64,000 nt of DNA from NCBI GenBank assembly GCA_001600635.1, contig BCKL01000009.1:737045-801044 (forward strand), in the 5' to 3' direction. Numbering within the stretch: position 1 is the first letter of the stretch; every line of letters begins with the position of its first letter. The notes under the pieces were generated by a model that ran no database searches, was not told the origin of the DNA, and saw only the letters and a list, made by a program, of their open reading frames with translations. Below, one piece after another: positions 1-64,000 of the stretch. The position numbers and the translations under genes are program-made. Origin of the DNA: Leucosporidium creatinivorum. Its lineage: Eukaryota; Basidiomycota; Microbotryomycetes; Leucosporidiales; Leucosporidiaceae.

Positions 1-1411
1 CCTTCCCAAACCCCATAGCTCTCGAAGCTCATCCTGACAGACGGCTGTACTTGAAAGCTCCAGTCTCAGGCGGTCAAGAGGGAGTGGCGGGGTAGCCAGA
101 GAGCACTTGCCTTGTACAGCGGTCGACCGAGCCGAAGGATGACCTGCGCGAAGCTCGAGCAAAGGCGTTATAATCACTTGGAGCGATTTTGTGCACTGCT
201 GTTACTCCTCCAGACTCTGATCAAACCACTCCCCACCATTTCCGCCTCATACTCGCCTGCAGCATGCGTCTGATCCCCTTCCTCGTTGCCCGCTCCCTCC
301 TGGCAAGAGCTCCTCCTGCAGCAAGCTCCCGCCTGCTCCCAAGAGCACCTCTGCCCACATCAAAGATGTCCCCGAAGCTGCTGCACTTGAGTTGCGAGCC
401 TGGGCTTCCCGTCTTCCTCGAAACGGCGACTCATCTCCCGCGCGCTCGCTCCGGTCCCAGCTTCAGCTTTCTGTACATCTGCAGCTTCCGCTGCCGCCCT
501 TCATCCAGCCAGTCAAGCACAAGAGAGTACTTAGCTGTCGTGAGCTGCACTCGAGCAACTGATCCGCCGCTGCTCCAGTCGAGTCGGACCCTCAAGCTAG
601 TTGGACTGTTGGCATCGACTAACGTCGGTACTGCAGGCGAGGCGAGGGGATGGGAGGGGTGGAGATGCGTTGCAAGAGTACTGGTAAGCTCGGTGCCGCG
701 GAACAAGACGGAAGCGAGGGCAACGAATGAGGCGAGGAAGATGTGGCAGGAGTGAGAGCAGGGCGAGCCTAATTGTGCTCTCTATTGAACATTCTTCGAA
801 GTGTAGCGGCCAGTCCTGGGTAGCAGATCGCTCGATAGGTTAGGAAAGGGTGGCATTTGACGAGCTGCCGTGCCTCTCCGTACTCGGTGTAGTCAAACAG
901 CGAACGCCGAAACTTGTCAGCAGCGGCAAACACCAGAGCACTGCAGACCGACCTTTCTCGGATCAGCCACTCGATCGACTTAAGAGTAGCACGGTACACT
1001 GGGTGTAGCAAGACGTCAACGTTGAAGCAGATTGGTCGATATCGTTCAGGGATGAGCTCGCCGAAGTGTCAACTCGGCGCCGAACTTTCGCTTTGCGTCC
1101 CCCATAGACGCCTCGCGGTGTAGACTGCACAATGACCGGAGATGTTCGATATTCTCCTTGCCTCCTCTTTCGCCTTGCTGACCGGAGTCTCCATCTGAAC
1201 AGCGGACATCGGCTCCTGAAGGACTGAACCCCCTCGGCGATGCTTTCTTCGGCTCCGGCTTGGGCACCCTCGAGGCGTCGCGATACATCCCACGGGCGCG
1301 GGGATAGAAGAAGAACATCATCGCCTTTCCTTCTGCGCCGTAGTTTCCTCGCCCTCTTCCCCTTCTCGCTATTCATAGAGCAGCTAGCCAGCCGCTCGCA
1401 ACAGTCGAAAC
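1..1411. other. Left edge with no confidently called gene
   Basis: No gene here can be called with confidence. On the minus strand an open frame ending at 431 is hydrophobic at its upstream end and then reads ...LDWLDEGRQRKLQMY..., which could be the last exon of a small membrane protein, but I found no start or family. A second minus-strand open stretch (769-1065) is listed separately. On the plus strand an ATG near 264 opens an Arg/Ser/Pro-rich frame that resembles a chance frame in GC-rich DNA. The stretch upstream of 1412 probably includes the promoter of the next gene. Confidence 0.4.
769..1065 (-). CDS. Hypothetical 3' exon, unrecognised (partial)
   Basis: An open stretch without an ATG ends in TAG at 769 and is blocked by a TGA just upstream of 1065, so if real it is a terminal exon. 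It encodes about 95 residues of ordinary globular composition, unlike the Arg/Ser/Pro-rich chance frames around it, for example HFGELIPERYRPICF near its start and CYPGLAATLRRMF near its end. The segment VYRATLKSIEWLIRERS...SALVF recalls part of exon 3 of family member C (VYRKMIKSAKTVERASALLF), so it may be a distant or decayed relative of that family. I could not find a convincing acceptor or upstream exon. Weak call. Confidence 0.3.
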   Translation of the reverse strand, partial: FGELIPERYRPICFNVDVLLHPVYRATLKSIEWLIRERSVCSALVFAAADKFRRSLFDYTEYGEARQLVKCHPFLTYRAICYPGLAATLRRMFNREHN

Positions 1412-2465
1412 ATGCAGGACGGCAGCAGCTTTCACAGGTGGGTCGATTATACGATTTTGTTCTTGTTGCGCAAGACCTGAAGCTAAGCTGTCTCGGCTCG
1501 GCACAGCCAGCAGCGGACCATCCAGCGATTCGACCCCCGCTCTCGCAGGTCTTCCTCGCCACTGTAAGCGTAACTCGCGCTTGCTTGACCTACTAGTACA
1601 CTTGTGAGAACTCGTCCGGTACCTGCCTCGCCTCACAGCGTCTATCAACGGTCTCTCGGCGCTCACCGGACCACTTCGGCGCTCAGGTTGCTCGAGCAAG
1701 TCAGTCGCCTGGCCGCCTTTTCCCCCCCACCAGGTTCAGCAGCGGCTCCCCCACTCGCCACCAGAGCTTCGGGTCTCAGTTTTGCCGGCCATGGCCATCT
1801 AAGGCCTCAGGCGTCCAGTACGTCGACGTCTCGGCGAGGATCTGCAGTTGACCTGCGGAACTTCAGTGAGCTCTGACGAGTCGAAGTACGCTACAGACCT
1901 CGGAAGCTGAATTTTGAAGTGCTCAGGTACCGTCTCACTCGACTCGAGCGCCTACAACAGACGTCGGCTAGCTCGGGAGCCCCATCTCTACAGCGCCGAG
2001 GTCGCCGCTCGCCTCAACAGGATCTGCGATCTGAATGGCATCAACACCATGGCCGAGGTCATGGTCATTGTGTGAGCAGCGTTTATTGTCTCTGCTAAGC
2101 TACACACTGAATCTAGCGTTCACAGAGCCTACGAGCATCCGGGCGGAAATCTCGATCCCTCGGCGCCGCCTCACTACACCGTCTTCTTCTTGGACTCCGC
2201 TCTCAGGGTGCTCGTGTGGCGAAACCAACGTCAAGAGGTCCTCATCAAGGTGCATCTCGAGCTCAACCCCAAGTCTCTGGACACCTTCCAAGCGATCAAC
2301 TCGTTCGCGATGGTGGACGACAAGCGGGAATGGCTCTGGAGGTGCGGCGAGTCTCAGATCTTGTCGATGCACGAGGGAGGGAGCGAGTCAGAACGCTCGG
2401 AACAGTTGGCTACGATCCTGCAAGAGGCGGCGAGGGAGTTGAGGGAGGGCGAGGGGAACTCTTAG
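1412..2465 (+). CDS. Unrecognised five-exon protein, 259 aa
   Basis: I do not recognise a family. Five exons (1412-1437, 1514-1603, 1687-1865, 1927-2071, 2126-2465) join in phase to a 259-aa protein from ATG to TAG. Introns have GTGGGT, GTGAGA and GTGAGC donors and CAG acceptors, and the first has a good branch motif (GCTAAGC). The N-terminal 110 residues are Ser/Pro/Arg-rich. The C-terminal 150 look folded: HLYSAEVAARLNRICDLNGI, then VAYEHPGGNLDPSAPPHYTV, then an alternating hydrophobic stretch (FFLDSALRVLVWRNQRQE) and an acidic tail. There is no signal peptide or membrane segment. Exon 1-2 choices are the least certain; the last two exons are well supported by composition and splice signals. 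It converges tail-to-tail with the CTK1-like gene, about 80 bp away. Confidence 0.62.
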
Positions 2466-2546
2466 AATCGGAGGGGCTCGCCGAGCAGACGTAGGGCAGA
2501 CTTAGACATCGCATCACACCCTATTCAATGCATCTGTACACCATCA

Positions 2547-5500
2547 TCATGCCCTATGCTTCTTCCGCGCTAGCTTTGACTCGTATTCATGCCACTCGCC
2601 CTTGACCTCGCGCAACCTGCGAGAAGACGAATGGTCAGCATCGTCCTCTCGTCGCCGAGAGAGCAGAACAACGTACACGTCCGGCATCTCAGGCCTCGGC
2701 GCCTCCTTGGTGAAGTAGGGCATCCTCAGTGCAGCGTCCGCATCTGGTCGACCGGCGGGGTTGAGAGAGAGGAGAGCTTCGGCGAGGTCAAGTCCCGCTG
2801 GCGTGAGCCATCTGCGCAGATGGAGGAAAGTCAGGCATGCGCAAGGCGATGTGAAAGTGGGAAAGCACGCACTTGGAGAAGGTCTCGCGCAGCTTGCTGT
2901 CGATGGCGACTTGGGGCTTGACGAGCTCGTACCAAGGCAGGTCGATGAGGTTAGGCCATGTTTCGGCGTCGGGCGTGCCGGTGGCCTTAAAGATGACCTC
3001 GAGCTGGTGAATCTCGTCTTGACCTTGGAAGACCGGCCGACGGGCAAAGAGCTCGAGGAAGATGCAGCTGCGAAGGCAATGGTCGAGTCAGCAGCGATCC
3101 TCGCTCGACTCCCGAAAGGACCAGCTACTCACCCTGCACTCCACATATCGACCTCTGCGCCGTAGACCGTTGCACCGAAGAGGAGCTCTGGCGGCTTATA
3201 CCACTGAGTAATGACTCGGTTGGTATAGTCGTTCTTCCTCCCTCGGGCGTAGAAGCGAGCGAGACCAAAGTCGGCAATCTTGAGCTCTCCGTTCCGTCCA
3301 ATGAGGATGTTGGATCCCTTGAGGTCGCGATGGAGGACACCGCGGCGATGGATGAAGCCGAGGCCTTCGAGGAACTGCTTCATGAGCGATTTGAGATGGG
3401 CCGGGGTGAAGGTGATGCTCGGATGGTGGAGAACGCCCGTGAGGTCGTGGTGGATGTACTCGAAGACCATGTAGACGTGGCCTGTGGAAGTAAAGACGTC
3501 AGCTCAGACTCGGCGAAGGGCAAAGAAGCTCGGACACACCCTTGGATACCATCATCTCGACGAGGTCGACGACGTTGGGATGCCTCAGACTCTGCAGCAG
3601 CTTGATCTCGCGAATGGCGGTGACCGGGAAACCATCCTTCTCGGCCTCCATCCTGATCCTCTTCATCGCGACGAGCACGTTCGTCTCGACGTTCCTCGCC
3701 TTGTACACCTTGCCGTAGGTTCCTTCTCCGACCTGCACCAAACGCTCGTACAGCTCGGTCGTTCCAGGTGGCGGTGGAGGGAAGGCAGCAGTGTCGTTGT
3801 TGGAGAAGGGCGAGCCTCGGCGGGAGTTGGCCGCTGTTCCGGCGTGCGAAGAGGGCGGTCGACTCTCCAGGATCATCGGCGAAGGGTCGGAGATGGAGGG
3901 AGGGCCGCCGGCCACTTCGAGGTCGCGAGGGTCCGAGCGGCGAACATCTCGAGGGTCGCGTAGATCTCGAGGGTCGCGCAGATCTCGAGCTGGCCGTTCG
4001 TCGTAGGCGGAGGAAGGACGAGAATCGGGGTACGATGGAGGGTAGGCGGCGGCGCGACGAGGAGAGACGGAAGGGTATGCCTGATGGGGATCCGCTGCTG
4101 GCGATTCCGTCCACCGAGGGTCTCGAGGGTCGCGCACATCGCGAGGGTCGAGGGCGTAGCGACTGGGCACGGGGGATTGACCAGCGCTGGTGAGTCCGCT
4201 GGCGGCAGGAGGGTAGCGAGAGTCGTCGACGCGCGAGGAGGGACGAGAGTCGGAGTAGGGCGGGCGGTCGTAAGGGTAGCGAGGGTCGCGAGGGCCCGAA
4301 GGAGCAGGCGCGGCGTACTCCCTCGACTCCTCGCGAGCGTACTGATCCTCCTCCCGTCGAGCAGCATAGCGCTCCCTGCCGTAGCCGTTCTCCCGCCGTT
4401 CTCCGCCGTCGCCATTCAGCGCGAGCTGTTCCGCATCGTATCGAGCCCATGCTTCTCGCTCCTCGGCGGTGAGCTCCCGATCCCTCTCGCGCTCGTCGAC
4501 GTCCATACGGTCGCGCGTTCGACGCTCGTCGGACCGGCGCTCGTTAGGCCACCGGTCGTCCTCGCGAGACCGCTCCCGTTCCCGATCTCGGTCGTCGTAG
4601 TCCCTTCTTCTGTCCCGATCGACATCCATCGACGAAGGTGGTCGCGAGTCCCTCCTCTCGGTTTCCACTACAGGAGCGCTAGGTGGCGGAAGAGGCGCCG
4701 CTCTTGCCTTGGCTGCGGCGGAGGAAGCATCCTCCTCGTCGTCGTCGCCAGGGAAGAACTTCTTGACGTTGCTGGCCAGTACTCGAGGGCCAGTAGGGAC
4801 GGCGATGACCTTGGGCGTGGTCTTGAGGGGCACAATCTTTTGTTTGGGACCTTTGGGGATCTCGGCGACGACGGGAGGGGCGAACTTGTCTCGCGAGTCT
4901 CGGAAGGCGCTCGGGCCTGTTGGAGTGGCGGAAGACTTCTCGCGAAGAGCGCGAGGACCAGTAGGAGTACCAGTGGGAGGTCCAGAGGTGGAGAGAGCGG
5001 GAGGAGGGTTCGGTCGAGGGGGAGGAATGGCGTTGGCGCGGGAGGGAGCTTGAGGCTGTGGTGGAGGTGGCTGTGGGCGAGGTGGAGGAACAGAGTGAAG
5101 TTGTTGCTGGAACGGTGGTTGTTGGAGGTGGTTTGGAGGCTGAGCGAGAGGGGCAGCTCCTCGCGGGCCGTGAGTTGGGTAGAAAGGGCGCTCGTAGGCG
5201 GCGGCAGCTGTGACAGGTCGGCCAGCTTGCGGTCGTGGTCCTCCTGGTCCGAAGCGATCGGCTGCTGGTCCAGTCGGTACAGCCCCGCCCATCCCACGAG
5301 GAGGAGGAACCTCGCGCGCAGGCGGGACGTCCTTAGCGGCCGTTCTGGGCTTCTTCTCCAGCCTGCCCACGCGCTCCTTATCTACACTACGGCCTCGCTT
5401 CCGTCGCTCCTCCTCGTCGCTCGACTCTCCACCTCGTCCCCGCTCGCCTCGGGCGCGCCCATCGTCGTATTTCGATGGTTTCCGACTGCTCGGACCTCCT

Positions 5501-6586
5501 CGATCCCTACTCGAGCTGCTCGAGGGACTTCTTGGCGAGCGCGAAATGCTCCTACCTCGCCTCGAGGTGGAAGCGCCCGATTTGCGGCGTTTGGGCGAGG
5601 GAGAGCGAGACGAAGCTGAGGAGCGAGGCGAGGAGGAAGGGGGAGAGCGCGAGGGGGAGGCGCGATGGGAGCGACTGCTGCTGTGGCGTTTTGATGATGA
5701 TGACTCGCGAGGGGGAGGGGAAGGTGGCCGAACTGGCGGCGGGGGTCGACCACTGCGAGATGAAGAGGTCAGCCGAAATCCTCTTGTTCAGTGTTGATTA
5801 ATTGATGCGGCGAGCTGGCTAGACGTACGCAGTGTTGTGGTTGTAAGAAGAAGCTCCGTAGCCAAAGCCTTGATTTGGCTGGACATAGTAAGCACCAGGA
5901 GCATTCGGCCGGCGCTCCCAAGTCTCGCGCCTCGGCTCGCCTTGAAGGCCCGCTGGTGGAGCTGGCGGAGGATGGGGAGGAGGACCACGCTGATACGATG
6001 CTCGAGAGTAATGCCCTCGACCCGAATGCAGCACAGGCGCCTGCTCGCGCGGTGGAGGAGGTGGATCGCGCACGGGGAGGGGTTGGGCGGCGGGCGGGTC
6101 GAGGTCGGCGTATGCACCTCGATCGAGGAAGTTCATACGTCGATCCAGCTGGGGCTGAGCAGCGAACTTGGGACCCGTCGGAGGCAGAGGAGCGACGGCG
6201 GAACCAGCTGCTGGACCCGTAGCGGTTCGGTGTCGGTCGTCCTCGGTTGTTGCCGCTGCTGCTCTACGCGAATCACTCCGAGCATCGTGTTGGGGCTCTT
6301 GGTACCGTCTTGGGGCGTCCGAAGAGTAGCGAGAAGGGACTGGAGAGGTAGTGCCGTTCGAAGGTCCAGCGACGGAGCCAGAGGGTGCCGTGGAGTAGCG
6401 GTCGTCGCGCGGTGGTGATCTTGTGGCTACTGTTGCTCCGTGCTGAGAGGCGTAGCGCGAGCTGCCGTGTGGGCCAGCGTGCGGAGCCGGCGCTGAGGAG
6501 TGGTGATGGGACGCTGGGTCGGGGCGAGGAGCATAGCGGTTGTCCTTGTCGGCTGGCGCACGGGTATAGTGTCGACTTGAGCTCAT
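2547..6586 (-). CDS. CTK1: CTD kinase catalytic subunit (CTK1/CDK12-like)
   Basis: Cyclin-dependent kinase that phosphorylates the RNA polymerase II C-terminal repeat during elongation (known for Ctk1/Lsk1/Cdk12). Six exons in phase (6586-5829, 5752-3540, 3481-3133, 3067-2873, 2811-2677, 2616-2547) give 1,239 aa. The kinase domain sits at roughly residues 914-1210: GEGTYG glycine loop, VAMKR lysine, PVTAIREIKLL C-helix (the PITAIRE-like signature), HRDLKGSNIL catalytic loop, DFGLAR, and the activation loop ending TQWYKPPELL. HRDLKGSNIL is typical of the Ctk1/Cdk9/Cdk12 group rather than cell-cycle CDKs. The first 900 residues are disordered: Ser/Arg-rich (SSSRSHRASPSRSP), proline-rich, and with tandem DLRDPRD-type repeats around 3,950-4,150. 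This long N-terminus is much larger than in yeast Ctk1 and resembles animal Cdk12. It is transcribed divergently from MED11. Confidence 0.9.
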
Positions 6587-7064
6587 CTTGAAGGTGCTGG
6601 GCGGGAGCGGGAAGGGGTATAGGCCGAGCAGCGACGAGACGAGAGGGCGAGAGAGCTGTCGATGCGAACGAGCTCGGTTCTGATCTACTACAGAGCACTA
6701 GCAGTGCGATGCAAAGATTGAGAGCTCACCTTGCTTGCTGCTGCAAACGCGCGAGCTTCTGCTGCCGGATTGAACTAGCTCGACGAGGTCTGAAGGCGCT
6801 GGGTCGAGCTCGACGAGTTTGCCCTGCTTAAGGGGGCGCTGCCCGAGCTGACGAGGTGCAGAAGAGCTCTTTCCTGGTCCTAGAAGTGCCTGTACGAGTG
6901 CTGGAGGGCGCAGAGAAGAGACGAGACGATGGAGCGACCAGAGGGTCGCGGGTGGAGGGAACAAGAAGCGCGTTTACGACGAATCGCTTCTTGGCCTCTT
7001 GCGCTTCACTTCGACACTTCGCTACAGTTTTTTTCAAGCTCTTAGATCCCTACTTCAAGCTCCC

Positions 7065-7906
7065 ATGGATATACTAGGCGCCTACGACAGCAGCAACGAC
7101 GACGACGCGATGGAGGAGGTCGTAGACCAGCCGAGCAGCGCTGCACCTCAATTGTCAAAGCAGGAAACGGGACAGGCTGGGGAGGGAGCTCAAGAGGTCG
7201 AGGAACAGGAAGAACCTACAGAAGGGCAGGATACTCGAGCGGGGAAGCGGATAGCCGAGCTCAACGAGGTCGAGGAGGTGAGTCTCTCGCTTTGTACAGC
7301 TCCCAGTGGTGCGCTGAACGTATGTCGTAATACAGAGCATCGCACAACTACTACACCTCGCCGGCTGCACCCTGGCGTCGCTTCATCCCGACCCCATGTC
7401 CTCCTTCACTTCGCGGACCATGTCTCTCGACGATGAGGACGACTCGGAGGATGGCTCGCCTCGGCCAAAACCACCACCAGCACCTCCAGGCGAAGAAGAC
7501 AAGCAGGCGGACTTTGGCAAGTATGCCGAGGCGTACTACACGACTTTGAATGTGAGCTGCTCGGCGAGGGTACTTCGGCGCTAGCTCGGGCCCTTCGCTG
7601 ATCTTGGGGGCTGCACAGGACATCCAACTATCGTTACGCACCTCCATCCGCCATCTACGGCTGTCTCGCGCCTCTACCGCTCCATTACTGGACCCCCACT
7701 TTGCCAGCCTGGCCAACACGACGAGCGAAGGGGTCGTCGGCAGCGGCGGACTCGCTCTCGGCGATCGCTTGAGGCCGTTATCGTTGGAGGAACCCCGCTG
7801 GCCGGGCTCGGGGCAGGATGCTTTGCCTCTGCTAAGCGTTGGTGCTCTTCAGTTGGAGAGGGAGGCTTGGGAGGAGTTGGGAGCAGCGCTGGGCGGTGGG
7901 GCGTAG
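7065..7906 (+). CDS. MED11: Mediator complex subunit 11
   Basis: Head-module subunit of Mediator, which links transcription factors to RNA polymerase II in the nucleus. Three exons in phase (7065-7277, 7336-7551, 7619-7906) encode 238 aa. The Med11 core is visible: RIAELNEVEESIAQLLHLAG (about residues 62-81), then after an acidic/proline insert, FGKYAEAYYTTLNDIQLSLR and the Ile/Leu-rich helix ending IRHLRLSRAS. These match the two conserved helices of Med11. The protein is longer than yeast or human Med11 (about 115-130 aa) because of an acidic N-terminal 60 residues, an acidic insert between the helices and a 70-residue C-terminal tail. The ATG at 7065 is chosen as the first in-frame one, giving MDILGAYDSSND. 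It is head-to-head with the CTK1-like gene, so two transcription genes share about 480 bp upstream. Confidence 0.8.
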
Positions 7907-8262
7907 TTGCTGCAATTTGCTCCCAGTCCACCTGATCATTGGCCTCGGGCGAGATGCGACAAGTTGACTGAAAGCCAGCCTTCCCTCCTGTTTCCTTGGA
8001 CTTGAGCGCCAGACGAACTGACGACGCCTGACCCCACGACTCTCTCCTTCTTCTCTCCCTTCTCCCTCTCGCTTCTTCGAGAGTTACAACACAGCAGCAA
8101 CGTGAGCCCACTCGGATCGAGTGCAGAAGTCATGCGCTGACATTGTACACCCTCTTATCTCCTCCCCTCGTCTTTAAATCGTCTCCCCGCCACCTTCAAC
8201 TCGCCTTCTCCTTGCTCCGCCGGCCCACTTCGGCTTTCCTCTCCTCGTCGCTGTAGTCTACC

Positions 8263-10542
<2,280 letters not shown>

Positions 10543-11858
10543 GCGTCTCGCGATCCTGCGAGCCAGCTCGAGGTCATCCCTCCACCCTACCTTACCATAC
10601 ACAAGTGTACCTCCCCGTTTCTTCTCCGCCTTTCTACTCACCGTTTACAAAGTTTCGCAATTCAGACCTGTCAGACACTGTTCGCAGGCGAGAGAGAGAG
10701 AGCGAAGGGCGACTCCATTTGTTCGAGAGCCTGAGCTACGAGTCGGCGAGAAAGCTACAGCGCATCATCGCATAGATCTGTGTACTACTGCTCATTCGAG
10801 GCCTACGAGCAGCCATCTGCTCTGCTGCAGACTGCTGCAGAGGATCGGGAGAGGCGAGGCGGGCGACGCCCGAGCTTGTTCTTTGTCTGCGCTCCACCCC
10901 CACGCTGGCTCCCTGCTGGGCTTCTGAGCTCCATACAGAAGCTGAAAGAGTGCAGTGCAACCGTCCTCCATCTACAGCACTCTCCCTGCTCTGCCAGAAC
11001 GGCGCTTCCCTTTCAAGTCGGCGCTCCTCTCGGTTTGGCTCCAAGTCCGTTCAAAGACGATGCGAACCCCGTGCAGATAGCCGGGCAGGCGCTGGAGCTC
11101 CACAGCAATCTGGACTCGCTCTTGAGCCCCTCGATTGATCCCCTGCATGAGAGCTCAAAGCGCCCAACTTTGCTCGGCGGTTCCTTGCCTTCCCAGCTCG
11201 GCTCTCGCTTTCCTCAAGTACCGAGACTACTGCTTCGAAGGCGGGGCTGGCAAGCTGACACGAATCGCTCTCGCAAGCAAGCAGCTGTCAGCAAGCACGC
11301 TTGCAGGACAGAAGGGTGCATCGATGCAAGCCTGCCGCTCGCTCTGCGAGGCTCGGCATGAGATCTCACCCATTTAGCTGTGCGAGCACCTGCTTCCTCT
11401 CTTGTCCTCCTTTGCTCTCCTTCCTACTCTCTTTGTTCCCTCTTTGCCGCCACTTCTCTTCGCTGCTCTTCTCCACACTCTCTTTGCTCCCCCCTCAAGG
11501 GGCCCCCGGCTTCTTATCCCAGCCGAGCAGGTCACGCCTGCCTTCGCAAGAGGGCCCAGGCAACTTCAATTCGCTTATTCGAACGAGCCTTTCCCGCCAA
11601 AAACTCCCTTCAAAGCCATTTCGCTGGAGCCTGCAGGTTCGACGTCGCCTGGGCCTGAAAAATGAGCCCCGCATGTTCACCTGGCCTTGGCACTGGCTGC
11701 AGAGACGGGGGCGGGCGCAAAGGACTGCCGGAGCGTCTACAGATCCACTCAAATCGACCCTCTCCCCCTCTCTCTCTCCTTCCTAACCATCGTCTTCGTC
11801 GCCTCCCACTCTCCCGACGACCTAGACACCCCGCCCTCGCCTATCTAGCTCGCCCACC
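10543..11858. other. 1.3-kb intergenic region
   Basis: Lies between the stop of the PEP4-like gene and the start of the MFS permease, both on the plus strand. It holds long GC-driven open frames in several phases with Arg/Ser/Leu-rich composition, none with a credible start, splice pattern or domain. Long pyrimidine tracts lie at 11385-11500 and just before the next start (11755-11800), the latter typical of fungal promoters. I see no RNA gene or mobile element. Confidence 0.5.
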
Positions 11859-14177
11859 ATGTCCCTCACTCCCGATTCGCACAGCGACAAGCCAGTCCAC
11901 GGCCAGTTCAAGGAGAACTCGAGTGTAAACGATGCAGGACCTCTCGAGGCCAACCACGACCGCGAGTTCGAGCGGAAGACCCTGTAAGTCTCCCTGACAG
12001 GCTCTCTTCTCTTTCCTCTCGCTCTCCCTCGTTTGAGTTCGATCGAGCTGACCTTGACTCCTGCTTGCTCTTCACAGCCAAAAGGTCGACCGTCGTCTCC
12101 TCATCATCTTGGGAGCCCTCTATGCCGTCTCCCTCATCGACCGAACCAGTGAGCTTTCCCCCCCTCCCCGCCCACTTCTACCTTCGGCTTTCGCCCCGGG
12201 GCAGTCACGGGGAAGGCCAGACCGCCAAGCGCGACGAGCTCTACAATGCTGACCGAGTATTGCGCTCGCTCCTCCCTATTACAGACATTTCTGTCGCTCG
12301 TGTCGCCGGAATGGCCAAGGACCTCCAGCTGAGCGTCGGAGAGCGCTACAGGTGAGCGAGAATCGATCTTCTCCAGCGCCGAGCGAGTGGCTGACTTTTG
12401 AGCGGTACACGCCACTAGTATCATCTCGGCCATCTTCTTCGCACCTTACGTCGTTTTCGAGCTTCCGTGAGTCGCTACAGCGTCCAGAATCGCCGGCAGC
12501 GGCTGACCCGAGCGCTCGGCCCTCCCTCAGCTCCAACGTCCTCATGAGGAAGATTGGATGCCGCGCCCACCTTTCGGCGATTGTTATCATGTGGGGAGCT
12601 GTCATGTTGGGAATGGGCTTCGTCAAGACCTGGCAGCAACTCGCCGTCTGCCGTGTCCTCCTCGGACTGCTCGAGTCGTGAGTTGATCTCACGCCGCTTT
12701 TCTCGCTCGCCGGGCAGCGCTGACCGTCCTATCTCGCTACAGTGGTTTCTTCCCCGGTTGCGTTTACCTCATCTCGTGAGCCCGCCATACAAGAGCTCTT
12801 GCTCCGGCCGCCCGGGCAGCGCGACCAGCGCCAGCCATCGCCGAGCAGCGCTAACGCCTCTCGCCTCCGCAGCTGCTGGTACACTCGTTTCGAGACTCAG
12901 AAGCGCATGGCCGTCTTCTACCTTGTACGTGCTGATCTGGCCGACATTGACGCCAGCGCCGAACCCTCCAAACTGACCCCCTCCCGCTCGCTTCTCGCAG
13001 ACTTCCATGGTCATCTCTGGATTCTCCCAAATCATCGGTTACGCCATGACTCTTCTCGGTGGACGGCACGGAATTGCCGCATGGCGCTGGGTCTTCATCC
13101 TCGTGAGTCCGAGCTTTCGGCGGTCGTGAACGTCCTCGCCGAGCAGCCCGCCAACGCCTCCTTCCGAGCAGTTCGGAGTCATCACCATCGGTCTCGGTAT
13201 CATCGCCGCCTTCCTCATCGTCGACTTCCCCGACAAGAACAAGTTCTTGACTCAGGAGCAGACCAAGCTCATGGTTGAGCGCGTTCAGATGGACCGTGGA
13301 GACGCCGACCCCGATCGCCTCACCTTCGGCAAGGCCATGAAGCACGCTGCCGACTTCAAGATCTGGGTCTTCGGATTGTGCTTCTGCTTCTCTACCATGC
13401 CCGCCTACGCCTTCTCTTGTAAGTAGGAAGACCAGGAGAATCCGACAGCTCGGCGCAGGACGCTGACTTCGCTCCTCCGCCCAACAGACTTCCTTCCCAT
13501 CATTCTCGCCGGAGGAGGATTCGACACTAAGACCTCCCTCTGCCTTTCCGCTCCTCCCTACGTCTTCGCCGCCATCTACACCTTCTGCGTCGCCTACGGC
13601 TCCGACAAGACCAGGAAGCGCGCTCCCTTCATCGTCCTCAACGCCCTCGTCTGCATGACCGGACTCTTCATCATGGCCTTCGGAGGCAAGATCGCTCCCC
13701 GCTACTTCGGATCCTTCCTCGCCATCGCTGGATGCCAGGGTGAGTTTCCCCGGTCCTCACTCGCGCCGAATCGCCGAACCCAGCGCTGACTTGCTTTCTC
13801 CGCCCCCTCGCAGCCAACGTCCCCTCCGTCCTCACCTACCAGGCCAACAACATTCTCTCGCACTCCAAGCGCGCCGTCTCCTCGGCCGTCGTCATCGGCA
13901 TGGGAGGAGTCGGAGGAATCTTCGCCTCGCTTGTCTGTGAGTCTCGGCGCACTTCCCTTTTGCTTCGCCCGGGGCATCTCGCTGACTCTGCACGCAATCC
14001 ACAGACCGCCAGAAGGACTTCCCCAAGTACCTCCCCGGACTCGGAGCCACCATCGGCTGCCAGGGAGCCATCATCTTGATGGTCGGAGGCCTCTCGCTCT
14101 ACTTCTCGGGCAAGAACAAGAAGGCCGAGCAGGGCGAGCCCATCGAGGGCAACCCCACCTTCCGCTACACCATCTAA
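11859..14177 (+). CDS. MFS permease, anion:cation symporter (Dal5/Tna1-like) family
   Basis: Twelve-segment major facilitator carrier for a small organic anion (allantoate, nicotinate, or similar; the substrate cannot be read from sequence). Ten or so short exons split the protein. The N-terminal KVDRRLLIILGALYAVSLID matches the first helix of the ACS family, followed by DISVARVAGMAKDLQLSVGE. The loop after helix 4 reads CRVLLGLLESGFFPGCVYLI, the family signature. Later segments include YFLPIILAGGGFDTK, NVPSVLTYQANNI and a C-terminal GNPTFRYTI, the FRY ending being usual in fungal ACS carriers. Start MSLTPDSHSDKPVHG sits after a Kozak-like CCACC. Introns carry the GCTGAC branch motif. A second, divergent member lies at 54,528. 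About 500 aa. Confidence 0.87.
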
Positions 14178-15130
14178 TCTTGGGCGTCTTCTCTGTTTAC
14201 GATTCGTCGAGGCTGTCGGGTTGGCGGGAGCAGCGGTTATGTTAGTTTCTCGGTGCGCCACGGCGTTTTGTAGGATGATCCGAGTCAGGGAAGCAGGGGG
14301 CGCAGACGTTTAGTTCTTATGTACAAGTCTTAGTTCTCCCTCCACGTTGGCATCGAACCACGCATCTTCAGTATCTTTCGCTTCAGGCAGGGCTCGGCTT
14401 GCGAAGGCGTGAAGGCCTGTGAAGGCGCGAAGGGAGCAGTCTAGAAGGGCAGGGACTGATAAGGTGCTCTTCACTGTTTGTTTCCGTATCGCGCCTGAGG
14501 GACGTGCTGCGCGACGGGAGGCGATGGGTCAGCTCGGCGCAGACGAGAAGCGAACAGGAGAGGGAGAGACGAACCTGCTCAGCCTGTTTACGAGCCTCGC
14601 AGTTGCGCTCCTCGCGGTTGAACTCGTCGAGGCCTATAGACATCCAGGGAGGGATGGTCAATCAGTCCTTGAGAGCAGCACCAAAGCGCGGCGGGTCGGT
14701 CTTGCCCTGGGCCCATCCCGCTCGGCGGTCACTTCCTCGAGACTCACCTCGTCAGGCGTGCTCTTCTAGGCGCCCGGGGAGTATTTGCTCTAGCCCCAGA
14801 CAGCCCCGCGAAGTCTCGACCAGCGCGGTCTGAGGTGCAACTACTGTCCGAATCGGAGGAGAAGCCAGCCTCGGCGTTCGGTTCACATACTTCATTGATC
14901 TCGCCAGAGGCGGCTATACCACTGCAGAGCGCTCTGGTCAGTCTAGTAGCATGCCTAGCGAGTGATCTATCTGCTTGTGCACTCCTACAGAGCCGCCTTG
15001 ACCAACTCCAATCGACTATACTCGACTTGTAATCGCCCTTTCAAACTCGAAATTGCGAGCCTGGCTGGGCTCGACGCGCTGACCACTCGAACTCCCTTCT
15101 CCTCCAGTTCGCCTCACTCGCTCAATCACG
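14178..15130. other. Intergenic region and ATP17 5' leader
   Basis: Contains the 3' flank of the MFS gene and the promoter and untranslated leader of the ATP17 gene. No coding frame has a start and composition that I would defend. The leader of ATP17 probably begins somewhere after 14,900, because its first intron starts at 15,132. No RNA gene or repeat is recognised. Confidence 0.45.
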
Positions 15131-16059
15131 AGTACGTCTCCCTGTACAGTCCTAGAGCACTAGCAAGCACGCTCTCTGCTCTGTAGCCCTCTACGCCCAG
15201 CTCCTACAGCCAGCTGACTCTCGCCCTTCTCGCTTTGCGCCCCCCTCCCCAGTGTCCCGTCTCGCCGCCCTCATCCCTCCCAAGATTGCCTCCCCTTCGG
15301 CTATCGGAGCGCCCCAGTCGGCTGCTCGCATGACCCGCGTCGTCGACTTCTACTCCAAGGTACGTTCCCCCTTGCTCACCCCAAGCCCGTCGAGCAAAAT
15401 GGCGCGGGTGCACTCGGACGTCGCTGACCCTCTCCTCCTTCCTCCCTGCACCTCTGCGCTGCGCTGCACTGCGGGTTATGTACGACGAATAGCTCCCCAA
15501 GGGCTCCGCGGCCAAGAAGTCGGCCGGCGCCAACCCTTTCGCCCGCTACAAGCAGCGTTACTTTGAGGGCGACAACGCCTCGGGCGCTCCCTTCATTCAC
15601 GCCATCGTGGGACTCTTCTTCATCGGTTACACCATTGACTGTGAGTGGTCCTTTTACTCGGCTTGGGCGCAGGAGAGGGGAGAGCCGAGAGCAGAGGAGG
15701 GAGCGAAGCGACCACGCACCGTGTTGCGTTCGACTTGCTGAGGACTGAGAGCTGACGCTAGACTCGCACACACAGACAACATGCACCTTAAGCACCACAA
15801 GAAGTGAGATAGCCTTGCACTGGACCGTCTCGCTGGAACTCGAGGCCGATGGACTCGAGAGCTGACCTGTTGCCCTTCCTCCCTACCTCGCTCGCGACCT
15901 GCAGCAACCACCACGTAAGCCCTACTTCTCTTCGCGCACTCAGAGAGAAACAATTTCGCTGACCCGCTCCCTTGCATGCCCCTCTCCCGCCCCCTCCTGC
16001 CACTCCGCCGAACCAATCCCTCGCCTCACCTCACCTCACCTCACCCGCGCCAACAGTAA
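15131..16059 (+). CDS. ATP17: Mitochondrial F1Fo-ATP synthase subunit f
   Basis: Small inner-membrane subunit of the ATP synthase peripheral region, involved in dimer formation. The spliced product is 98 aa and aligns through its length with yeast Atp17 (101 aa precursor): LIPPKIASPSAIGAPQSA, VVDFYSKLPKGS, ARYKQRYFEGDNASGAPF and the single membrane helix IHAIVGLFFIGYTID, ending HLKHHKNNHH. Exons: 15131, 15253-15359, 15493-15640, 15776-15803, 15905-15914, 16057-16059. The start codon is split: an A at 15131, then an intron with a GTACGT donor and GCTGAC branch, then TG at 15253. No in-frame ATG lies upstream and the next internal one (MTRVV) would remove the conserved LIPPK region. The fifth exon is only 10 nt and the stop codon is its own exon. 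A simpler stop at 15804-15806 would give HLKHHKK. Confidence 0.85.
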
Positions 16060-17223
16060 TCGATTCGGCCGACGATGTCGAGGCGTGGTGTATTGTGATT
16101 GCGGGATAGAAGATGTAAGGGCGGACAAGTAGTAAAAACCGGGCTGGAACGTGAGGTCGGTGACAGTATGTCGGATCGCGCGACGAGGGAGAGGGGAGAG
16201 CGAAGGGGAGTTGGTCGAGTGCAGAGCGAGGCTTCTTGCTGTATCCGGCTCGGTGTGAGAGACGCCGGGATCTGTTGCAGGTGTTGGCAGACTGACGCGG
16301 CGAGGAGGGGGAAAGGGGCGCGGCGCGCGCCGAAACGATGTTGGCTTCGACTGGCCGTCGAGCCTCTGATGCACGTCTTCGGGCGAAGAGATGGCTCGGG
16401 CGGGGGTGACGTCCAGCCGTGCGGTAGCCTCTCTGCCCGGGCTGAGGTCTTCTGCGCTCGCTCTTTCCCTCTTGCTTGCCTCAGCTGCTCGGCGCACCGC
16501 CGAGTCGTCTCTCGAGCTTGCAAGCGAAGTGGAAAGCTGCGCAGAGGCAAGCCGACTCGGGCAAGCCCCTCTTTCAATTTGACTCAAGCCTTGCTGCCCT
16601 GTGCTGCCTTCGCACGCCGCCATTTCGGTCGTCGCGAGCAGACGGTCGCCGAGCTCCCACTCGCCGAGCTCCCACTCGCCGAGCCGATTAGAAGAGCGAT
16701 TCCCCGTCGAGCAGTTGAGCTGAGGCTGCATAGCGACTCAAGCTAAAGCTCAGGCTGTTGCTTAGCCATTCAGATCCCCCTCGACCTGCCTTCAGTAGCG
16801 TGTGCGAAGCGCGTCGGCGACTGGAGAGAGAGAGCTCGCGAAGCTTTGGCGATGCTGGGTCGGCGCTATGCAGAGTAGCGGTAGTTCCCATATCACGCAA
16901 CGAGTGTATCTACGGATGCCACGTCGCTACATGACTCTTCTGAGGCCGAGCTGGCTCGAGCGACCAGCAGTGAAGGTCCGCTGAGGGCTGTGATGGACTT
17001 GTGTAGAGTGATAGAGTGGGAGAGAGCAGGGCAGGGCAATAGTCAGATGGCTATAGAGTGATGAAGCTGCCAAAGATGTAACTTTGTACACCCCTCGGAT
17101 CTCTGCTGAGACCAAGCCTTGGTCGCCTGCCTTGTCGCCTCTCTCCCTCTGCCTCCTCCTCCTTCGCCGTCCTCTTCTCCTCCCCCCTTCTCTCTTCTTA
17201 CCCGCCCCTTCTTCTACTTTAAA
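16060..17223. other. 1.2-kb intergenic region
   Basis: Between ATP17 and ARF1, both on plus. The region has open frames on both strands, including a 231-codon one on minus, but these are rich in Ser/Arg/Pro, show no domain and overlap each other. A short direct repeat of 15 bp (GCCGAGCTCCCACTC) occurs twice in tandem near 16,648-16,677. The last 120 bases before ARF1 are a strong CT-rich tract, usual for fungal promoters. Confidence 0.45.
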
Positions 17224-18588
<1,365 letters not shown>

Positions 18589-18968
18589 AGCGGCGATTCA
18601 TTCGCGCTCCCTCCCCCCTCCCTCCCTCCTCCGGTCTCGGCTCGCTCTCTCGCCTCGCCTCGCCTCGTCATGTCGCACCCCCCGTTCTACAACAACAGTC
18701 GTCTCTCCCCTCCTCTCCCCTTCAAATTCCTTTTCCCCCTTTCTACCCCCCTTGTTTGCTAGGTCGCCTCTCGTTTCCGTTCAGCTCCCAATGCTATTCC
18801 CCCTTTTGAAACCCCAGCAGGACCGGTCGGTCGGTCGGTGCGAGGAAAGGAGGGAGGGAGAGCAGCGAATTGACTCTGCCCGAGGTCGCGAGCTCGAGTC
18901 GAGCTCAGCACGCACGAAGTGCTTCGCCTATCGTCATCCCTTCTCTGGCTCCTACTATCTCGCTCTTC
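18589..18968. other. ARF1 3' flank and SDR promoter
   Basis: 380 bases between two plus-strand genes. The first 170 bases are pyrimidine-rich 3' flank; a short GGTCGGTCGGTCGGTG repeat lies near 18,824-18,840. No gene seen. Confidence 0.45.
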
Positions 18969-20163
18969 ATGTCGACGAACAAAACAGCACTCGTAATCGG
19001 CGGTTCTCGGTTCGTCTCTGCTCCTTCTGCACCCACCCGAGTAGCTCTCGCCTGACCGCTGCTTCTCACCAACAGCGGCCTCGGTCGTTGGCTCGTCTCG
19101 TCGCTCCACTCTCGCGGTTACAATGTCCATACGACCGTTCGCTCTGCGCCCAAGGCAGGGGAGTTTGAAGATGGTGTACAGGTGATCAGTGGAGTGGATT
19201 TGGGCGTCAAAGGAGCGAGTGCAGAGGTGTTGGAGAAGGGAATCGGTGGGGTGAGGTTTGAGCTCGTTGTCTACTCGGCGGGGTACTTTACTACCGATGT
19301 GCGTTGCTCTGCGCTACTCTACTCTGCTTGATCCTCCCAATTGATTTGTTGAGGAGCAGACCCTCGACACCCTCGACTGGACAGAGATGCAGCAGATGCT
19401 CAACATCTGTGCGCTGGCGCCGGCGTTCATACTGGCGAGGCTGAACAAGGTGGATGCGCTCAAAAAGGGAGCTAAAGTGTTGTTAGTGACGACGGAAGGC
19501 GGCTCGGTCACCCTTCGAACCAGCGAGGAGGGAGGCGGGAACTATGGGCATCACGCTTCGAAGGTGCGCGCGCCGACTCGAGCGCCGAGCGCCGAGCGTC
19601 TGAACTTTGCCCTTGAGCGGGAGCTGACGGCTGGTGGCGGGTGGGCGACAGGCTGCAGCCAATATGGTGGGAAAGCTACTGAGCATTGACCTCGCCAAGA
19701 AGGGCGTCACGGTCGTCAATATCCATGTACGTTTCCTCTCAGTCCGGCGCTGCCCTGCTCGGCGCTCTCTCTTCCCTCTCGCTTCCCTTTCGTCCTGCGC
19801 CCCATTTCGTCTCTCGACCACACACGCTAATTCTCAGCCTCCTCGCTGACCACAGCCCGGCTTCATGCGCACCGAAATGACCGCCAACATCGGCTACGAC
19901 CAGTTCTGGGAGGCCGGAGGAGCGGTCGAGCCAGCAGAAGCTGCCGAGTCGTTGCTCGACTTTGCGGAGAAGGTCGTGGGAGAGGGACATAGCGGACAAT
20001 TTTGGGCGCCGAGGGGACCCAGGTGAGCTTCGCTGGTTGTGTTTCGAGCGAGGCTCGGAGGGGAGAGTGAACTGACCGAGTTCGGAGGCTGTGCAGAGAT
20101 ATTGGCGAGGCGGAGAGGGTGATGGGGAGGGACTTGCCTACACCTTTGCAGTTGCCGTACTGA
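18969..20163 (+). CDS. Short-chain dehydrogenase/reductase, catalytic Tyr missing
   Basis: Rossmann-fold oxidoreductase of the SDR superfamily, close in layout to C-factor/sniffer-type members. Start MSTNKTALVIGGSR, then an intron, then GLGRWLVSSLHSRGYNVHTT, which together form the glycine-rich NAD(P)-binding turn. Strand 4 region VVYSAGYF replaces the usual NNAG. Active-site region: LLVTTEGGSVTLR and NYGHHASKAAANMVG. The Lys (SKAAAN) is present but the residue four before it, normally the catalytic Tyr, is His; a Tyr is found two residues earlier. PGFMRTEMT follows, matching the PG motif after strand 6. About seven exons, about 255 aa. Substrate unknown. Either an unusual catalytic arrangement or a non-catalytic SDR. 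It converges with the importin gene. Confidence 0.8.
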
Positions 20164-20302
20164 GTGATGGAGGAGCTTGTGAATAGCAGAGTCGGCCCTG
20201 GCGCTCTCGAGCTCGGCGCAGGCTTTCACTACGATTAGCGACGTCGGAGGAAAGCGGAGGTGATGAGGTCCCTCCATCTATATTCTATGTGTTCTCCCCT
20301 AC

Positions 20303-23300
20303 TCAGAAAGCTGCGAGCGAAGCAGCTCCATACGCACTCCCATCGAGCCCTCGACAGACCATCGCAAAGTCCGAGACGGCTTGTCGGCACTGCTTGCCTG
20401 TCCGGGCGCTGTGGGTCGCGGCAAAGACGAGAGATCAGCATCCGCACTTCTCCACTCGAACAGACAGAGAAAACTCACCTCAGCACCGCCTTCTCAAACT
20501 TCCCCTTTGCCTCCTCACTCGCCTTCTCGCTCGGCCACCCCTCCCTCCCCAGCAGCACCTTCAAGCTCCCCCTCATCTGTTCGGGCATGCGCATGATCAT
20601 CGCATGTAATAACTCGCTCAACGCTGCAAGATGAGAACGAGGGACCGCGCCGCCGATGGAATGGAGGAGGGTTTCGAGCAGGGACGGGGCGTGGGGTAGG
20701 AGAGTGGTGTGGAAGATGACAGAGGAGGGGGAGGCCATTCGTGTTTGTTGGACGGTGGCGATCTGTTCGAAGGGCGACGGGGGGTCAGTGAGGGAGGAGG
20801 AGAGCAAGGGAGAGAACGGACGAGAAGGTCGATCGTCGCCTTGAGAGAGAAGCGCTCTTGCATCCCCAAGCCGCGCTTGGCGAAGGTGATGACGGCGTCC
20901 AAGTGAGAAGGGATGACGATGAAGATGCGAGGGTAGTAGCGGACGATCTGTAGGCGAGGGAGGGAGAGACGAAGCAGGGAGGCGTGTCAGCGGGGGACGG
21001 CGAGAAGGGGCAAGCCAACAGGAGCCCTACCGAGTTGCAGAAGACGAGGAAAGCCTGCACAGTATCAGGGTTCTCCTCCATCGCTGCGAACGTCCAAAGC
21101 AGAGGTCAGCTCCCCCTCTCGGCGCTGGGTCGACATTGAACTCACTCTTCAAATCCCCATGCGTCGCCAGCACACTCTCCAGCCCCACTCTAACCGGCTC
21201 CCCGATCCTCGCAATATCCTCCTCACTCAGCTGATGATCCGACTGATCCCTCGATAACCGCGCGACGAGGCTTCCGGCAATGGAGAGCCAAACGGAAGAG
21301 GGGGAGGCTTGGAGTGCTGAGGTGGCGAGGGTGAGGAGGGAGAAGGAGGAGAGGGCGAGAGAGGAGGGAATGGCGTCGGAGGTGGAGTGGCGGATGTACT
21401 CGGCGAGGGCCTGCGATGGGCGAGAGGTCAGCTCGGTGGTCCCGCTCTTTCATCTTCGAAGCACCCACTCACCTGCACCACCTCTGCATCCCCACTCCAC
21501 ACCCTCGCCGCACCTTCCACCGCCTCCCCTAAAGCACCTCTCATCGCCCCGATCCTCTCATCATGCAACACCCGCGCCGAAACCTCCTTGACCTGCTGCG
21601 AATCATCAAAGCTCGCGTCTAGGTCGATGAGGTCGCCTTCGGGGTCGGAGAGACCTTTAGCGCAGGCGGTGAGGTAGTTGAGTTGTTGGAGGCAGAGGTC
21701 GCGAGATTCGGTGGGGAGCTGCGAAGACCGTGGAGGGGACGTCAGCGATGGGAGAGCGGCAAGACAGTGCAAGATAGGGAGAACGGACATGACCGTAGGC
21801 CTGTACTGAGTGAGCGAGTTTGGAGACAATGGGGTTGGCGAGAGCCTGAGAGTAGCGAGCGGAGAGGGAGTGAGCGACGAGACCTCGGCGCCGAGAAGCG
21901 GGGGCAGCGAGCCTACCAGCAACGGCTCGACAATCTGCTCCTCCGGCAGCGCCTGTACGACACTCGAAACCGACTCGAGGACCTTGACGAGCTCCGTATC
22001 CTGTGCATCATCTCGCTCGTCAGCACTCCCCCTCTCTCGCTCGAACCCTCTCCATCGAGCTCAAACTCACCTCAATCTTGCCCTCCAACCCCCCCAGCAC
22101 AGCCACAAAGCTCCCCACATGCCCCGTCAACACCTTCCTATTCGCTCCACAAAGCCCTCTCAACGCCCTCGCCGCCTGACTTCCCAATTCTCTCTCCTCC
22201 AACCCTCCAACCACGAATTCCACAGCCGCAAGACAAGCTTCCGGCTGGGTAGCGAACCACGCTGCGTAGGCTCCTACGAGACGGAGAGCTGTTCCTCGGA
22301 GAAGGAGGTGCTGGGAGGTAGGGAGGGAGCCGAGGACGGATGGGCCAAAGAGAGTGGGAAGGTGCTCGGGGCAGGGGAGGGAGACTGCTTCGTGGATGGA
22401 GTAGAGGGTGAAAAGAGTGGCTTCTAGTTCCTCGTAGCTGTCTTCGGAGGTGGGGTGAGCCTGTGAGAGTTGGGTTTGAGCGAGGGAGACGAGACCGCCG
22501 AGCATGGATTCCCGGAGGGTGTAGTACGAGTAGAGGAGCGTTTCGGCGAGGACGGTGCTGCGGTAGATGCGGAAGTTGTCGAGGACGTCTGGTTATAGCA
22601 AGGTCAGAGATCAGACATGCGCGAGTGAGAAGGGGAGCGGAGGAGCGAGCCTACCCTTCGGCCAAGTCTGAACGACCTCCTTCGTCGGCCTCTCTGCCCT
22701 TCTCCTCAGCCCCTCCGCCAGCGCCCCAAACACCGCCTTGATCACCTCCCACTCTCCTTCCCTCCCATCTCTGCCTTCCCTTCCCTCTCCATCCCCACTA
22801 ACTAACCCAACATCCGAGCTCTCCTCCTGCAAAGCCATCCATACTCCGCTCGTCATCTCGTTGATATTGTACGACTCGGTTGTATGGCCGGGGAAGTGAG
22901 TGATGGCGAGGATGAGGTGGAGGAGGGCGATTGTCGGGGGTGAAGAGAGGGTGAGGGGTGGTGACTGACCGGCGGCGAGGGCGGTTGAGGAGGGCGAGGG
23001 TGAGAAGAGGAAGGAAATGAGATGCTCCGTGATAGCGCAAACGAGCTTCATCACCGCCAACGCCTCATCATCTGCCTCCTCGTTTTCTACCGCCTCTCGA
23101 ACGACGCCCTTGACCCACTCAGACATAGCCCACCCCACGACCAACTCTTCCGTCTTGACCCTCCCAACAAATCTCGTCACTCCGACACCTCCACTCAATC
23201 CGCTGCTCCTCTCCACCAGCTCCTCCACAGCAGTACAAGCCGCTATAGTCGTCTCGGCGTTGGAAAGGTGCGAGAGGAGGAGAGGGTAGAGCGTGGTGAG

Positions 23301-24107
23301 CTCGGTGTGGGCGAACTGACCGGCGAGGAGGAAGGAGGTGAAGCAGGTGAGGGCCGAGTTGAGCTCTCGGAAAGGGGAAGTGGGGGAGGACAGAGACGAG
23401 GAGAGGGTCGAGACGATGAGGGCGGTCGAGGAGGTCAGGGTCGACATGTAGGCGATTCTGCGGGTGACAGGGGAGTTAGTAGAAGCTTAGCTAGGATAGA
23501 GAAGTGTGGCATACCTCTTGTTCCCTACTAGTTCGGCTCGGGCGACCTGCTCGACGACGACACTGAGCACCTCCAACACGGCCTCCCTACTCGTCCCAGC
23601 ACCTCCGACACGCGCCATGACCTCCAACAACCAATGTTCCCATCTCCCCTCCCCCTCCGTCAACGCCAACCTCAAACTCAAGCTCGTAACGGCCCCCGCG
23701 AGCTTCCTCAACACTACTCGTTCTCCCTGCCTTTCCTGTCCCTCTTTCGGGTATGCCTCAGCGGCAGAGGTAGCCAGCCATCCTAGTAGGGATTGCTTCA
23801 GCGGCTCATGCTGTTCTGTAGGGAGTTGATCCCATTGGCGAGTAATTGAGAGTTGGAGGGTCGAAGCGGCGAAGAAGCGGACTGAGGGGTCGAGGGAATG
23901 AGCGAGTAATGGGCCGGGGAGGGACCAGGCTGATGCGGATGATTGGACGAGCTGTAGCTGATGCTGGAGCTGGACCTGGGTGGCTGGCGGAGTCGAAGGA
24001 GAGTAGAGCGCTTGAATCAACTGTTAAAGGAAGAGGATTAGCGAGTTGTAGTGACGATCTCAGAGCAGTAGAATTACCTGAATGACCTGTTCTAGCTCTT
24101 GCTCCAT
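20303..24107 (-). CDS. Importin-13/Kap122-type karyopherin beta
   Basis: Nuclear transport receptor of the importin-beta family that carries cargo through the pore under RanGTP control. It begins MEQELEQVIQ, then LIQALYSPSTPPATQVQLQH, and SASAWSLPGPLLAHS...VRFFAASTLQLSITRQWDQL, the N-terminal Ran-binding HEAT repeats shared by importin-13, Kap122 and transportin-3. The C-terminal part PRSHLAALSELLHAMI and the final DFAMVCRGLDGSAYGAA closely match the C-terminus of importin-13 (LCRGLxGTxYG), which decides the subfamily. Around twelve exons with GCTGAC branch sites; about 1,000 aa of helical repeats. The last exon (20303-20400) has no other coding frame support than that match, but the donor (GTGAGT) and branch site are clear. 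Divergent from CFT2 across about 235 bp. Confidence 0.85.
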
Positions 24108-24343
24108 CCGATTACAGCGAGCAGCGACTGAGCAGCGATTTGGCGGAGGGAGACCCTCTCACGCGTCGCAGCTTAGACTCCCGCCTTATTCGTCTCTGTA
24201 TCTCATCACTCGTTAGATCGACTAGTACACCTCGCTACAGGATATCTACTAGCTGCTACAGCCCAGTAGGTGAGCTCTTTCTCTCTTGTAGCTCTCCAGA
24301 CGACAAGAACTGACTCTCTCGCTCCCAGCTCTCACAGAGCAGG

Positions 24344-27300
24344 ATGAGCATCACTCTTACGCCATTGGCACCACCACACCATCCACCGACCTACTTACTC
24401 ACAGTAGACTCTGCTAAAATCCTCTTGGACTGCGGTACATTCGACCATTCGCCCGCGCCCAGCTCGCTCTCCCCTGCTCAATCCACTTCAACAGCCGCCT
24501 ACCTCGCTACACTCCGCGACCTCGCTCCCACTCTTTCCCTCGTCCTCCTCACTCATCCGCTCCTCTCCTCCCTCGGCTTACTCCCTTACTTGAAAGCGAA
24601 ATGCGCTCTCCGCTGTCCCGTTTATGCGACCTTGCCGACGAGGGAGATGGGCCGATGGGCCGTGGAGGAATGGGTGGAACAGAGGAGTGAGGAGGAGAGG
24701 AATGAGGGGAGGGATGTAGTGGCTGCTAAGGCGGTAGAGGGGAAGAAGGGCAGGAAGGGCAAGGCGAGGGAGGTGGTTGAGGAGCAGGTGCCGGAGGTCA
24801 AGATGGAGGAGGATACGGATGGAGTGGTAGAGAAGATTGAGAAGGAGGAACAAGGAGGAGATCCATGGGATGTAGTATGGAAGGTCACCGTCAAGGAGAT
24901 CCGCGACGCCTTCCTCACCGTCAACGCCGTTCGGTGGACTCAACCCGTCCATCTCTCTGGTTTGTTCTCGCTCTCTATCTCTCTCACATACCCCTCACTA
25001 ACCCTCACCACCCCCACAGGCCCTCTCAAAGGCTACACCCTCGTCGCTCACCGCTCAGGACACACCCTCGGCGGCTCGCTCTACACTCTCCGACCCTCCC
25101 TCTCTTCCTCCCTCTCTCCCGCTTCTTCCTCCTCTTCCCTCCTCTACGCTCCCATCTTCAACCACGTCAAGGAGCATCACCTCGATGGAGCAGCGCTGTT
25201 GAATGGAGCGAGGATCGATGAGGGGATGAGGAGGATGGGTGTCGTGGTGGTGGGGGCGGAGAGGAGTAAAGTCGTTAATGTCAAGAGGGTGGATAGGGAG
25301 AGGAAGCTGCTCGGTATGTCTTGTCCTCACTTCTCTCGCTCGCGGTCTCTGAGGGGAGAAAGCTGACTTCCTCCTCCCTCGCAGACCTCATCACCTCAAC
25401 CCTCTCCTCGGGCGGCTCCATCCTCCTCCCCACCGACCCCTCCGCCCGCGTTCTCGAACTGCTCGTCCTCCTCGAATCGCACTGGAATTTCGCCAACCTG
25501 GGCTCAAAGTACCCCTTGTGCTTGATCTCCAAGACGGGGAGGGATGTAGTGGGCTTTGTACGAAGTTTGACCGAGTGGATGGGTGGACAGGTGGGGAGTG
25601 AGAGTGGAAGCGGTGGAGAGAAGGTTTTGAAGTTTGGGTGAGTGTCGGTTTGTCCTCTACTCGGCGCCGAGAGGGAAGCTTACCTTGCTTCATTACGATG
25701 ACGCGCGCTACAGCAACCTCCGTATCTACCCCTCTCTCGACGCTCTCAACGCCGACATCCCCTCACATGTCCCCAAAGCCATCCTCACCGTTCCTTCCAC
25801 CCTCTCGCATGGTTTCTCCCGCCACCTCTTCCTCGACTTCGCCAAATCGCCCAACAACGTCGTCATCCTCACGGGCAAGAGCGAGGAAGGAAGTTTGGCG
25901 AGGTGGCTTTGGGGCGTTTGGGATGGACAGCAGGGCGAGGGAGAGAAATGGGGAGGAGGGAAAGTGGGAGGAGTGGTGCAGTTGGATGAGGTCAAGCCTA
26001 TTGAGGTGCGTTCTTCTCTTCTCCTTTGCTCCTTTCGAGCAAACACCCGAGCTGATCGAGCGCTGCACTAACAGATCAAGCGCAAGATCTACCTCTCCGG
26101 CGCCGAGCTGGAAGCGCACCTCGCCGCCGAAGCAGAAGCCGCCGAGCTGGAAGCCAAGCATCAAGCTGTTCTCGAGCGTTCTCGTCGTATGTTGCACGCC
26201 GACGGAGATTCGGACTCCGATTCTGAGGAAGAGGACGACGAGGCAGCCGAAGAGGAGGAGGAGGAGGCGCCGGCGATGAGGCGGAGGACAGGAGGGTTCG
26301 CCGGAGGTGCAGGAGCATGGGACGAGTTCCTCGATGAGTCTACTCTCGTCGGACGAGCAGGGGGACAGTCCTTCGACATCTACGTCAAGGGCGAGTATGG
26401 AGTTCGCCGGGTGATGGATGGGCTGCCGAGGTATCGGATGTTCCCTGTGGTGGAGAGGAAGAGGAGGGTCGACGCTTATGGAGAGGCTATTGATGTGGAG
26501 GGGTGGTTGAAGAGGGGTGTGGAGGACGAGGCGTTGAAGCCGGTTATTGCGCCGGTGTTGGGGAAGAGACCGAGGGAGGAGGAGGAGGCGCTGGAGGTGA
26601 GTGCTTGCGTTATCTCGAGGCTGTGACAGATGAGCTGACGACAGTGATGGTGGCTGGGCTACAGATCAAGCCTGAGGCGCCGCACAAGTTCGTCGTCGAG
26701 GAGGTGCAAGCTGGCCTCTATTGCTCGCTCTTCGTCGTCGATATGGAGGGAGCAAGCGACGGTCGCGCGCTCAAGACCATCCTCCCTCAGATCAACCCTC
26801 GCAAGCTGGTGCGTTTCTCTCGTCTCTTATTCTCCCTCTCCCCCCACTGACGCCCTCCCTGCGTTCGAGCAGGTCGTCGTCGGAGGTTCAGAAGAGGTCG
26901 TCAACGATCTCGCCAACTCGTGCAAGGCCATCAGCTCGATGACTCAGGAAATCTACACCCCTTCGATGGGCGAGCTCATCACCGTCGGCGAGGAGACCAA
27001 GAACTTTTCGGTTCGACTCGGCGACAGTATCATGGCTTCGTTGAGATTGTCTCGCGTGAGTCCTTGCTCTCTCTTGGGTTTGAGAGCTCCGCTGACACCT
27101 TTACTCTCTATAGGTCGAAGACTACGACGTCGCCTACGTCTCTGGAGTCATCCACTTTGACCTCGAATCGGACCTCCCCGTCCTCGAGCGAACAGCTCTC
27201 ACCGACGCCATCCCCCTCTCCGCCATCGCCGCTCCACCAAAAGAAGAGGGAGATGCCGACGAGGAGGATCCAGAAGCAGCCGCCATCGCCGCCGAGACGA

Positions 27301-27692
27301 CCTCTACTCCCCCACCCTCCACTGGCGTCGACAACCTCCTCCCACCGCTCAAACCCTCCCTCTTCATCGGCGACCTCCGTCTCGCTCTCCTCAAAGAGAA
27401 GCTCTCGCTCCTCAACGTACCCTCCGAGTTCGCCGGCGAAGGAGTGCTCGTCTGTGGCCCCGCTCCTCCCGAGTCGTTCGGCTTTAGCTCGGCTTCGGCC
27501 AACAAGGTCGATCCGAGGAGGGGAGCCAAAGCTGTTGCAGAGGCGGTTAGTGAGGAGGCGTTGGAGGCTGCTGGTGGGAGGGTTGCGGTCAAGAAGACGG
27601 GGAGGGGCAAGTTGGTCATCGAGGGTAGTCCGGGCGAGACGTACTTTGTCGTGAGGAGGGCGGTGTATAGCTTGCATGCCGCGGCTGGTTGA
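24344..27692 (+). CDS. CFT2: Cleavage/polyadenylation factor subunit 2 (CPSF100)
   Basis: Non-catalytic metallo-beta-lactamase/beta-CASP subunit of the pre-mRNA 3'-end cleavage machinery, partner of the Ysh1/CPSF73 endonuclease. N-terminal MSITLTPLAPPHH, ILLDCGTFDHS and LVLLTHPLLSSLGLLPYL: the usual zinc-binding HxHxDH of active members is absent, as in all CPSF100. Further on, GYTLVAHRSGHTLGGSLYTL and APIFNHVKEHHLDG, SGGSILLPTDPSARVLELL and PKAILTVPSTLSHGFSRHLF belong to the lactamase/beta-CASP fold. An acidic insert (DSDSDSEEEDDEAAEEEEEE) follows. The C-terminal domain ends FIGDLRLALL, GEGVLVCGPAPPESF, and LVIEGSPGETYFVVRRAVYS. Eight exons, about 960 aa. The last 440 bases are duplicated at 57.35-57.79 kb. 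Confidence 0.92.
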
Positions 27693-29197
27693 GCGAGGCG
27701 GAAGATGCAAGACATATGCAGTGCTGAAACCCGGAGATGGCGAGTGCGGTGCAGATTAAGAGAAGAGGAGCGACGACCAGCGGAGCGCGCTTGTTCGGCG
27801 CAGCGCCGGCGTTAGGCCACACGCTATTTTCTCGCTTCTCGCTCTTTGCTTGCTTCGCCTCTCTCACGCCTGCTCGTCATACACTATGCCTACCGCCACC
27901 GAGATGCAGGCTCTGCTCGTGGAGCGGTACCAGAACGAGACTGTTTCAAACTACGTCGCCGAGATCAGTGACCCGCCCGGTAAGAAGGAAGCCACGAGGA
28001 TGCTCAAGGTCCTTTCCTCCTTCGTCCAGCTCTACCGCCCTCCCAAACCCTTCTTTACGACAGTAAACGGGTCGCAAGGTCTTTGGGATGTGCTCTCGAC
28101 TCGGATGGAGCGCGCGCTCGCCTCGCTTCAGGCTGAGCAAGATGCGCACCTCTCTGGCCTCACGATACAAGGCGCGGAGAGGCTCCGTAGACATGTATAC
28201 GGACCATATCACAACAAACGACCTCTGACCGAGGTGAGTGGTAAAACACAGACTCTGGGAGCACTCCAGCTCAGCTCATCAACCGCCCGCTTCGCCGAGC
28301 AGCTATTGAGAGAGGGCCCCGACCGCTATGTTGAGGACAGCGGTAAGTCCGCTCCTTGACAGCACCCACACACCGAAGACTCACCGCCCTGTTGAACAGA
28401 CGCAACGGTGCATCAAAAGGTGTCCCTCGCGTGCAAGGAGATGGTGGCGCTCGTCGACTCGGTCGGGCAAATCGACTATGTATTACCCATTCTTTGGATT
28501 GGAAACCGAGATTGGTTGCAACTGAATCGCTGGCAGAAGATTAATGTGAGCTCTGGACGGCCACGTCGGTCCGAAGACGGAGGGCTTGCTCAGCGCCGAA
28601 GTCTCGGCTGACACCCCCTGCGCTCTTCTCCATGACTTGGACAGGTCGCTGTGGTGGCTAAAACCTCTCACGATGTATATTTACGCTCGACTCGACAGCT
28701 GGTTCGCTCGCTAACCCAGGTTCCACAACGTGCAGAAAGCCGAAGCGCTTGCTCGCCACCTTGAGTTTGAAACGAGACTAGCGGCAATCATGGGGAGCAT
28801 GGGACATCAACATGTACCCTCACTCTCGCCTAGGCAAGAACGCCGGAGCGGGGTATCGCAGGCCGAGCTTCGGGCGAGATGGGCGTGACAGCTTCGGGCG
28901 AGGTCAGCGTGAGCAGGGTAGGAGGATAGAAGGGAGTGCAAGGAAGGGATACGCGCACGAGCCCATCCTTTGTGGGTGACTTGCTCCGACTGCGTCAAGT
29001 AGCAAAGAAAGCTGGCGGGAAAGGAGAGCACGAGCGACGAGCGACGAGCGCCGAGCGTCTACTTCGCGACACAGCAATGTCGGCCGACACGACCTCGGAA
29101 TAAATGGTGATGCGTGTCAGATTACACCGCTCCACTCTGCTGCAGCTGGGCGATCTTGGCGTCGCTGTAGCCTAGCTCTCGCAGGACCTCGACGGTG
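27238..29197. repeat. Segmental duplication, copy 1 (partner at 57,339-59,319)
   Basis: A block of about 1.96 kb recurs in the same orientation about 30.1 kb downstream. It holds the 3' end of CFT2, all of family gene A, and the last 24 or so codons of the CoA-transferase. From 27,690 to about 29,000 the two copies keep a constant offset of 30,098 with no length changes and only scattered substitutions, in introns as well as exons. Outside that core, in the CFT2 part before 27,430 and in the CoA-transferase end, they differ at roughly one base in eight (my count by eye). Confidence 0.95.
27886..28888 (+). CDS. Unknown paralogous family, member A (intact)
   Basis: Not a family I recognise. 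Exons 27886-28342, 28400-28545, 28645-28674 and 28736-28888 join in phase to 261 aa. Exon 1 reads MPTATEMQALLVERYQ, SSFVQLYRPPKPFF, and ERLRRHVYGPYHNKRPLTE; exon 2 holds LPILWIGNRDWLQLNRWQKI; the 30-nt exon 3 gives VAVVAKTSHD; exon 4 ends HVPSLSPRQERRSGVSQAEL and RARWA. The same order, exon breaks and motifs occur in members C and D, so this plan is real even though no function is known. No signal peptide, membrane helix or known catalytic motif. A 36-nt segment (28234-28269) starts GTGAGT and ends CAG, sits at the position of intron 1 in member C, and is also in frame without a stop, so a 249-aa form is possible. Member B is its near-identical copy. Confidence 0.72.
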
Positions 29198-31152
29198 TGC
29201 TGTCCGAGAACGGGAGGGGGCCTCGTCACCTGCGTTCGAAAGAGGGTCAGGCGCCGTTGAGCTTGACCAGGATCATCACGAAAATCTCTTACCCTCATCT
29301 TTTGATTATTGTACGACACCGCCGGCGACAGCAGCTTGATCTTGCCCGCCCTCGGATGGTCCACCTCGGAGACAACGCCACGAGCGACAGCTTGAGGATG
29401 CGCGAACGTCTGTTCGATATTGTTAACGGGGGCGAATGGGAATCCAGCGCCTCGCATCTTTTCTAGCCACTCGGCAGTGGTGTGCTCGTGGAGAGCTTCG
29501 GTGAGGATGGGAATGAGCGCCGAGCGGTTTGTGACACGCGAGATGTTGGTTGAGTAGAGAGGGTCGACGGGCAAATCGGTGCGGGAGAGGATCTTGCAGA
29601 GCTTGACAAATTGGGAGTCTGAGCTCGACGAGGTCAGCGAGCGCGCCGAGAGAAGAGCGAGCAGCGACGGACCGTTTCCTGCTCCGATCATGACGAAGCC
29701 GTCCTTCGTTGAGAAGACCTCGTAGGGTACGATACTGCAGACAAATCTCGGATTAGCTGCGCCACCAGCAAGAGCGAGAGCGCGACGAAGTCCTACCTGG
29801 GATGAGCAGTCCCTTGCCGAGTTGCCTCCTGGCCGGCGATGAGGTAGTTGGAAGCCACGTTGGCGAGGGAGGCGATCTTGGGGGAAGCGAGAGTCAGCCA
29901 AAGTACATGTCTCGACGCCAACGGAGCTCACCTGAGAATCGAAAAGGTTGGCATCGATCCAAACGCCCTCGCCGGTCTGCGAGCGCGAGATGAGGGCAGC
30001 GAGGACGGCGCTCTTGAGGTAGAGACCGGTTGTGAGGTCGGTGATGGCGACTCCAACTTTGACGGGACTGCCTTCGGGCTCGCCGGTGATGTGCATGAGA
30101 CCCGCTTCAGCTTCGACTGGGAGACAGCAGGAGCAGGGGTCAGCCGAGCTCGTCGCCGAGCCAGAAGGAGAGCCAGCCGACTGCAAGTAGGCGGCAGCGG
30201 AGTAGGTTGAAAGAGGTGGAGCTTACTGATGACATCGTAGCTGTGGGTAGAGGACTTCGAGTCAACAGAGCTTCGAAGAGGAGCGAAAAGAGGGAGCGTA
30301 CCCAGGCGCGCTGGAGTAGGGTCCAGTCTGTCCGTAGCCTATAGTAGAAGGTGTCAGTTACGGCTTAATAATTCTTGAAAACGTCTCGTACCCGAGATCG
30401 AGGCGTAGATGAGTCTAAGAAGAGAGCAGGCGGCGAGTCAGCGCTCGGCGTCGAGGAAGGAAGCAAGCTCGCCACGCACCGAGGGTTGATCTCCTTGCAG
30501 GTCTCGTAGCTCAATCCAAGCTCAGCCAGCTTTCCGGGTACATAGTTCTCGACGAGCACATCTGCCTTGGCCACCAGTTCCTTGACGAGCGCCAAACCCT
30601 CGGGGCTCTTGAGATTGACGGTGACACTGCGCTTGCCTCGGTTGGCCTGGAGGAAGTAGGTGCTCTCGGGTGGGAGCTTGCTCCAGTCGTCGACACGCAG
30701 CTCGGGCTTCCCTGCTTTCGGCGATGAAGGAGGAGTCGGGGGGAGCTCGATCAAAGGAGCGCTCGGCGGGTTCCTGCAGCGCCAGACAGGTCAGCGAGCA
30801 GCAGGGAGACGAGAGGGTAACATCTATTACCATGCCCGAGTGTCGTCGCCTCGTGTAGGATGCTCAATCTTCCACACCTGTCAAAGGAGTGGGGCGGTTA
30901 GCTCCGTCGCTTCCTCCGATGAAGGCAATCTCAGCTTACATCTGCACCCAAATCTGCCAGCATCATTGTCGCATACGGTCCAGCCAATACACGAGTCAAA
31001 TCCAGCACTTTGATGCCCTTCAGCGGCGGCGGCATCTCTTTCAGCGGACGCGTCGAAACGAGCCGTGTAAAGGTGAGGTAGGTTGTAGTTGAGCGAGCAG
31101 AGGTGCATGCTAGTCGATCGAGGCCTCGAGTCGGCCAGCGCGCGAGCGACAT
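29122..31152 (-). CDS. Class III CoA-transferase, SUGCT-like
   Basis: CaiB/BaiF-family (class III) CoA-transferase, moving CoA between acyl carboxylates; closest in layout to mitochondrial succinyl-CoA:glutarate CoA-transferase. The N-terminal 40 residues ([20 protein letters not shown]...) are Arg/Ser/Thr-rich and fit a mitochondrial targeting peptide. Next come [20 protein letters not shown] and [45 protein letters not shown] and [20 protein letters not shown]; the Asp in [13 protein letters not shown] is the family's catalytic residue. It continues [19 protein letters not shown] and ends [20 protein letters not shown]. About ten short exons. The TAA at 29122 lies inside the duplicated block, so a copy of the last 24 codons exists at 59.25 kb. 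Divergent from the second SDR. Confidence 0.85.
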
Positions 31153-31456
31153 CTTGTTTGAGCGAGATGAAGGGCGAAGGAGAAGGAGCTCCGGCCGGCG
31201 ACCTCAGCCGAAACCGACACAACCCCTTTTTGCTTCCTGGTTACTTCTCACTTGCCTCTGAGCTCGACTCGTAAATCGTTCGAGGGACAAAGTGTTTCCA
31301 GGCTAGCCAGCGCCACGTTGATCGACTAGTACCCCTCGGCGATGCTTGAGCGCCTCCGTCAGTTCGCAACTTGCGCTCGAAGTTGAGGAGCAGATCCTCT
31401 TGGAGCACTTCTCTGCTTCCCATCAAACACCACCTCGACCAACTCAACTTTATATC

Positions 31457-32488
31457 ATGTCTACTGCTGTGCTACAAGGAGCTGGAGGATCCCTCGGATC
31501 GCACTTCGCTCGCCATCTGCTCTCGCGCACCTCTCTCAACGTTGTCGCAACTTCTCGCAACCCGGATGCCGCTCGCAAGGCCATCCTCGACGGGCAGGGA
31601 CTCGATGAGAAGCGTCTCACTGTGCTCAAGGTTGATGTCAAGGAGGAGCGTACTATCGAGGAGGCTGCGAAGGAGGTTGAGAAGCGCTTCGGCGACGCCA
31701 GTTTGAGGTTGCTCCTGAACGTCTCGGGTTGCGTGAGTCGTGCTGCAGCCTCTTATTTGTCGTCCGAGATTAAGAAGCTCAGGCGACTGTCCTTTATTAC
31801 AGCTGCACGTCGACAAGTCGATTCAGCAGGTCAAGCTCGAGGAGCTGATGGAGTCGTATCAGGTGTGTTCGATAGTAGGCAATTTTACCACTCGACACTC
31901 AGAGCTAACATATCGCTCTGAACCCATAGCTCAACACCTTCGGCCACCTCCTCACGTTCAAGCACTTCCTCCCCCTGCTTCCCAAGACCGCCGACGTCCG
32001 CAAGGCCAAGGAGGCTGGCGAGAAGGACCTCGCAAATGGAGCAGTACCAGAAGGCATGAGCGTGCTCGCTTCTCTGACCGCTCGCGTGGGTAGCATTGGC
32101 GACAATACCAAGGGAGGGTGTGTTCAATTCTGGCGCCGAGCTCCTCGAGGGCGTTTCTTCCGCCGTGCAAGATCTGACTCTCTCTCCTTCACTTCAAAGC
32201 TGGGTCGGATATCGCAGCTCCAAGGCCGCCACCAACCAGGTCATCCTCACCCTTCAGCGCGAGCTCGAGCTGAAGGCCACCCCTTCCATCGCCGTCGCTC
32301 TCCACCCCGGCACCGTCGTCGAGACCAACCTTTCTTCAAAATGGACGAACCCTAAGGATGTGGGCAAAAAGAGTGGAGTCTTCCGCGCAGAGGACTCGAC
32401 TGGAAAGCTGCTGGACGTGATTAAGGGACTGAGCGCCGAGGATGGAGGAAGGTTCTTGGACTGGGCGGGCAAGGACATCAAGTGGTAG
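31457..32488 (+). CDS. Short-chain dehydrogenase, C-factor-like
   Basis: NAD(P)-dependent SDR oxidoreductase of unknown substrate. Start MSTAVLQGAGGSLGSHFARH gives the GxxxGxG cofactor turn in a slightly altered form (GAGGSLGS). LRLLLNVSG takes the place of the NNAG strand, LNTFGHLLTFKHFLPLL is helix 4-5, MSVLASLTARVGSIGDN carries the strand with the active-site Ser, and WVGYRSSKAATNQVI supplies YxxxK intact. ALHPGTVVETNLSSKW is the PG motif. Four exons, about 265 aa; the exon break just before WVGYRSSK uses a CAAAG acceptor. Unlike the SDR at 18,969, the catalytic Tyr is kept. It is head-to-head with the CoA-transferase, about 300 bp apart, which may mean shared control but not necessarily a shared pathway. 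Confidence 0.88.
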
Positions 32489-32932
32489 TGGTACATAGTT
32501 GACCTGTAGATACGAACAAAATGATATACGAAGTCAATGTTGAGTCGGAGCTGTGAAGGCCTGCAGCGCACTTGGCGAGCAGACAGCTCGGCGCTGGCTC
32601 GGACTCGGTTCGCAAGCGTTAGAAACGAACATCGATGACTATTGTAGCTCTTCGCTACACAGCACTCTCTCTGGCGGCTCTCAAGACTAAACTGACGACT
32701 CCAGCTGGCTCGGCCGCCCTCTCGGCGTCGAAGCCCTCGAAGTCAGCGCCGAGCCAGCTCCGAAGCAGCATCTTGAACGCCAATGGAGAGACGGGGAGTA
32801 GCTAGAGCTCATTTGAAGGTCCTTAGCTCCCTCTGCCCGCCGCCCCAGCTCTGCAGGCTGATCCCTCGCTGCTCCTCATCTGCCAAACGCGCCGGCTTCA
32901 CCGCTCTTGCTCCCGCCTCATCTTCGCACAGC
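32489..32932. other. Intergenic, 444 bp
   Basis: 3' flank of the SDR and promoter of the YIPF gene. No coding frame or structured element recognised. Confidence 0.45.
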
Positions 32933-34221
32933 ATGTCGAGCCCAATCTTCGACATTGACAACCGGTCAAACGATAACCTCGCCTTCCAGAGTGAGTTTAC
33001 CACAGCCCTGCATAGCTACACGGTCAGCAGAGAGCTTACCAGCGCGCCTCCCCGTCTCGCTCCTCCAGACTTCGGCTCAACAACCATCAGCGCAGATGTA
33101 CCGAGCGGGCGCATCTCTCCTTCAGCTTCGCCCAACATGCGTGCTTCTGCTGGCCTCTACGATGCTGAGCAGCGGTTCCAGAGCGGTCTCAACGGCGCGA
33201 CCAAGTCGGGAGGCGTGCTCAACCTTGACTTCTGTGCGTTGAGCAGGCCGCAGCTGCAGCAGAGCAGCTCTGCAGCGATACAGCAAGGCTGACCGTAGCT
33301 TGCACCTGACAGACACGGGCTACTTTGACGTCGACACGCTCACGGTGCTGACGAGGTGTTGGAAGACGCTCCTCCCTCGCGAGAATTACGTCGAAGAGGT
33401 GCTCAGCGGTGTCCCAGATCTCTACGGTACGTCCATCGCCCTAAAGCTGTGCTCCCAGGGCTAAGCTGACCCTTCCCTCGACGCTCGCAGGCCCGTTCTG
33501 GGTTCCCACCACCCTCATCTTCTCGCTCTTCCTCACTTCGTCCCTCTCCACCTCTATCACCGCCTACCTCGATGGAGACTCGTACACCTACGACTTCACC
33601 CGCCTCGGAGCTGCCGTGTCTCTCGTGTGAGCTTCAAGAGTTCGACGGCAGCGCGACGGAGTAGCTGATCCCCACTTCTCCACTGCAACAGCTACGCCTA
33701 CTCGCTCGGCCTGCCTCTGATCGTCTGGGCTGCTCTCAAGTACTGGGCAGGCTCGACCGAACGCTCGCCCGTCGAGATCGTCTCGCTCTACGGCTACTCG
33801 GCGACGGTTTGGATCCTCACCTCGGTGCGTCTCCTGCTCATCCCTTGCGCTATTGAGCGCTGCTGGGAACCTTGCTAAACTCATCTACTCGCCTACACAG
33901 TGGCTCACTCTCCTCCCCTTCGCCTCCCTCCGCCTCTTCCTCTCTTTCGCCGCAACCGGCCTCTCCCTCTTCTTCCTCACCCGCAACCTTTACCCCGTCA
34001 TCAGCACCGCACCCAACGTCTCCGCCCGCCTTCTCATCGTCGGCGTAGCGGCTCTGCACCTCATCATGGGCATGGCCCTCTGGTGGGGATTCCTGGCGGG
34101 AGGGAAGGGCGCACTTCACACCCCGACGCTCGGCAGTGGGAATGGTGCGAGTGGTGGAGCTGGGACGGGAGGGGAGATGGATGATCCTGCTGGTGATGCG
34201 TTGAGGAGGTGGCTGTTCTAA
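32933..34221 (+). CDS. Yip1-domain Golgi membrane protein (YIPF1/2-like)
   Basis: Five-pass membrane protein of the Yip1/YIPF family, which acts in ER-Golgi and Golgi traffic with Rab GTPases. Start MSSPIFDIDNRSNDNLAFQ, a polar N-terminus, then the diagnostic YFDVDTLTVLTRCWKTLLPR and VPDLYGPFWVPTTLIFSLFL, which match human YIPF1/YIPF2 almost residue for residue (YFDVDT, PDLYGPFW). Helices follow at YAYSLGLPLIVWAALKYW, EIVSLYGYSATVWILTSWL (the GYS motif), ASLRLFLSFAATGLSLFF, and LIVGVAALHLIMGMALWWG. The tail is Gly-rich and ends RRWLF. Seven exons, about 300 aa. Converges with the next gene on minus, leaving about 190 bp between stops. Confidence 0.88.
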
Positions 34222-34409
34222 GCTCGCGTAGAGAAGCTGGCTCTCGGTCGGCTCGGCCGAAGGGGTGGAACTGAAGAAGAGCTATGTTCATTTCGAGCTT
34301 TGTGCTATGGGAGAGGAGAGAAAGTATGATGGGATACTGCTACAGGAGTCGAAGAGTCCATATGGTGCTGCTTTGCGTTTCGTTTTCGTTCGACTTCGGT
34401 CGGCAATGT

Positions 34410-36000
34410 TCAAGCCAAGGCGACGGGAGGGTTGTCGAAGGCGGGGGCAGTGGCGGGAGTCGTGCCGACGTTGGCGGCGGCGGGACCAGGCGAGACGGTC
34501 ATGAAGGTGTCCATGAGCTCGCGGAAGTCCTCGGCCTCCCTGTGTTGGGTAGAACGTCAGCAAGCATCCGACCCTTCGCCGAGCTCGACTCACTTCCAGA
34601 GCATCGTCTCGAGGAAGTTGAAACCGATGGTCACCTCCCTCTGCTCTCCCTCATCTCCACCGCCGGTCGCCCTCACCTTCCTAGCATCAGCGCGAGGGGC
34701 GACGTCAATCTCGACACAAGGAGGGAGCGTATCGGCGTCGATCTTGACGCCGCCGAGAGGCTTGGGGTGGTCGTCGAGGTTGTTGGGCGAAGAGAGCGGG
34801 GCCGACTGAGCGGGAGCCCAGAAGGGGGTAGAGGTGCCACGAGTGCGGAAGTAGCGGACGGTGAGGACCGAGGCAGGGTCGCTGATGTAGAGCGCCGAGA
34901 TGGGGAATCCCTGGTCAAGACGAGGGTCAGCCTCCACTTCACTACGATGGCGAGCAGGTACATACCTTGTACGAGGGGAAGGGAGCTCCGAGGAGAGGCT
35001 CGCTGGTCGACCTGGTGCGCTCGAGCTTGAGATTCTTCTCGCGCTCGTTGGTCTTGGTCCTCGAAAGGCTGAGCTTGTTCTCGCCCTCGGCTCCATCCTG
35101 CACCGCGGTATCATCGCTCTTCTTGAAGACATTCTTGACCGACTGGACGAAGCCCTTGACTCCGCTGGATCCTTCGTTCGCCGAGGGAGAACCAGGCGCT
35201 TGAGCTCCGATGGGCTCCTCATCGTCGGCGATGGCGGAGTCGCCAGCCGTCTGAGTGGGAGGTACGCCGACCGCGGAGGCAAACCCTGCACCAGGAGCTC
35301 CCGAGGCGGCTGAGAAGGACTTGCGGCTGTTGCTGGTGCCGCCGAAGAGGGAGAGGCGACGAGCGGGCGCGGCGGGCTCCTTCTCGAGGGCAACGCAGCG
35401 AGGCGATCCCGTGCGATCGAGGATGAAGACGAGTTGTTTGTTCTGTAGTAGAGCCGCCTCGTCAGGCTTCCCGGTCTCTCTATCCGACTACAGCCCCTGG
35501 CCGAGCGAGCAGCGACGAGCGGAAGTGAACTCACGGCGGTGACCCAAAGCGTGCCGTCCATCACCCACTCCTCCTTGGGCTGCTCGACAGTCTTCTTGCC
35601 CTTGCGAAGCGCTCCATCCTGCCACACGAGGACCCTCGCCTCGACTTTGCCCCACGTCCTCCAATCGCCCTTCTTGGTGTTGGGAGCGTCGATCTGCTTT
35701 TCGCCCTCGACTCCCTGGGAGGTGCGAAGCTGACTGAAAGCAGTAGCAGTCGCTTGGTGAGCAGCCTCTCCGTTGGTGCTAGTGGTGAGGACGGACGAGT
35801 CGTCGTCACCGGCGCTCGTCGAGGCGGCGAGGGGCGAAGAGGTGTGCTTGTGGGCCTCCCTGACTGCAGCGGGAGGAGACGAGGGAGGAGGGTACACTGG
35901 TTGAGTGAGGAAGTCGGCCTGTAGGTCGGGAGAAGCACGGGACAGTCAGTGCGAGCTCTTGGGATGAAGGGAAGCGAGCGAGCAGGCGACTACTCACCAT
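34410..36000 (-). CDS. Unrecognised acidic/Ser-rich protein
   Basis: Family not recognised. Five exons; the start codon ATG (36000-35998) stands alone, immediately followed by an intron with donor GTGAGT. Exon 2 continues ADFLTQPVYPPPSSPPAAVR. A folded stretch DWRTWGKVEARVLVWQDGAL, WVMDGTLWVTA, NKQLVFILDRTGSPRCVAL is followed by about 150 disordered Ser/Pro/Gly residues, FVQSVKNVFKKSDD, then a second folded part: PISALYISDPASVLTVRYFR and EVTIGFNFLETMLWKEAEDF. The alternating beta pattern at both ends, separated by a disordered insert, could be a split PH-like domain, but this is only a guess from pattern. No signal peptide or membrane segment. About 475 aa. Confidence 0.68.
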
Positions 36001-36710
36001 GGTAGTAGGTGCTGGGGAGGGCTGTTACGGATGTGTAGTGAGCTGTGCTGGGTGTCTCCCCGCTCTGAGGCTGGTGTGGTGGGAGGGAGAAGAGCGAGAT
36101 CAACTTTCAGGCAGCTGACCCCCACCTTCGCTTGAGCTCTACGAATCTTGGGCCTTCACGTGATGTCGTGCGTGCGCTTGCGTCGCACTGGCGAGTCTTC
36201 TGACATGCTCATCCTCTGCAGCTTCTTACCGCTCGCTGTACCCTCTCAAGCTTTCGCTGCGAATGCTCCTGAACGCCACTCTTCCCCCCTCGTGCGAAGC
36301 GCTCCTCGTCGTCCAAGTTCTGTAGGCTACTAGAGCGGATTCAGAATCTCCGGGAAGCTTGCAGACTCTGCCCGAAATAGCAGGTCGAACTCTGAGACGG
36401 CGATCTTGCAGCTCAAGGCTCGGCGCTGGCTCGTCCTCTCGGTCCTTGACTCGGCGCAAGCAGAGTTCTTAGGCGCGAAGTGGCTGCAGCCCAAGCTTCC
36501 ACCGAGTCTCTCCGTTGCTCGGCTGACGCCGTCGCTGTTTCCCTGCCCTGGTCTCTCCCCTCGCAGAGCATCGCCGAAGTCGAGCAGAGCGAAAGTGAGT
36601 GTCGAATCGTTCCAGCCAAGCTACAGAGGAGCTTCAAAGCCGGTCCATCGATCACCTATAGGCTTCGAAGATCAGCAATGGGCGAAAGAGCTCGAGAGAA
36701 CAGCAAGAAC
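36001..36710. other. Intergenic, 710 bp
   Basis: Upstream region of the unknown gene starting at 36000 (minus) and 3' flank of the F-box-like gene (minus). Only overlapping low-quality open frames are seen. No RNA gene or repeat recognised. Confidence 0.45.
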
Positions 36711-37892
36711 TCACCACGGCTCGAAGAAGCGCTCCCAGTCGAGCAGCTCGTCTTGTCCCTGCCATACCAAGCGGTAGTTCAACGATCCTCCTCGAGCTTC
36801 CATCACTTCTCGGAGCTTCTCAACGCCTTCAATCAATAAGCCGCTTGCCATGTCTTGAACAGGCTCGAGCGAAAGCTGTCGAAGGTCTCGAAGGCTCGGC
36901 GGGTCCTCGGCGAAGGCCATCAAGAGGGCTCCTGCGACCTCCTCTGTCCAAAGGTCCTTCGTCTGGTCCCCATCGTCGATAAAACTGCAATCTCCAATGC
37001 GAAGCATAGAGAGTGCGCTGGGTAGGGCGCGAAGAGTAGCTTCAATGAGGGTGGTCGGCTCCCAGTACGTGGGGTACAGTGCAAGTTTGCAGAGTCCTGT
37101 GAGCTTGGTCCAGGGAAAGTCGGCTTCGATTCCGAGCTCCGATCCTCGTTGGGCGAGCGAGAAAGCCTTGAGTTGCGGTGCGAGTTCGGACAGAGCCTGG
37201 TAGAAGTCGAGGTCGTTCCCGAGTTCATCGAGGTGGGAAGTGAAGCCTACGGAGAAGCTTCTGAGGTGGGGGAAGCTGGTGGGAGTGAACCAGTGTGTCC
37301 AGGTTGGGAACGACTCGACGAAGAGGTAGGGGTCGACGAGAGAGAGCGTGGAGAGCGAAGCGAAGGAAACGCCGGCGAGTTGTGGGATAATGGCGGCGGG
37401 GGACAAAGCTTCCACCGCACACCCCAAGTCGGACCAGCGCATGTGTAGCGTTTCGAGCTCTGCGAGAAGCAGAGGCTGTTAGCGATTGGCTCTATTGTCG
37501 GAGTTGGACATACGAGCGAGTGAGGGCAGATCCTGCGCATCAATACGCAGGCTAGAGATCCGAAGTTCTTGCACGCGGGTCGGTAGCTGGAGACCTGCGA
37601 GCTTCAAGTCGCTGATGTCCTCGCTGCGCGGTTCTCCTTCAGTCTCGCCGAGATGCACGCGCCTGACCGCCTCGCAAGCTCCCTCGACCGCCAGCGCAGC
37701 AGCAGCTTGATCCGAGTCCCTCGCAAACAGCTCATTGTACAGCTCCTTCCTCGCCAGCGCTCTCCAGGTCGAGTTGACGAGCGAGTAGGCGAGTGAGAGG
37801 TCGCAGCGTTGTCTGTGGGTGCCGAACGAGACGACGGGAAGGGAGAGCTTGATGATGGGATGCAGTAGCTCGGTGGGAAGTGGTGGGATCAT
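36711..37892 (-). CDS. F-box-like protein with LRR-type C-terminus
   Basis: Probable substrate adaptor of an SCF-type ubiquitin ligase, by pattern only. Start MIPPLPTELLHPIIKLSLPV gives the LPxELLxxI opening of an F-box, followed by DLSLAYSLVNSTWRALARKE, the second half of the box. The rest is repeated Leu-rich strands: LQLPTRVQELRISSLRIDAQ, VSFASLSTLSLVDPYLFVES, LPSALSMLRIGDCSFIDDG, LRDLRQLSLEPVQD. One intron (about 37437-37493, donor GTATGT, CAG acceptor) joins in phase. About 375 aa, ending DWERFFEPW. The ATG at 37892 is the only one in frame; the open frame upstream has no other. Such F-box/LRR genes are often amplified in basidiomycetes and a distant one lies at 62,648. Confidence 0.72.
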
Positions 37893-38364
37893 GTCGTGCT
37901 GTAGCGACTTGGCCGAGAGGCGAGGCGACGAGAGAGCCTCGAGATGGAGGGTATGCGACGTGCTTGGTAGACCTTCGAGGAGGGCGAGAGGTGCTGAAGG
38001 TGTCGAGCTGTAGTCGAGTAGTGAGCTTTGATATCCTAGTGCCTCCCTGCGAGTCGAAAGCTGCAAGACGAGGTGATGGCGGGAGAGCAAGGAGCAAGTC
38101 GAGCCAGTGAGCGGGCTAAGTTGAGGGAAGTCGAAGCTCAACCAGGCGCTGCAAGCTTGCCCCAAGGCTCTACAAGATACAGCCTAGACTTGAAGGGCAC
38201 TCGACTGCTCTGCAGACTCCCCGCTGTTCGACTTCAGACTTTCGCAGCCGCGGTTCGGCGATGACTTTCAGCCTGTACTTTTCCCCCCAACTGGCTCCGG
38301 CAAATATGAGCATTCCACAGCTCCACCCCTCCAAACCCGAGCATCCCCTACTGTCTCTGCTTCT
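37893..38364. other. Intergenic, 470 bp
   Basis: Promoter side of the F-box-like gene and 3' flank of family member C (both on minus). Nothing else recognised. Confidence 0.4.
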
Positions 38365-39416
38365 CTACAGCTCCTCCCCGCCTGCCCACCGCGCCCTCAA
38401 CTCCATCTCCGAAACCCCCGTTCGACGGCTTTGGCGGGGTGTGAGGGAGGGTACATGGTGCCCGAGACTATGAAGGTGCTCGCGAAACAAGCTGGCCGCG
38501 TCTTCGCGAGCAAGTGCTTCTGCATTTATCTCCTGCAAGACGAGACGAAGGTCAGTCCGAGGCCAACTTGAAGGAAGCTCCTGCACTTCCACATCCGTTA
38601 CAGCTCACCTGAAAGTACCGCTTAGCTTCAAGCGCTACCTAATCAAGCAACAGCGATCACAGATTATGAAGGAAGGATCAGCAGCTGCCTCACCAAGAAG
38701 CTCGGCGTTGTTCGGCGCAGGCTTGTGAGCGGCCAGAGCAGCGCGGGGAGAAAGGCTAGAGCTCACGCATATCCTTTCCCACCAATTCAACTGAGCCCAG
38801 TCCCTGTGGCCAACAAAAAGGAGCGCCGAAGCCCTCTCCACCGTCTTTGCCGATTTGATCATCTTGCGATAGACGAAGGAGACCATTTCGAAGACGGCAC
38901 GCGCTGGACAGTAGTTCATTACGTCAGCCACATCGGAAGCGAGTGAACTGGATGCTCTTTGGGGCTCACTGCTGTCTCTCAAGGGCGCGGTCAAGCGCGC
39001 GTTGTTCGGCACAGCGCCGACTTGCAGAAGCTGTGTGGTCAGCACGGGGTCAGCCAGGGGTCGCGTGAAGAAGACACATGTACACTAACAATAGTGATAG
39101 GACGCCTAGCCCAATAGTTCCCCAATACATGGTTTCTGAGAACCTCGCGTTGTTTGATTGGCATCCCTCGCCAATCCTTGTCGTGGGCCTTGCGAAAGGC
39201 TTCCAGCTTTGTCTGTGCGTCGAGGGCAAGCTCTGCCCATTTGTGCTGCACCTCATACGAGCGAAAAAGAGGTCTTGGGCCGAGATACAGCTTGACGAAG
39301 GCCGAGCATTTGGTGATGAGCTCGGTCGTGTGCTCGTTCGTGGGCGGGTCGGCAGGCTCGACTATGAGGCTGCCCACGCGCGTCAAGGAGTAGTGTATCC
39401 TCAGCTCCTCCTCCAT
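38365..39416 (-). CDS. Unknown paralogous family, member C
   Basis: Relative of member A. Exons 39416-39090, 39030-38970, 38903-38767, 38638-38609 and 38532-38365 join in phase to 240 aa. Exon 1: MEEELRIHYSLTRVGSLIV, SAFVKLYLGPRPLFRSYEVQ, and REVLRNHVLGNYWARRPITI, matching the FVQLY..P, RRHVYGPY and RPLTE of A. Exon 3: VYRKMIKSAKTVERASALLF then VGHRDWAQLNWWERIC, matching IGNRDWLQLNRWQKIN. Exon 4 is 30 nt (VALEAKRYFQ). Exon 5 ends HVPSLTPRQSRRTGVSEMEL, RARWAGGEEL. Overall identity to A is low (I judge about a quarter), so conservation of exon breaks and the C-terminal motif is notable. It lies tail-to-head with member D. No function can be assigned. Confidence 0.72.
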
Positions 39417-39734
39417 TGGCTCAAGCAAAAAGATGGGAGACGAAGGAGAAGAAGAAGAGACGCCGAGGATGCGAACTCGGCGCTGCTTCCGCGGAGGGGG
39501 AGCGGAGTTATGAGCGCACGTGACCAACTACAGAAACTTGCGTGAAGGTTTGTTGTTGCCTCATTTGGCTCTTGAGCTGCATGGGAAAGCTGTTGGCGAC
39601 GCAAGACGTCGAGAAATACATCGCCCAGGTCCTGGCTGTCCTTGTCGGCGCTCACAAGCTTCGTAAACTAGCTCTCACTGCGACTCTCAGCAGTACATGA
39701 AAAATGAAACACTTTGGCTTCCATCTTGAACTGC

Positions 39735-41806
39735 TCAGCTACACCACTGCCTCCTCATCTCGTCCTGCCAAATCGCCGAGCTCCTCCTCACCCCTTCCGG
39801 CCTCCTTGCAGGATGGTGCAGATGATGAGCGAGCGAGTGGGGCTCGGGATAGTATTGATCCAGGTGCTTTCGAATGAGAGAAGGTCAGGTGTCGAGGGAG
39901 GAGAGTTCTGGGTCAGCTTGACGCTCGAGAGCTCGGCGCTCAGCGAAGGAGAGGAGACAGCGGTGAGGAACTCACCCGCTTGAGAGGGAAGAAGGCTTGG
40001 TACAAGACCTGGTATCGAGTGAAGCGGCGAAGGGCGCGAGAGAGTAGGCAAGCGTGCGGTCAAGAAGGGAATGGTCAGCGCTCGAATCGGCGCAAGCTCG
40101 GCGAAGACGTCGAGCCTCACCACCAGCTTCTGCCAACTAGTCAAGTTCTCCCATCCTTCCATATAAGCTTTATACACAATCGCGCATGTTTTGAGCTCGA
40201 GGTGATGCACTGAAGGGACCTTCATGAGGTGTCTTAACATTCCGAGCGCTCGCGCAGACCGAGAAGGGAAGTAGCGGTTAAGGCGAGCGCTGCTGCCGAT
40301 CCATTTCGAATAGGCTAAACGTAATGGGGCGACTACAAAAAGGCAGAGGAGCGTGCAAAACCCGTAGGAAACGTCACATGCCCTTAGGTCCAGGTGTTAA
40401 GTNNNNNNNNNNNNNNNNNNNNNNNNNNNNNNNNNNNNNNNNNNNNNNNNNNNNNNNNNNNNNNNNNNNNNNNNNNNNNNNNNNNNNNNNNNNNNNNNNN
40501 NNNNNNNNNNNNNNNNNNNNNNNNNNNNNNNNNNNNNNNNNNNNNNNNNNNNNNNNNNNNNNNNNNNNNNNNNNNNNNNNNNNNNNNNNNNNNNNNNNNN
40601 NNNNNNNNNNNNNNNNNNNNNNNNNNNNNNNNNNNNNNNNNNNNNNNNNNNNNNNNNNNNNNNNNNNNNNNNNNNNNNNNNNNNNNNNNNNNNNNNNNNN
40701 NNNNNNNNNNNNNNNNNNNNNNNNNNNNNNNNNNNNNNNNNNNNNNNNNNNNNNNNNNNNNNNNNNNNNNNNNNNNNNNNNNNNNNNNNNNNNNNNNNNN
40801 NNNNNNNNNNNNNNNNNNNNNNNNNNNNNNNNNNNNNNNNNNNNNNNNNNNNNNNNNNNNNNNNNNNNNNNNNNNNNNNNNNNNNNNNNNNNNNNNNNNN
40901 NNNNNNNNNNNNNNNNNNNNNNNNNNNNNNNNNNNNNNNNNNNNNNNNNNNNNNNNNNNNNNNNNNNNNNNNNNNNNNNNNNNNNNNNNNNNNNNNNNNN
41001 NNNNNNNNNNNNNNNNNNNNNNNNNNNNNNNNNNNNNNNNNNNNNNNNNNNNNNNNNNNNNNNNNNNNNNNNNNNNNNNNNNNNNNNNNNNNNNNNNNNN
41101 NNNNNNNNNNNNNNNNNNNNNNNNNNNNNNNNNNNNNNNNNNNNNNNNNNNNNNNNNNNNNNNNNNNNNNNNNNNNNNNNNNNNNNNNNNNNNNNNNNNN
41201 NNNNNNNNNNNNNNNNNNNNNNNNNNNNNNNNNNNNNNNNNNNNNNNGCGGGACTCGAGGCGAGTGAGCGGGAGAGCTACTTACTGGGAGTAGTTACGAG
41301 TTAAGCGCTTCTCCGTCGCAAGCTCCTACGCAGCGAATCCCATTGAAGACGGCTCGAAAGTCGGCCTCGAAGAGCTGCCCTTTCGGCGAGGGGGCAGAGA
41401 GTCATCAGCAATATGAAGTCAAGTTGACCAATAGCCTGTACATACTAGACTGCGGATCATCCAAAAACCTGACCATATACTCCTCCCAAAACTGCTCCCA
41501 CCGCTCGTGATACTTCGCCGAACCCCCTCCCTCGGCTCTATACACCCTCTGCAGAAGCACAAAATCCCACGAAGCGTGCGTCGCCCACCCGTGGATGAAT
41601 GGATCATTGCCCTTATACAGCGGAGCAACAAGGTCCCGCGCCCACTTGAGGATGCCGGCGAGGATTCTAAGATCCGTACTGCTGTAGTCGGGTGTGGGGG
41701 AGATGAGATCCCAGAGAGGCGTGGAGGCGTAGTGGTTGCTGAGGATTTGCTCGACGGCGCTTAACTTGTCCGGCCGCGCTGGAGCTTCTGGGACGACGCT
41801 GGTCAT
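39735..41806 (-). CDS. Unknown paralogous family, member D (interrupted by assembly gap)
   Basis: Third divergent family member. Exon 1 starts MTSVVPEAPARPDKLSAVEQ and continues LKWARDLVAPLYKGNDPFIH and HERWEQFWEEYMVRFLDDPQ, placed like the LY.GP.P.F and W...L part of A and C; its donor is GTATGT near 41,444. After the gap comes an exon ending YMEGWENLTSWQKLV (about 40,121), then a 33-nt exon (40008-39976, VLYQAFFPLKR) and a last exon (39866-39735) ending HHPARRPEGVRRSSAIWQDE, MRRQWCS. The last exon keeps the spacing of Arg pairs, Glu and Trp of the HVPSL...RARW motif but little else. The middle of the gene is hidden by 845 Ns, so I cannot say whether it is whole. Confidence 0.55.
40403..41247. 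other. Assembly gap (845 Ns)
   Basis: Run of 845 undetermined bases inside family member D. The length may be an estimate from paired reads rather than real. Any open frame that runs through it is an artefact. Confidence 0.99.
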
Positions 41807-42297
41807 GTGTATGTAGGAAAGGGCGAGAAATGCGAGCGCCGAGCCAGGTCCGACTCCGAGTTGGAACGGGGGGAGCGAGGAAGGGAGAGGATCAAGAGCG
41901 CTGGGCAAAAGAAAGCACGAGAACCAAGAAGATATGCACGCCAAGGACTTTGCACCGCCGCTGCATGCGGACGACGAGCCGGGCCGAACAGCCCACGAGT
42001 CGGCGAGCAGACTTGTGTCGAGAGAACAGCTTGCTTGCTTGCCTCAAGAGGTGAGTGAACAACTACAGCAGCAGGACCAGCACTTTTTGTAAGGAGAAAG
42101 CTTCTCGTGTAGCCTTCCCTTTGCGTAGCGCAGCGCGGCTCGTTTCAGCGCTCGAAACCCCCATCGCCGAACTCGAGCTCCTCGGCGCTCGCTCAACTCA
42201 TCTCATCTCCTCTCTCCTCCGTCGAGCACAGAGGGAACCGCGCTCTATACATGCTAATTGCTTTTTGATCGACTACTCGAACCCCCCACCTCCCTGA
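41807..42297. other. Intergenic, 490 bp
   Basis: Upstream of member D (minus) and 3' flank of the 996-aa protein gene (minus). No gene or repeat seen. Confidence 0.4.
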
Positions 42298-45200
42298 CTA
42301 GTAACTCGTCACACTGCGACTCAACATCTCCTCGTCCCTCCGTCCTCTAAGCACAAACTCATGCGGCGGGACAAACTCGTCGCCATCCTCCTCTGTTCCC
42401 TCCTCTCCATCCTCGCCTTGTTTCGAAGAGGAAGGTGTGGAAGGCGCAGCGGAGGAGGAGGCTTCCTCCTCCTCCGCCTCTTCGGCGACGACCTGCGATG
42501 CGAAGGATCGGACGCCGCCTTGTCCAGAGGGGTGGGAGCGAAGGGATTGGGCGAGGGAGGAGGAGAGGGCGCTGGCGCTTTGGTTGTTCGAAGAGGAGGT
42601 GTTGGAGGAAGGGGTAACGTCGATCTTGGAAGACGGGGAGGGGAGGTCCATTGCTTTTGCCTTCGACTGCGAGGCTTTCGACCCCTGCTCCGGCTCGACC
42701 CTCTCCTCCCTCTTGCCACTCTTCCTCCTCGCCAACCCCGCTCCGGGCAGAGGAGGGACCAACATCCCCTCCTTTCCGGGGACCGAAGTCTTGCGCATCA
42801 ACTCCCTCTCCCCTGGCGGGCGGAAAGAGGAGGAGGAAGGCTGCGGCCGGGCGAACCCAATAGAAATGGGCAACGAGCCGATCGCCATCCTGCTGGTCCT
42901 CTCCTCCTCCGGCTCCTCCTCCTCCTCGTCGCTGCTCGGCTCGACCTCGTCCAACGGCGCTCCTCCGCTACTGCCCCTCCTCCCCGCATGCCGGCGAGAA
43001 GGTAAGACCCTCCGATGGGAAGGAGCGTCCATCGCCAAAACCTCTCTAATCTTCTCCTCCCCGACCCTCGCTGCCTTGGCATCCGGCCTCGGGACAAACT
43101 CGACGCGAGTCTGGATGTCCTCCTTTGCTGTGGTGGACGTAGGATGGGTGCCGTAGGGTGATGTCGAGGGCGCGGGGAGGGAGGGCGGGGATTTGAGAGA
43201 GGCTAGTGCTGAGGGAGAGGGTTGAGGGCGGTTGGCGAGTGAGGAGGAGAGGAGAGCGTTGTAGGATTGGGAGAGGGTGGATGGGCGGGCTATGGAGCCT
43301 GGACGGTAGGAAGTGGAGGAGGTGGGTTGAGGAGGAGGTGCTGGGGCGGGAGCGTCGAATTCGGGGGGTGAAGCGCCGGCGACTGAGGAGGTGAGGGTGA
43401 GGGGGTCGACGTCGAGGTCTTCGTCCATTTCGAAGGGGTGGTCTGTATCTGATGGGTCGTAGAAGGCGGGAGAGGGAGAGGGAGGGAAGGGACAGGCGTT
43501 AGCGAGCTGTCTCGGCGAGGCGAATCTCACTCGGCGAGAGGGAAAATGAGACGTACCTTCCTCCTCCTCCTCCTCCTCCGAGCCGCTATCCTCGTTCTGC
43601 TCCTTCCCATCCCTCTCCTCCCTCTTCTTCTCTCCCTTCCCACTCTCTCCCTCGACATCCTCCTCCCCAGCCTCACTAGGCGGCAAACTCAACTCCTCCG
43701 ACTCGGGAATACTAACCAACGCATGGCTCGAGGGGACGAACATGGGGCTGACGACATCAGCTCCTCCTTCCTCCTCGGTCTTGCCCTCGTCGTCGTTGGC
43801 GTCGGGGATGGGTTGCGAAGCCGAAGTGGAAGCGAGGGTAGGCGAGGAAGGGGCCGAATCGTCGATGAAGGCGGCGATGGATTGGCCTGCTTGAGGTTTG
43901 CTTTGGGGCGAGAGAGCAGGCGAGACTAAGCCTTCCTTCTTCTCCTTCTCCTCTGCCTTGCCCGCAGCAGCCTCGACGACCTCTTTAACCGCCTTTCCCG
44001 TCTTACTCGGCGCCCTCTCTCCGTTAGGCGCGCCCCTCCGCACTCGACTCCTACTCCTCCCCCTCTCCTCCTCCTCCCTCCGATCACTCTCCCTAATCCC
44101 CTCAGACACCTCCACGTCCTTCCTCGCCCCTCCCGCCGCTCTCGCCCTCCCGCGCTCCTCTGAACTCCCCCTCTCCACTGACCTCTCCCTACTCTCCTCC
44201 CTACTCAAGCTTTCCCTCCTCGAAGGATGCTCCCCTCCCCCTCCCCCTCCCCCTGCTGGACTCTTACTAGCGCTCCTGAAACCCTTGACGACCAACCCAC
44301 CGCCAGGGAGGGCGACCGCATGATTCGTGGCGTTGCTCACTCGGGTTTGTAGGACATGGAGCTCGAGCTTGGATCGCTTGACGAAAGCGTCGTGCGAACG
44401 ACGGAGGGCCATGATTTCTTCTGCGGTATGCTTGGCGGCGGAGGAGATGGAGGAGGAGAGGAGGGCGGAGAGGGAAGGCTTGGAGGTGGAGGGGGGGAGG
44501 AGGGCTTCGAGCCCCGTTGCTGGGCGGGTGGTGGAGGTGCTGGTGGGGTGAGAGGAAGGGGAGGAACCGTTACGCCCATTGCCTACGCCGGAGGAGGAGA
44601 GGGAGGGAGCCCGAGCGCGCGAGAGGCCGAGTGAGAGGGGTGGGACACTGAGGTCTGAGCCTTGGGAATGGGCGCGGCGTTGAGGGGAGAGTAAGGGGGA
44701 GAGGAGGGCGCGTTGGAGGGTTGGCGAGTTGAGCACTCCGACTCCGCTGACGAGGGGAGTTGCTGGGGGTTCGATAGAGTGGGGATCGAATTTGGGGGGG
44801 AGGAAACTGGGGCCGTCGAGGAGGAGGTGGAAGGTTTGCGAGTAGAGGGGGGAGTGTTGTTGGAGTGAGAGTAGTTGGGAGGGAGTGAGAAGGGGGGAGT
44901 GCAGGGTGATGAGGGTGGTTGGTTTTGGTGGGGTTGGGGCTGGTGAGCGGGAAGGGGAAGAGGAGGGAGATGGTGAAGAAGAAGAGGAGGAAGAAGAAGG
45001 AAGGAGTGGTGTCGAGAGAGTGAGGATGGGGTGACCCGTGTTGAGTGAGGAGAGGGTTTGAGACGTCGGGGTGGTGGTGATTGACACTAGCGCGGGGTGC
45101 TCCTGTTCAACAAAAGCGGAGGGTCAGCTTCTGTAGTGGATCAGGGTGTCTGCTCGAGTTGTAGGTCTGTACAGCTGCAGCGAACAAGAGGGAGAGCAGG

Positions 45201-45484
45201 TTTGACTCGAGTGAGTGGGAGTGGGACCCCGCCGCTCATCTGTTGCTCGTTGTTGGAGTGCTGTAGCCCAAGAGAGAGAGAGAGCGAGTGGAACGTACAA
45301 TGTAAATTCCCTGATTATCCAACTGGAACTGAGCCCCCTCTGGTAGTTGTCCTTGTACAGCGTCTGCTCCTCCATCCTTAGATGATGTGACGAGGTGGCC
45401 GGAGAGGAGGACATTGGCGTCGGGAGAGGCGTAAGCCCAGTTAGTAGGGCGCCTAGTGGTTGTACTAGATTCCAAGGCTGCCAT
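42298..45484 (-). CDS. Large disordered protein, 996 aa, unrecognised
   Basis: Two exons (45484-45299 and 45102-42298) join in phase. The first 62 residues (MAALESSTTTRRPTNWAYAS, VLLSGHLVTS, QFQLDNQGIYI) and the next 130 (HPALVSITTTPTSQTLSSL, TLITLHSPLLTPSQLLSLQ, TFHLLLDGPSFLPPKFDPHS) look like a small folded beta-rich domain. The remaining 800 residues are low-complexity: poly-Ser, Arg/Glu-rich (ESLSREESRERSVERGSSEE), acidic runs (GSEEEEEEEGTSHF), and many SP sites that could be phosphorylated. One short ordered motif SRRVRFASPRQLANACPFPP stands out and resembles an RVRF-type PP1 docking site (RVxF class; this is inference). No membrane segment. It is divergent from CKB1 over 267 bp. Exon 2 is unusually long for this genome, which has mostly short exons. 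Confidence 0.78.
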
Positions 45485-45751
45485 CCCTGTCTGTCTGGTG
45501 CGAGAGCGAGAGCGAGAGAGAGCTGATGAGGTGCAGAAGCAGAGAGACGAGTTGCGAGTCGAAGGGAGAGAGGTTCGAGAGCGAGTTCCCAAGGGTTGTG
45601 CTCCGCCCACGTCGACGAGCTACATTCCTACATCTTTCCCTTTCCCTTTCCTTTTCTTCTCCCCTCTCACTCTTCCCCTTCTACCGACCTACATCTCTCG
45701 TCCCGCCTTGCTCCCTCTCCTCCGTCTCTCTCCCCCTCCAACTCGAGCAAG

Positions 45752-48700
45752 ATGGCAGCTCCCTTGAACCCTTCCTCGACCACTCCCATCCCCACCGGAG
45801 CAGACATTACCGCCTCTGCTTCCGAGTCTGCAGTTGTAGCACACCTCGAAGGAGAAGGGGAAGAGATGCTAGACGATGAGGACGAGCAATTGGATCAAGA
45901 TGAGCAGGAACAGGAATATGGTACGTCTCTGGGGCTGCTAGGGGACAAGAAACGGACGGGAGCGGATACAGAGGAACCCCCGGGTGCTGGATGAGATGAC
46001 AGAGCTACAGGACTACAGACTGCTAGCAGGGCCCGGGAGCGCCGTTTGCGTCTCTCTCTCTCTCTCTCTCGAGCGGTGTTAGCTCACTCGCTCGGGCTGG
46101 TGAAATGCAGGCCTACAGAGACGGAGGGGGTCTACCGTCCTACAGCTTCCTTCTCCCTCACAACCTTGCGCTGACCCTCCCTCTCACCCTTCGCCCTTCG
46201 CCCTGCCCTCGCCTCGCATGCTCGCTGCGCTCCCTCAAAACACCTACAGAATCCTCCTCCTCCCCCTCGACCACCACCTCCACTTTGACCTGGATCACCT
46301 GGTTCTGCTCCCTCCCCGGTCACGAGTACTTTTGCGAAGTCGCCGAGGTGTGTTTCCCCCCCTTCCTCCTTTCCCGCCGAGCCCGAACATAGCTGATAAG
46401 AAGACGGGGGTGAATAGGACTTCATCGAGGACGATTTCAACCTCACGGGCTTGAGTGGGTTGGTCCCCTTTTACAAGGAGGCCATGGAGATGGTCTTGGA
46501 TGTCGAGGCTGGTGAGTCGGACCCTCTCGCCGTGAAGCTTCTCCTCGGCGCGCCGCGAGCTAACGGGTAATCCTTACTCGAACTCCCTCTTCCTCTCCCT
46601 CTCCCTCGACCCTCCTCTCCCCTCTTTCTCCGCCGACTCGCTCGCTCCACCCCTCGCCTCGCCTTCCCCCTCCCCCTCCCTCTCCCCTCCCCTTCCCTCA
46701 AACCTCGCTGGCTCGCCCCCTCTCGCCCCCTCTCGCTTCCTTCTCCTCGCTTCGCTCGCTTCGCTCGCTTCAGAGGACGAATCCCACCGCGTCCCCGACG
46801 TCTCGATCGTCGAATCCTCGGCCGAGTTGCTCTATGGATTGATCCATCAGAGGTTCATCATTACGAGGCAGGGGTTGCAGCAGATGGTGAGTAGTAGCGT
46901 TCTTTGGGCGCGAGGGCGAGGGCTGGGAGGGGAGGGCTGGGAGGGCTGGGAGGGCCGGGTGGGCTGGGCGAGAGGGATGAGCGGGAGGAAGAGCAAGGAG
47001 CGGCTGGGAACCGAGAGCCATGCGCTTCTTCGCTCTCGGCTCGAGCGAGCTGAGGGAGAAGGGTGTTTGGTCGTTCTTGGGCTCCCAAGCTGCTCACTCG
47101 TCGGCGCTCACTCGCTGACGGTTGAGGAGCAGACGGGGGGAGAGCAGCTGGGACCGAGCAGCCGTGCGCTTGTCCTTTCTCAGCCCCCGAGGGCTGGGGG
47201 AGAGGAGTGCTAGGCTGTTGCAGGTCCTAAGCTGCTCGCTTCTCGCTTCTCGGCGCTCGCTCCCTCGCTGATGGAGAAGGAAGGGTGAAGGGCTGGGGAA
47301 GCTCGAGGCTCGCGCGGTCGCTTCTCGGTCCTCAAGGACTTGGGACTGATGCGCTCTAGTCCTGGATGGTCCTCAGCTGCTCTTCGGTTGCCCAAGTTAG
47401 GGCGAGATGGGAGCGGTAGGAGGCGGCTTGAGACCTCTCGGGCCTGCGTGGGCAGCTCTCGGCTCTCGAAGAGTCGGGGCTGACGCGCTAGAGGCAAGCG
47501 AGCGGCCCAGCCTCACGCTCGGGAGGGATTGAAGGGGGCTGGGAGGAGCTCGCGACTTCTGAGGCCTGCACGGTTGAACCCCCCGGCTCTCGAGGAGCTG
47601 AGGGCAACTTGCTGATGGACTTTGAGTGTCTCAAGCAGCCTCCATGCACTTTGAACAGCTGGCGTGGAGCTAACTAGGAGGTAGACGGAGCTTGCGGAGC
47701 CGGTCGAGTTTGCGCTGCTGTCTCTCGGCTCATTGAGTTGAGGGCCGAAGTGCTTACTGACGTTCTTGTGCGCTCTCTTCGCCTGGCAGGAGGCAAAGGC
47801 TGAGGCTAGCTGGCACCGCTGTTCACCGCCTTGCGCCGACGTCTTCGGCTCACAAGGAGCAGAGGATCCGGCGCCAAAGTCGCGACGGCGATTCAGCAGC
47901 TCCTCGCCGAGGGCTCGAAGTGCGCAGAGCTGCCGCCCCGCTCGCCTGTACACATGCGCTTTCGCTTCTCGGCCGAAGAAAGCTGAGGATAATGCGCTGG
48001 AGGCGGATGGCGAAACTAGTCGGCAAGGCCAGCGCCGTCATTGGGCGCTCGCTCGGTTGATCAGTCGCTTCTCGATCCGCTTTCGCTGTTCATGTTTGAG
48101 ACTGGGGGACGAAGCGATGTCAAAGACGTGGGGTGGATCAGCCTCGCGCTGCACCCAAGCTCTTCAGCTCGGAGCAGCTCGTCGAGCCTGGCTTTTCGCT
48201 TCGGGACTACGCTTGTCGCTCTCTTCACGTCGACGAGGAGGGGACGAGGTGTTTGGCTGTCTTGCAGAGCTCAGCTAAAACGCATGCTTTACGAGCGGGC
48301 TTCGTAAGCATCACCGACGCTTTCGAGCTCGGCGTTCGCCTCCTCCATGCTCGCGCCTCGGCTTCGCCTGAGCCTTCTTTTTCCGAGCGAAGGAGGGCAA
48401 GGCGAATGTTGGGGTCGATCGGATCGAGAAGGCGCGAGGTCGGCCTGCTAGCGCTGGCCGAGCCGAGTCGGCGCTCGCTGCCTGACTCCTCTCGAGTGCG
48501 CTTGCTCGCTTCGCTGTTGAAGACAGAGGGGCAAGGCGCTTGCTCTTGAAGTAGTTGACAGTCGGCGAGAGGTGTCAGGTCTGCCTTAGGCCCCCGCTGA
48601 GCTGCGTCAATGACTTTGCCCTTCTTGTGCTTGCTCGGCTATTGCTGTCGCTCGCTCGGTGCGCTGGCGCTCTGCTGCCGCCAAGGTAGTGTTCAGCGCT

Positions 48701-50463
48701 GAGCCAGCTGTACTGCCATCAGCGATTTTACACCGACCAGCACCTCTGCTCGTCTGCATCTCGTTGCCCTTGCGCCGCGCCGACACTCTTCAGCCTTGCT
48801 CGGCCAAGGGGTGTGACGCCGCGAGGTGGGCAAGTGTGAAGACGAGCTCCCAGAGAGCTGCTGCGGGACTTTCTCGGCTCTCCTGCTGCCCTCTTGCTCC
48901 TCGAGCTCAGCTCGGGCGGCGGAGGATTGTGAGCGGCGTTGAGAGGCTCGAGACCACACTCGCTTGCGCCGGCAGTCAACGGGCTCTGCGCATCAGTACT
49001 CGCGGCCGTAGCGCTGTAGCGAGCGAGTGCTGCTCTATAGCCTTGTTGGGCGGTCAACAAGGAATGGTCGACCTGCGATCGGCCTCGCTCGGTCTTCTCT
49101 CGCGCGTTCGCTTCGCAGGCTCAGAGGACTTGCGAGGGGTCGTGATGCGTAGAGCTTTGGGAGGTCCATCTATGCGAGCGCCGAGCTGGCTCGACTTCCA
49201 TGTGCGCCAGCAACTCTCGGCTCGGTCGAGCTGGAAGTGTACGGCGCTGTGGACGTCGAGATCTGTCCGCGCAGACAGGTGTGGACTCGGCGATGGGCTC
49301 TTTGATACTCGGCCTCCCTCTTACCCGCTGGCCCTCTTTTCGACGTTGTGCTGTTCGATCCAGGCTGAAAGGCTCGAATGGACGGCGCTATCACGCTCAA
49401 TCGCGAGCTGCAACCTTCGCCTGATGTCTCCTGAACCCGTCGCTGACTCCCTACCCTTCACCCTCAGTTCGCCAAGTTCGACGCCGCCCACTTTGGCCAC
49501 TGCCCTCGCGTCTACTGCACCCAGCAGAAGCTCCTCCCCTGCGGCCGTTCGGACCTGCCCGGAGTCGACACGGTCAAGCTCTACTGCCCCAACTGCGTCG
49601 ACATGTACGTTCCCCCGAGTAGCAGGTTTCAAGGAGTCGACGGTGAGCTCTCTCCCCTACTTGCGGCGAGCTCTCGCTGACCCCGAACGTCATTAGGCGC
49701 CTTCTTCGGCACGACCTTCCCTCACCTCCTCTTCCAAACCTATCCCGTCGCCTTCTCCCTCCCTCCTCCTGCTCCCGCTCCTGCACCCGCCGCCAAGGAC
49801 GCGCGCGAACCGACCAACCCTCTCACCTCGCTCAGCAAGGTCTACGTCCCTCGGATCTACGGTTTCAGGGTTTCGGAGAGGGCGAGGAGTGGTCCTAGGA
49901 TGCAGTGGTTGAGGATGAGGGTGAGTCGGCTCGGCTTGAGCTCTTAAGAGTAGGAAAGCTGACCCTTCTCGCTGGAACAGCCCCGAGTCGAAGGCGAGCT
50001 GGACTGGGCCGATGCGGACGAGCTGCACCACTCGGACGACGAGGAGAACGCTGGAGGCGAGCGAGTGACGGGCGCGTTCGATTCTGGACCCGAGGAGGAG
50101 GAGGATGACGAGGAGGACGTTAGCGAGGAGGAGGAGGGTGGGGAGAAGAAGGCCGCTGAGGATGCCCCCGACGCGATGAAGGAGGCAGCTGGAGTCGAGT
50201 CGATGTCGATCAAGAAGGAGCACCCCGCCGACCGACCAGTCAAGGGACTTCCTCGGTCCTCGCCCGCCAAGTCGACGCCTACTACCTCCGCCAGTCCAGC
50301 AACAGCGACCTTCGACGCTGCTACTGTCAAGCGCGAGATTGAGGCGGCCAAGGCGAGGGCGGCGGAGTTGGTCAAGGGATTGTCGAGGCCGGAAGCTGCT
50401 GTCGTCGCTTCCAAGGGGGAGGGCAAGGGGTTGGTCAACGCTGTCAAGAGCGTCGTGGCTTGA
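45752..50463 (+). CDS. CKB1: Casein kinase 2 regulatory (beta) subunit
   Basis: Dimerising regulatory subunit of protein kinase CK2. Seven exons (45752-45920, 46250-46347, 46418-46511, 46774-46886, 49468-49642, 49697-49920, 49981-50463) join in phase to 451 aa. Diagnostic stretches: WITWFCSLPGHEYFCEVAED, FIEDDFNLTGLSGLVPFYKE, SAELLYGLIHQRFIITRQGL, then HFGHCPRVYCTQQKLLPCGR and VKLYCPNCVDMY, giving the four zinc-binding cysteines (CPRVYC and CPNC), and FFGTTFPHLLFQTYP, YVPRIYGFRVSERA, GPRMQWLRMR. The N-terminus is acidic; the C-terminal 160 residues are an acidic then Lys/Ala-rich extension beyond the usual end. Intron 4 is 2,581 nt, far longer than any other here, and carries degenerate repeats (listed separately). 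Intron 1 holds a (TC)10 run. Confidence 0.93.
46051..46070 (+). repeat. (TC)10 microsatellite
   Basis: Ten uninterrupted TC units inside intron 1 of CKB1. Likely length-variable between strains. Confidence 0.95.
46887..49467 (+). repeat. 2.58-kb CKB1 intron with degenerate ~125-bp repeats
   Basis: The intron runs from GTGAGTAG after the Met of GLQQM to ...CCCTCAG before FAKFDAAHFGHCPR, with a GCTGAC branch motif 18-25 nt before the acceptor. Inside, a core like TTCTCGGCTC followed by a purine-rich stretch and often CTGA[CT]G recurs near 47,249, 47,323, 47,457, 47,583, 47,723, 47,843, 47,967, 48,069 and 48,199, mostly 120-140 bp apart. The copies are heavily diverged. Long open frames in it (for example 47,766-48,278 and 48,659-49,400) are GC-driven and show no domain. 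The first part (46,910-47,000) is G-rich with GGGAGGGCTGG repeats. No transposon coding region or terminal repeats seen. Confidence 0.6.
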
Positions 50464-51033
50464 GGTGGAGCGAGGAGGGTCCTCTTTTGTATCAGGTCGA
50501 GTAGGGAGTGTTCATGGTGGTTCTGCTACGTTTGGTCTCCTTTTTCCTGGCGACTTCACATCGAGAGCAGAGCGGCCGGCGAGCAGCGAGTCGGCGCCGA
50601 GGTCCTTCGCGGGCTCGATTGAGCTCGAGCTTCGAGTCCTACAGAATGGTGGAAGCCTGAAGAGTGACGAAGGGTCTGTGAGCATTACACTACACAGCCT
50701 ACATGCTCGGGCATTTGCTGCGCGGCTCACGAGCGCGCTACAGGGCTCGGCGCTCACTGACTCGGCGATTTCCATCGCTCTTCGAACATGCCTTCTTCAG
50801 ATCTGCAACGCAACAGAAGCTCCAAGTAACACTTCGCGGCTCCTTACAGCTGGCGCAGAACACCAATGATTGAGACGATCGTATGGAATGCTGGGGCGCC
50901 GGCGACGGGAGAGGCGGAGAAGGGATTCCAGGCGCTGCGCCGGGCGACGAGATCGCAAGTATTGCGCGCTGTTGCGAGTTCTTTCCTTCTGCACCTTTAC
51001 TTGCTCCTGCTCCCTCGTCGCCCGCCTCGAGAG
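50464..51033. other. Intergenic, 570 bp
   Basis: 3' flank of CKB1 and promoter of the secreted protein gene. No gene, RNA or repeat recognised. Confidence 0.4.
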
Positions 51034-53799
51034 ATGTCCCCTCGACCGACCTTTCCGCCGAGGCAGCTTCGCACTCTCCCCCTTGCCCTGCTCTCCCTCC
51101 TCCTTGTCGCGACTTGTTCAACAGCGACTTCAGCCAGCAAGCTCGGGGAGGATGGAGATATCTCAGATCCGCTACAACAAGCCCTCGCTCCCGTCGTAGG
51201 GGCTGCAGGACCGCAGCGTCTGGCGTCGAGTTCACCGTCGCCAAACAACGCGAGCGAAAGGCGCAAGAAGGCCAAGAGGGGGACGCCGAGAACGCTGCCG
51301 AGTACGGTGCAGAGCTCTACAATAGCCACGAGCTCTAATGCAAGCTCGAGTACCACGCCAACAGGTGAGCCTTGACGAGCGCGAAGAAGGGAGGATAGCG
51401 AGCTAATCTTCGCGCCGAGCAGTCGCGCAAGTGGTCGCAACAACAGCAGCTACACGCAGTGAGTGACTTGATTTTGTGCTCGGAGCTTCCACTGCTGACC
51501 TGTCGCCCTACAGCGCCGAGGACGGTCCCGAGTGAGCTTCGGCGCCTGAGTCGCGCCTTGCTTCGACTGACGCTTTCTCTCATCAGCTACGATCTCGAAA
51601 ACGAGCACAACGACTACAAGATCTAGCACGACTACGAGTAAGCCCGAGCGGAACTTGCTTAGTGTCCAATAAGTGACCGACTTGCCGCTCGCAGCAACTT
51701 CGCCGAGCTCCTCGTCCTCGTCGAGCAGCAGCCTCGGCAGTACCACGCCAGGCTACACCCTCGTATCCACAACACAGGAGTATACGCTCGTCCCGACGAC
51801 GACCACCCCAGTAGCTACCACGAGTGAGGAGATTGGCATCTGTCCTCACCGAGCTGCCTCGCTGACCTTCCCTCTTCAGCTTCCTCAACAACTGAGTCGA
51901 CGACTAGTACCTCGGTCGCTTCCACCACTACTTCTGCTGCTGCCACCTGCGTACCAACACCGACAGGCTTCACCGACACAGCTTCCAGCTTCCTCACCCT
52001 CTGCACGACTCAATACTGCGACGCTACACCCGTCTCGGCTGTCCACTGGTCGGGCTACGACGGCGTAGTCACTCGAGCAGAGATCGAGACGACCCTCGGA
52101 GTGATTGGCAAGACGCAGCCCGTGCTGTCCAACGGGCTCGGGAACATCCTGGCGAATGGAGCGTTCGGTCAGGCTATTGTGAGCGCGGGGCAGATCTACG
52201 AGGTGACGGGAGATCGGCGGGCACTGGATCTGGCGTTACAGATGGCCGACAAGTGAGTCTTGCGTCCCCTCTTATGAGCCTCGAAGTGGAGAGCTGACCT
52301 CGGCGTTCCACTCTCCAGCATCCTCGCGATCCGCAATGACCCAGTCAACGGCACGATACTCTGGACCGGCAAGCGCGATCCAGTCTGGCCTACAAAGCCC
52401 CTCTACCCCTCCAACACCAGCGTCCTTGTCTATGCCGGCTGCGAGCAAGGATTGATCGCCTCGAATATGTGAGCTCGGCGATGTGCTGTATGCTGAGCTG
52501 AGCTGACGTGCTCGACTCGGCAGGGTGCTTCCCGCGATCTATATCCTCAAGTCGCCGTGTCTTTGGAATCTGGTGAGTTGCGTTGGGGGGGGGGGTCGAA
52601 CTGGCGGCGCCGAGTTGACAATCGTTCTCGCCTCGCAGATCCCGAGCAAAGTCGCTGGATGGTCAGGGCCCACCGTCTTCTCCGAAACAGCAACCTACAA
52701 GGAGCGAGCACTCGCCCTCGTCGCCGCCGGAGATCTGTGAGTCCCGTTCGTCTTCGCCGAATCAAACACCGAATGGCTTGCTGAGTCGTAGTCGGCCGTC
52801 TCGCAGGGTCTATTCCAACTACTTCTTCCCTCTCTTCTTTGACTCGACGGCAAACATCATCCAGCCTAACGATTCGCGATGGAGTCTGGTCGGCGACGAC
52901 GGCAGCTCCAACCTCCCTGGTCTTCCGATGGCATGGAACCGCCGAGCCATGATCTTGGAAGGGCTGCATACCCTTGCTATCGCTCACGAGACCACCGCAG
53001 CTTTCGATTCGACCCTCTCCTCAGCCTACGACTCCTTCATCGCCGTGAACATGAAGGCCTTCCTCGCCGACATGACGCCCACCTACGCCGACAACGGTCT
53101 GCCTACGTACGATTGGGACTACACGATTGTGAGTATTTTAACCTTGACAAGCCCAGCCTGCGGCTAACTATTCCCATGCAGAACAAGAACAACACCGAGG
53201 AAGTCAAAGGTCAGCACGGCTTCTTCGACATCCTCGCCTGTTGGCATGCGTGGCAACGGAACCCCGCACTCTTCGGTACCACGGAGACCGTCATGCAGCG
53301 ACTCGCCAACACGATGATGTACGTCGTTCTGGAGAAGCAAGGTCAGTTCTCTTTCGCCGAGTTTGCTCGCCCTCGCGCGCAGCTGACCCGCATTCACCTA
53401 CAGGTCTTTTCTACGCCTTCATTGATGGTACATCGACCGTCGCTGATCCCTCAGTGACCTTCTTGTGGGGAGGTGAGCCGCTTTTCGCTCTCGCTGCTCA
53501 TCGCCGAGGCTGACTCGTGGCCTTACCCTCGCAGAATGGGCCTATTATGGTACGTCGACAGCCTACCAGGGCGCTCTCACGCCCAACTTAACAGCTTTGC
53601 CTCTCTTACTGACCCTCTTCTCCCTGCAGGCAAGTGGATCGTCTCGTGGTATCGGCAGGTCGCCATCGCCAACAAGGCGAACCTCACGAAGGGACTTTGG
53701 GTCTCTACACCGCTGATCTGGGCCAAGAACAACTTCAACACGGGCGGATGGGCTGGTCTCTTCACCAGAGGTGACGGCTACATCCCTGGGACTGAGTAG
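51034..53799 (+). CDS. Secreted Ser/Thr-rich protein, possible (alpha/alpha)6 glycosidase-type fold
   Basis: N-terminal MSPRPTFPPRQLRTLPLALL SLLLVATCSTATSA is a signal peptide or anchor. A long Ser/Thr-rich linker follows, spread over several tiny exons (VAQVVATTAATR, PRTVP, TISKTSTTTRSSTTT), probably O-mannosylated. The C-terminal 470 residues look globular: NGLGNILANGAFGQAIVSAG, YEVTGDRRALDLALQMADN, VYAGCEQGLIASNM, LEGLHTLAIAHETTAAFDS, TYDWDYTI, GQHGFFDILACWHAWQRNP, WGEWAYYGKWIVSWYRQVAI. Alternating helices with aromatic/Gly motifs (GCEQG, GLP..WNRRAMILEGL, HGFFDILACWHAW) recall six-hairpin toroid glycosidases or lyases, but I cannot name a family. About 14 exons; the small linker exons are the least certain. 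Likely a cell-wall or secreted enzyme. Confidence 0.68.
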
Positions 53800-54527
53800 A
53801 GGATTGTTAGACGAGGCGGGAGGGGATGGCAGGGCGAGCTGACAGAGGTGTAGCATCGTGGTCAGTAGTACAATAGATAACTCATGTGTCATATCCAAGC
53901 CGAGATGATCTGCGAGCCCTGTGACTCACGATATACATCGCGAGCTCTGAGGAGAATCTCGGCGATGGCTCGGCTCGAGCTGGTCTGGCGAAAATGCAGC
54001 TTCTGCGCGCTGCGAGGGGAGGAACAATCGTATAGAAATGTATGGCTTATTGGCTGTCCCCGCTGGCGCTCCCGCAATTCAACCCTGCGGTGTTATAAGA
54101 CGCCGCCGAGGAGCAGAGAAAGTCGAGAGCGAAGCCAGCTCTCTTCTTCTTCTTCTTCGTTGGTGCTGCTCTGCTTCTTCGGTGGTTTCGCTCTGATTTT
54201 CATCTTACATACTGCTCTATACCTCCAACACACGTCGCCACCCTTGCTCCTCAACTTCCCCCCTTCCTCCCCATTCCCCTTCGCCGCTCCCCATCCGCTC
54301 CGCATCCCCCCGTCCATCCTCCGCCTTCGCTCTTGCTCGTCGCCGAAACCAAACTTGCGGGAAGCAACAACCTGGCTCGCTTCAATGTTGAACACCTCGG
54401 CAATGGAGCCACACGGGCGGCCGGGGCGCCGAAGTTGCCTTGGCAGGGAGGCACCATCGTTTTGTTCGCGAAAAGCAGAGATGCGACTGGCTTGACTCCG
54501 TACACTCACCTCGACGCATTCACAGAG
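53800..54527. other. Intergenic, 730 bp
   Basis: 3' flank of the secreted protein and upstream region of the MFS carrier. The segment 54,130-54,200 is rich in TTCTTC runs. Frames upstream of 54,528 lack an in-frame ATG. Confidence 0.4.
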
Positions 54528-57065
54528 ATGAGCACCGACCACACCAAGCCCGCCTACGCAGCAGATAAAGACCTGGAGCAAAGCAGTTACAGCGAGGCAT
54601 CGCAAGTTCAGCATGCGCCCGCGTTTGGGCCTCCTCAGCCTCTCACTCCTGAGCAGCGTGCTCTAGAGGCAAAGCTGGCTCGCAAGGTGAGTTGGGAGCA
54701 TCGAGTAGATTGAATACCTTGGGCGGTGCTTCGAGGATGGCAGCAGGGAGCCGGAGAGCTGACCCTTTCGGCGCTTTCCCCTTTCTCGCCGAGCAGATTG
54801 ATTTCCGCGTTGTTCCTATCATCTTCATCCTGTATCTGTAAGTGCTTGCACTTCTCTGATGTACTTCCATGGCTAATCTTTCTGTACACTCCCAGCTTCT
54901 GCTTCATCGACGTGCGCCACTCCTTGCTCGATCGCTCATCTCCGCCATCTCCATCTCGACTGACCTCGGTCTTCTTCGGCTCTACAGCGCGCAAACATCG
55001 GAAACGCCCGTCTTGCTGGTGAGTGAAGCTTGTTACTGAGGAGATTCGACGCTGAGCAGGCCGAGGACTTCAATCGCCGAGAAATTGAAAGCTAACGTCA
55101 AAATGCTCCCTCACAGGCCTCGAGAAAGACCTTGGCCTCAAGGGAAACGATTACAACACTCTTCTTTCCGTCTTCTGTATGCTATCGACCTCACTACTCG
55201 AAGCATCGACTTTTGAGAGCTCGAAAGCACTTCGCTGACCTGTTCGGCTCTCGCAGATGTCAGCTACATCGCCTTTGAGATTCCCTCCAACCTCCTCCTC
55301 AAGATTGTTGGACCAGGTCGCTACATCCCCATGATGGTCATCGTATTCGGAGGTCTCTCCATCGCTACAGGCTTCGTCAAGTCGCTCGGCTCGGCTTGCG
55401 CCGTTCGCTTCCTTCTCGGTGCGGCCGAGTCAGCCATGCTTCCCGGATGCTCCTACTTCCTCTCGCGCTGGTACCGCAAGTCGGAGCTGGTCTTCCGCCT
55501 CTCCCTCTTCCTCGTTGCTTCGCCCCTCGCCGGAGGTGAGTTCGGCACTCGGTCGACGAAAGTCGAGCATTGCTGATCTTTCCCTCGACAGCTTTCGGTG
55601 GACTGCTCGCCAGTGGAATTCTGAAGATCGACAACATTGGCTCTGCTACTAGGTGGCAGCTGATCTTCATCATCGAAGGGTGAGTTCTCCGAGTCGTCGC
55701 CGAGCGCGAGGTGCTCTCTCGCTCGATTCGTCGGCTGACTCACTCTCCATCCACCAGCATTATCACCGTCGGACTCGGAGTCATCGCTTTCTTCATCCTC
55801 ACCGACCGCCCTGCCGTTGCGAGCTGGCTGACTGAGGAGGAGAAGGGTGAGTCTTCGCCGAAGCGTTCGAGCCCACTTAGCTCCTCATTGCTGACCCATC
55901 CCTCCTCCACAACCCTCAAAATTGCATTGATAACACGCTAGCTCTCGCCGAGTACCGTATTCGCAGCGAGAACACTAGTGGAGCCGCCGTCGAGGGATTT
56001 AACCGCCGAGGCGTCATGCAGGGCATCTTCCACCCTTCCACCCTGGTCTTGGCTTTCATCTTCCTCCTCAACAAGTGAGTAGTCGCTGTCATCTCCTTCG
56101 TACCCCTGTGCTGACTCTCTTGCGTCTGCAGCATCACTGTCCAAGGGGTAAGTTCTCGGCGATGGTTTCTGCGGCCGTTCCGAAGCCTGACACTTACCTA
56201 GCGCCTCTCTCTCCTCTCTCACCTCTCTCACCTCTCTCACCTCTCTCACCTCATCCATCTCTACCTATACATTTAAACTCAAGATTGCTGTGTTCCTTCC
56301 TACCATCGTTCGTACTTTGTTCCCCGGAAGCAGTACAATTCGTCAGCAACTACTGTCAGTGGGGCCGAACGTCTGCGGAGGCGCTGCCGTCCTCATCACT
56401 GCGTTTTGTGGATGGAAGTTCGACAGGCGAGGTGCTCCTCTGATGGCAGGCGCCGTCCTGGTCGTGATCGGTAAGTGAAGCTTCGCCGAGCAGAGCTCAG
56501 TCGAGCTTGCTGGGCTTGACGAGCACGCTGGGCTCAGCTGACATTATATACAGAACGCTGATTTTCCTCTGCATTACAGGTTACAGCATCTTTGTGGGCT
56601 CCAACAACCTCAACGCCAAGTTCGGCGCCACTTTTTTGATCACTAGCGGATGCTTCAGCTTTGGCGCTATTGTGGCATCCTGGGCGGCTGCCAACGTTGC
56701 CAGTGATACGTCTCGTGCCGCCGCGATTGCCACCGTTGCCATGGGAGGCAATATCGGCGGTTTGATCGGTGAGCTTCCTCTCGAACTTCGCTCCGAAGTC
56801 CGATTCGCTGACCGCCTCCTTCGACTTGCCTACAGCCACCTGGTCCTTCATCAGCACCGACGCGCCTCGCTATATGATCGGCAACTCCCTCAATTTGGCC
56901 ACCGGCGCCACTACCTTCGTGGTCCTCGGCGCCTTCCTCCTCTACCTCCGGCGCGAGAACCAGGGGAGGGACGCCGGCAAGAAGGACCATCTCATCGAGG
57001 GAATGTCACAAGAAGAGCAGGAGCAGATGGGCACCGACCACCCCTCGTTCCGATACAAGTACTAG
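54528..57065 (+). CDS. MFS permease, anion:cation symporter family, second member
   Basis: Carrier of the same ACS family as the one at 11,859 but clearly divergent. Start MSTDHTKPAYAADKDLEQSS is the first in-frame ATG. RKIDFRVVPIIFILYLFCFI DRANIGNARLAGLEKDLGL is the family's first helix with the DRxNIGNAR motif (also in Tna1, Vht1, Dal5). AVRFLLGAAESAMLPGCSYF LSRWYRKSELVFR is the signature after helix 4. Later helices: GIAVFLPTIVRTLFPGSS, GYSIFVGSNNLNAKFGATFL, AVAMGGNIGGLIATWSF-like segment at exon joins; C-terminus GTDHPSFRYKY with the FRY ending. About eleven exons, about 485 aa. Substrate cannot be told; nicotinate- or biotin-type acids are possible. One intron contains four exact copies of a 9-bp unit. 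Confidence 0.86.
56213..56248 (+). repeat. 9-bp tandem repeat, four exact copies
   Basis: CCTCTCTCA repeated four times inside an intron of the second MFS gene, forming a long pyrimidine tract before the acceptor. Likely polymorphic. Confidence 0.95.
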
Positions 57066-57169
57066 GGCAGCGGGTTGGGCTCGCGACTCGGCGACGTTTT
57101 AGATGGGCGGGGAGGGATCCGGGATTGGGCTAGATTATAGCATATGATACAATATATATCTATGAAAGT

Positions 57170-57339
57170 GCTTACGCAATACTTTTCAACGAGCATAAGC
57201 TGGCGAGAGGATTCGACGACATAGCGAACGAGTCGAGTTCGGAGAGCGCTGGCGACGAAGGAGGCTTCGTCACCTGCGGGCAGCGAGACGGTCAGCGTCA
57301 GACGCCAGGAAGGCCCGAGCAGAATAGCTCCGCTCACTG
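57170..57339 (-). pseudogene. Possible orphan last exon cut at duplication border
   Basis: On the minus strand a donor-like GTGAGCGG lies right at the border of the duplicated block (about 57,336), followed by a GCTGAC branch and a CGCAG acceptor, then an open frame DEASFVASALRTRLVRYVVE, SSRQLMLVEKYC. This has the look of an intron plus terminal exon whose upstream part was removed or replaced by the duplicated block. I recognise no family, and the stretch may instead be 3' flank of the MFS gene. Weak call. Confidence 0.28.
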
Positions 57340-57352
57340 AAAGAAGAGGGAG

Positions 57353-57790
57353 ATGCTCAACGAGGAGGACCCCGAAGCCGCCGCCATCGCCGCCGAGACG
57401 ACCTCGACCCCTCCTCCCTCCCGCGGCGTCGACAACCTCCTCCCACCTCTCAAACCCTCCCTCTTCATCGGCGACCTCCGTTTCGCTCTCCTCGAAAAGA
57501 AGCTCTCACTGTTCAGCGTACCTTCCGAGTTCGCCGGCGAAGGAGTGCTCGTCTGTGGCCCCGCTCCTCCCGAGTCGTTCGGCTTCAGCTCGGCTTCGGC
57601 CAACAAGGTCGATCCGAGGAGGGGAGCCAAAGCTGTTGCAGAGGCGGTTAGTGAGGAGGCGTTGGAGGTTGCTGGTGGGAGGGTTGCGAAGAAGACGGGG
57701 AGGGGCAAGTTGGTCATCGAGGGTAGTCCGGGCGAGACGTACTTTGTCGTGAGGAGGGCGGTGTATAACTTGCATGCCGCGGCTGGTTGA
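57353..57790 (+). pseudogene. CFT2 C-terminal fragment, 145-codon open frame
   Basis: Duplicate of the last part of the last CFT2 exon. One extra base relative to copy 1 near 57,356 puts an ATG at 57,353 in frame with the old reading frame, so the fragment reads MLNEEDPEAAAIAAE through to GETYFVVRRAVYNLHAAAG and TGA without a stop. One codon is missing (a Val in GGRVAVKK). In the first 66 codons I count about eleven silent and about six replacing codon differences from CFT2. The fragment lacks the lactamase and beta-CASP parts, so it cannot replace Cft2. Whether it is expressed is unknown; it could make a free C-terminal domain or be silent. Confidence 0.7.
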
Positions 57791-57983
57791 GCGAGGCGGA
57801 AGATGCAAGACATATGCAGTGCTGAAACCCGGAGATGGCGAGTGCGGTGCAGATTGAGAGAAGAGGAGCGACGACCAGCGGAGCGCGCTTGTTCGGCGCA
57901 GCGCCGGCGTTAGGCCACACGCCATTTTCTCGCTTCTCGCTCTTTGCTTGCTTCGCCTCTCTCACGCCTGCTCGTCATACACT

Positions 57984-58986
57984 ATGCCTACCGCCACCGA
58001 GATGCAGGCTCTGCTCGTGGAGCGGTACCAGAACCAGACTGTTTCAAACTACGTCGCCGAGATCAGTGACCCGCCCGGTAAGAAGGAAGCCACGAGGATG
58101 CTCAAGGTCCTTTCCTCCTTCGTCCAGCTCTACCGCCCTCCCAAACCCTTCTTTACGACAGTAAACGGGTCGCAAGGTCTTTGGGATGTGCTCTCGACTC
58201 GGATGGAGCGCGCGCTCGCCTCGCTTCAGGCTGAGCAAGATGCGCACCTCTCTGGCCTCACGATATAAGGCGCGGAGAGGCTCCGTAGACATGTATACGG
58301 ACCATATCACAACAAACGACCTCTGACCGAGGTGAGTGGTAAAACACAGACTCTGGGAGCACTCCAGCTCAGCTCATCAACCGCCCGCTTCGCCGAGCAG
58401 CTATTGAGAGAGGGCCCCGACCGCTATGTTGAGGACAGCGGTAAGTCCGCTCCTGGACAGTACCAGCGCACAGAATACTCACCGCCCTGTTGAACAGACG
58501 CAACGGTGCATCAAAAGGTGTCCCTCGCGTGCAAGGAGATGGTGGCGCTCGTCGCCTCGGTCGGGCAAATCGACTATGTATTACCCATTCTTTGGATCGG
58601 AAACCGAGATTGGTTGCAACTGAATCGCTGGCAGAAGATTAATGTGAGCTCTGGACGGCCACGTCGGTCCGAAGACGGAGGGCTTGCTCAGCGCCGAAGT
58701 CTCGGCTGACACCCCCTGCGCTCTTCTCCATGACTTCGACAGGTCGCTGTGGTGGCTAAAACCTCTCACGATGTATATTTACGCTCGACTCGACAGCTGG
58801 TTCGCTCGCTAACCCAGGTTCCACAACGTGCAGAAAGCCGAAGCGCTTGCTCGCCACCTTGAGTTTGAAACGAGACTAGCGGCAATCATGGGGAGCATGG
58901 GACATCAACATGTACCCTCACTCTCGCCTAGGCAAGAACGCCGGAGCGGGGTATCGCAGGCCGAGCTTCGGGCGAGATGGGCGTGA
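57984..58986 (+). pseudogene. Unknown paralogous family, copy B (nonsense-broken duplicate of A)
   Basis: Same length and exon plan as member A at a constant offset of 30,098, with identical splice sites. Codon 95 is TAA at 58,266-58,268 where A has CAA (TIQGAERL), ending the product after HLSGLTI. Other changes are few: a Glu to Gln in YQNQT, an Asp to Ala in exon 2, several in the intron after exon 1, and one base before the exon-3 acceptor. With the stop, only 94 residues would be made, without the W-rich and C-terminal motifs. Probably a recent pseudogene, or a strain-specific allele. Confidence 0.85.
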
Positions 58987-59244
58987 CAGCTTCGGGCGAG
59001 GTCAGCGTGAGCAGGGTAGGAGGATAGAAGGGAGTGCAAGGAAGGGATATGCGCACGAGCCCATCATTTGTGGGTGACTTGCTCCGACTGCGTTAGATAG
59101 CAAGGAACGCTGGCGGGTAGGGAGAGCAGGAACGCTGGCGGGCAGGGAGAGCGTGAGAGCCCCGCGACGAGCGCCGAGCGTCTGCTTCACGACACAGCAA
59201 TGTCGACCAATACGACCTCGGAATAGGTGACGATGCGTTCTTGA

Positions 59245-59319
59245 TTATACTACGCCACTCTGGGGCAGCTGAGCGACCTTAGCATCACTGTAGCCGTCCT
59301 CACGGAGCACCTCGACGGT
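59245..59319 (-). pseudogene. CoA-transferase C-terminal fragment
   Basis: Copy of the last 24 codons of the gene at 29,122. It reads VEVLREDGYSDAKVAQLPQS and ends in TAA at 59,245-59,247; still open but with several replacements. Similarity stops at about 59,319, so no functional gene. Confidence 0.8.
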
Positions 59320-59421
59320 CTTGCTTCACCTTGCGCTGTCGCCGAGCTCTTTCGCGCCCTGGGCTGTCGAGCAACAGCAGACGACGGTGCGGGAAGGTGA
59401 TGATAGTGCAAACTCTAGACA

Positions 59422-62400
59422 CTACTTGCTCTCCTCCTTCAAGAACTCGTCGTGTAGCCTACGAATAAGAAAGGTCAGCGCCGAGAACGAGAGCAGACGA
59501 GCAGCGGAACTCACTTCTTCTGCATATCCCACTCCTTCTGGCACTTCTTCTTGCGCGACTTAGGGACCTCCACACCCTCCTTATCCAGCGTTGGGATCCC
59601 TTGCTCATCCCACGCCGAGTACTCGGGCGACGAGCGGAACAGCTCGGTCGGTGGTGTCCGACCCTTCTCGAGGCGCTCCAATCGCTTGGCCTCGGCAGCG
59701 GCGGCGGTAGCGGCCCTCTTGGCGGCCTTTTCTTGGGCGGCAGCGAGCTTGGCGTCGCGGGCTTGACGAAGGGACTCGGGAGGCATGAGCTTGAAGAGAG
59801 CTCGGCCGTCTGCGAGGGAGAGCAGGTCAGCGAGGCCTCGAAAGAGTCAAGTAGCACTACGCACCAGCCTGATCATCGAGAGCGATACCGAGCTCGACAG
59901 CATCGTAGTCGCGGAACTGGTCGGAGAGGGCGAGAATCTCGGAGGCGGGAGCTCCCTCCATCGCGAGCTTGCGAACGCTGTCGCGGAAGGCGGACAGAGC
60001 GCGAAGGTAGGGCATGAGGATCTCTTGACGCTGTGGACAGTCGAGAGGTCAGCTTCAGCCCTCCAAGCAACGCCCAATCGGCAAGACCCACATCTCCAGC
60101 GCCCTCCTGACCCGGTGCAGCAGCCGTTCCCCATCCAATCAGCCTCTCTCCACAAGCATTGGTAGGCGCTCCCTCTCCCAATCCAAACATCCTCAGCATC
60201 CGAGTGACCCAATCGGCGACAGCGACGACGGTGGAGATGTTGACCTCGGCGCGACCGCGGGCGAGGTAGACGTTGGTGAAGGAGACGAGGTCGAGGATGA
60301 TTTGAAGGCCCTTGGGAGTGTCGAACGAGTCGCAGAGGGCGAGGCGGAAGGCGAGTTGGGCTTGTTCGAGCCTGTGATGCGAGGTGAGGTCAGCGAGTGT
60401 GAGCGCCGAGGGAGGGAATGAACTCACTTCTCCAAAAGGTCGAGTTCGGGCTGGTTGAAGTGGTGGTGACCATCAGATGCAACCGAGTCGGCCTGGGCCT
60501 CAGCGGCGAGAGCGTTGACGATGGCGAAGAAGTTCTGCGAGCGAATGAAGAAGCGGTCAACGCGAGCTCGACACTCAGAACGAACGACCCAAGACTCACG
60601 TTCAGCAGTGACTCGGCCGCGCGAACCTCCTGCATGGCCGACTCCTTGAAGTCGAGCTTGGCGTTCCAGGTCTGGAGGAGGAAGGAGAAGCGGAGCTGGC
60701 GAGCCGAGTACTTGAGAAGGGCGTCGTCGATGGTGACAAAGTTCTTGAGCGACTTGGACATTTTGAGGCCCTCGATATGGAGGTGACCGGTGTGGAGGAA
60801 GTAGTTGACCCATTGGCGGCAGTTGTGGAAGGCCTGCAGCGAGTAGAAGGGTCAGCTTCGCCGAAAACAGGTGGGATGAACGAAGGCTCACCTCGCTCTG
60901 AGCGATCTCGTTGTCGTGGTGAGGGAAGGCGAGGTCGACTCCACCCGAGTGGACGTCCATCCCCTCTCCGAGAACAGCGCTGGCCATGACACTGCACTCG
61001 ATGTGCCATCCTGGCCGACCGGGACCCCAAGTCGATGGCCACTCGGGCTCTCCAGGCTTCGAAGCCTTCCACAGAGCAAAGTCGGATGCTGAGCGCTTGC
61101 CGGTGGTGGAGGTGAGGGATCCTATATTCGGTAAGGGTCAGCGAGCAGTCGACGAATCAGTCTGAGTTCCATCAACTCACCCTCGCCATCCTCGAGCAGC
61201 TCTCGGTTGCCCTTACTCCAAGGCTGCAGCTTGGCATACGTGTGCTTCCATCCGTCATCGCCATCCTTACTCTCCTCTCCCTTGGCGCCCTCGAACTTGG
61301 TCGTATCGAACCAAACGCTTCCTCCAGCCTCGTACGCGAGTCCTCGGTTGACGATGCCCTCGACGAAGGTGACGATCTCGGGCAAGTACTCGGAGACGCG
61401 GGTGAGGGTCGTTGGTCGCTCGACGTGAAGGGCGGCCATTGACTTGAAGTACGAGTCCTCCCAGTAGGCGGCGAGGTCGCGGAAGATGGTGGGGTCGTTG
61501 ACGGTGCTGCCGAGCTGTGAGAGAGAACGAGGGTGAGCTCGGCTCAATCTGGAAGACTCGAGTACGCACCTTCTTGTCCAGCCACAAGCTGATAGCATCA
61601 TGGTTGGCGGTGATCAATGCCTTGGCCTCGTCGACACCAGTCCTGCCCTCCTTGGCCGCCTTCTCGGCCTCGACGAGACCGGCGAGACCAGCTCGAACGG
61701 CCGAGAGGTACATGCCAAACTTCTCCTCCTTGGTCTTCTGCACCTCGACCCACTTGGCGTCCTTCTCGCTGGTGAGAATCTCCTCCCAAGCGAGCTTGGC
61801 GGCGTCGTAGTCGTCCGAAGTAGGAGCGGCGGCGAGCGAGTCCTTCATCGTCTTGAAGACGTAAGCCGACCAGGCGGCCTGCACCTCGGCGAGGAAAGTG
61901 GGAGAGAGAGGAGTGGATGCGGAGGTGACGTCGGCGGTGTATTTGTCCAGGAGGTGAGACTGGCGAGCGCGAAGGATGATCTGGAGGGCAAGAAGGAGAT
62001 CAGCTCGGCTCTCGTCGTTTCGAGCTTTGGCGGGCGCACCTTGTCGTCGACGTCGGTGATGTTCATCACAAACTGAACCTCGTAGCCAAAGTAGTCGCGT
62101 AGGATGCGGCGCATGATGTCCTGGGCCATGTAGTTCCTACGTTTTAGGGAGAAATGAGCGACTGGAGAGCTCTGTAGAAGGCCAAGAAGCGCACCTAGCG
62201 TGTCCCATGTGCGAAGCATCGTAGACGGTAGGTCCGCAGTTGTACCATGTCACCACGCCGGGCTTCTTGGTCACAAAATCGACCTGGGAGAGAGGATGCG
62301 AAGGCGGGCTCAGCTCTCCTCGACTCTGTAGGACGTTTCAAAGCTCACCTTGGTCCTAGTGAGCGAGTTGTAGACCTTGAGCTTGGGCTCCTCTGTAGTA

Positions 62401-62465
62401 CGAGTCGGCAAGAGCCACGAATCCTGAGTCGCCTTGGAACGGGACGCATCCTGAGTCGAAGCCAT
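59422..62465 (-). CDS. Cysteinyl-tRNA synthetase
   Basis: Class I aminoacyl-tRNA synthetase charging tRNA-Cys. Start [20 protein letters not shown], then [32 protein letters not shown] (HIGH-type motif HMGH and zinc-binding Cys), [11 protein letters not shown], then a eukaryote-type insertion, [20 protein letters not shown] and [20 protein letters not shown] (zinc ligands), [20 protein letters not shown] with the intact KMSKS loop, and a basic coiled C-terminus ([20 protein letters not shown]) ending [11 protein letters not shown]. About twelve exons, about 790 aa, similar to yeast and human cytosolic forms. No obvious targeting peptide before the core. Divergent from the F-box-like gene; the duplicated block ends about 100 bp from its stop. 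Confidence 0.95.
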
Positions 62466-62647
62466 GGCGCGGCGGAGGGGAAACGAGTGAGAGCAAAGGG
62501 AGCGGGCTGCAGGCTGTACGATAGGACGGAAATGCGAACGAGAAAAGGAGCGAGCGAGAGTCAAGAGCATGCACTAGCTACGAGCAAGGAGCGAAAGGGG
62601 CGGAGCGGCTCACCCTCTTTGTCTCCCCCTCCTCACCTCGCTCGAGT

Positions 62648-63879
62648 CATGTCGACCGAAACGGGCCGTTTCCCACTCGAAGTGTACCAGAACATCATAT
62701 CAGCCGCTACTGCAGACCCCAACCTCACCCGCCAGCGCACTCTCAAGTCCCTCGCCCTCGTCCACTCAACCTTCCGCCCACTCTCTCAAGGTTATCTGTT
62801 GGCCAAGCCCGTCGTGCTTCGCATTGCGCCTCAAGGAAGGTCCGGAAAAGCCGGCCTGTTCGACAGAATCCTCGATGAAGCCCAATACCGAGGGAGAGGG
62901 CCCGAGCAGCTGATCAAGAACATCCGACGCCTCGAGTGGAACCCTTGGACCGAGCTCGGCATGGACAACTTGGAGGAGGAGGACTACGATGAAGACGAGT
63001 ATTCGGATGCCTCCGACAGCGATGGCGGTAGTGGGGGCGGCGGCAAGTGGGGAGCATCAGCGCTTAAAGACTACGCCGTCCACCTCTCGGCGCTCAAGTT
63101 CGCTCGCTTGGACGAGTTGATCGTGGTCGGAATGCAGTCTGAATTCGGAGATAGGGTCTTGGACGACTTCCTGACCGTGCTACCGTCCGTGAACAGTGAG
63201 TAGGCCGCCTTGAAGCCTACTTCGGCGCTGACGGCCTTCCCCGTTCATCTCCAACACACCGTTCTTCTTACTACCTTCGAAACGCTAAGCGCGAGCCCTT
63301 CGCTTCAAGGACTGCTCAGTACAGTTCTCAGAGTTCCCTCTCGCCGACGAGCCGTTCCAGCACGTCTCCACCCTCATCACCCTTGACAACCCATTTCTCG
63401 ACACCGAGACACTCCTAAGCCGCGATTCACCTCTCTTCCCATCTCTCGAGACCCTCATCGCCGACGTCAACCAACTTGGCTCGCTCGAGTTGATCGACTT
63501 GTATCCAGATATCGGCAAGAAGCTCAAGGCGTTAGCCCTCGGAGGAGAAGGCGACACCGAGTCGGCCGAGCAAATCCCCCGATTGCTCTCCAAGTGCGGC
63601 AAACTGGAGCACCTCTTCATCGACAGCACCAGGATCGACCTCGACATGCCCCTCCTCGAATTCGCCATGCTCTTCACCAAGCCCACGAGTCCCCTCCGGA
63701 ATCTACAGCGTCTCACCGTTCGCGCCGACAGTCCCTTCGCGGCGTTGAGAGGGGATGGAGAGGAAGCCCTGGCGGCGAAGGATTGGTGGAAGAAGATAGG
63801 ATGGGAGTCGAATCGCTTGCAGGTGGTCGTGCTACCTGTGGGAATTGAGGACTTGACGGTTTGGAGACCGTTGGCCTGA
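62648..63879 (+). CDS. F-box-like protein with acidic insert and LRR-type C-terminus
   Basis: Start MSTETGRFPLEVYQNIISAA: RFPLEVYQNII is a degenerate F-box opening (FPxEVxxxI), followed by RTLKSLALVHSTFRPLSQGY, the second half. An acidic stretch (LEEEDYDEDEYSDASDSDGG) precedes LRR-like segments: LSALKFARLDELIVVGMQSE, VSTLITLDNPFLDTETLLS, LFPSLETLIADVNQLGSLE, CGKLEHLFIDSTRIDLDMPL, LRNLQRLTVRADSPF. Two exons: the first ends in donor GTGAGT after ...VLPSVN (about 63,197); an AAG acceptor near 63,290 continues TRALRFKDCSVQFSEFPL in phase. About 380 aa, ending VWRPLA at 63,879. A donor/branch/acceptor set just after the stop suggests a 3'-UTR intron. Distantly like the gene at 36,711; function as ubiquitin-ligase adaptor is inference. 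Confidence 0.7.
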
Positions 63880-64000
63880 CGTGAGCTCTGCCTTCCGGCT
63901 CTATCGTCGCTCGGCGCTGACTCTGCCTCGCTTTCCGCCCGCAGAACGGCTCGAGACGATGTAGCACTATCTTAACTTATCCATCTGCTGTATTCACCCT

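Follow-up and report, generated by a model that had tools for sequence, protein, structure and literature searches.

Genes A and C in the window (the whole stretch of 64,000 nucleotides analysed here, C9:737045-801044, from an assembly of 27.7 Mb in 63 contigs) and, less surely, gene D are, as judged from sequence comparison, part of a large, unnamed and fast-changing family with about 90 tail-bearing places in the genome. By the same kind of evidence A and C are plainly homologous members of one fungal multigene family, and what the members have in common is a body and not the C-terminal tail alone.

Gene A lies on the plus strand (27886-28888) and gene C on the minus strand (39416-38365), and the spliced reading of each gives five exons with GT..AG sites, intron phases 0,1,0,0 and a fourth exon of 30 nt. 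Gene A consists of exon 1 (27886-28233, 116 aa), exon 2 (28303-28342, phases 0/1), exon 3 with the core WIGNRDWLQLNRWQKIN (28400-28545, also recognised by the core profile), the micro-exon VAVVAKTSHD (28645-28674) and exon 5 (28736-28888), where the constant tail and the stop codon were placed with the help of a last-exon comparison. The corresponding parts of gene C are exon 1 (39090-39416, 109 aa), exon 2 (38970-39030), exon 3 with the core FVGHRDWAQLNWWERIC (38767-38903, core profile), the micro-exon VALEAKRYFQ (38609-38638) and exon 5 (38365-38532), which carries the constant tail, predicted by AlphaFold to have a helix-turn-helix shape, and the stop codon. The original prediction had placed three genes at 27,886, 38,365 and 39,735; the first position stands as the start of A on the plus strand, while C and D are on the minus strand, where 38365 and 39735 mark the 3' end of each gene. 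It had also described the genes as apparently unrelated at first sight, which does not hold for A and C, since BLASTP links their first exons at E 1e-17 (31% identity, single comparison); their last exons are 60% identical. A CoA-transferase family III gene (29122-30198, minus strand, Pfam E 2.1e-44) is located just downstream of A.

The family was followed in a set of 42 entries, one of which (M26) is a cut copy of another (M03), so that 41 distinct members remain. Each of 20 exon-1 segments, tested against a profile of the others, ranked above all 743 window decoys, 17 of them at E<=1e-4, and the remaining three were not significant by E-value (M06 0.079, M12 0.062 and D 0.013); this indicates the mutual likeness of the segments and not the correctness of their starts, because the choice from the reading frames was made by eye. 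Six members went into a core profile, which matched the coding strand of 24 of the 41 distinct members at E<1e-3, including 18 of the 35 outside its build set, with a best value of 0.065 on the opposite strand. A core query taken from one member on contig C5 gave 15 matches, all of them on C5 and all at 298-336 nt from a tail. Alignment A5, which comprises A, C and 11 crude models, several with starts trimmed by eye, has a whole-length mean column identity of 31%; its 13 models are of 215-276 residues and display, in this order, PFF and RPF motifs, the core WxGxRxWxxL....VVLxAxxY and the nearly constant tail.

The gene plan is less constant than was proposed. A shared arrangement with a 30-nt micro-exon is valid for A and C, but not as a family-wide rule or as a fixed plan, since, of the 24 distinct members whose core match is significant, 12 have a core that runs uninterrupted in one frame, a share that may be biased upward because split cores score lower. 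Five exons with a 30-nt micro-exon therefore do not define the family. The crude models contain a 30-nt piece in M06, M31, M32, M37 and M42 and a 51-nt piece in M11, M17, M18 and M35. These exon lengths are leads only: the script that built the spliced models left 9 of the 42 entries without a model and gave single-exon stubs for 4, and it missed both A (a stub) and C (joined to a piece of D and given an incorrect micro-exon).

The tail ends the protein and has the consensus SLGHxHVPSLSPRQARRSGVSExELRARWA. Its mean pairwise identity is 77% over 22 residues (40 of the 41 members; the duplicate of A, gene B, has the same tail as A and was left out of the 41). The motif HxHVPSLSPRQxRRxGVSxxELRARW at the protein end, of a type that the original prediction had assigned to all three genes, was found in A and C; in D, where the tail profile gives no significant match, the likeness is one seen by eye. 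Searching the 27.7-Mb genome with A and C gave 105 and 109 matches, respectively, most of them to the last exon, and a 31-residue tail query from a real member located at least 92 places, far beyond the family of three genes first supposed. As a lower bound, 25 of these 92 are on C5, 19 on C9, 15 on C36, 9 on C19 and 24 on nine other contigs; 80 have E<=1e-5, the weakest has E 0.07, and 91 have no stop within the match.

The tail places are clustered. Seventy-eight of the 92 are less than 20 kb from another and 37 less than 5 kb, while simple arithmetic gives about 11 within 20 kb if they were evenly scattered, and 68 of them are contained in 6.0% of the genome, in regions picked after the matches had been viewed. 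Neighbouring places within 15 kb have the same direction in 23 cases and the opposite one in 26. Four repeats of TTAGGG were not found anywhere in the assembly. Linkage to mating-type genes was considered and set aside, as STE3 matches are on C25 and Homeobox_KN is on C24 and neither contig has any of the 92 tails, an exclusion that is weak because contigs are not chromosomes. The matches to Homeobox_KN and to STE3, a fungal gene, are also the ground on which the assembly was taken as fungal. Two similar ORFs that resemble F-box genes occur near members on C5 (L069, C5:82500-92499), one being F-box-like at E 2.5e-4, which is under the cut-off, and the other having no match; F-box neighbours were rejected, this being the single F-box-like ORF of eight scanned and both ORFs beside C being negative. 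The latter ORFs (36711-38183, minus strand) appear leucine-rich by eye and have no Pfam match.

New copies come from tandem and segmental duplication, and decay is seen in at least one, B. Alignment and translation of gene B (57984-58986, plus strand) indicate a copy of A, 98.8% identical over 1160 nt, which agrees with its earlier description as a fresh duplicate, and an in-frame stop at codon 95 makes it a pseudogene as read. The two genes differ by three non-synonymous changes, one of which is the stop, one synonymous change and 10 non-coding ones. The whole duplication is about 2 kb long at 94.6% identity; it starts inside the ORF upstream of A, carrying the end of that ORF along, and terminates within the CoA-transferase family III gene. 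A broken copy separate from B had been reported, but it is B itself that is broken, and no further one was found in the window by tblastn, where a single match of 23 fell outside A-D (E 0.005). The stop-bearing duplicate, the clustering and a pair of D-type and C-type genes found in three places support the proposed birth and death of genes. In this pair, the D-type gene is just upstream of the C-type one in the window, on C38 (L042) and at C9:821-824 kb. D, C and a neighbouring gene may duplicate as one block, since the C-like gene on C38 seems, by eye, to have a copy of the ORFs that neighbour C on its downstream side (L028).

Gene D is probably a diverged, remote relative of the A/C family, to judge by its sequence. 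The start of its exon 1 was placed at 41444-41806 on the minus strand (121 codons used; the true end is uncertain). A run of 845 N inside the gene, between its first and third exons (40403-41247), is either an assembly gap or a withheld stretch, and because of it exon 2 is not visible. Part of exon 3, with LTSWQKLV before a GT donor read by eye, was recognised by its match to M10 (40121-40234, minus strand); a 33-nt micro-exon, VLYQAFFPLKR, with splice sites read by eye (39976-40008, minus strand) occupies, also by eye, the place corresponding to the 30-nt micro-exon of A and C; and the last exon (39735-39866, minus strand), which resembles the family tail by eye, has a degenerate tail ending in WQDEMRRQWCS. 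The exon-1 resemblance by which, among other features, D had been grouped with A and C is not seen by BLASTP (E 0.26 and 0.24) and is marginal by profile: a profile of the other 19 exon-1 segments places D at the top of 744 sequences (E 0.013, best decoy 0.12), and when A, C and M08 are left out of the profile as well, D scores 0.033 and the best decoy 0.052. Neither the family tail profile nor the core profile finds D significantly. Exon 3 has 50% identity over 26 residues to the core of M10, a member with a standard tail (L022, on C8), at E 3e-5 in a small set, the loci retrieved, and, for the start of exon 1, a relative exists at C9:821438-821752 (E 3.7e-13). A profile expected to link the three genes above chance thus does so strongly for A and C and marginally for D.

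The absence of a described family with these features is supported as far as the collections searched extend. No Pfam match was significant, PHROGs gave nothing convincing (best E 0.0091, in 1 of 13 models), PDB sequences gave nothing convincing overall and nothing at E<=10 for the 13-member profile, and no such family is named in the open-licence PMC literature. Viral and prokaryotic collections contained 30 and 38 pattern stretches, none of them confirmed by tblastn, in searches that may omit records near the own genome. The family may be known in fungal proteomes as unnamed orphans. With gene C alone as query, residues 18-84 matched 14 PDB sequences, every one a viral RNA polymerase, the best at E 7e-4. 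These matches were taken as chance because nothing in PDB was recovered at E<=10 with the 13-member profile; a profile made from 40 tails, also compared with PDB, covers the tail and not these residues.

The proteins have a pI of 8.6-10.2 in all 13 models, and the mean charge of 40 tails is +3.15. The hydropathy limit for a stretch of 19 residues is 1.6. In 11 of the 13 models no such stretch exceeds it; M32 (1.88), where the hydrophobic stretch may be an unspliced intron, and M10 (1.67) do. A crude hydropathy over 12 residues at the N-terminal starts, computed with the signal peptide of classical secreted effectors in view, peaks below 1.5 in 19 of 20, which thus have no strongly hydrophobic start, and at 1.84 in M29. 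AlphaFold predicted C exon 1 to be helical (pLDDT 64, model built on 2-3 sequences) and C exon 5, modelled with two sequences, to form a long helix and then short helices at 32-38 and 42-50 around GVS, with a mean pLDDT of 77 and, for the blocks of the short helices, of 87 and 81. Fold searches with both models found nothing in PDB at E<=0.001. S-adenosylhomocysteine hydrolase, matched over a short stretch and named in 47 of the 50 displayed fold matches of the tail model, was rejected as a tail relative (best E 1.8): many of the matches are redundant chains of one enzyme, which is missed when the 40-tail profile is run against PDB sequences at E<=10.

In the tails the codons vary but the residues are conserved, arginine being encoded by AGR and CGN, leucine by TTG and CTN and serine by TCN and AGY (40 of 41 tails). 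Third bases at fourfold sites agree in 51% of 7008 tail comparisons, where composition predicts 29-40% in seven of eight codon blocks and 55% in the eighth, and one alanine site is GCT in 27 of 28; because of this agreement above expectation in seven blocks and of the GCT site, the tails are short of saturation and may have undergone some homogenisation or conversion. The dN/dS values for tail and exon 1 are about 0.10 and 0.37 in M03/M09, about 0.17 and 0.28 in C/M08, about 0.63 and 0.71 in M38/M39 (6 tail changes) and about 0.98 and 0.29 in the young pair M05/M21 (4 tail changes). On these sequences the tail is clearly slower than exon 1 only in the two older pairs, M03/M09 and C/M08, of the four, and exon-1 dN/dS is below 1 in all four, values that do not demonstrate positive selection on the body. 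M38 and M39, in tandem (L036, C9:394-397 kb), have a dS of 0.08 in the tail and 0.44 in exon 1, a difference, based on few sites, that would fit homogenisation of the 3' end. The commonest codons for tail Ala-Arg-Arg-Ser spell GCTCGGCGCTCG. In the whole window CTCGGCGC and its reverse complement are counted 53 times, against 7.6 expected from dinucleotides, and by eye they are also present in introns.

The pattern of conservation, a constant tail on a variable body, suggests that these basic, mostly helical proteins may combine a docking tail with a recognition body, a mechanism to which we assign a probability of about 0.35 and in which partner and ligands are putative. The tail, with its predicted helix-turn-helix and a net charge near +3, would dock every member onto one shared partner, either a protein complex or a nucleic acid; the varied helical body might recognise different ligands, and gene turnover would renew the set of ligands recognised. 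The same helix-turn-helix, with its high block pLDDT, could instead touch DNA or RNA directly in a family of regulators whose body dimerises or senses. This is consistent with the basic pI and positive tail, with weak matches of 5 of 40 tails to AbiEi_4 (best E 0.011, the best of any Pfam match) and with a MarR and a Rex regulator at ranks 30 (E 6.3) and 45 (E 7.7) of the weak fold matches, but the AbiEi_4 and fold matches are all non-significant and the putative recognition helix hardly varies, which would give all members a single site; such regulators are unlikely.

That the genes are an ordinary lineage-specific family, whose copies drift after duplication and have no special recognition role, is a doubtful but possible reading: besides the exon-1 dN/dS values, which leave positive selection without proof, the tail is no more constrained than exon 1 in two of four pairs and one copy carries a stop, whereas a constant tail against a variable body over about 90 places calls for a reason. 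The many clustered copies might also go back to a mobile element that distributed the tail sequence over the genome, as its cargo or its remains, and long ORFs that look by eye like a Copia-type retrotransposon do adjoin two members on C19 (L078 and L079, C19:569500-583500). Such an origin is very improbable, as A, B and C have kept their introns, unlike retrocopies, 29 of 33 crude models contain introns too, the A/B duplication takes with it the end of a neighbouring ORF, the tail residues are kept despite codon change, and no Pfam domain is significant. The docking tail and recognition body could further be seen as an intracellular recognition repertoire of about 90 genes, immune-receptor-like in its constant docking tail, renewed helical sensing body, clustering, duplication and decay and unrelated in sequence to described receptor families; we regard this extension as quite unlikely.

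Expanded, clustered and fast-changing families are already known as a kind, and the addition here is an unusually constant C-terminal tail. As this tail is common to about 90 places and undescribed in the libraries searched, its binding target would explain many unannotated genes together. AbiEi_4 (Pfam PF13338), the regulator domain of the AbiEi antitoxin, is the described domain that some tails weakly resemble; it differs in being bacterial, and none of seven chosen tails matched it on rescan at E<=2. The AbiEi_4 motif, moreover, has an N-terminal position. Recognition repertoires can have such a design of unchanging tail and changing body, and KRAB zinc fingers and ANK-PRANC proteins are families with a constant module and a variable body, which the present family would resemble, by analogy alone, in joining a diversified recogniser to one constant docking module in many copies.
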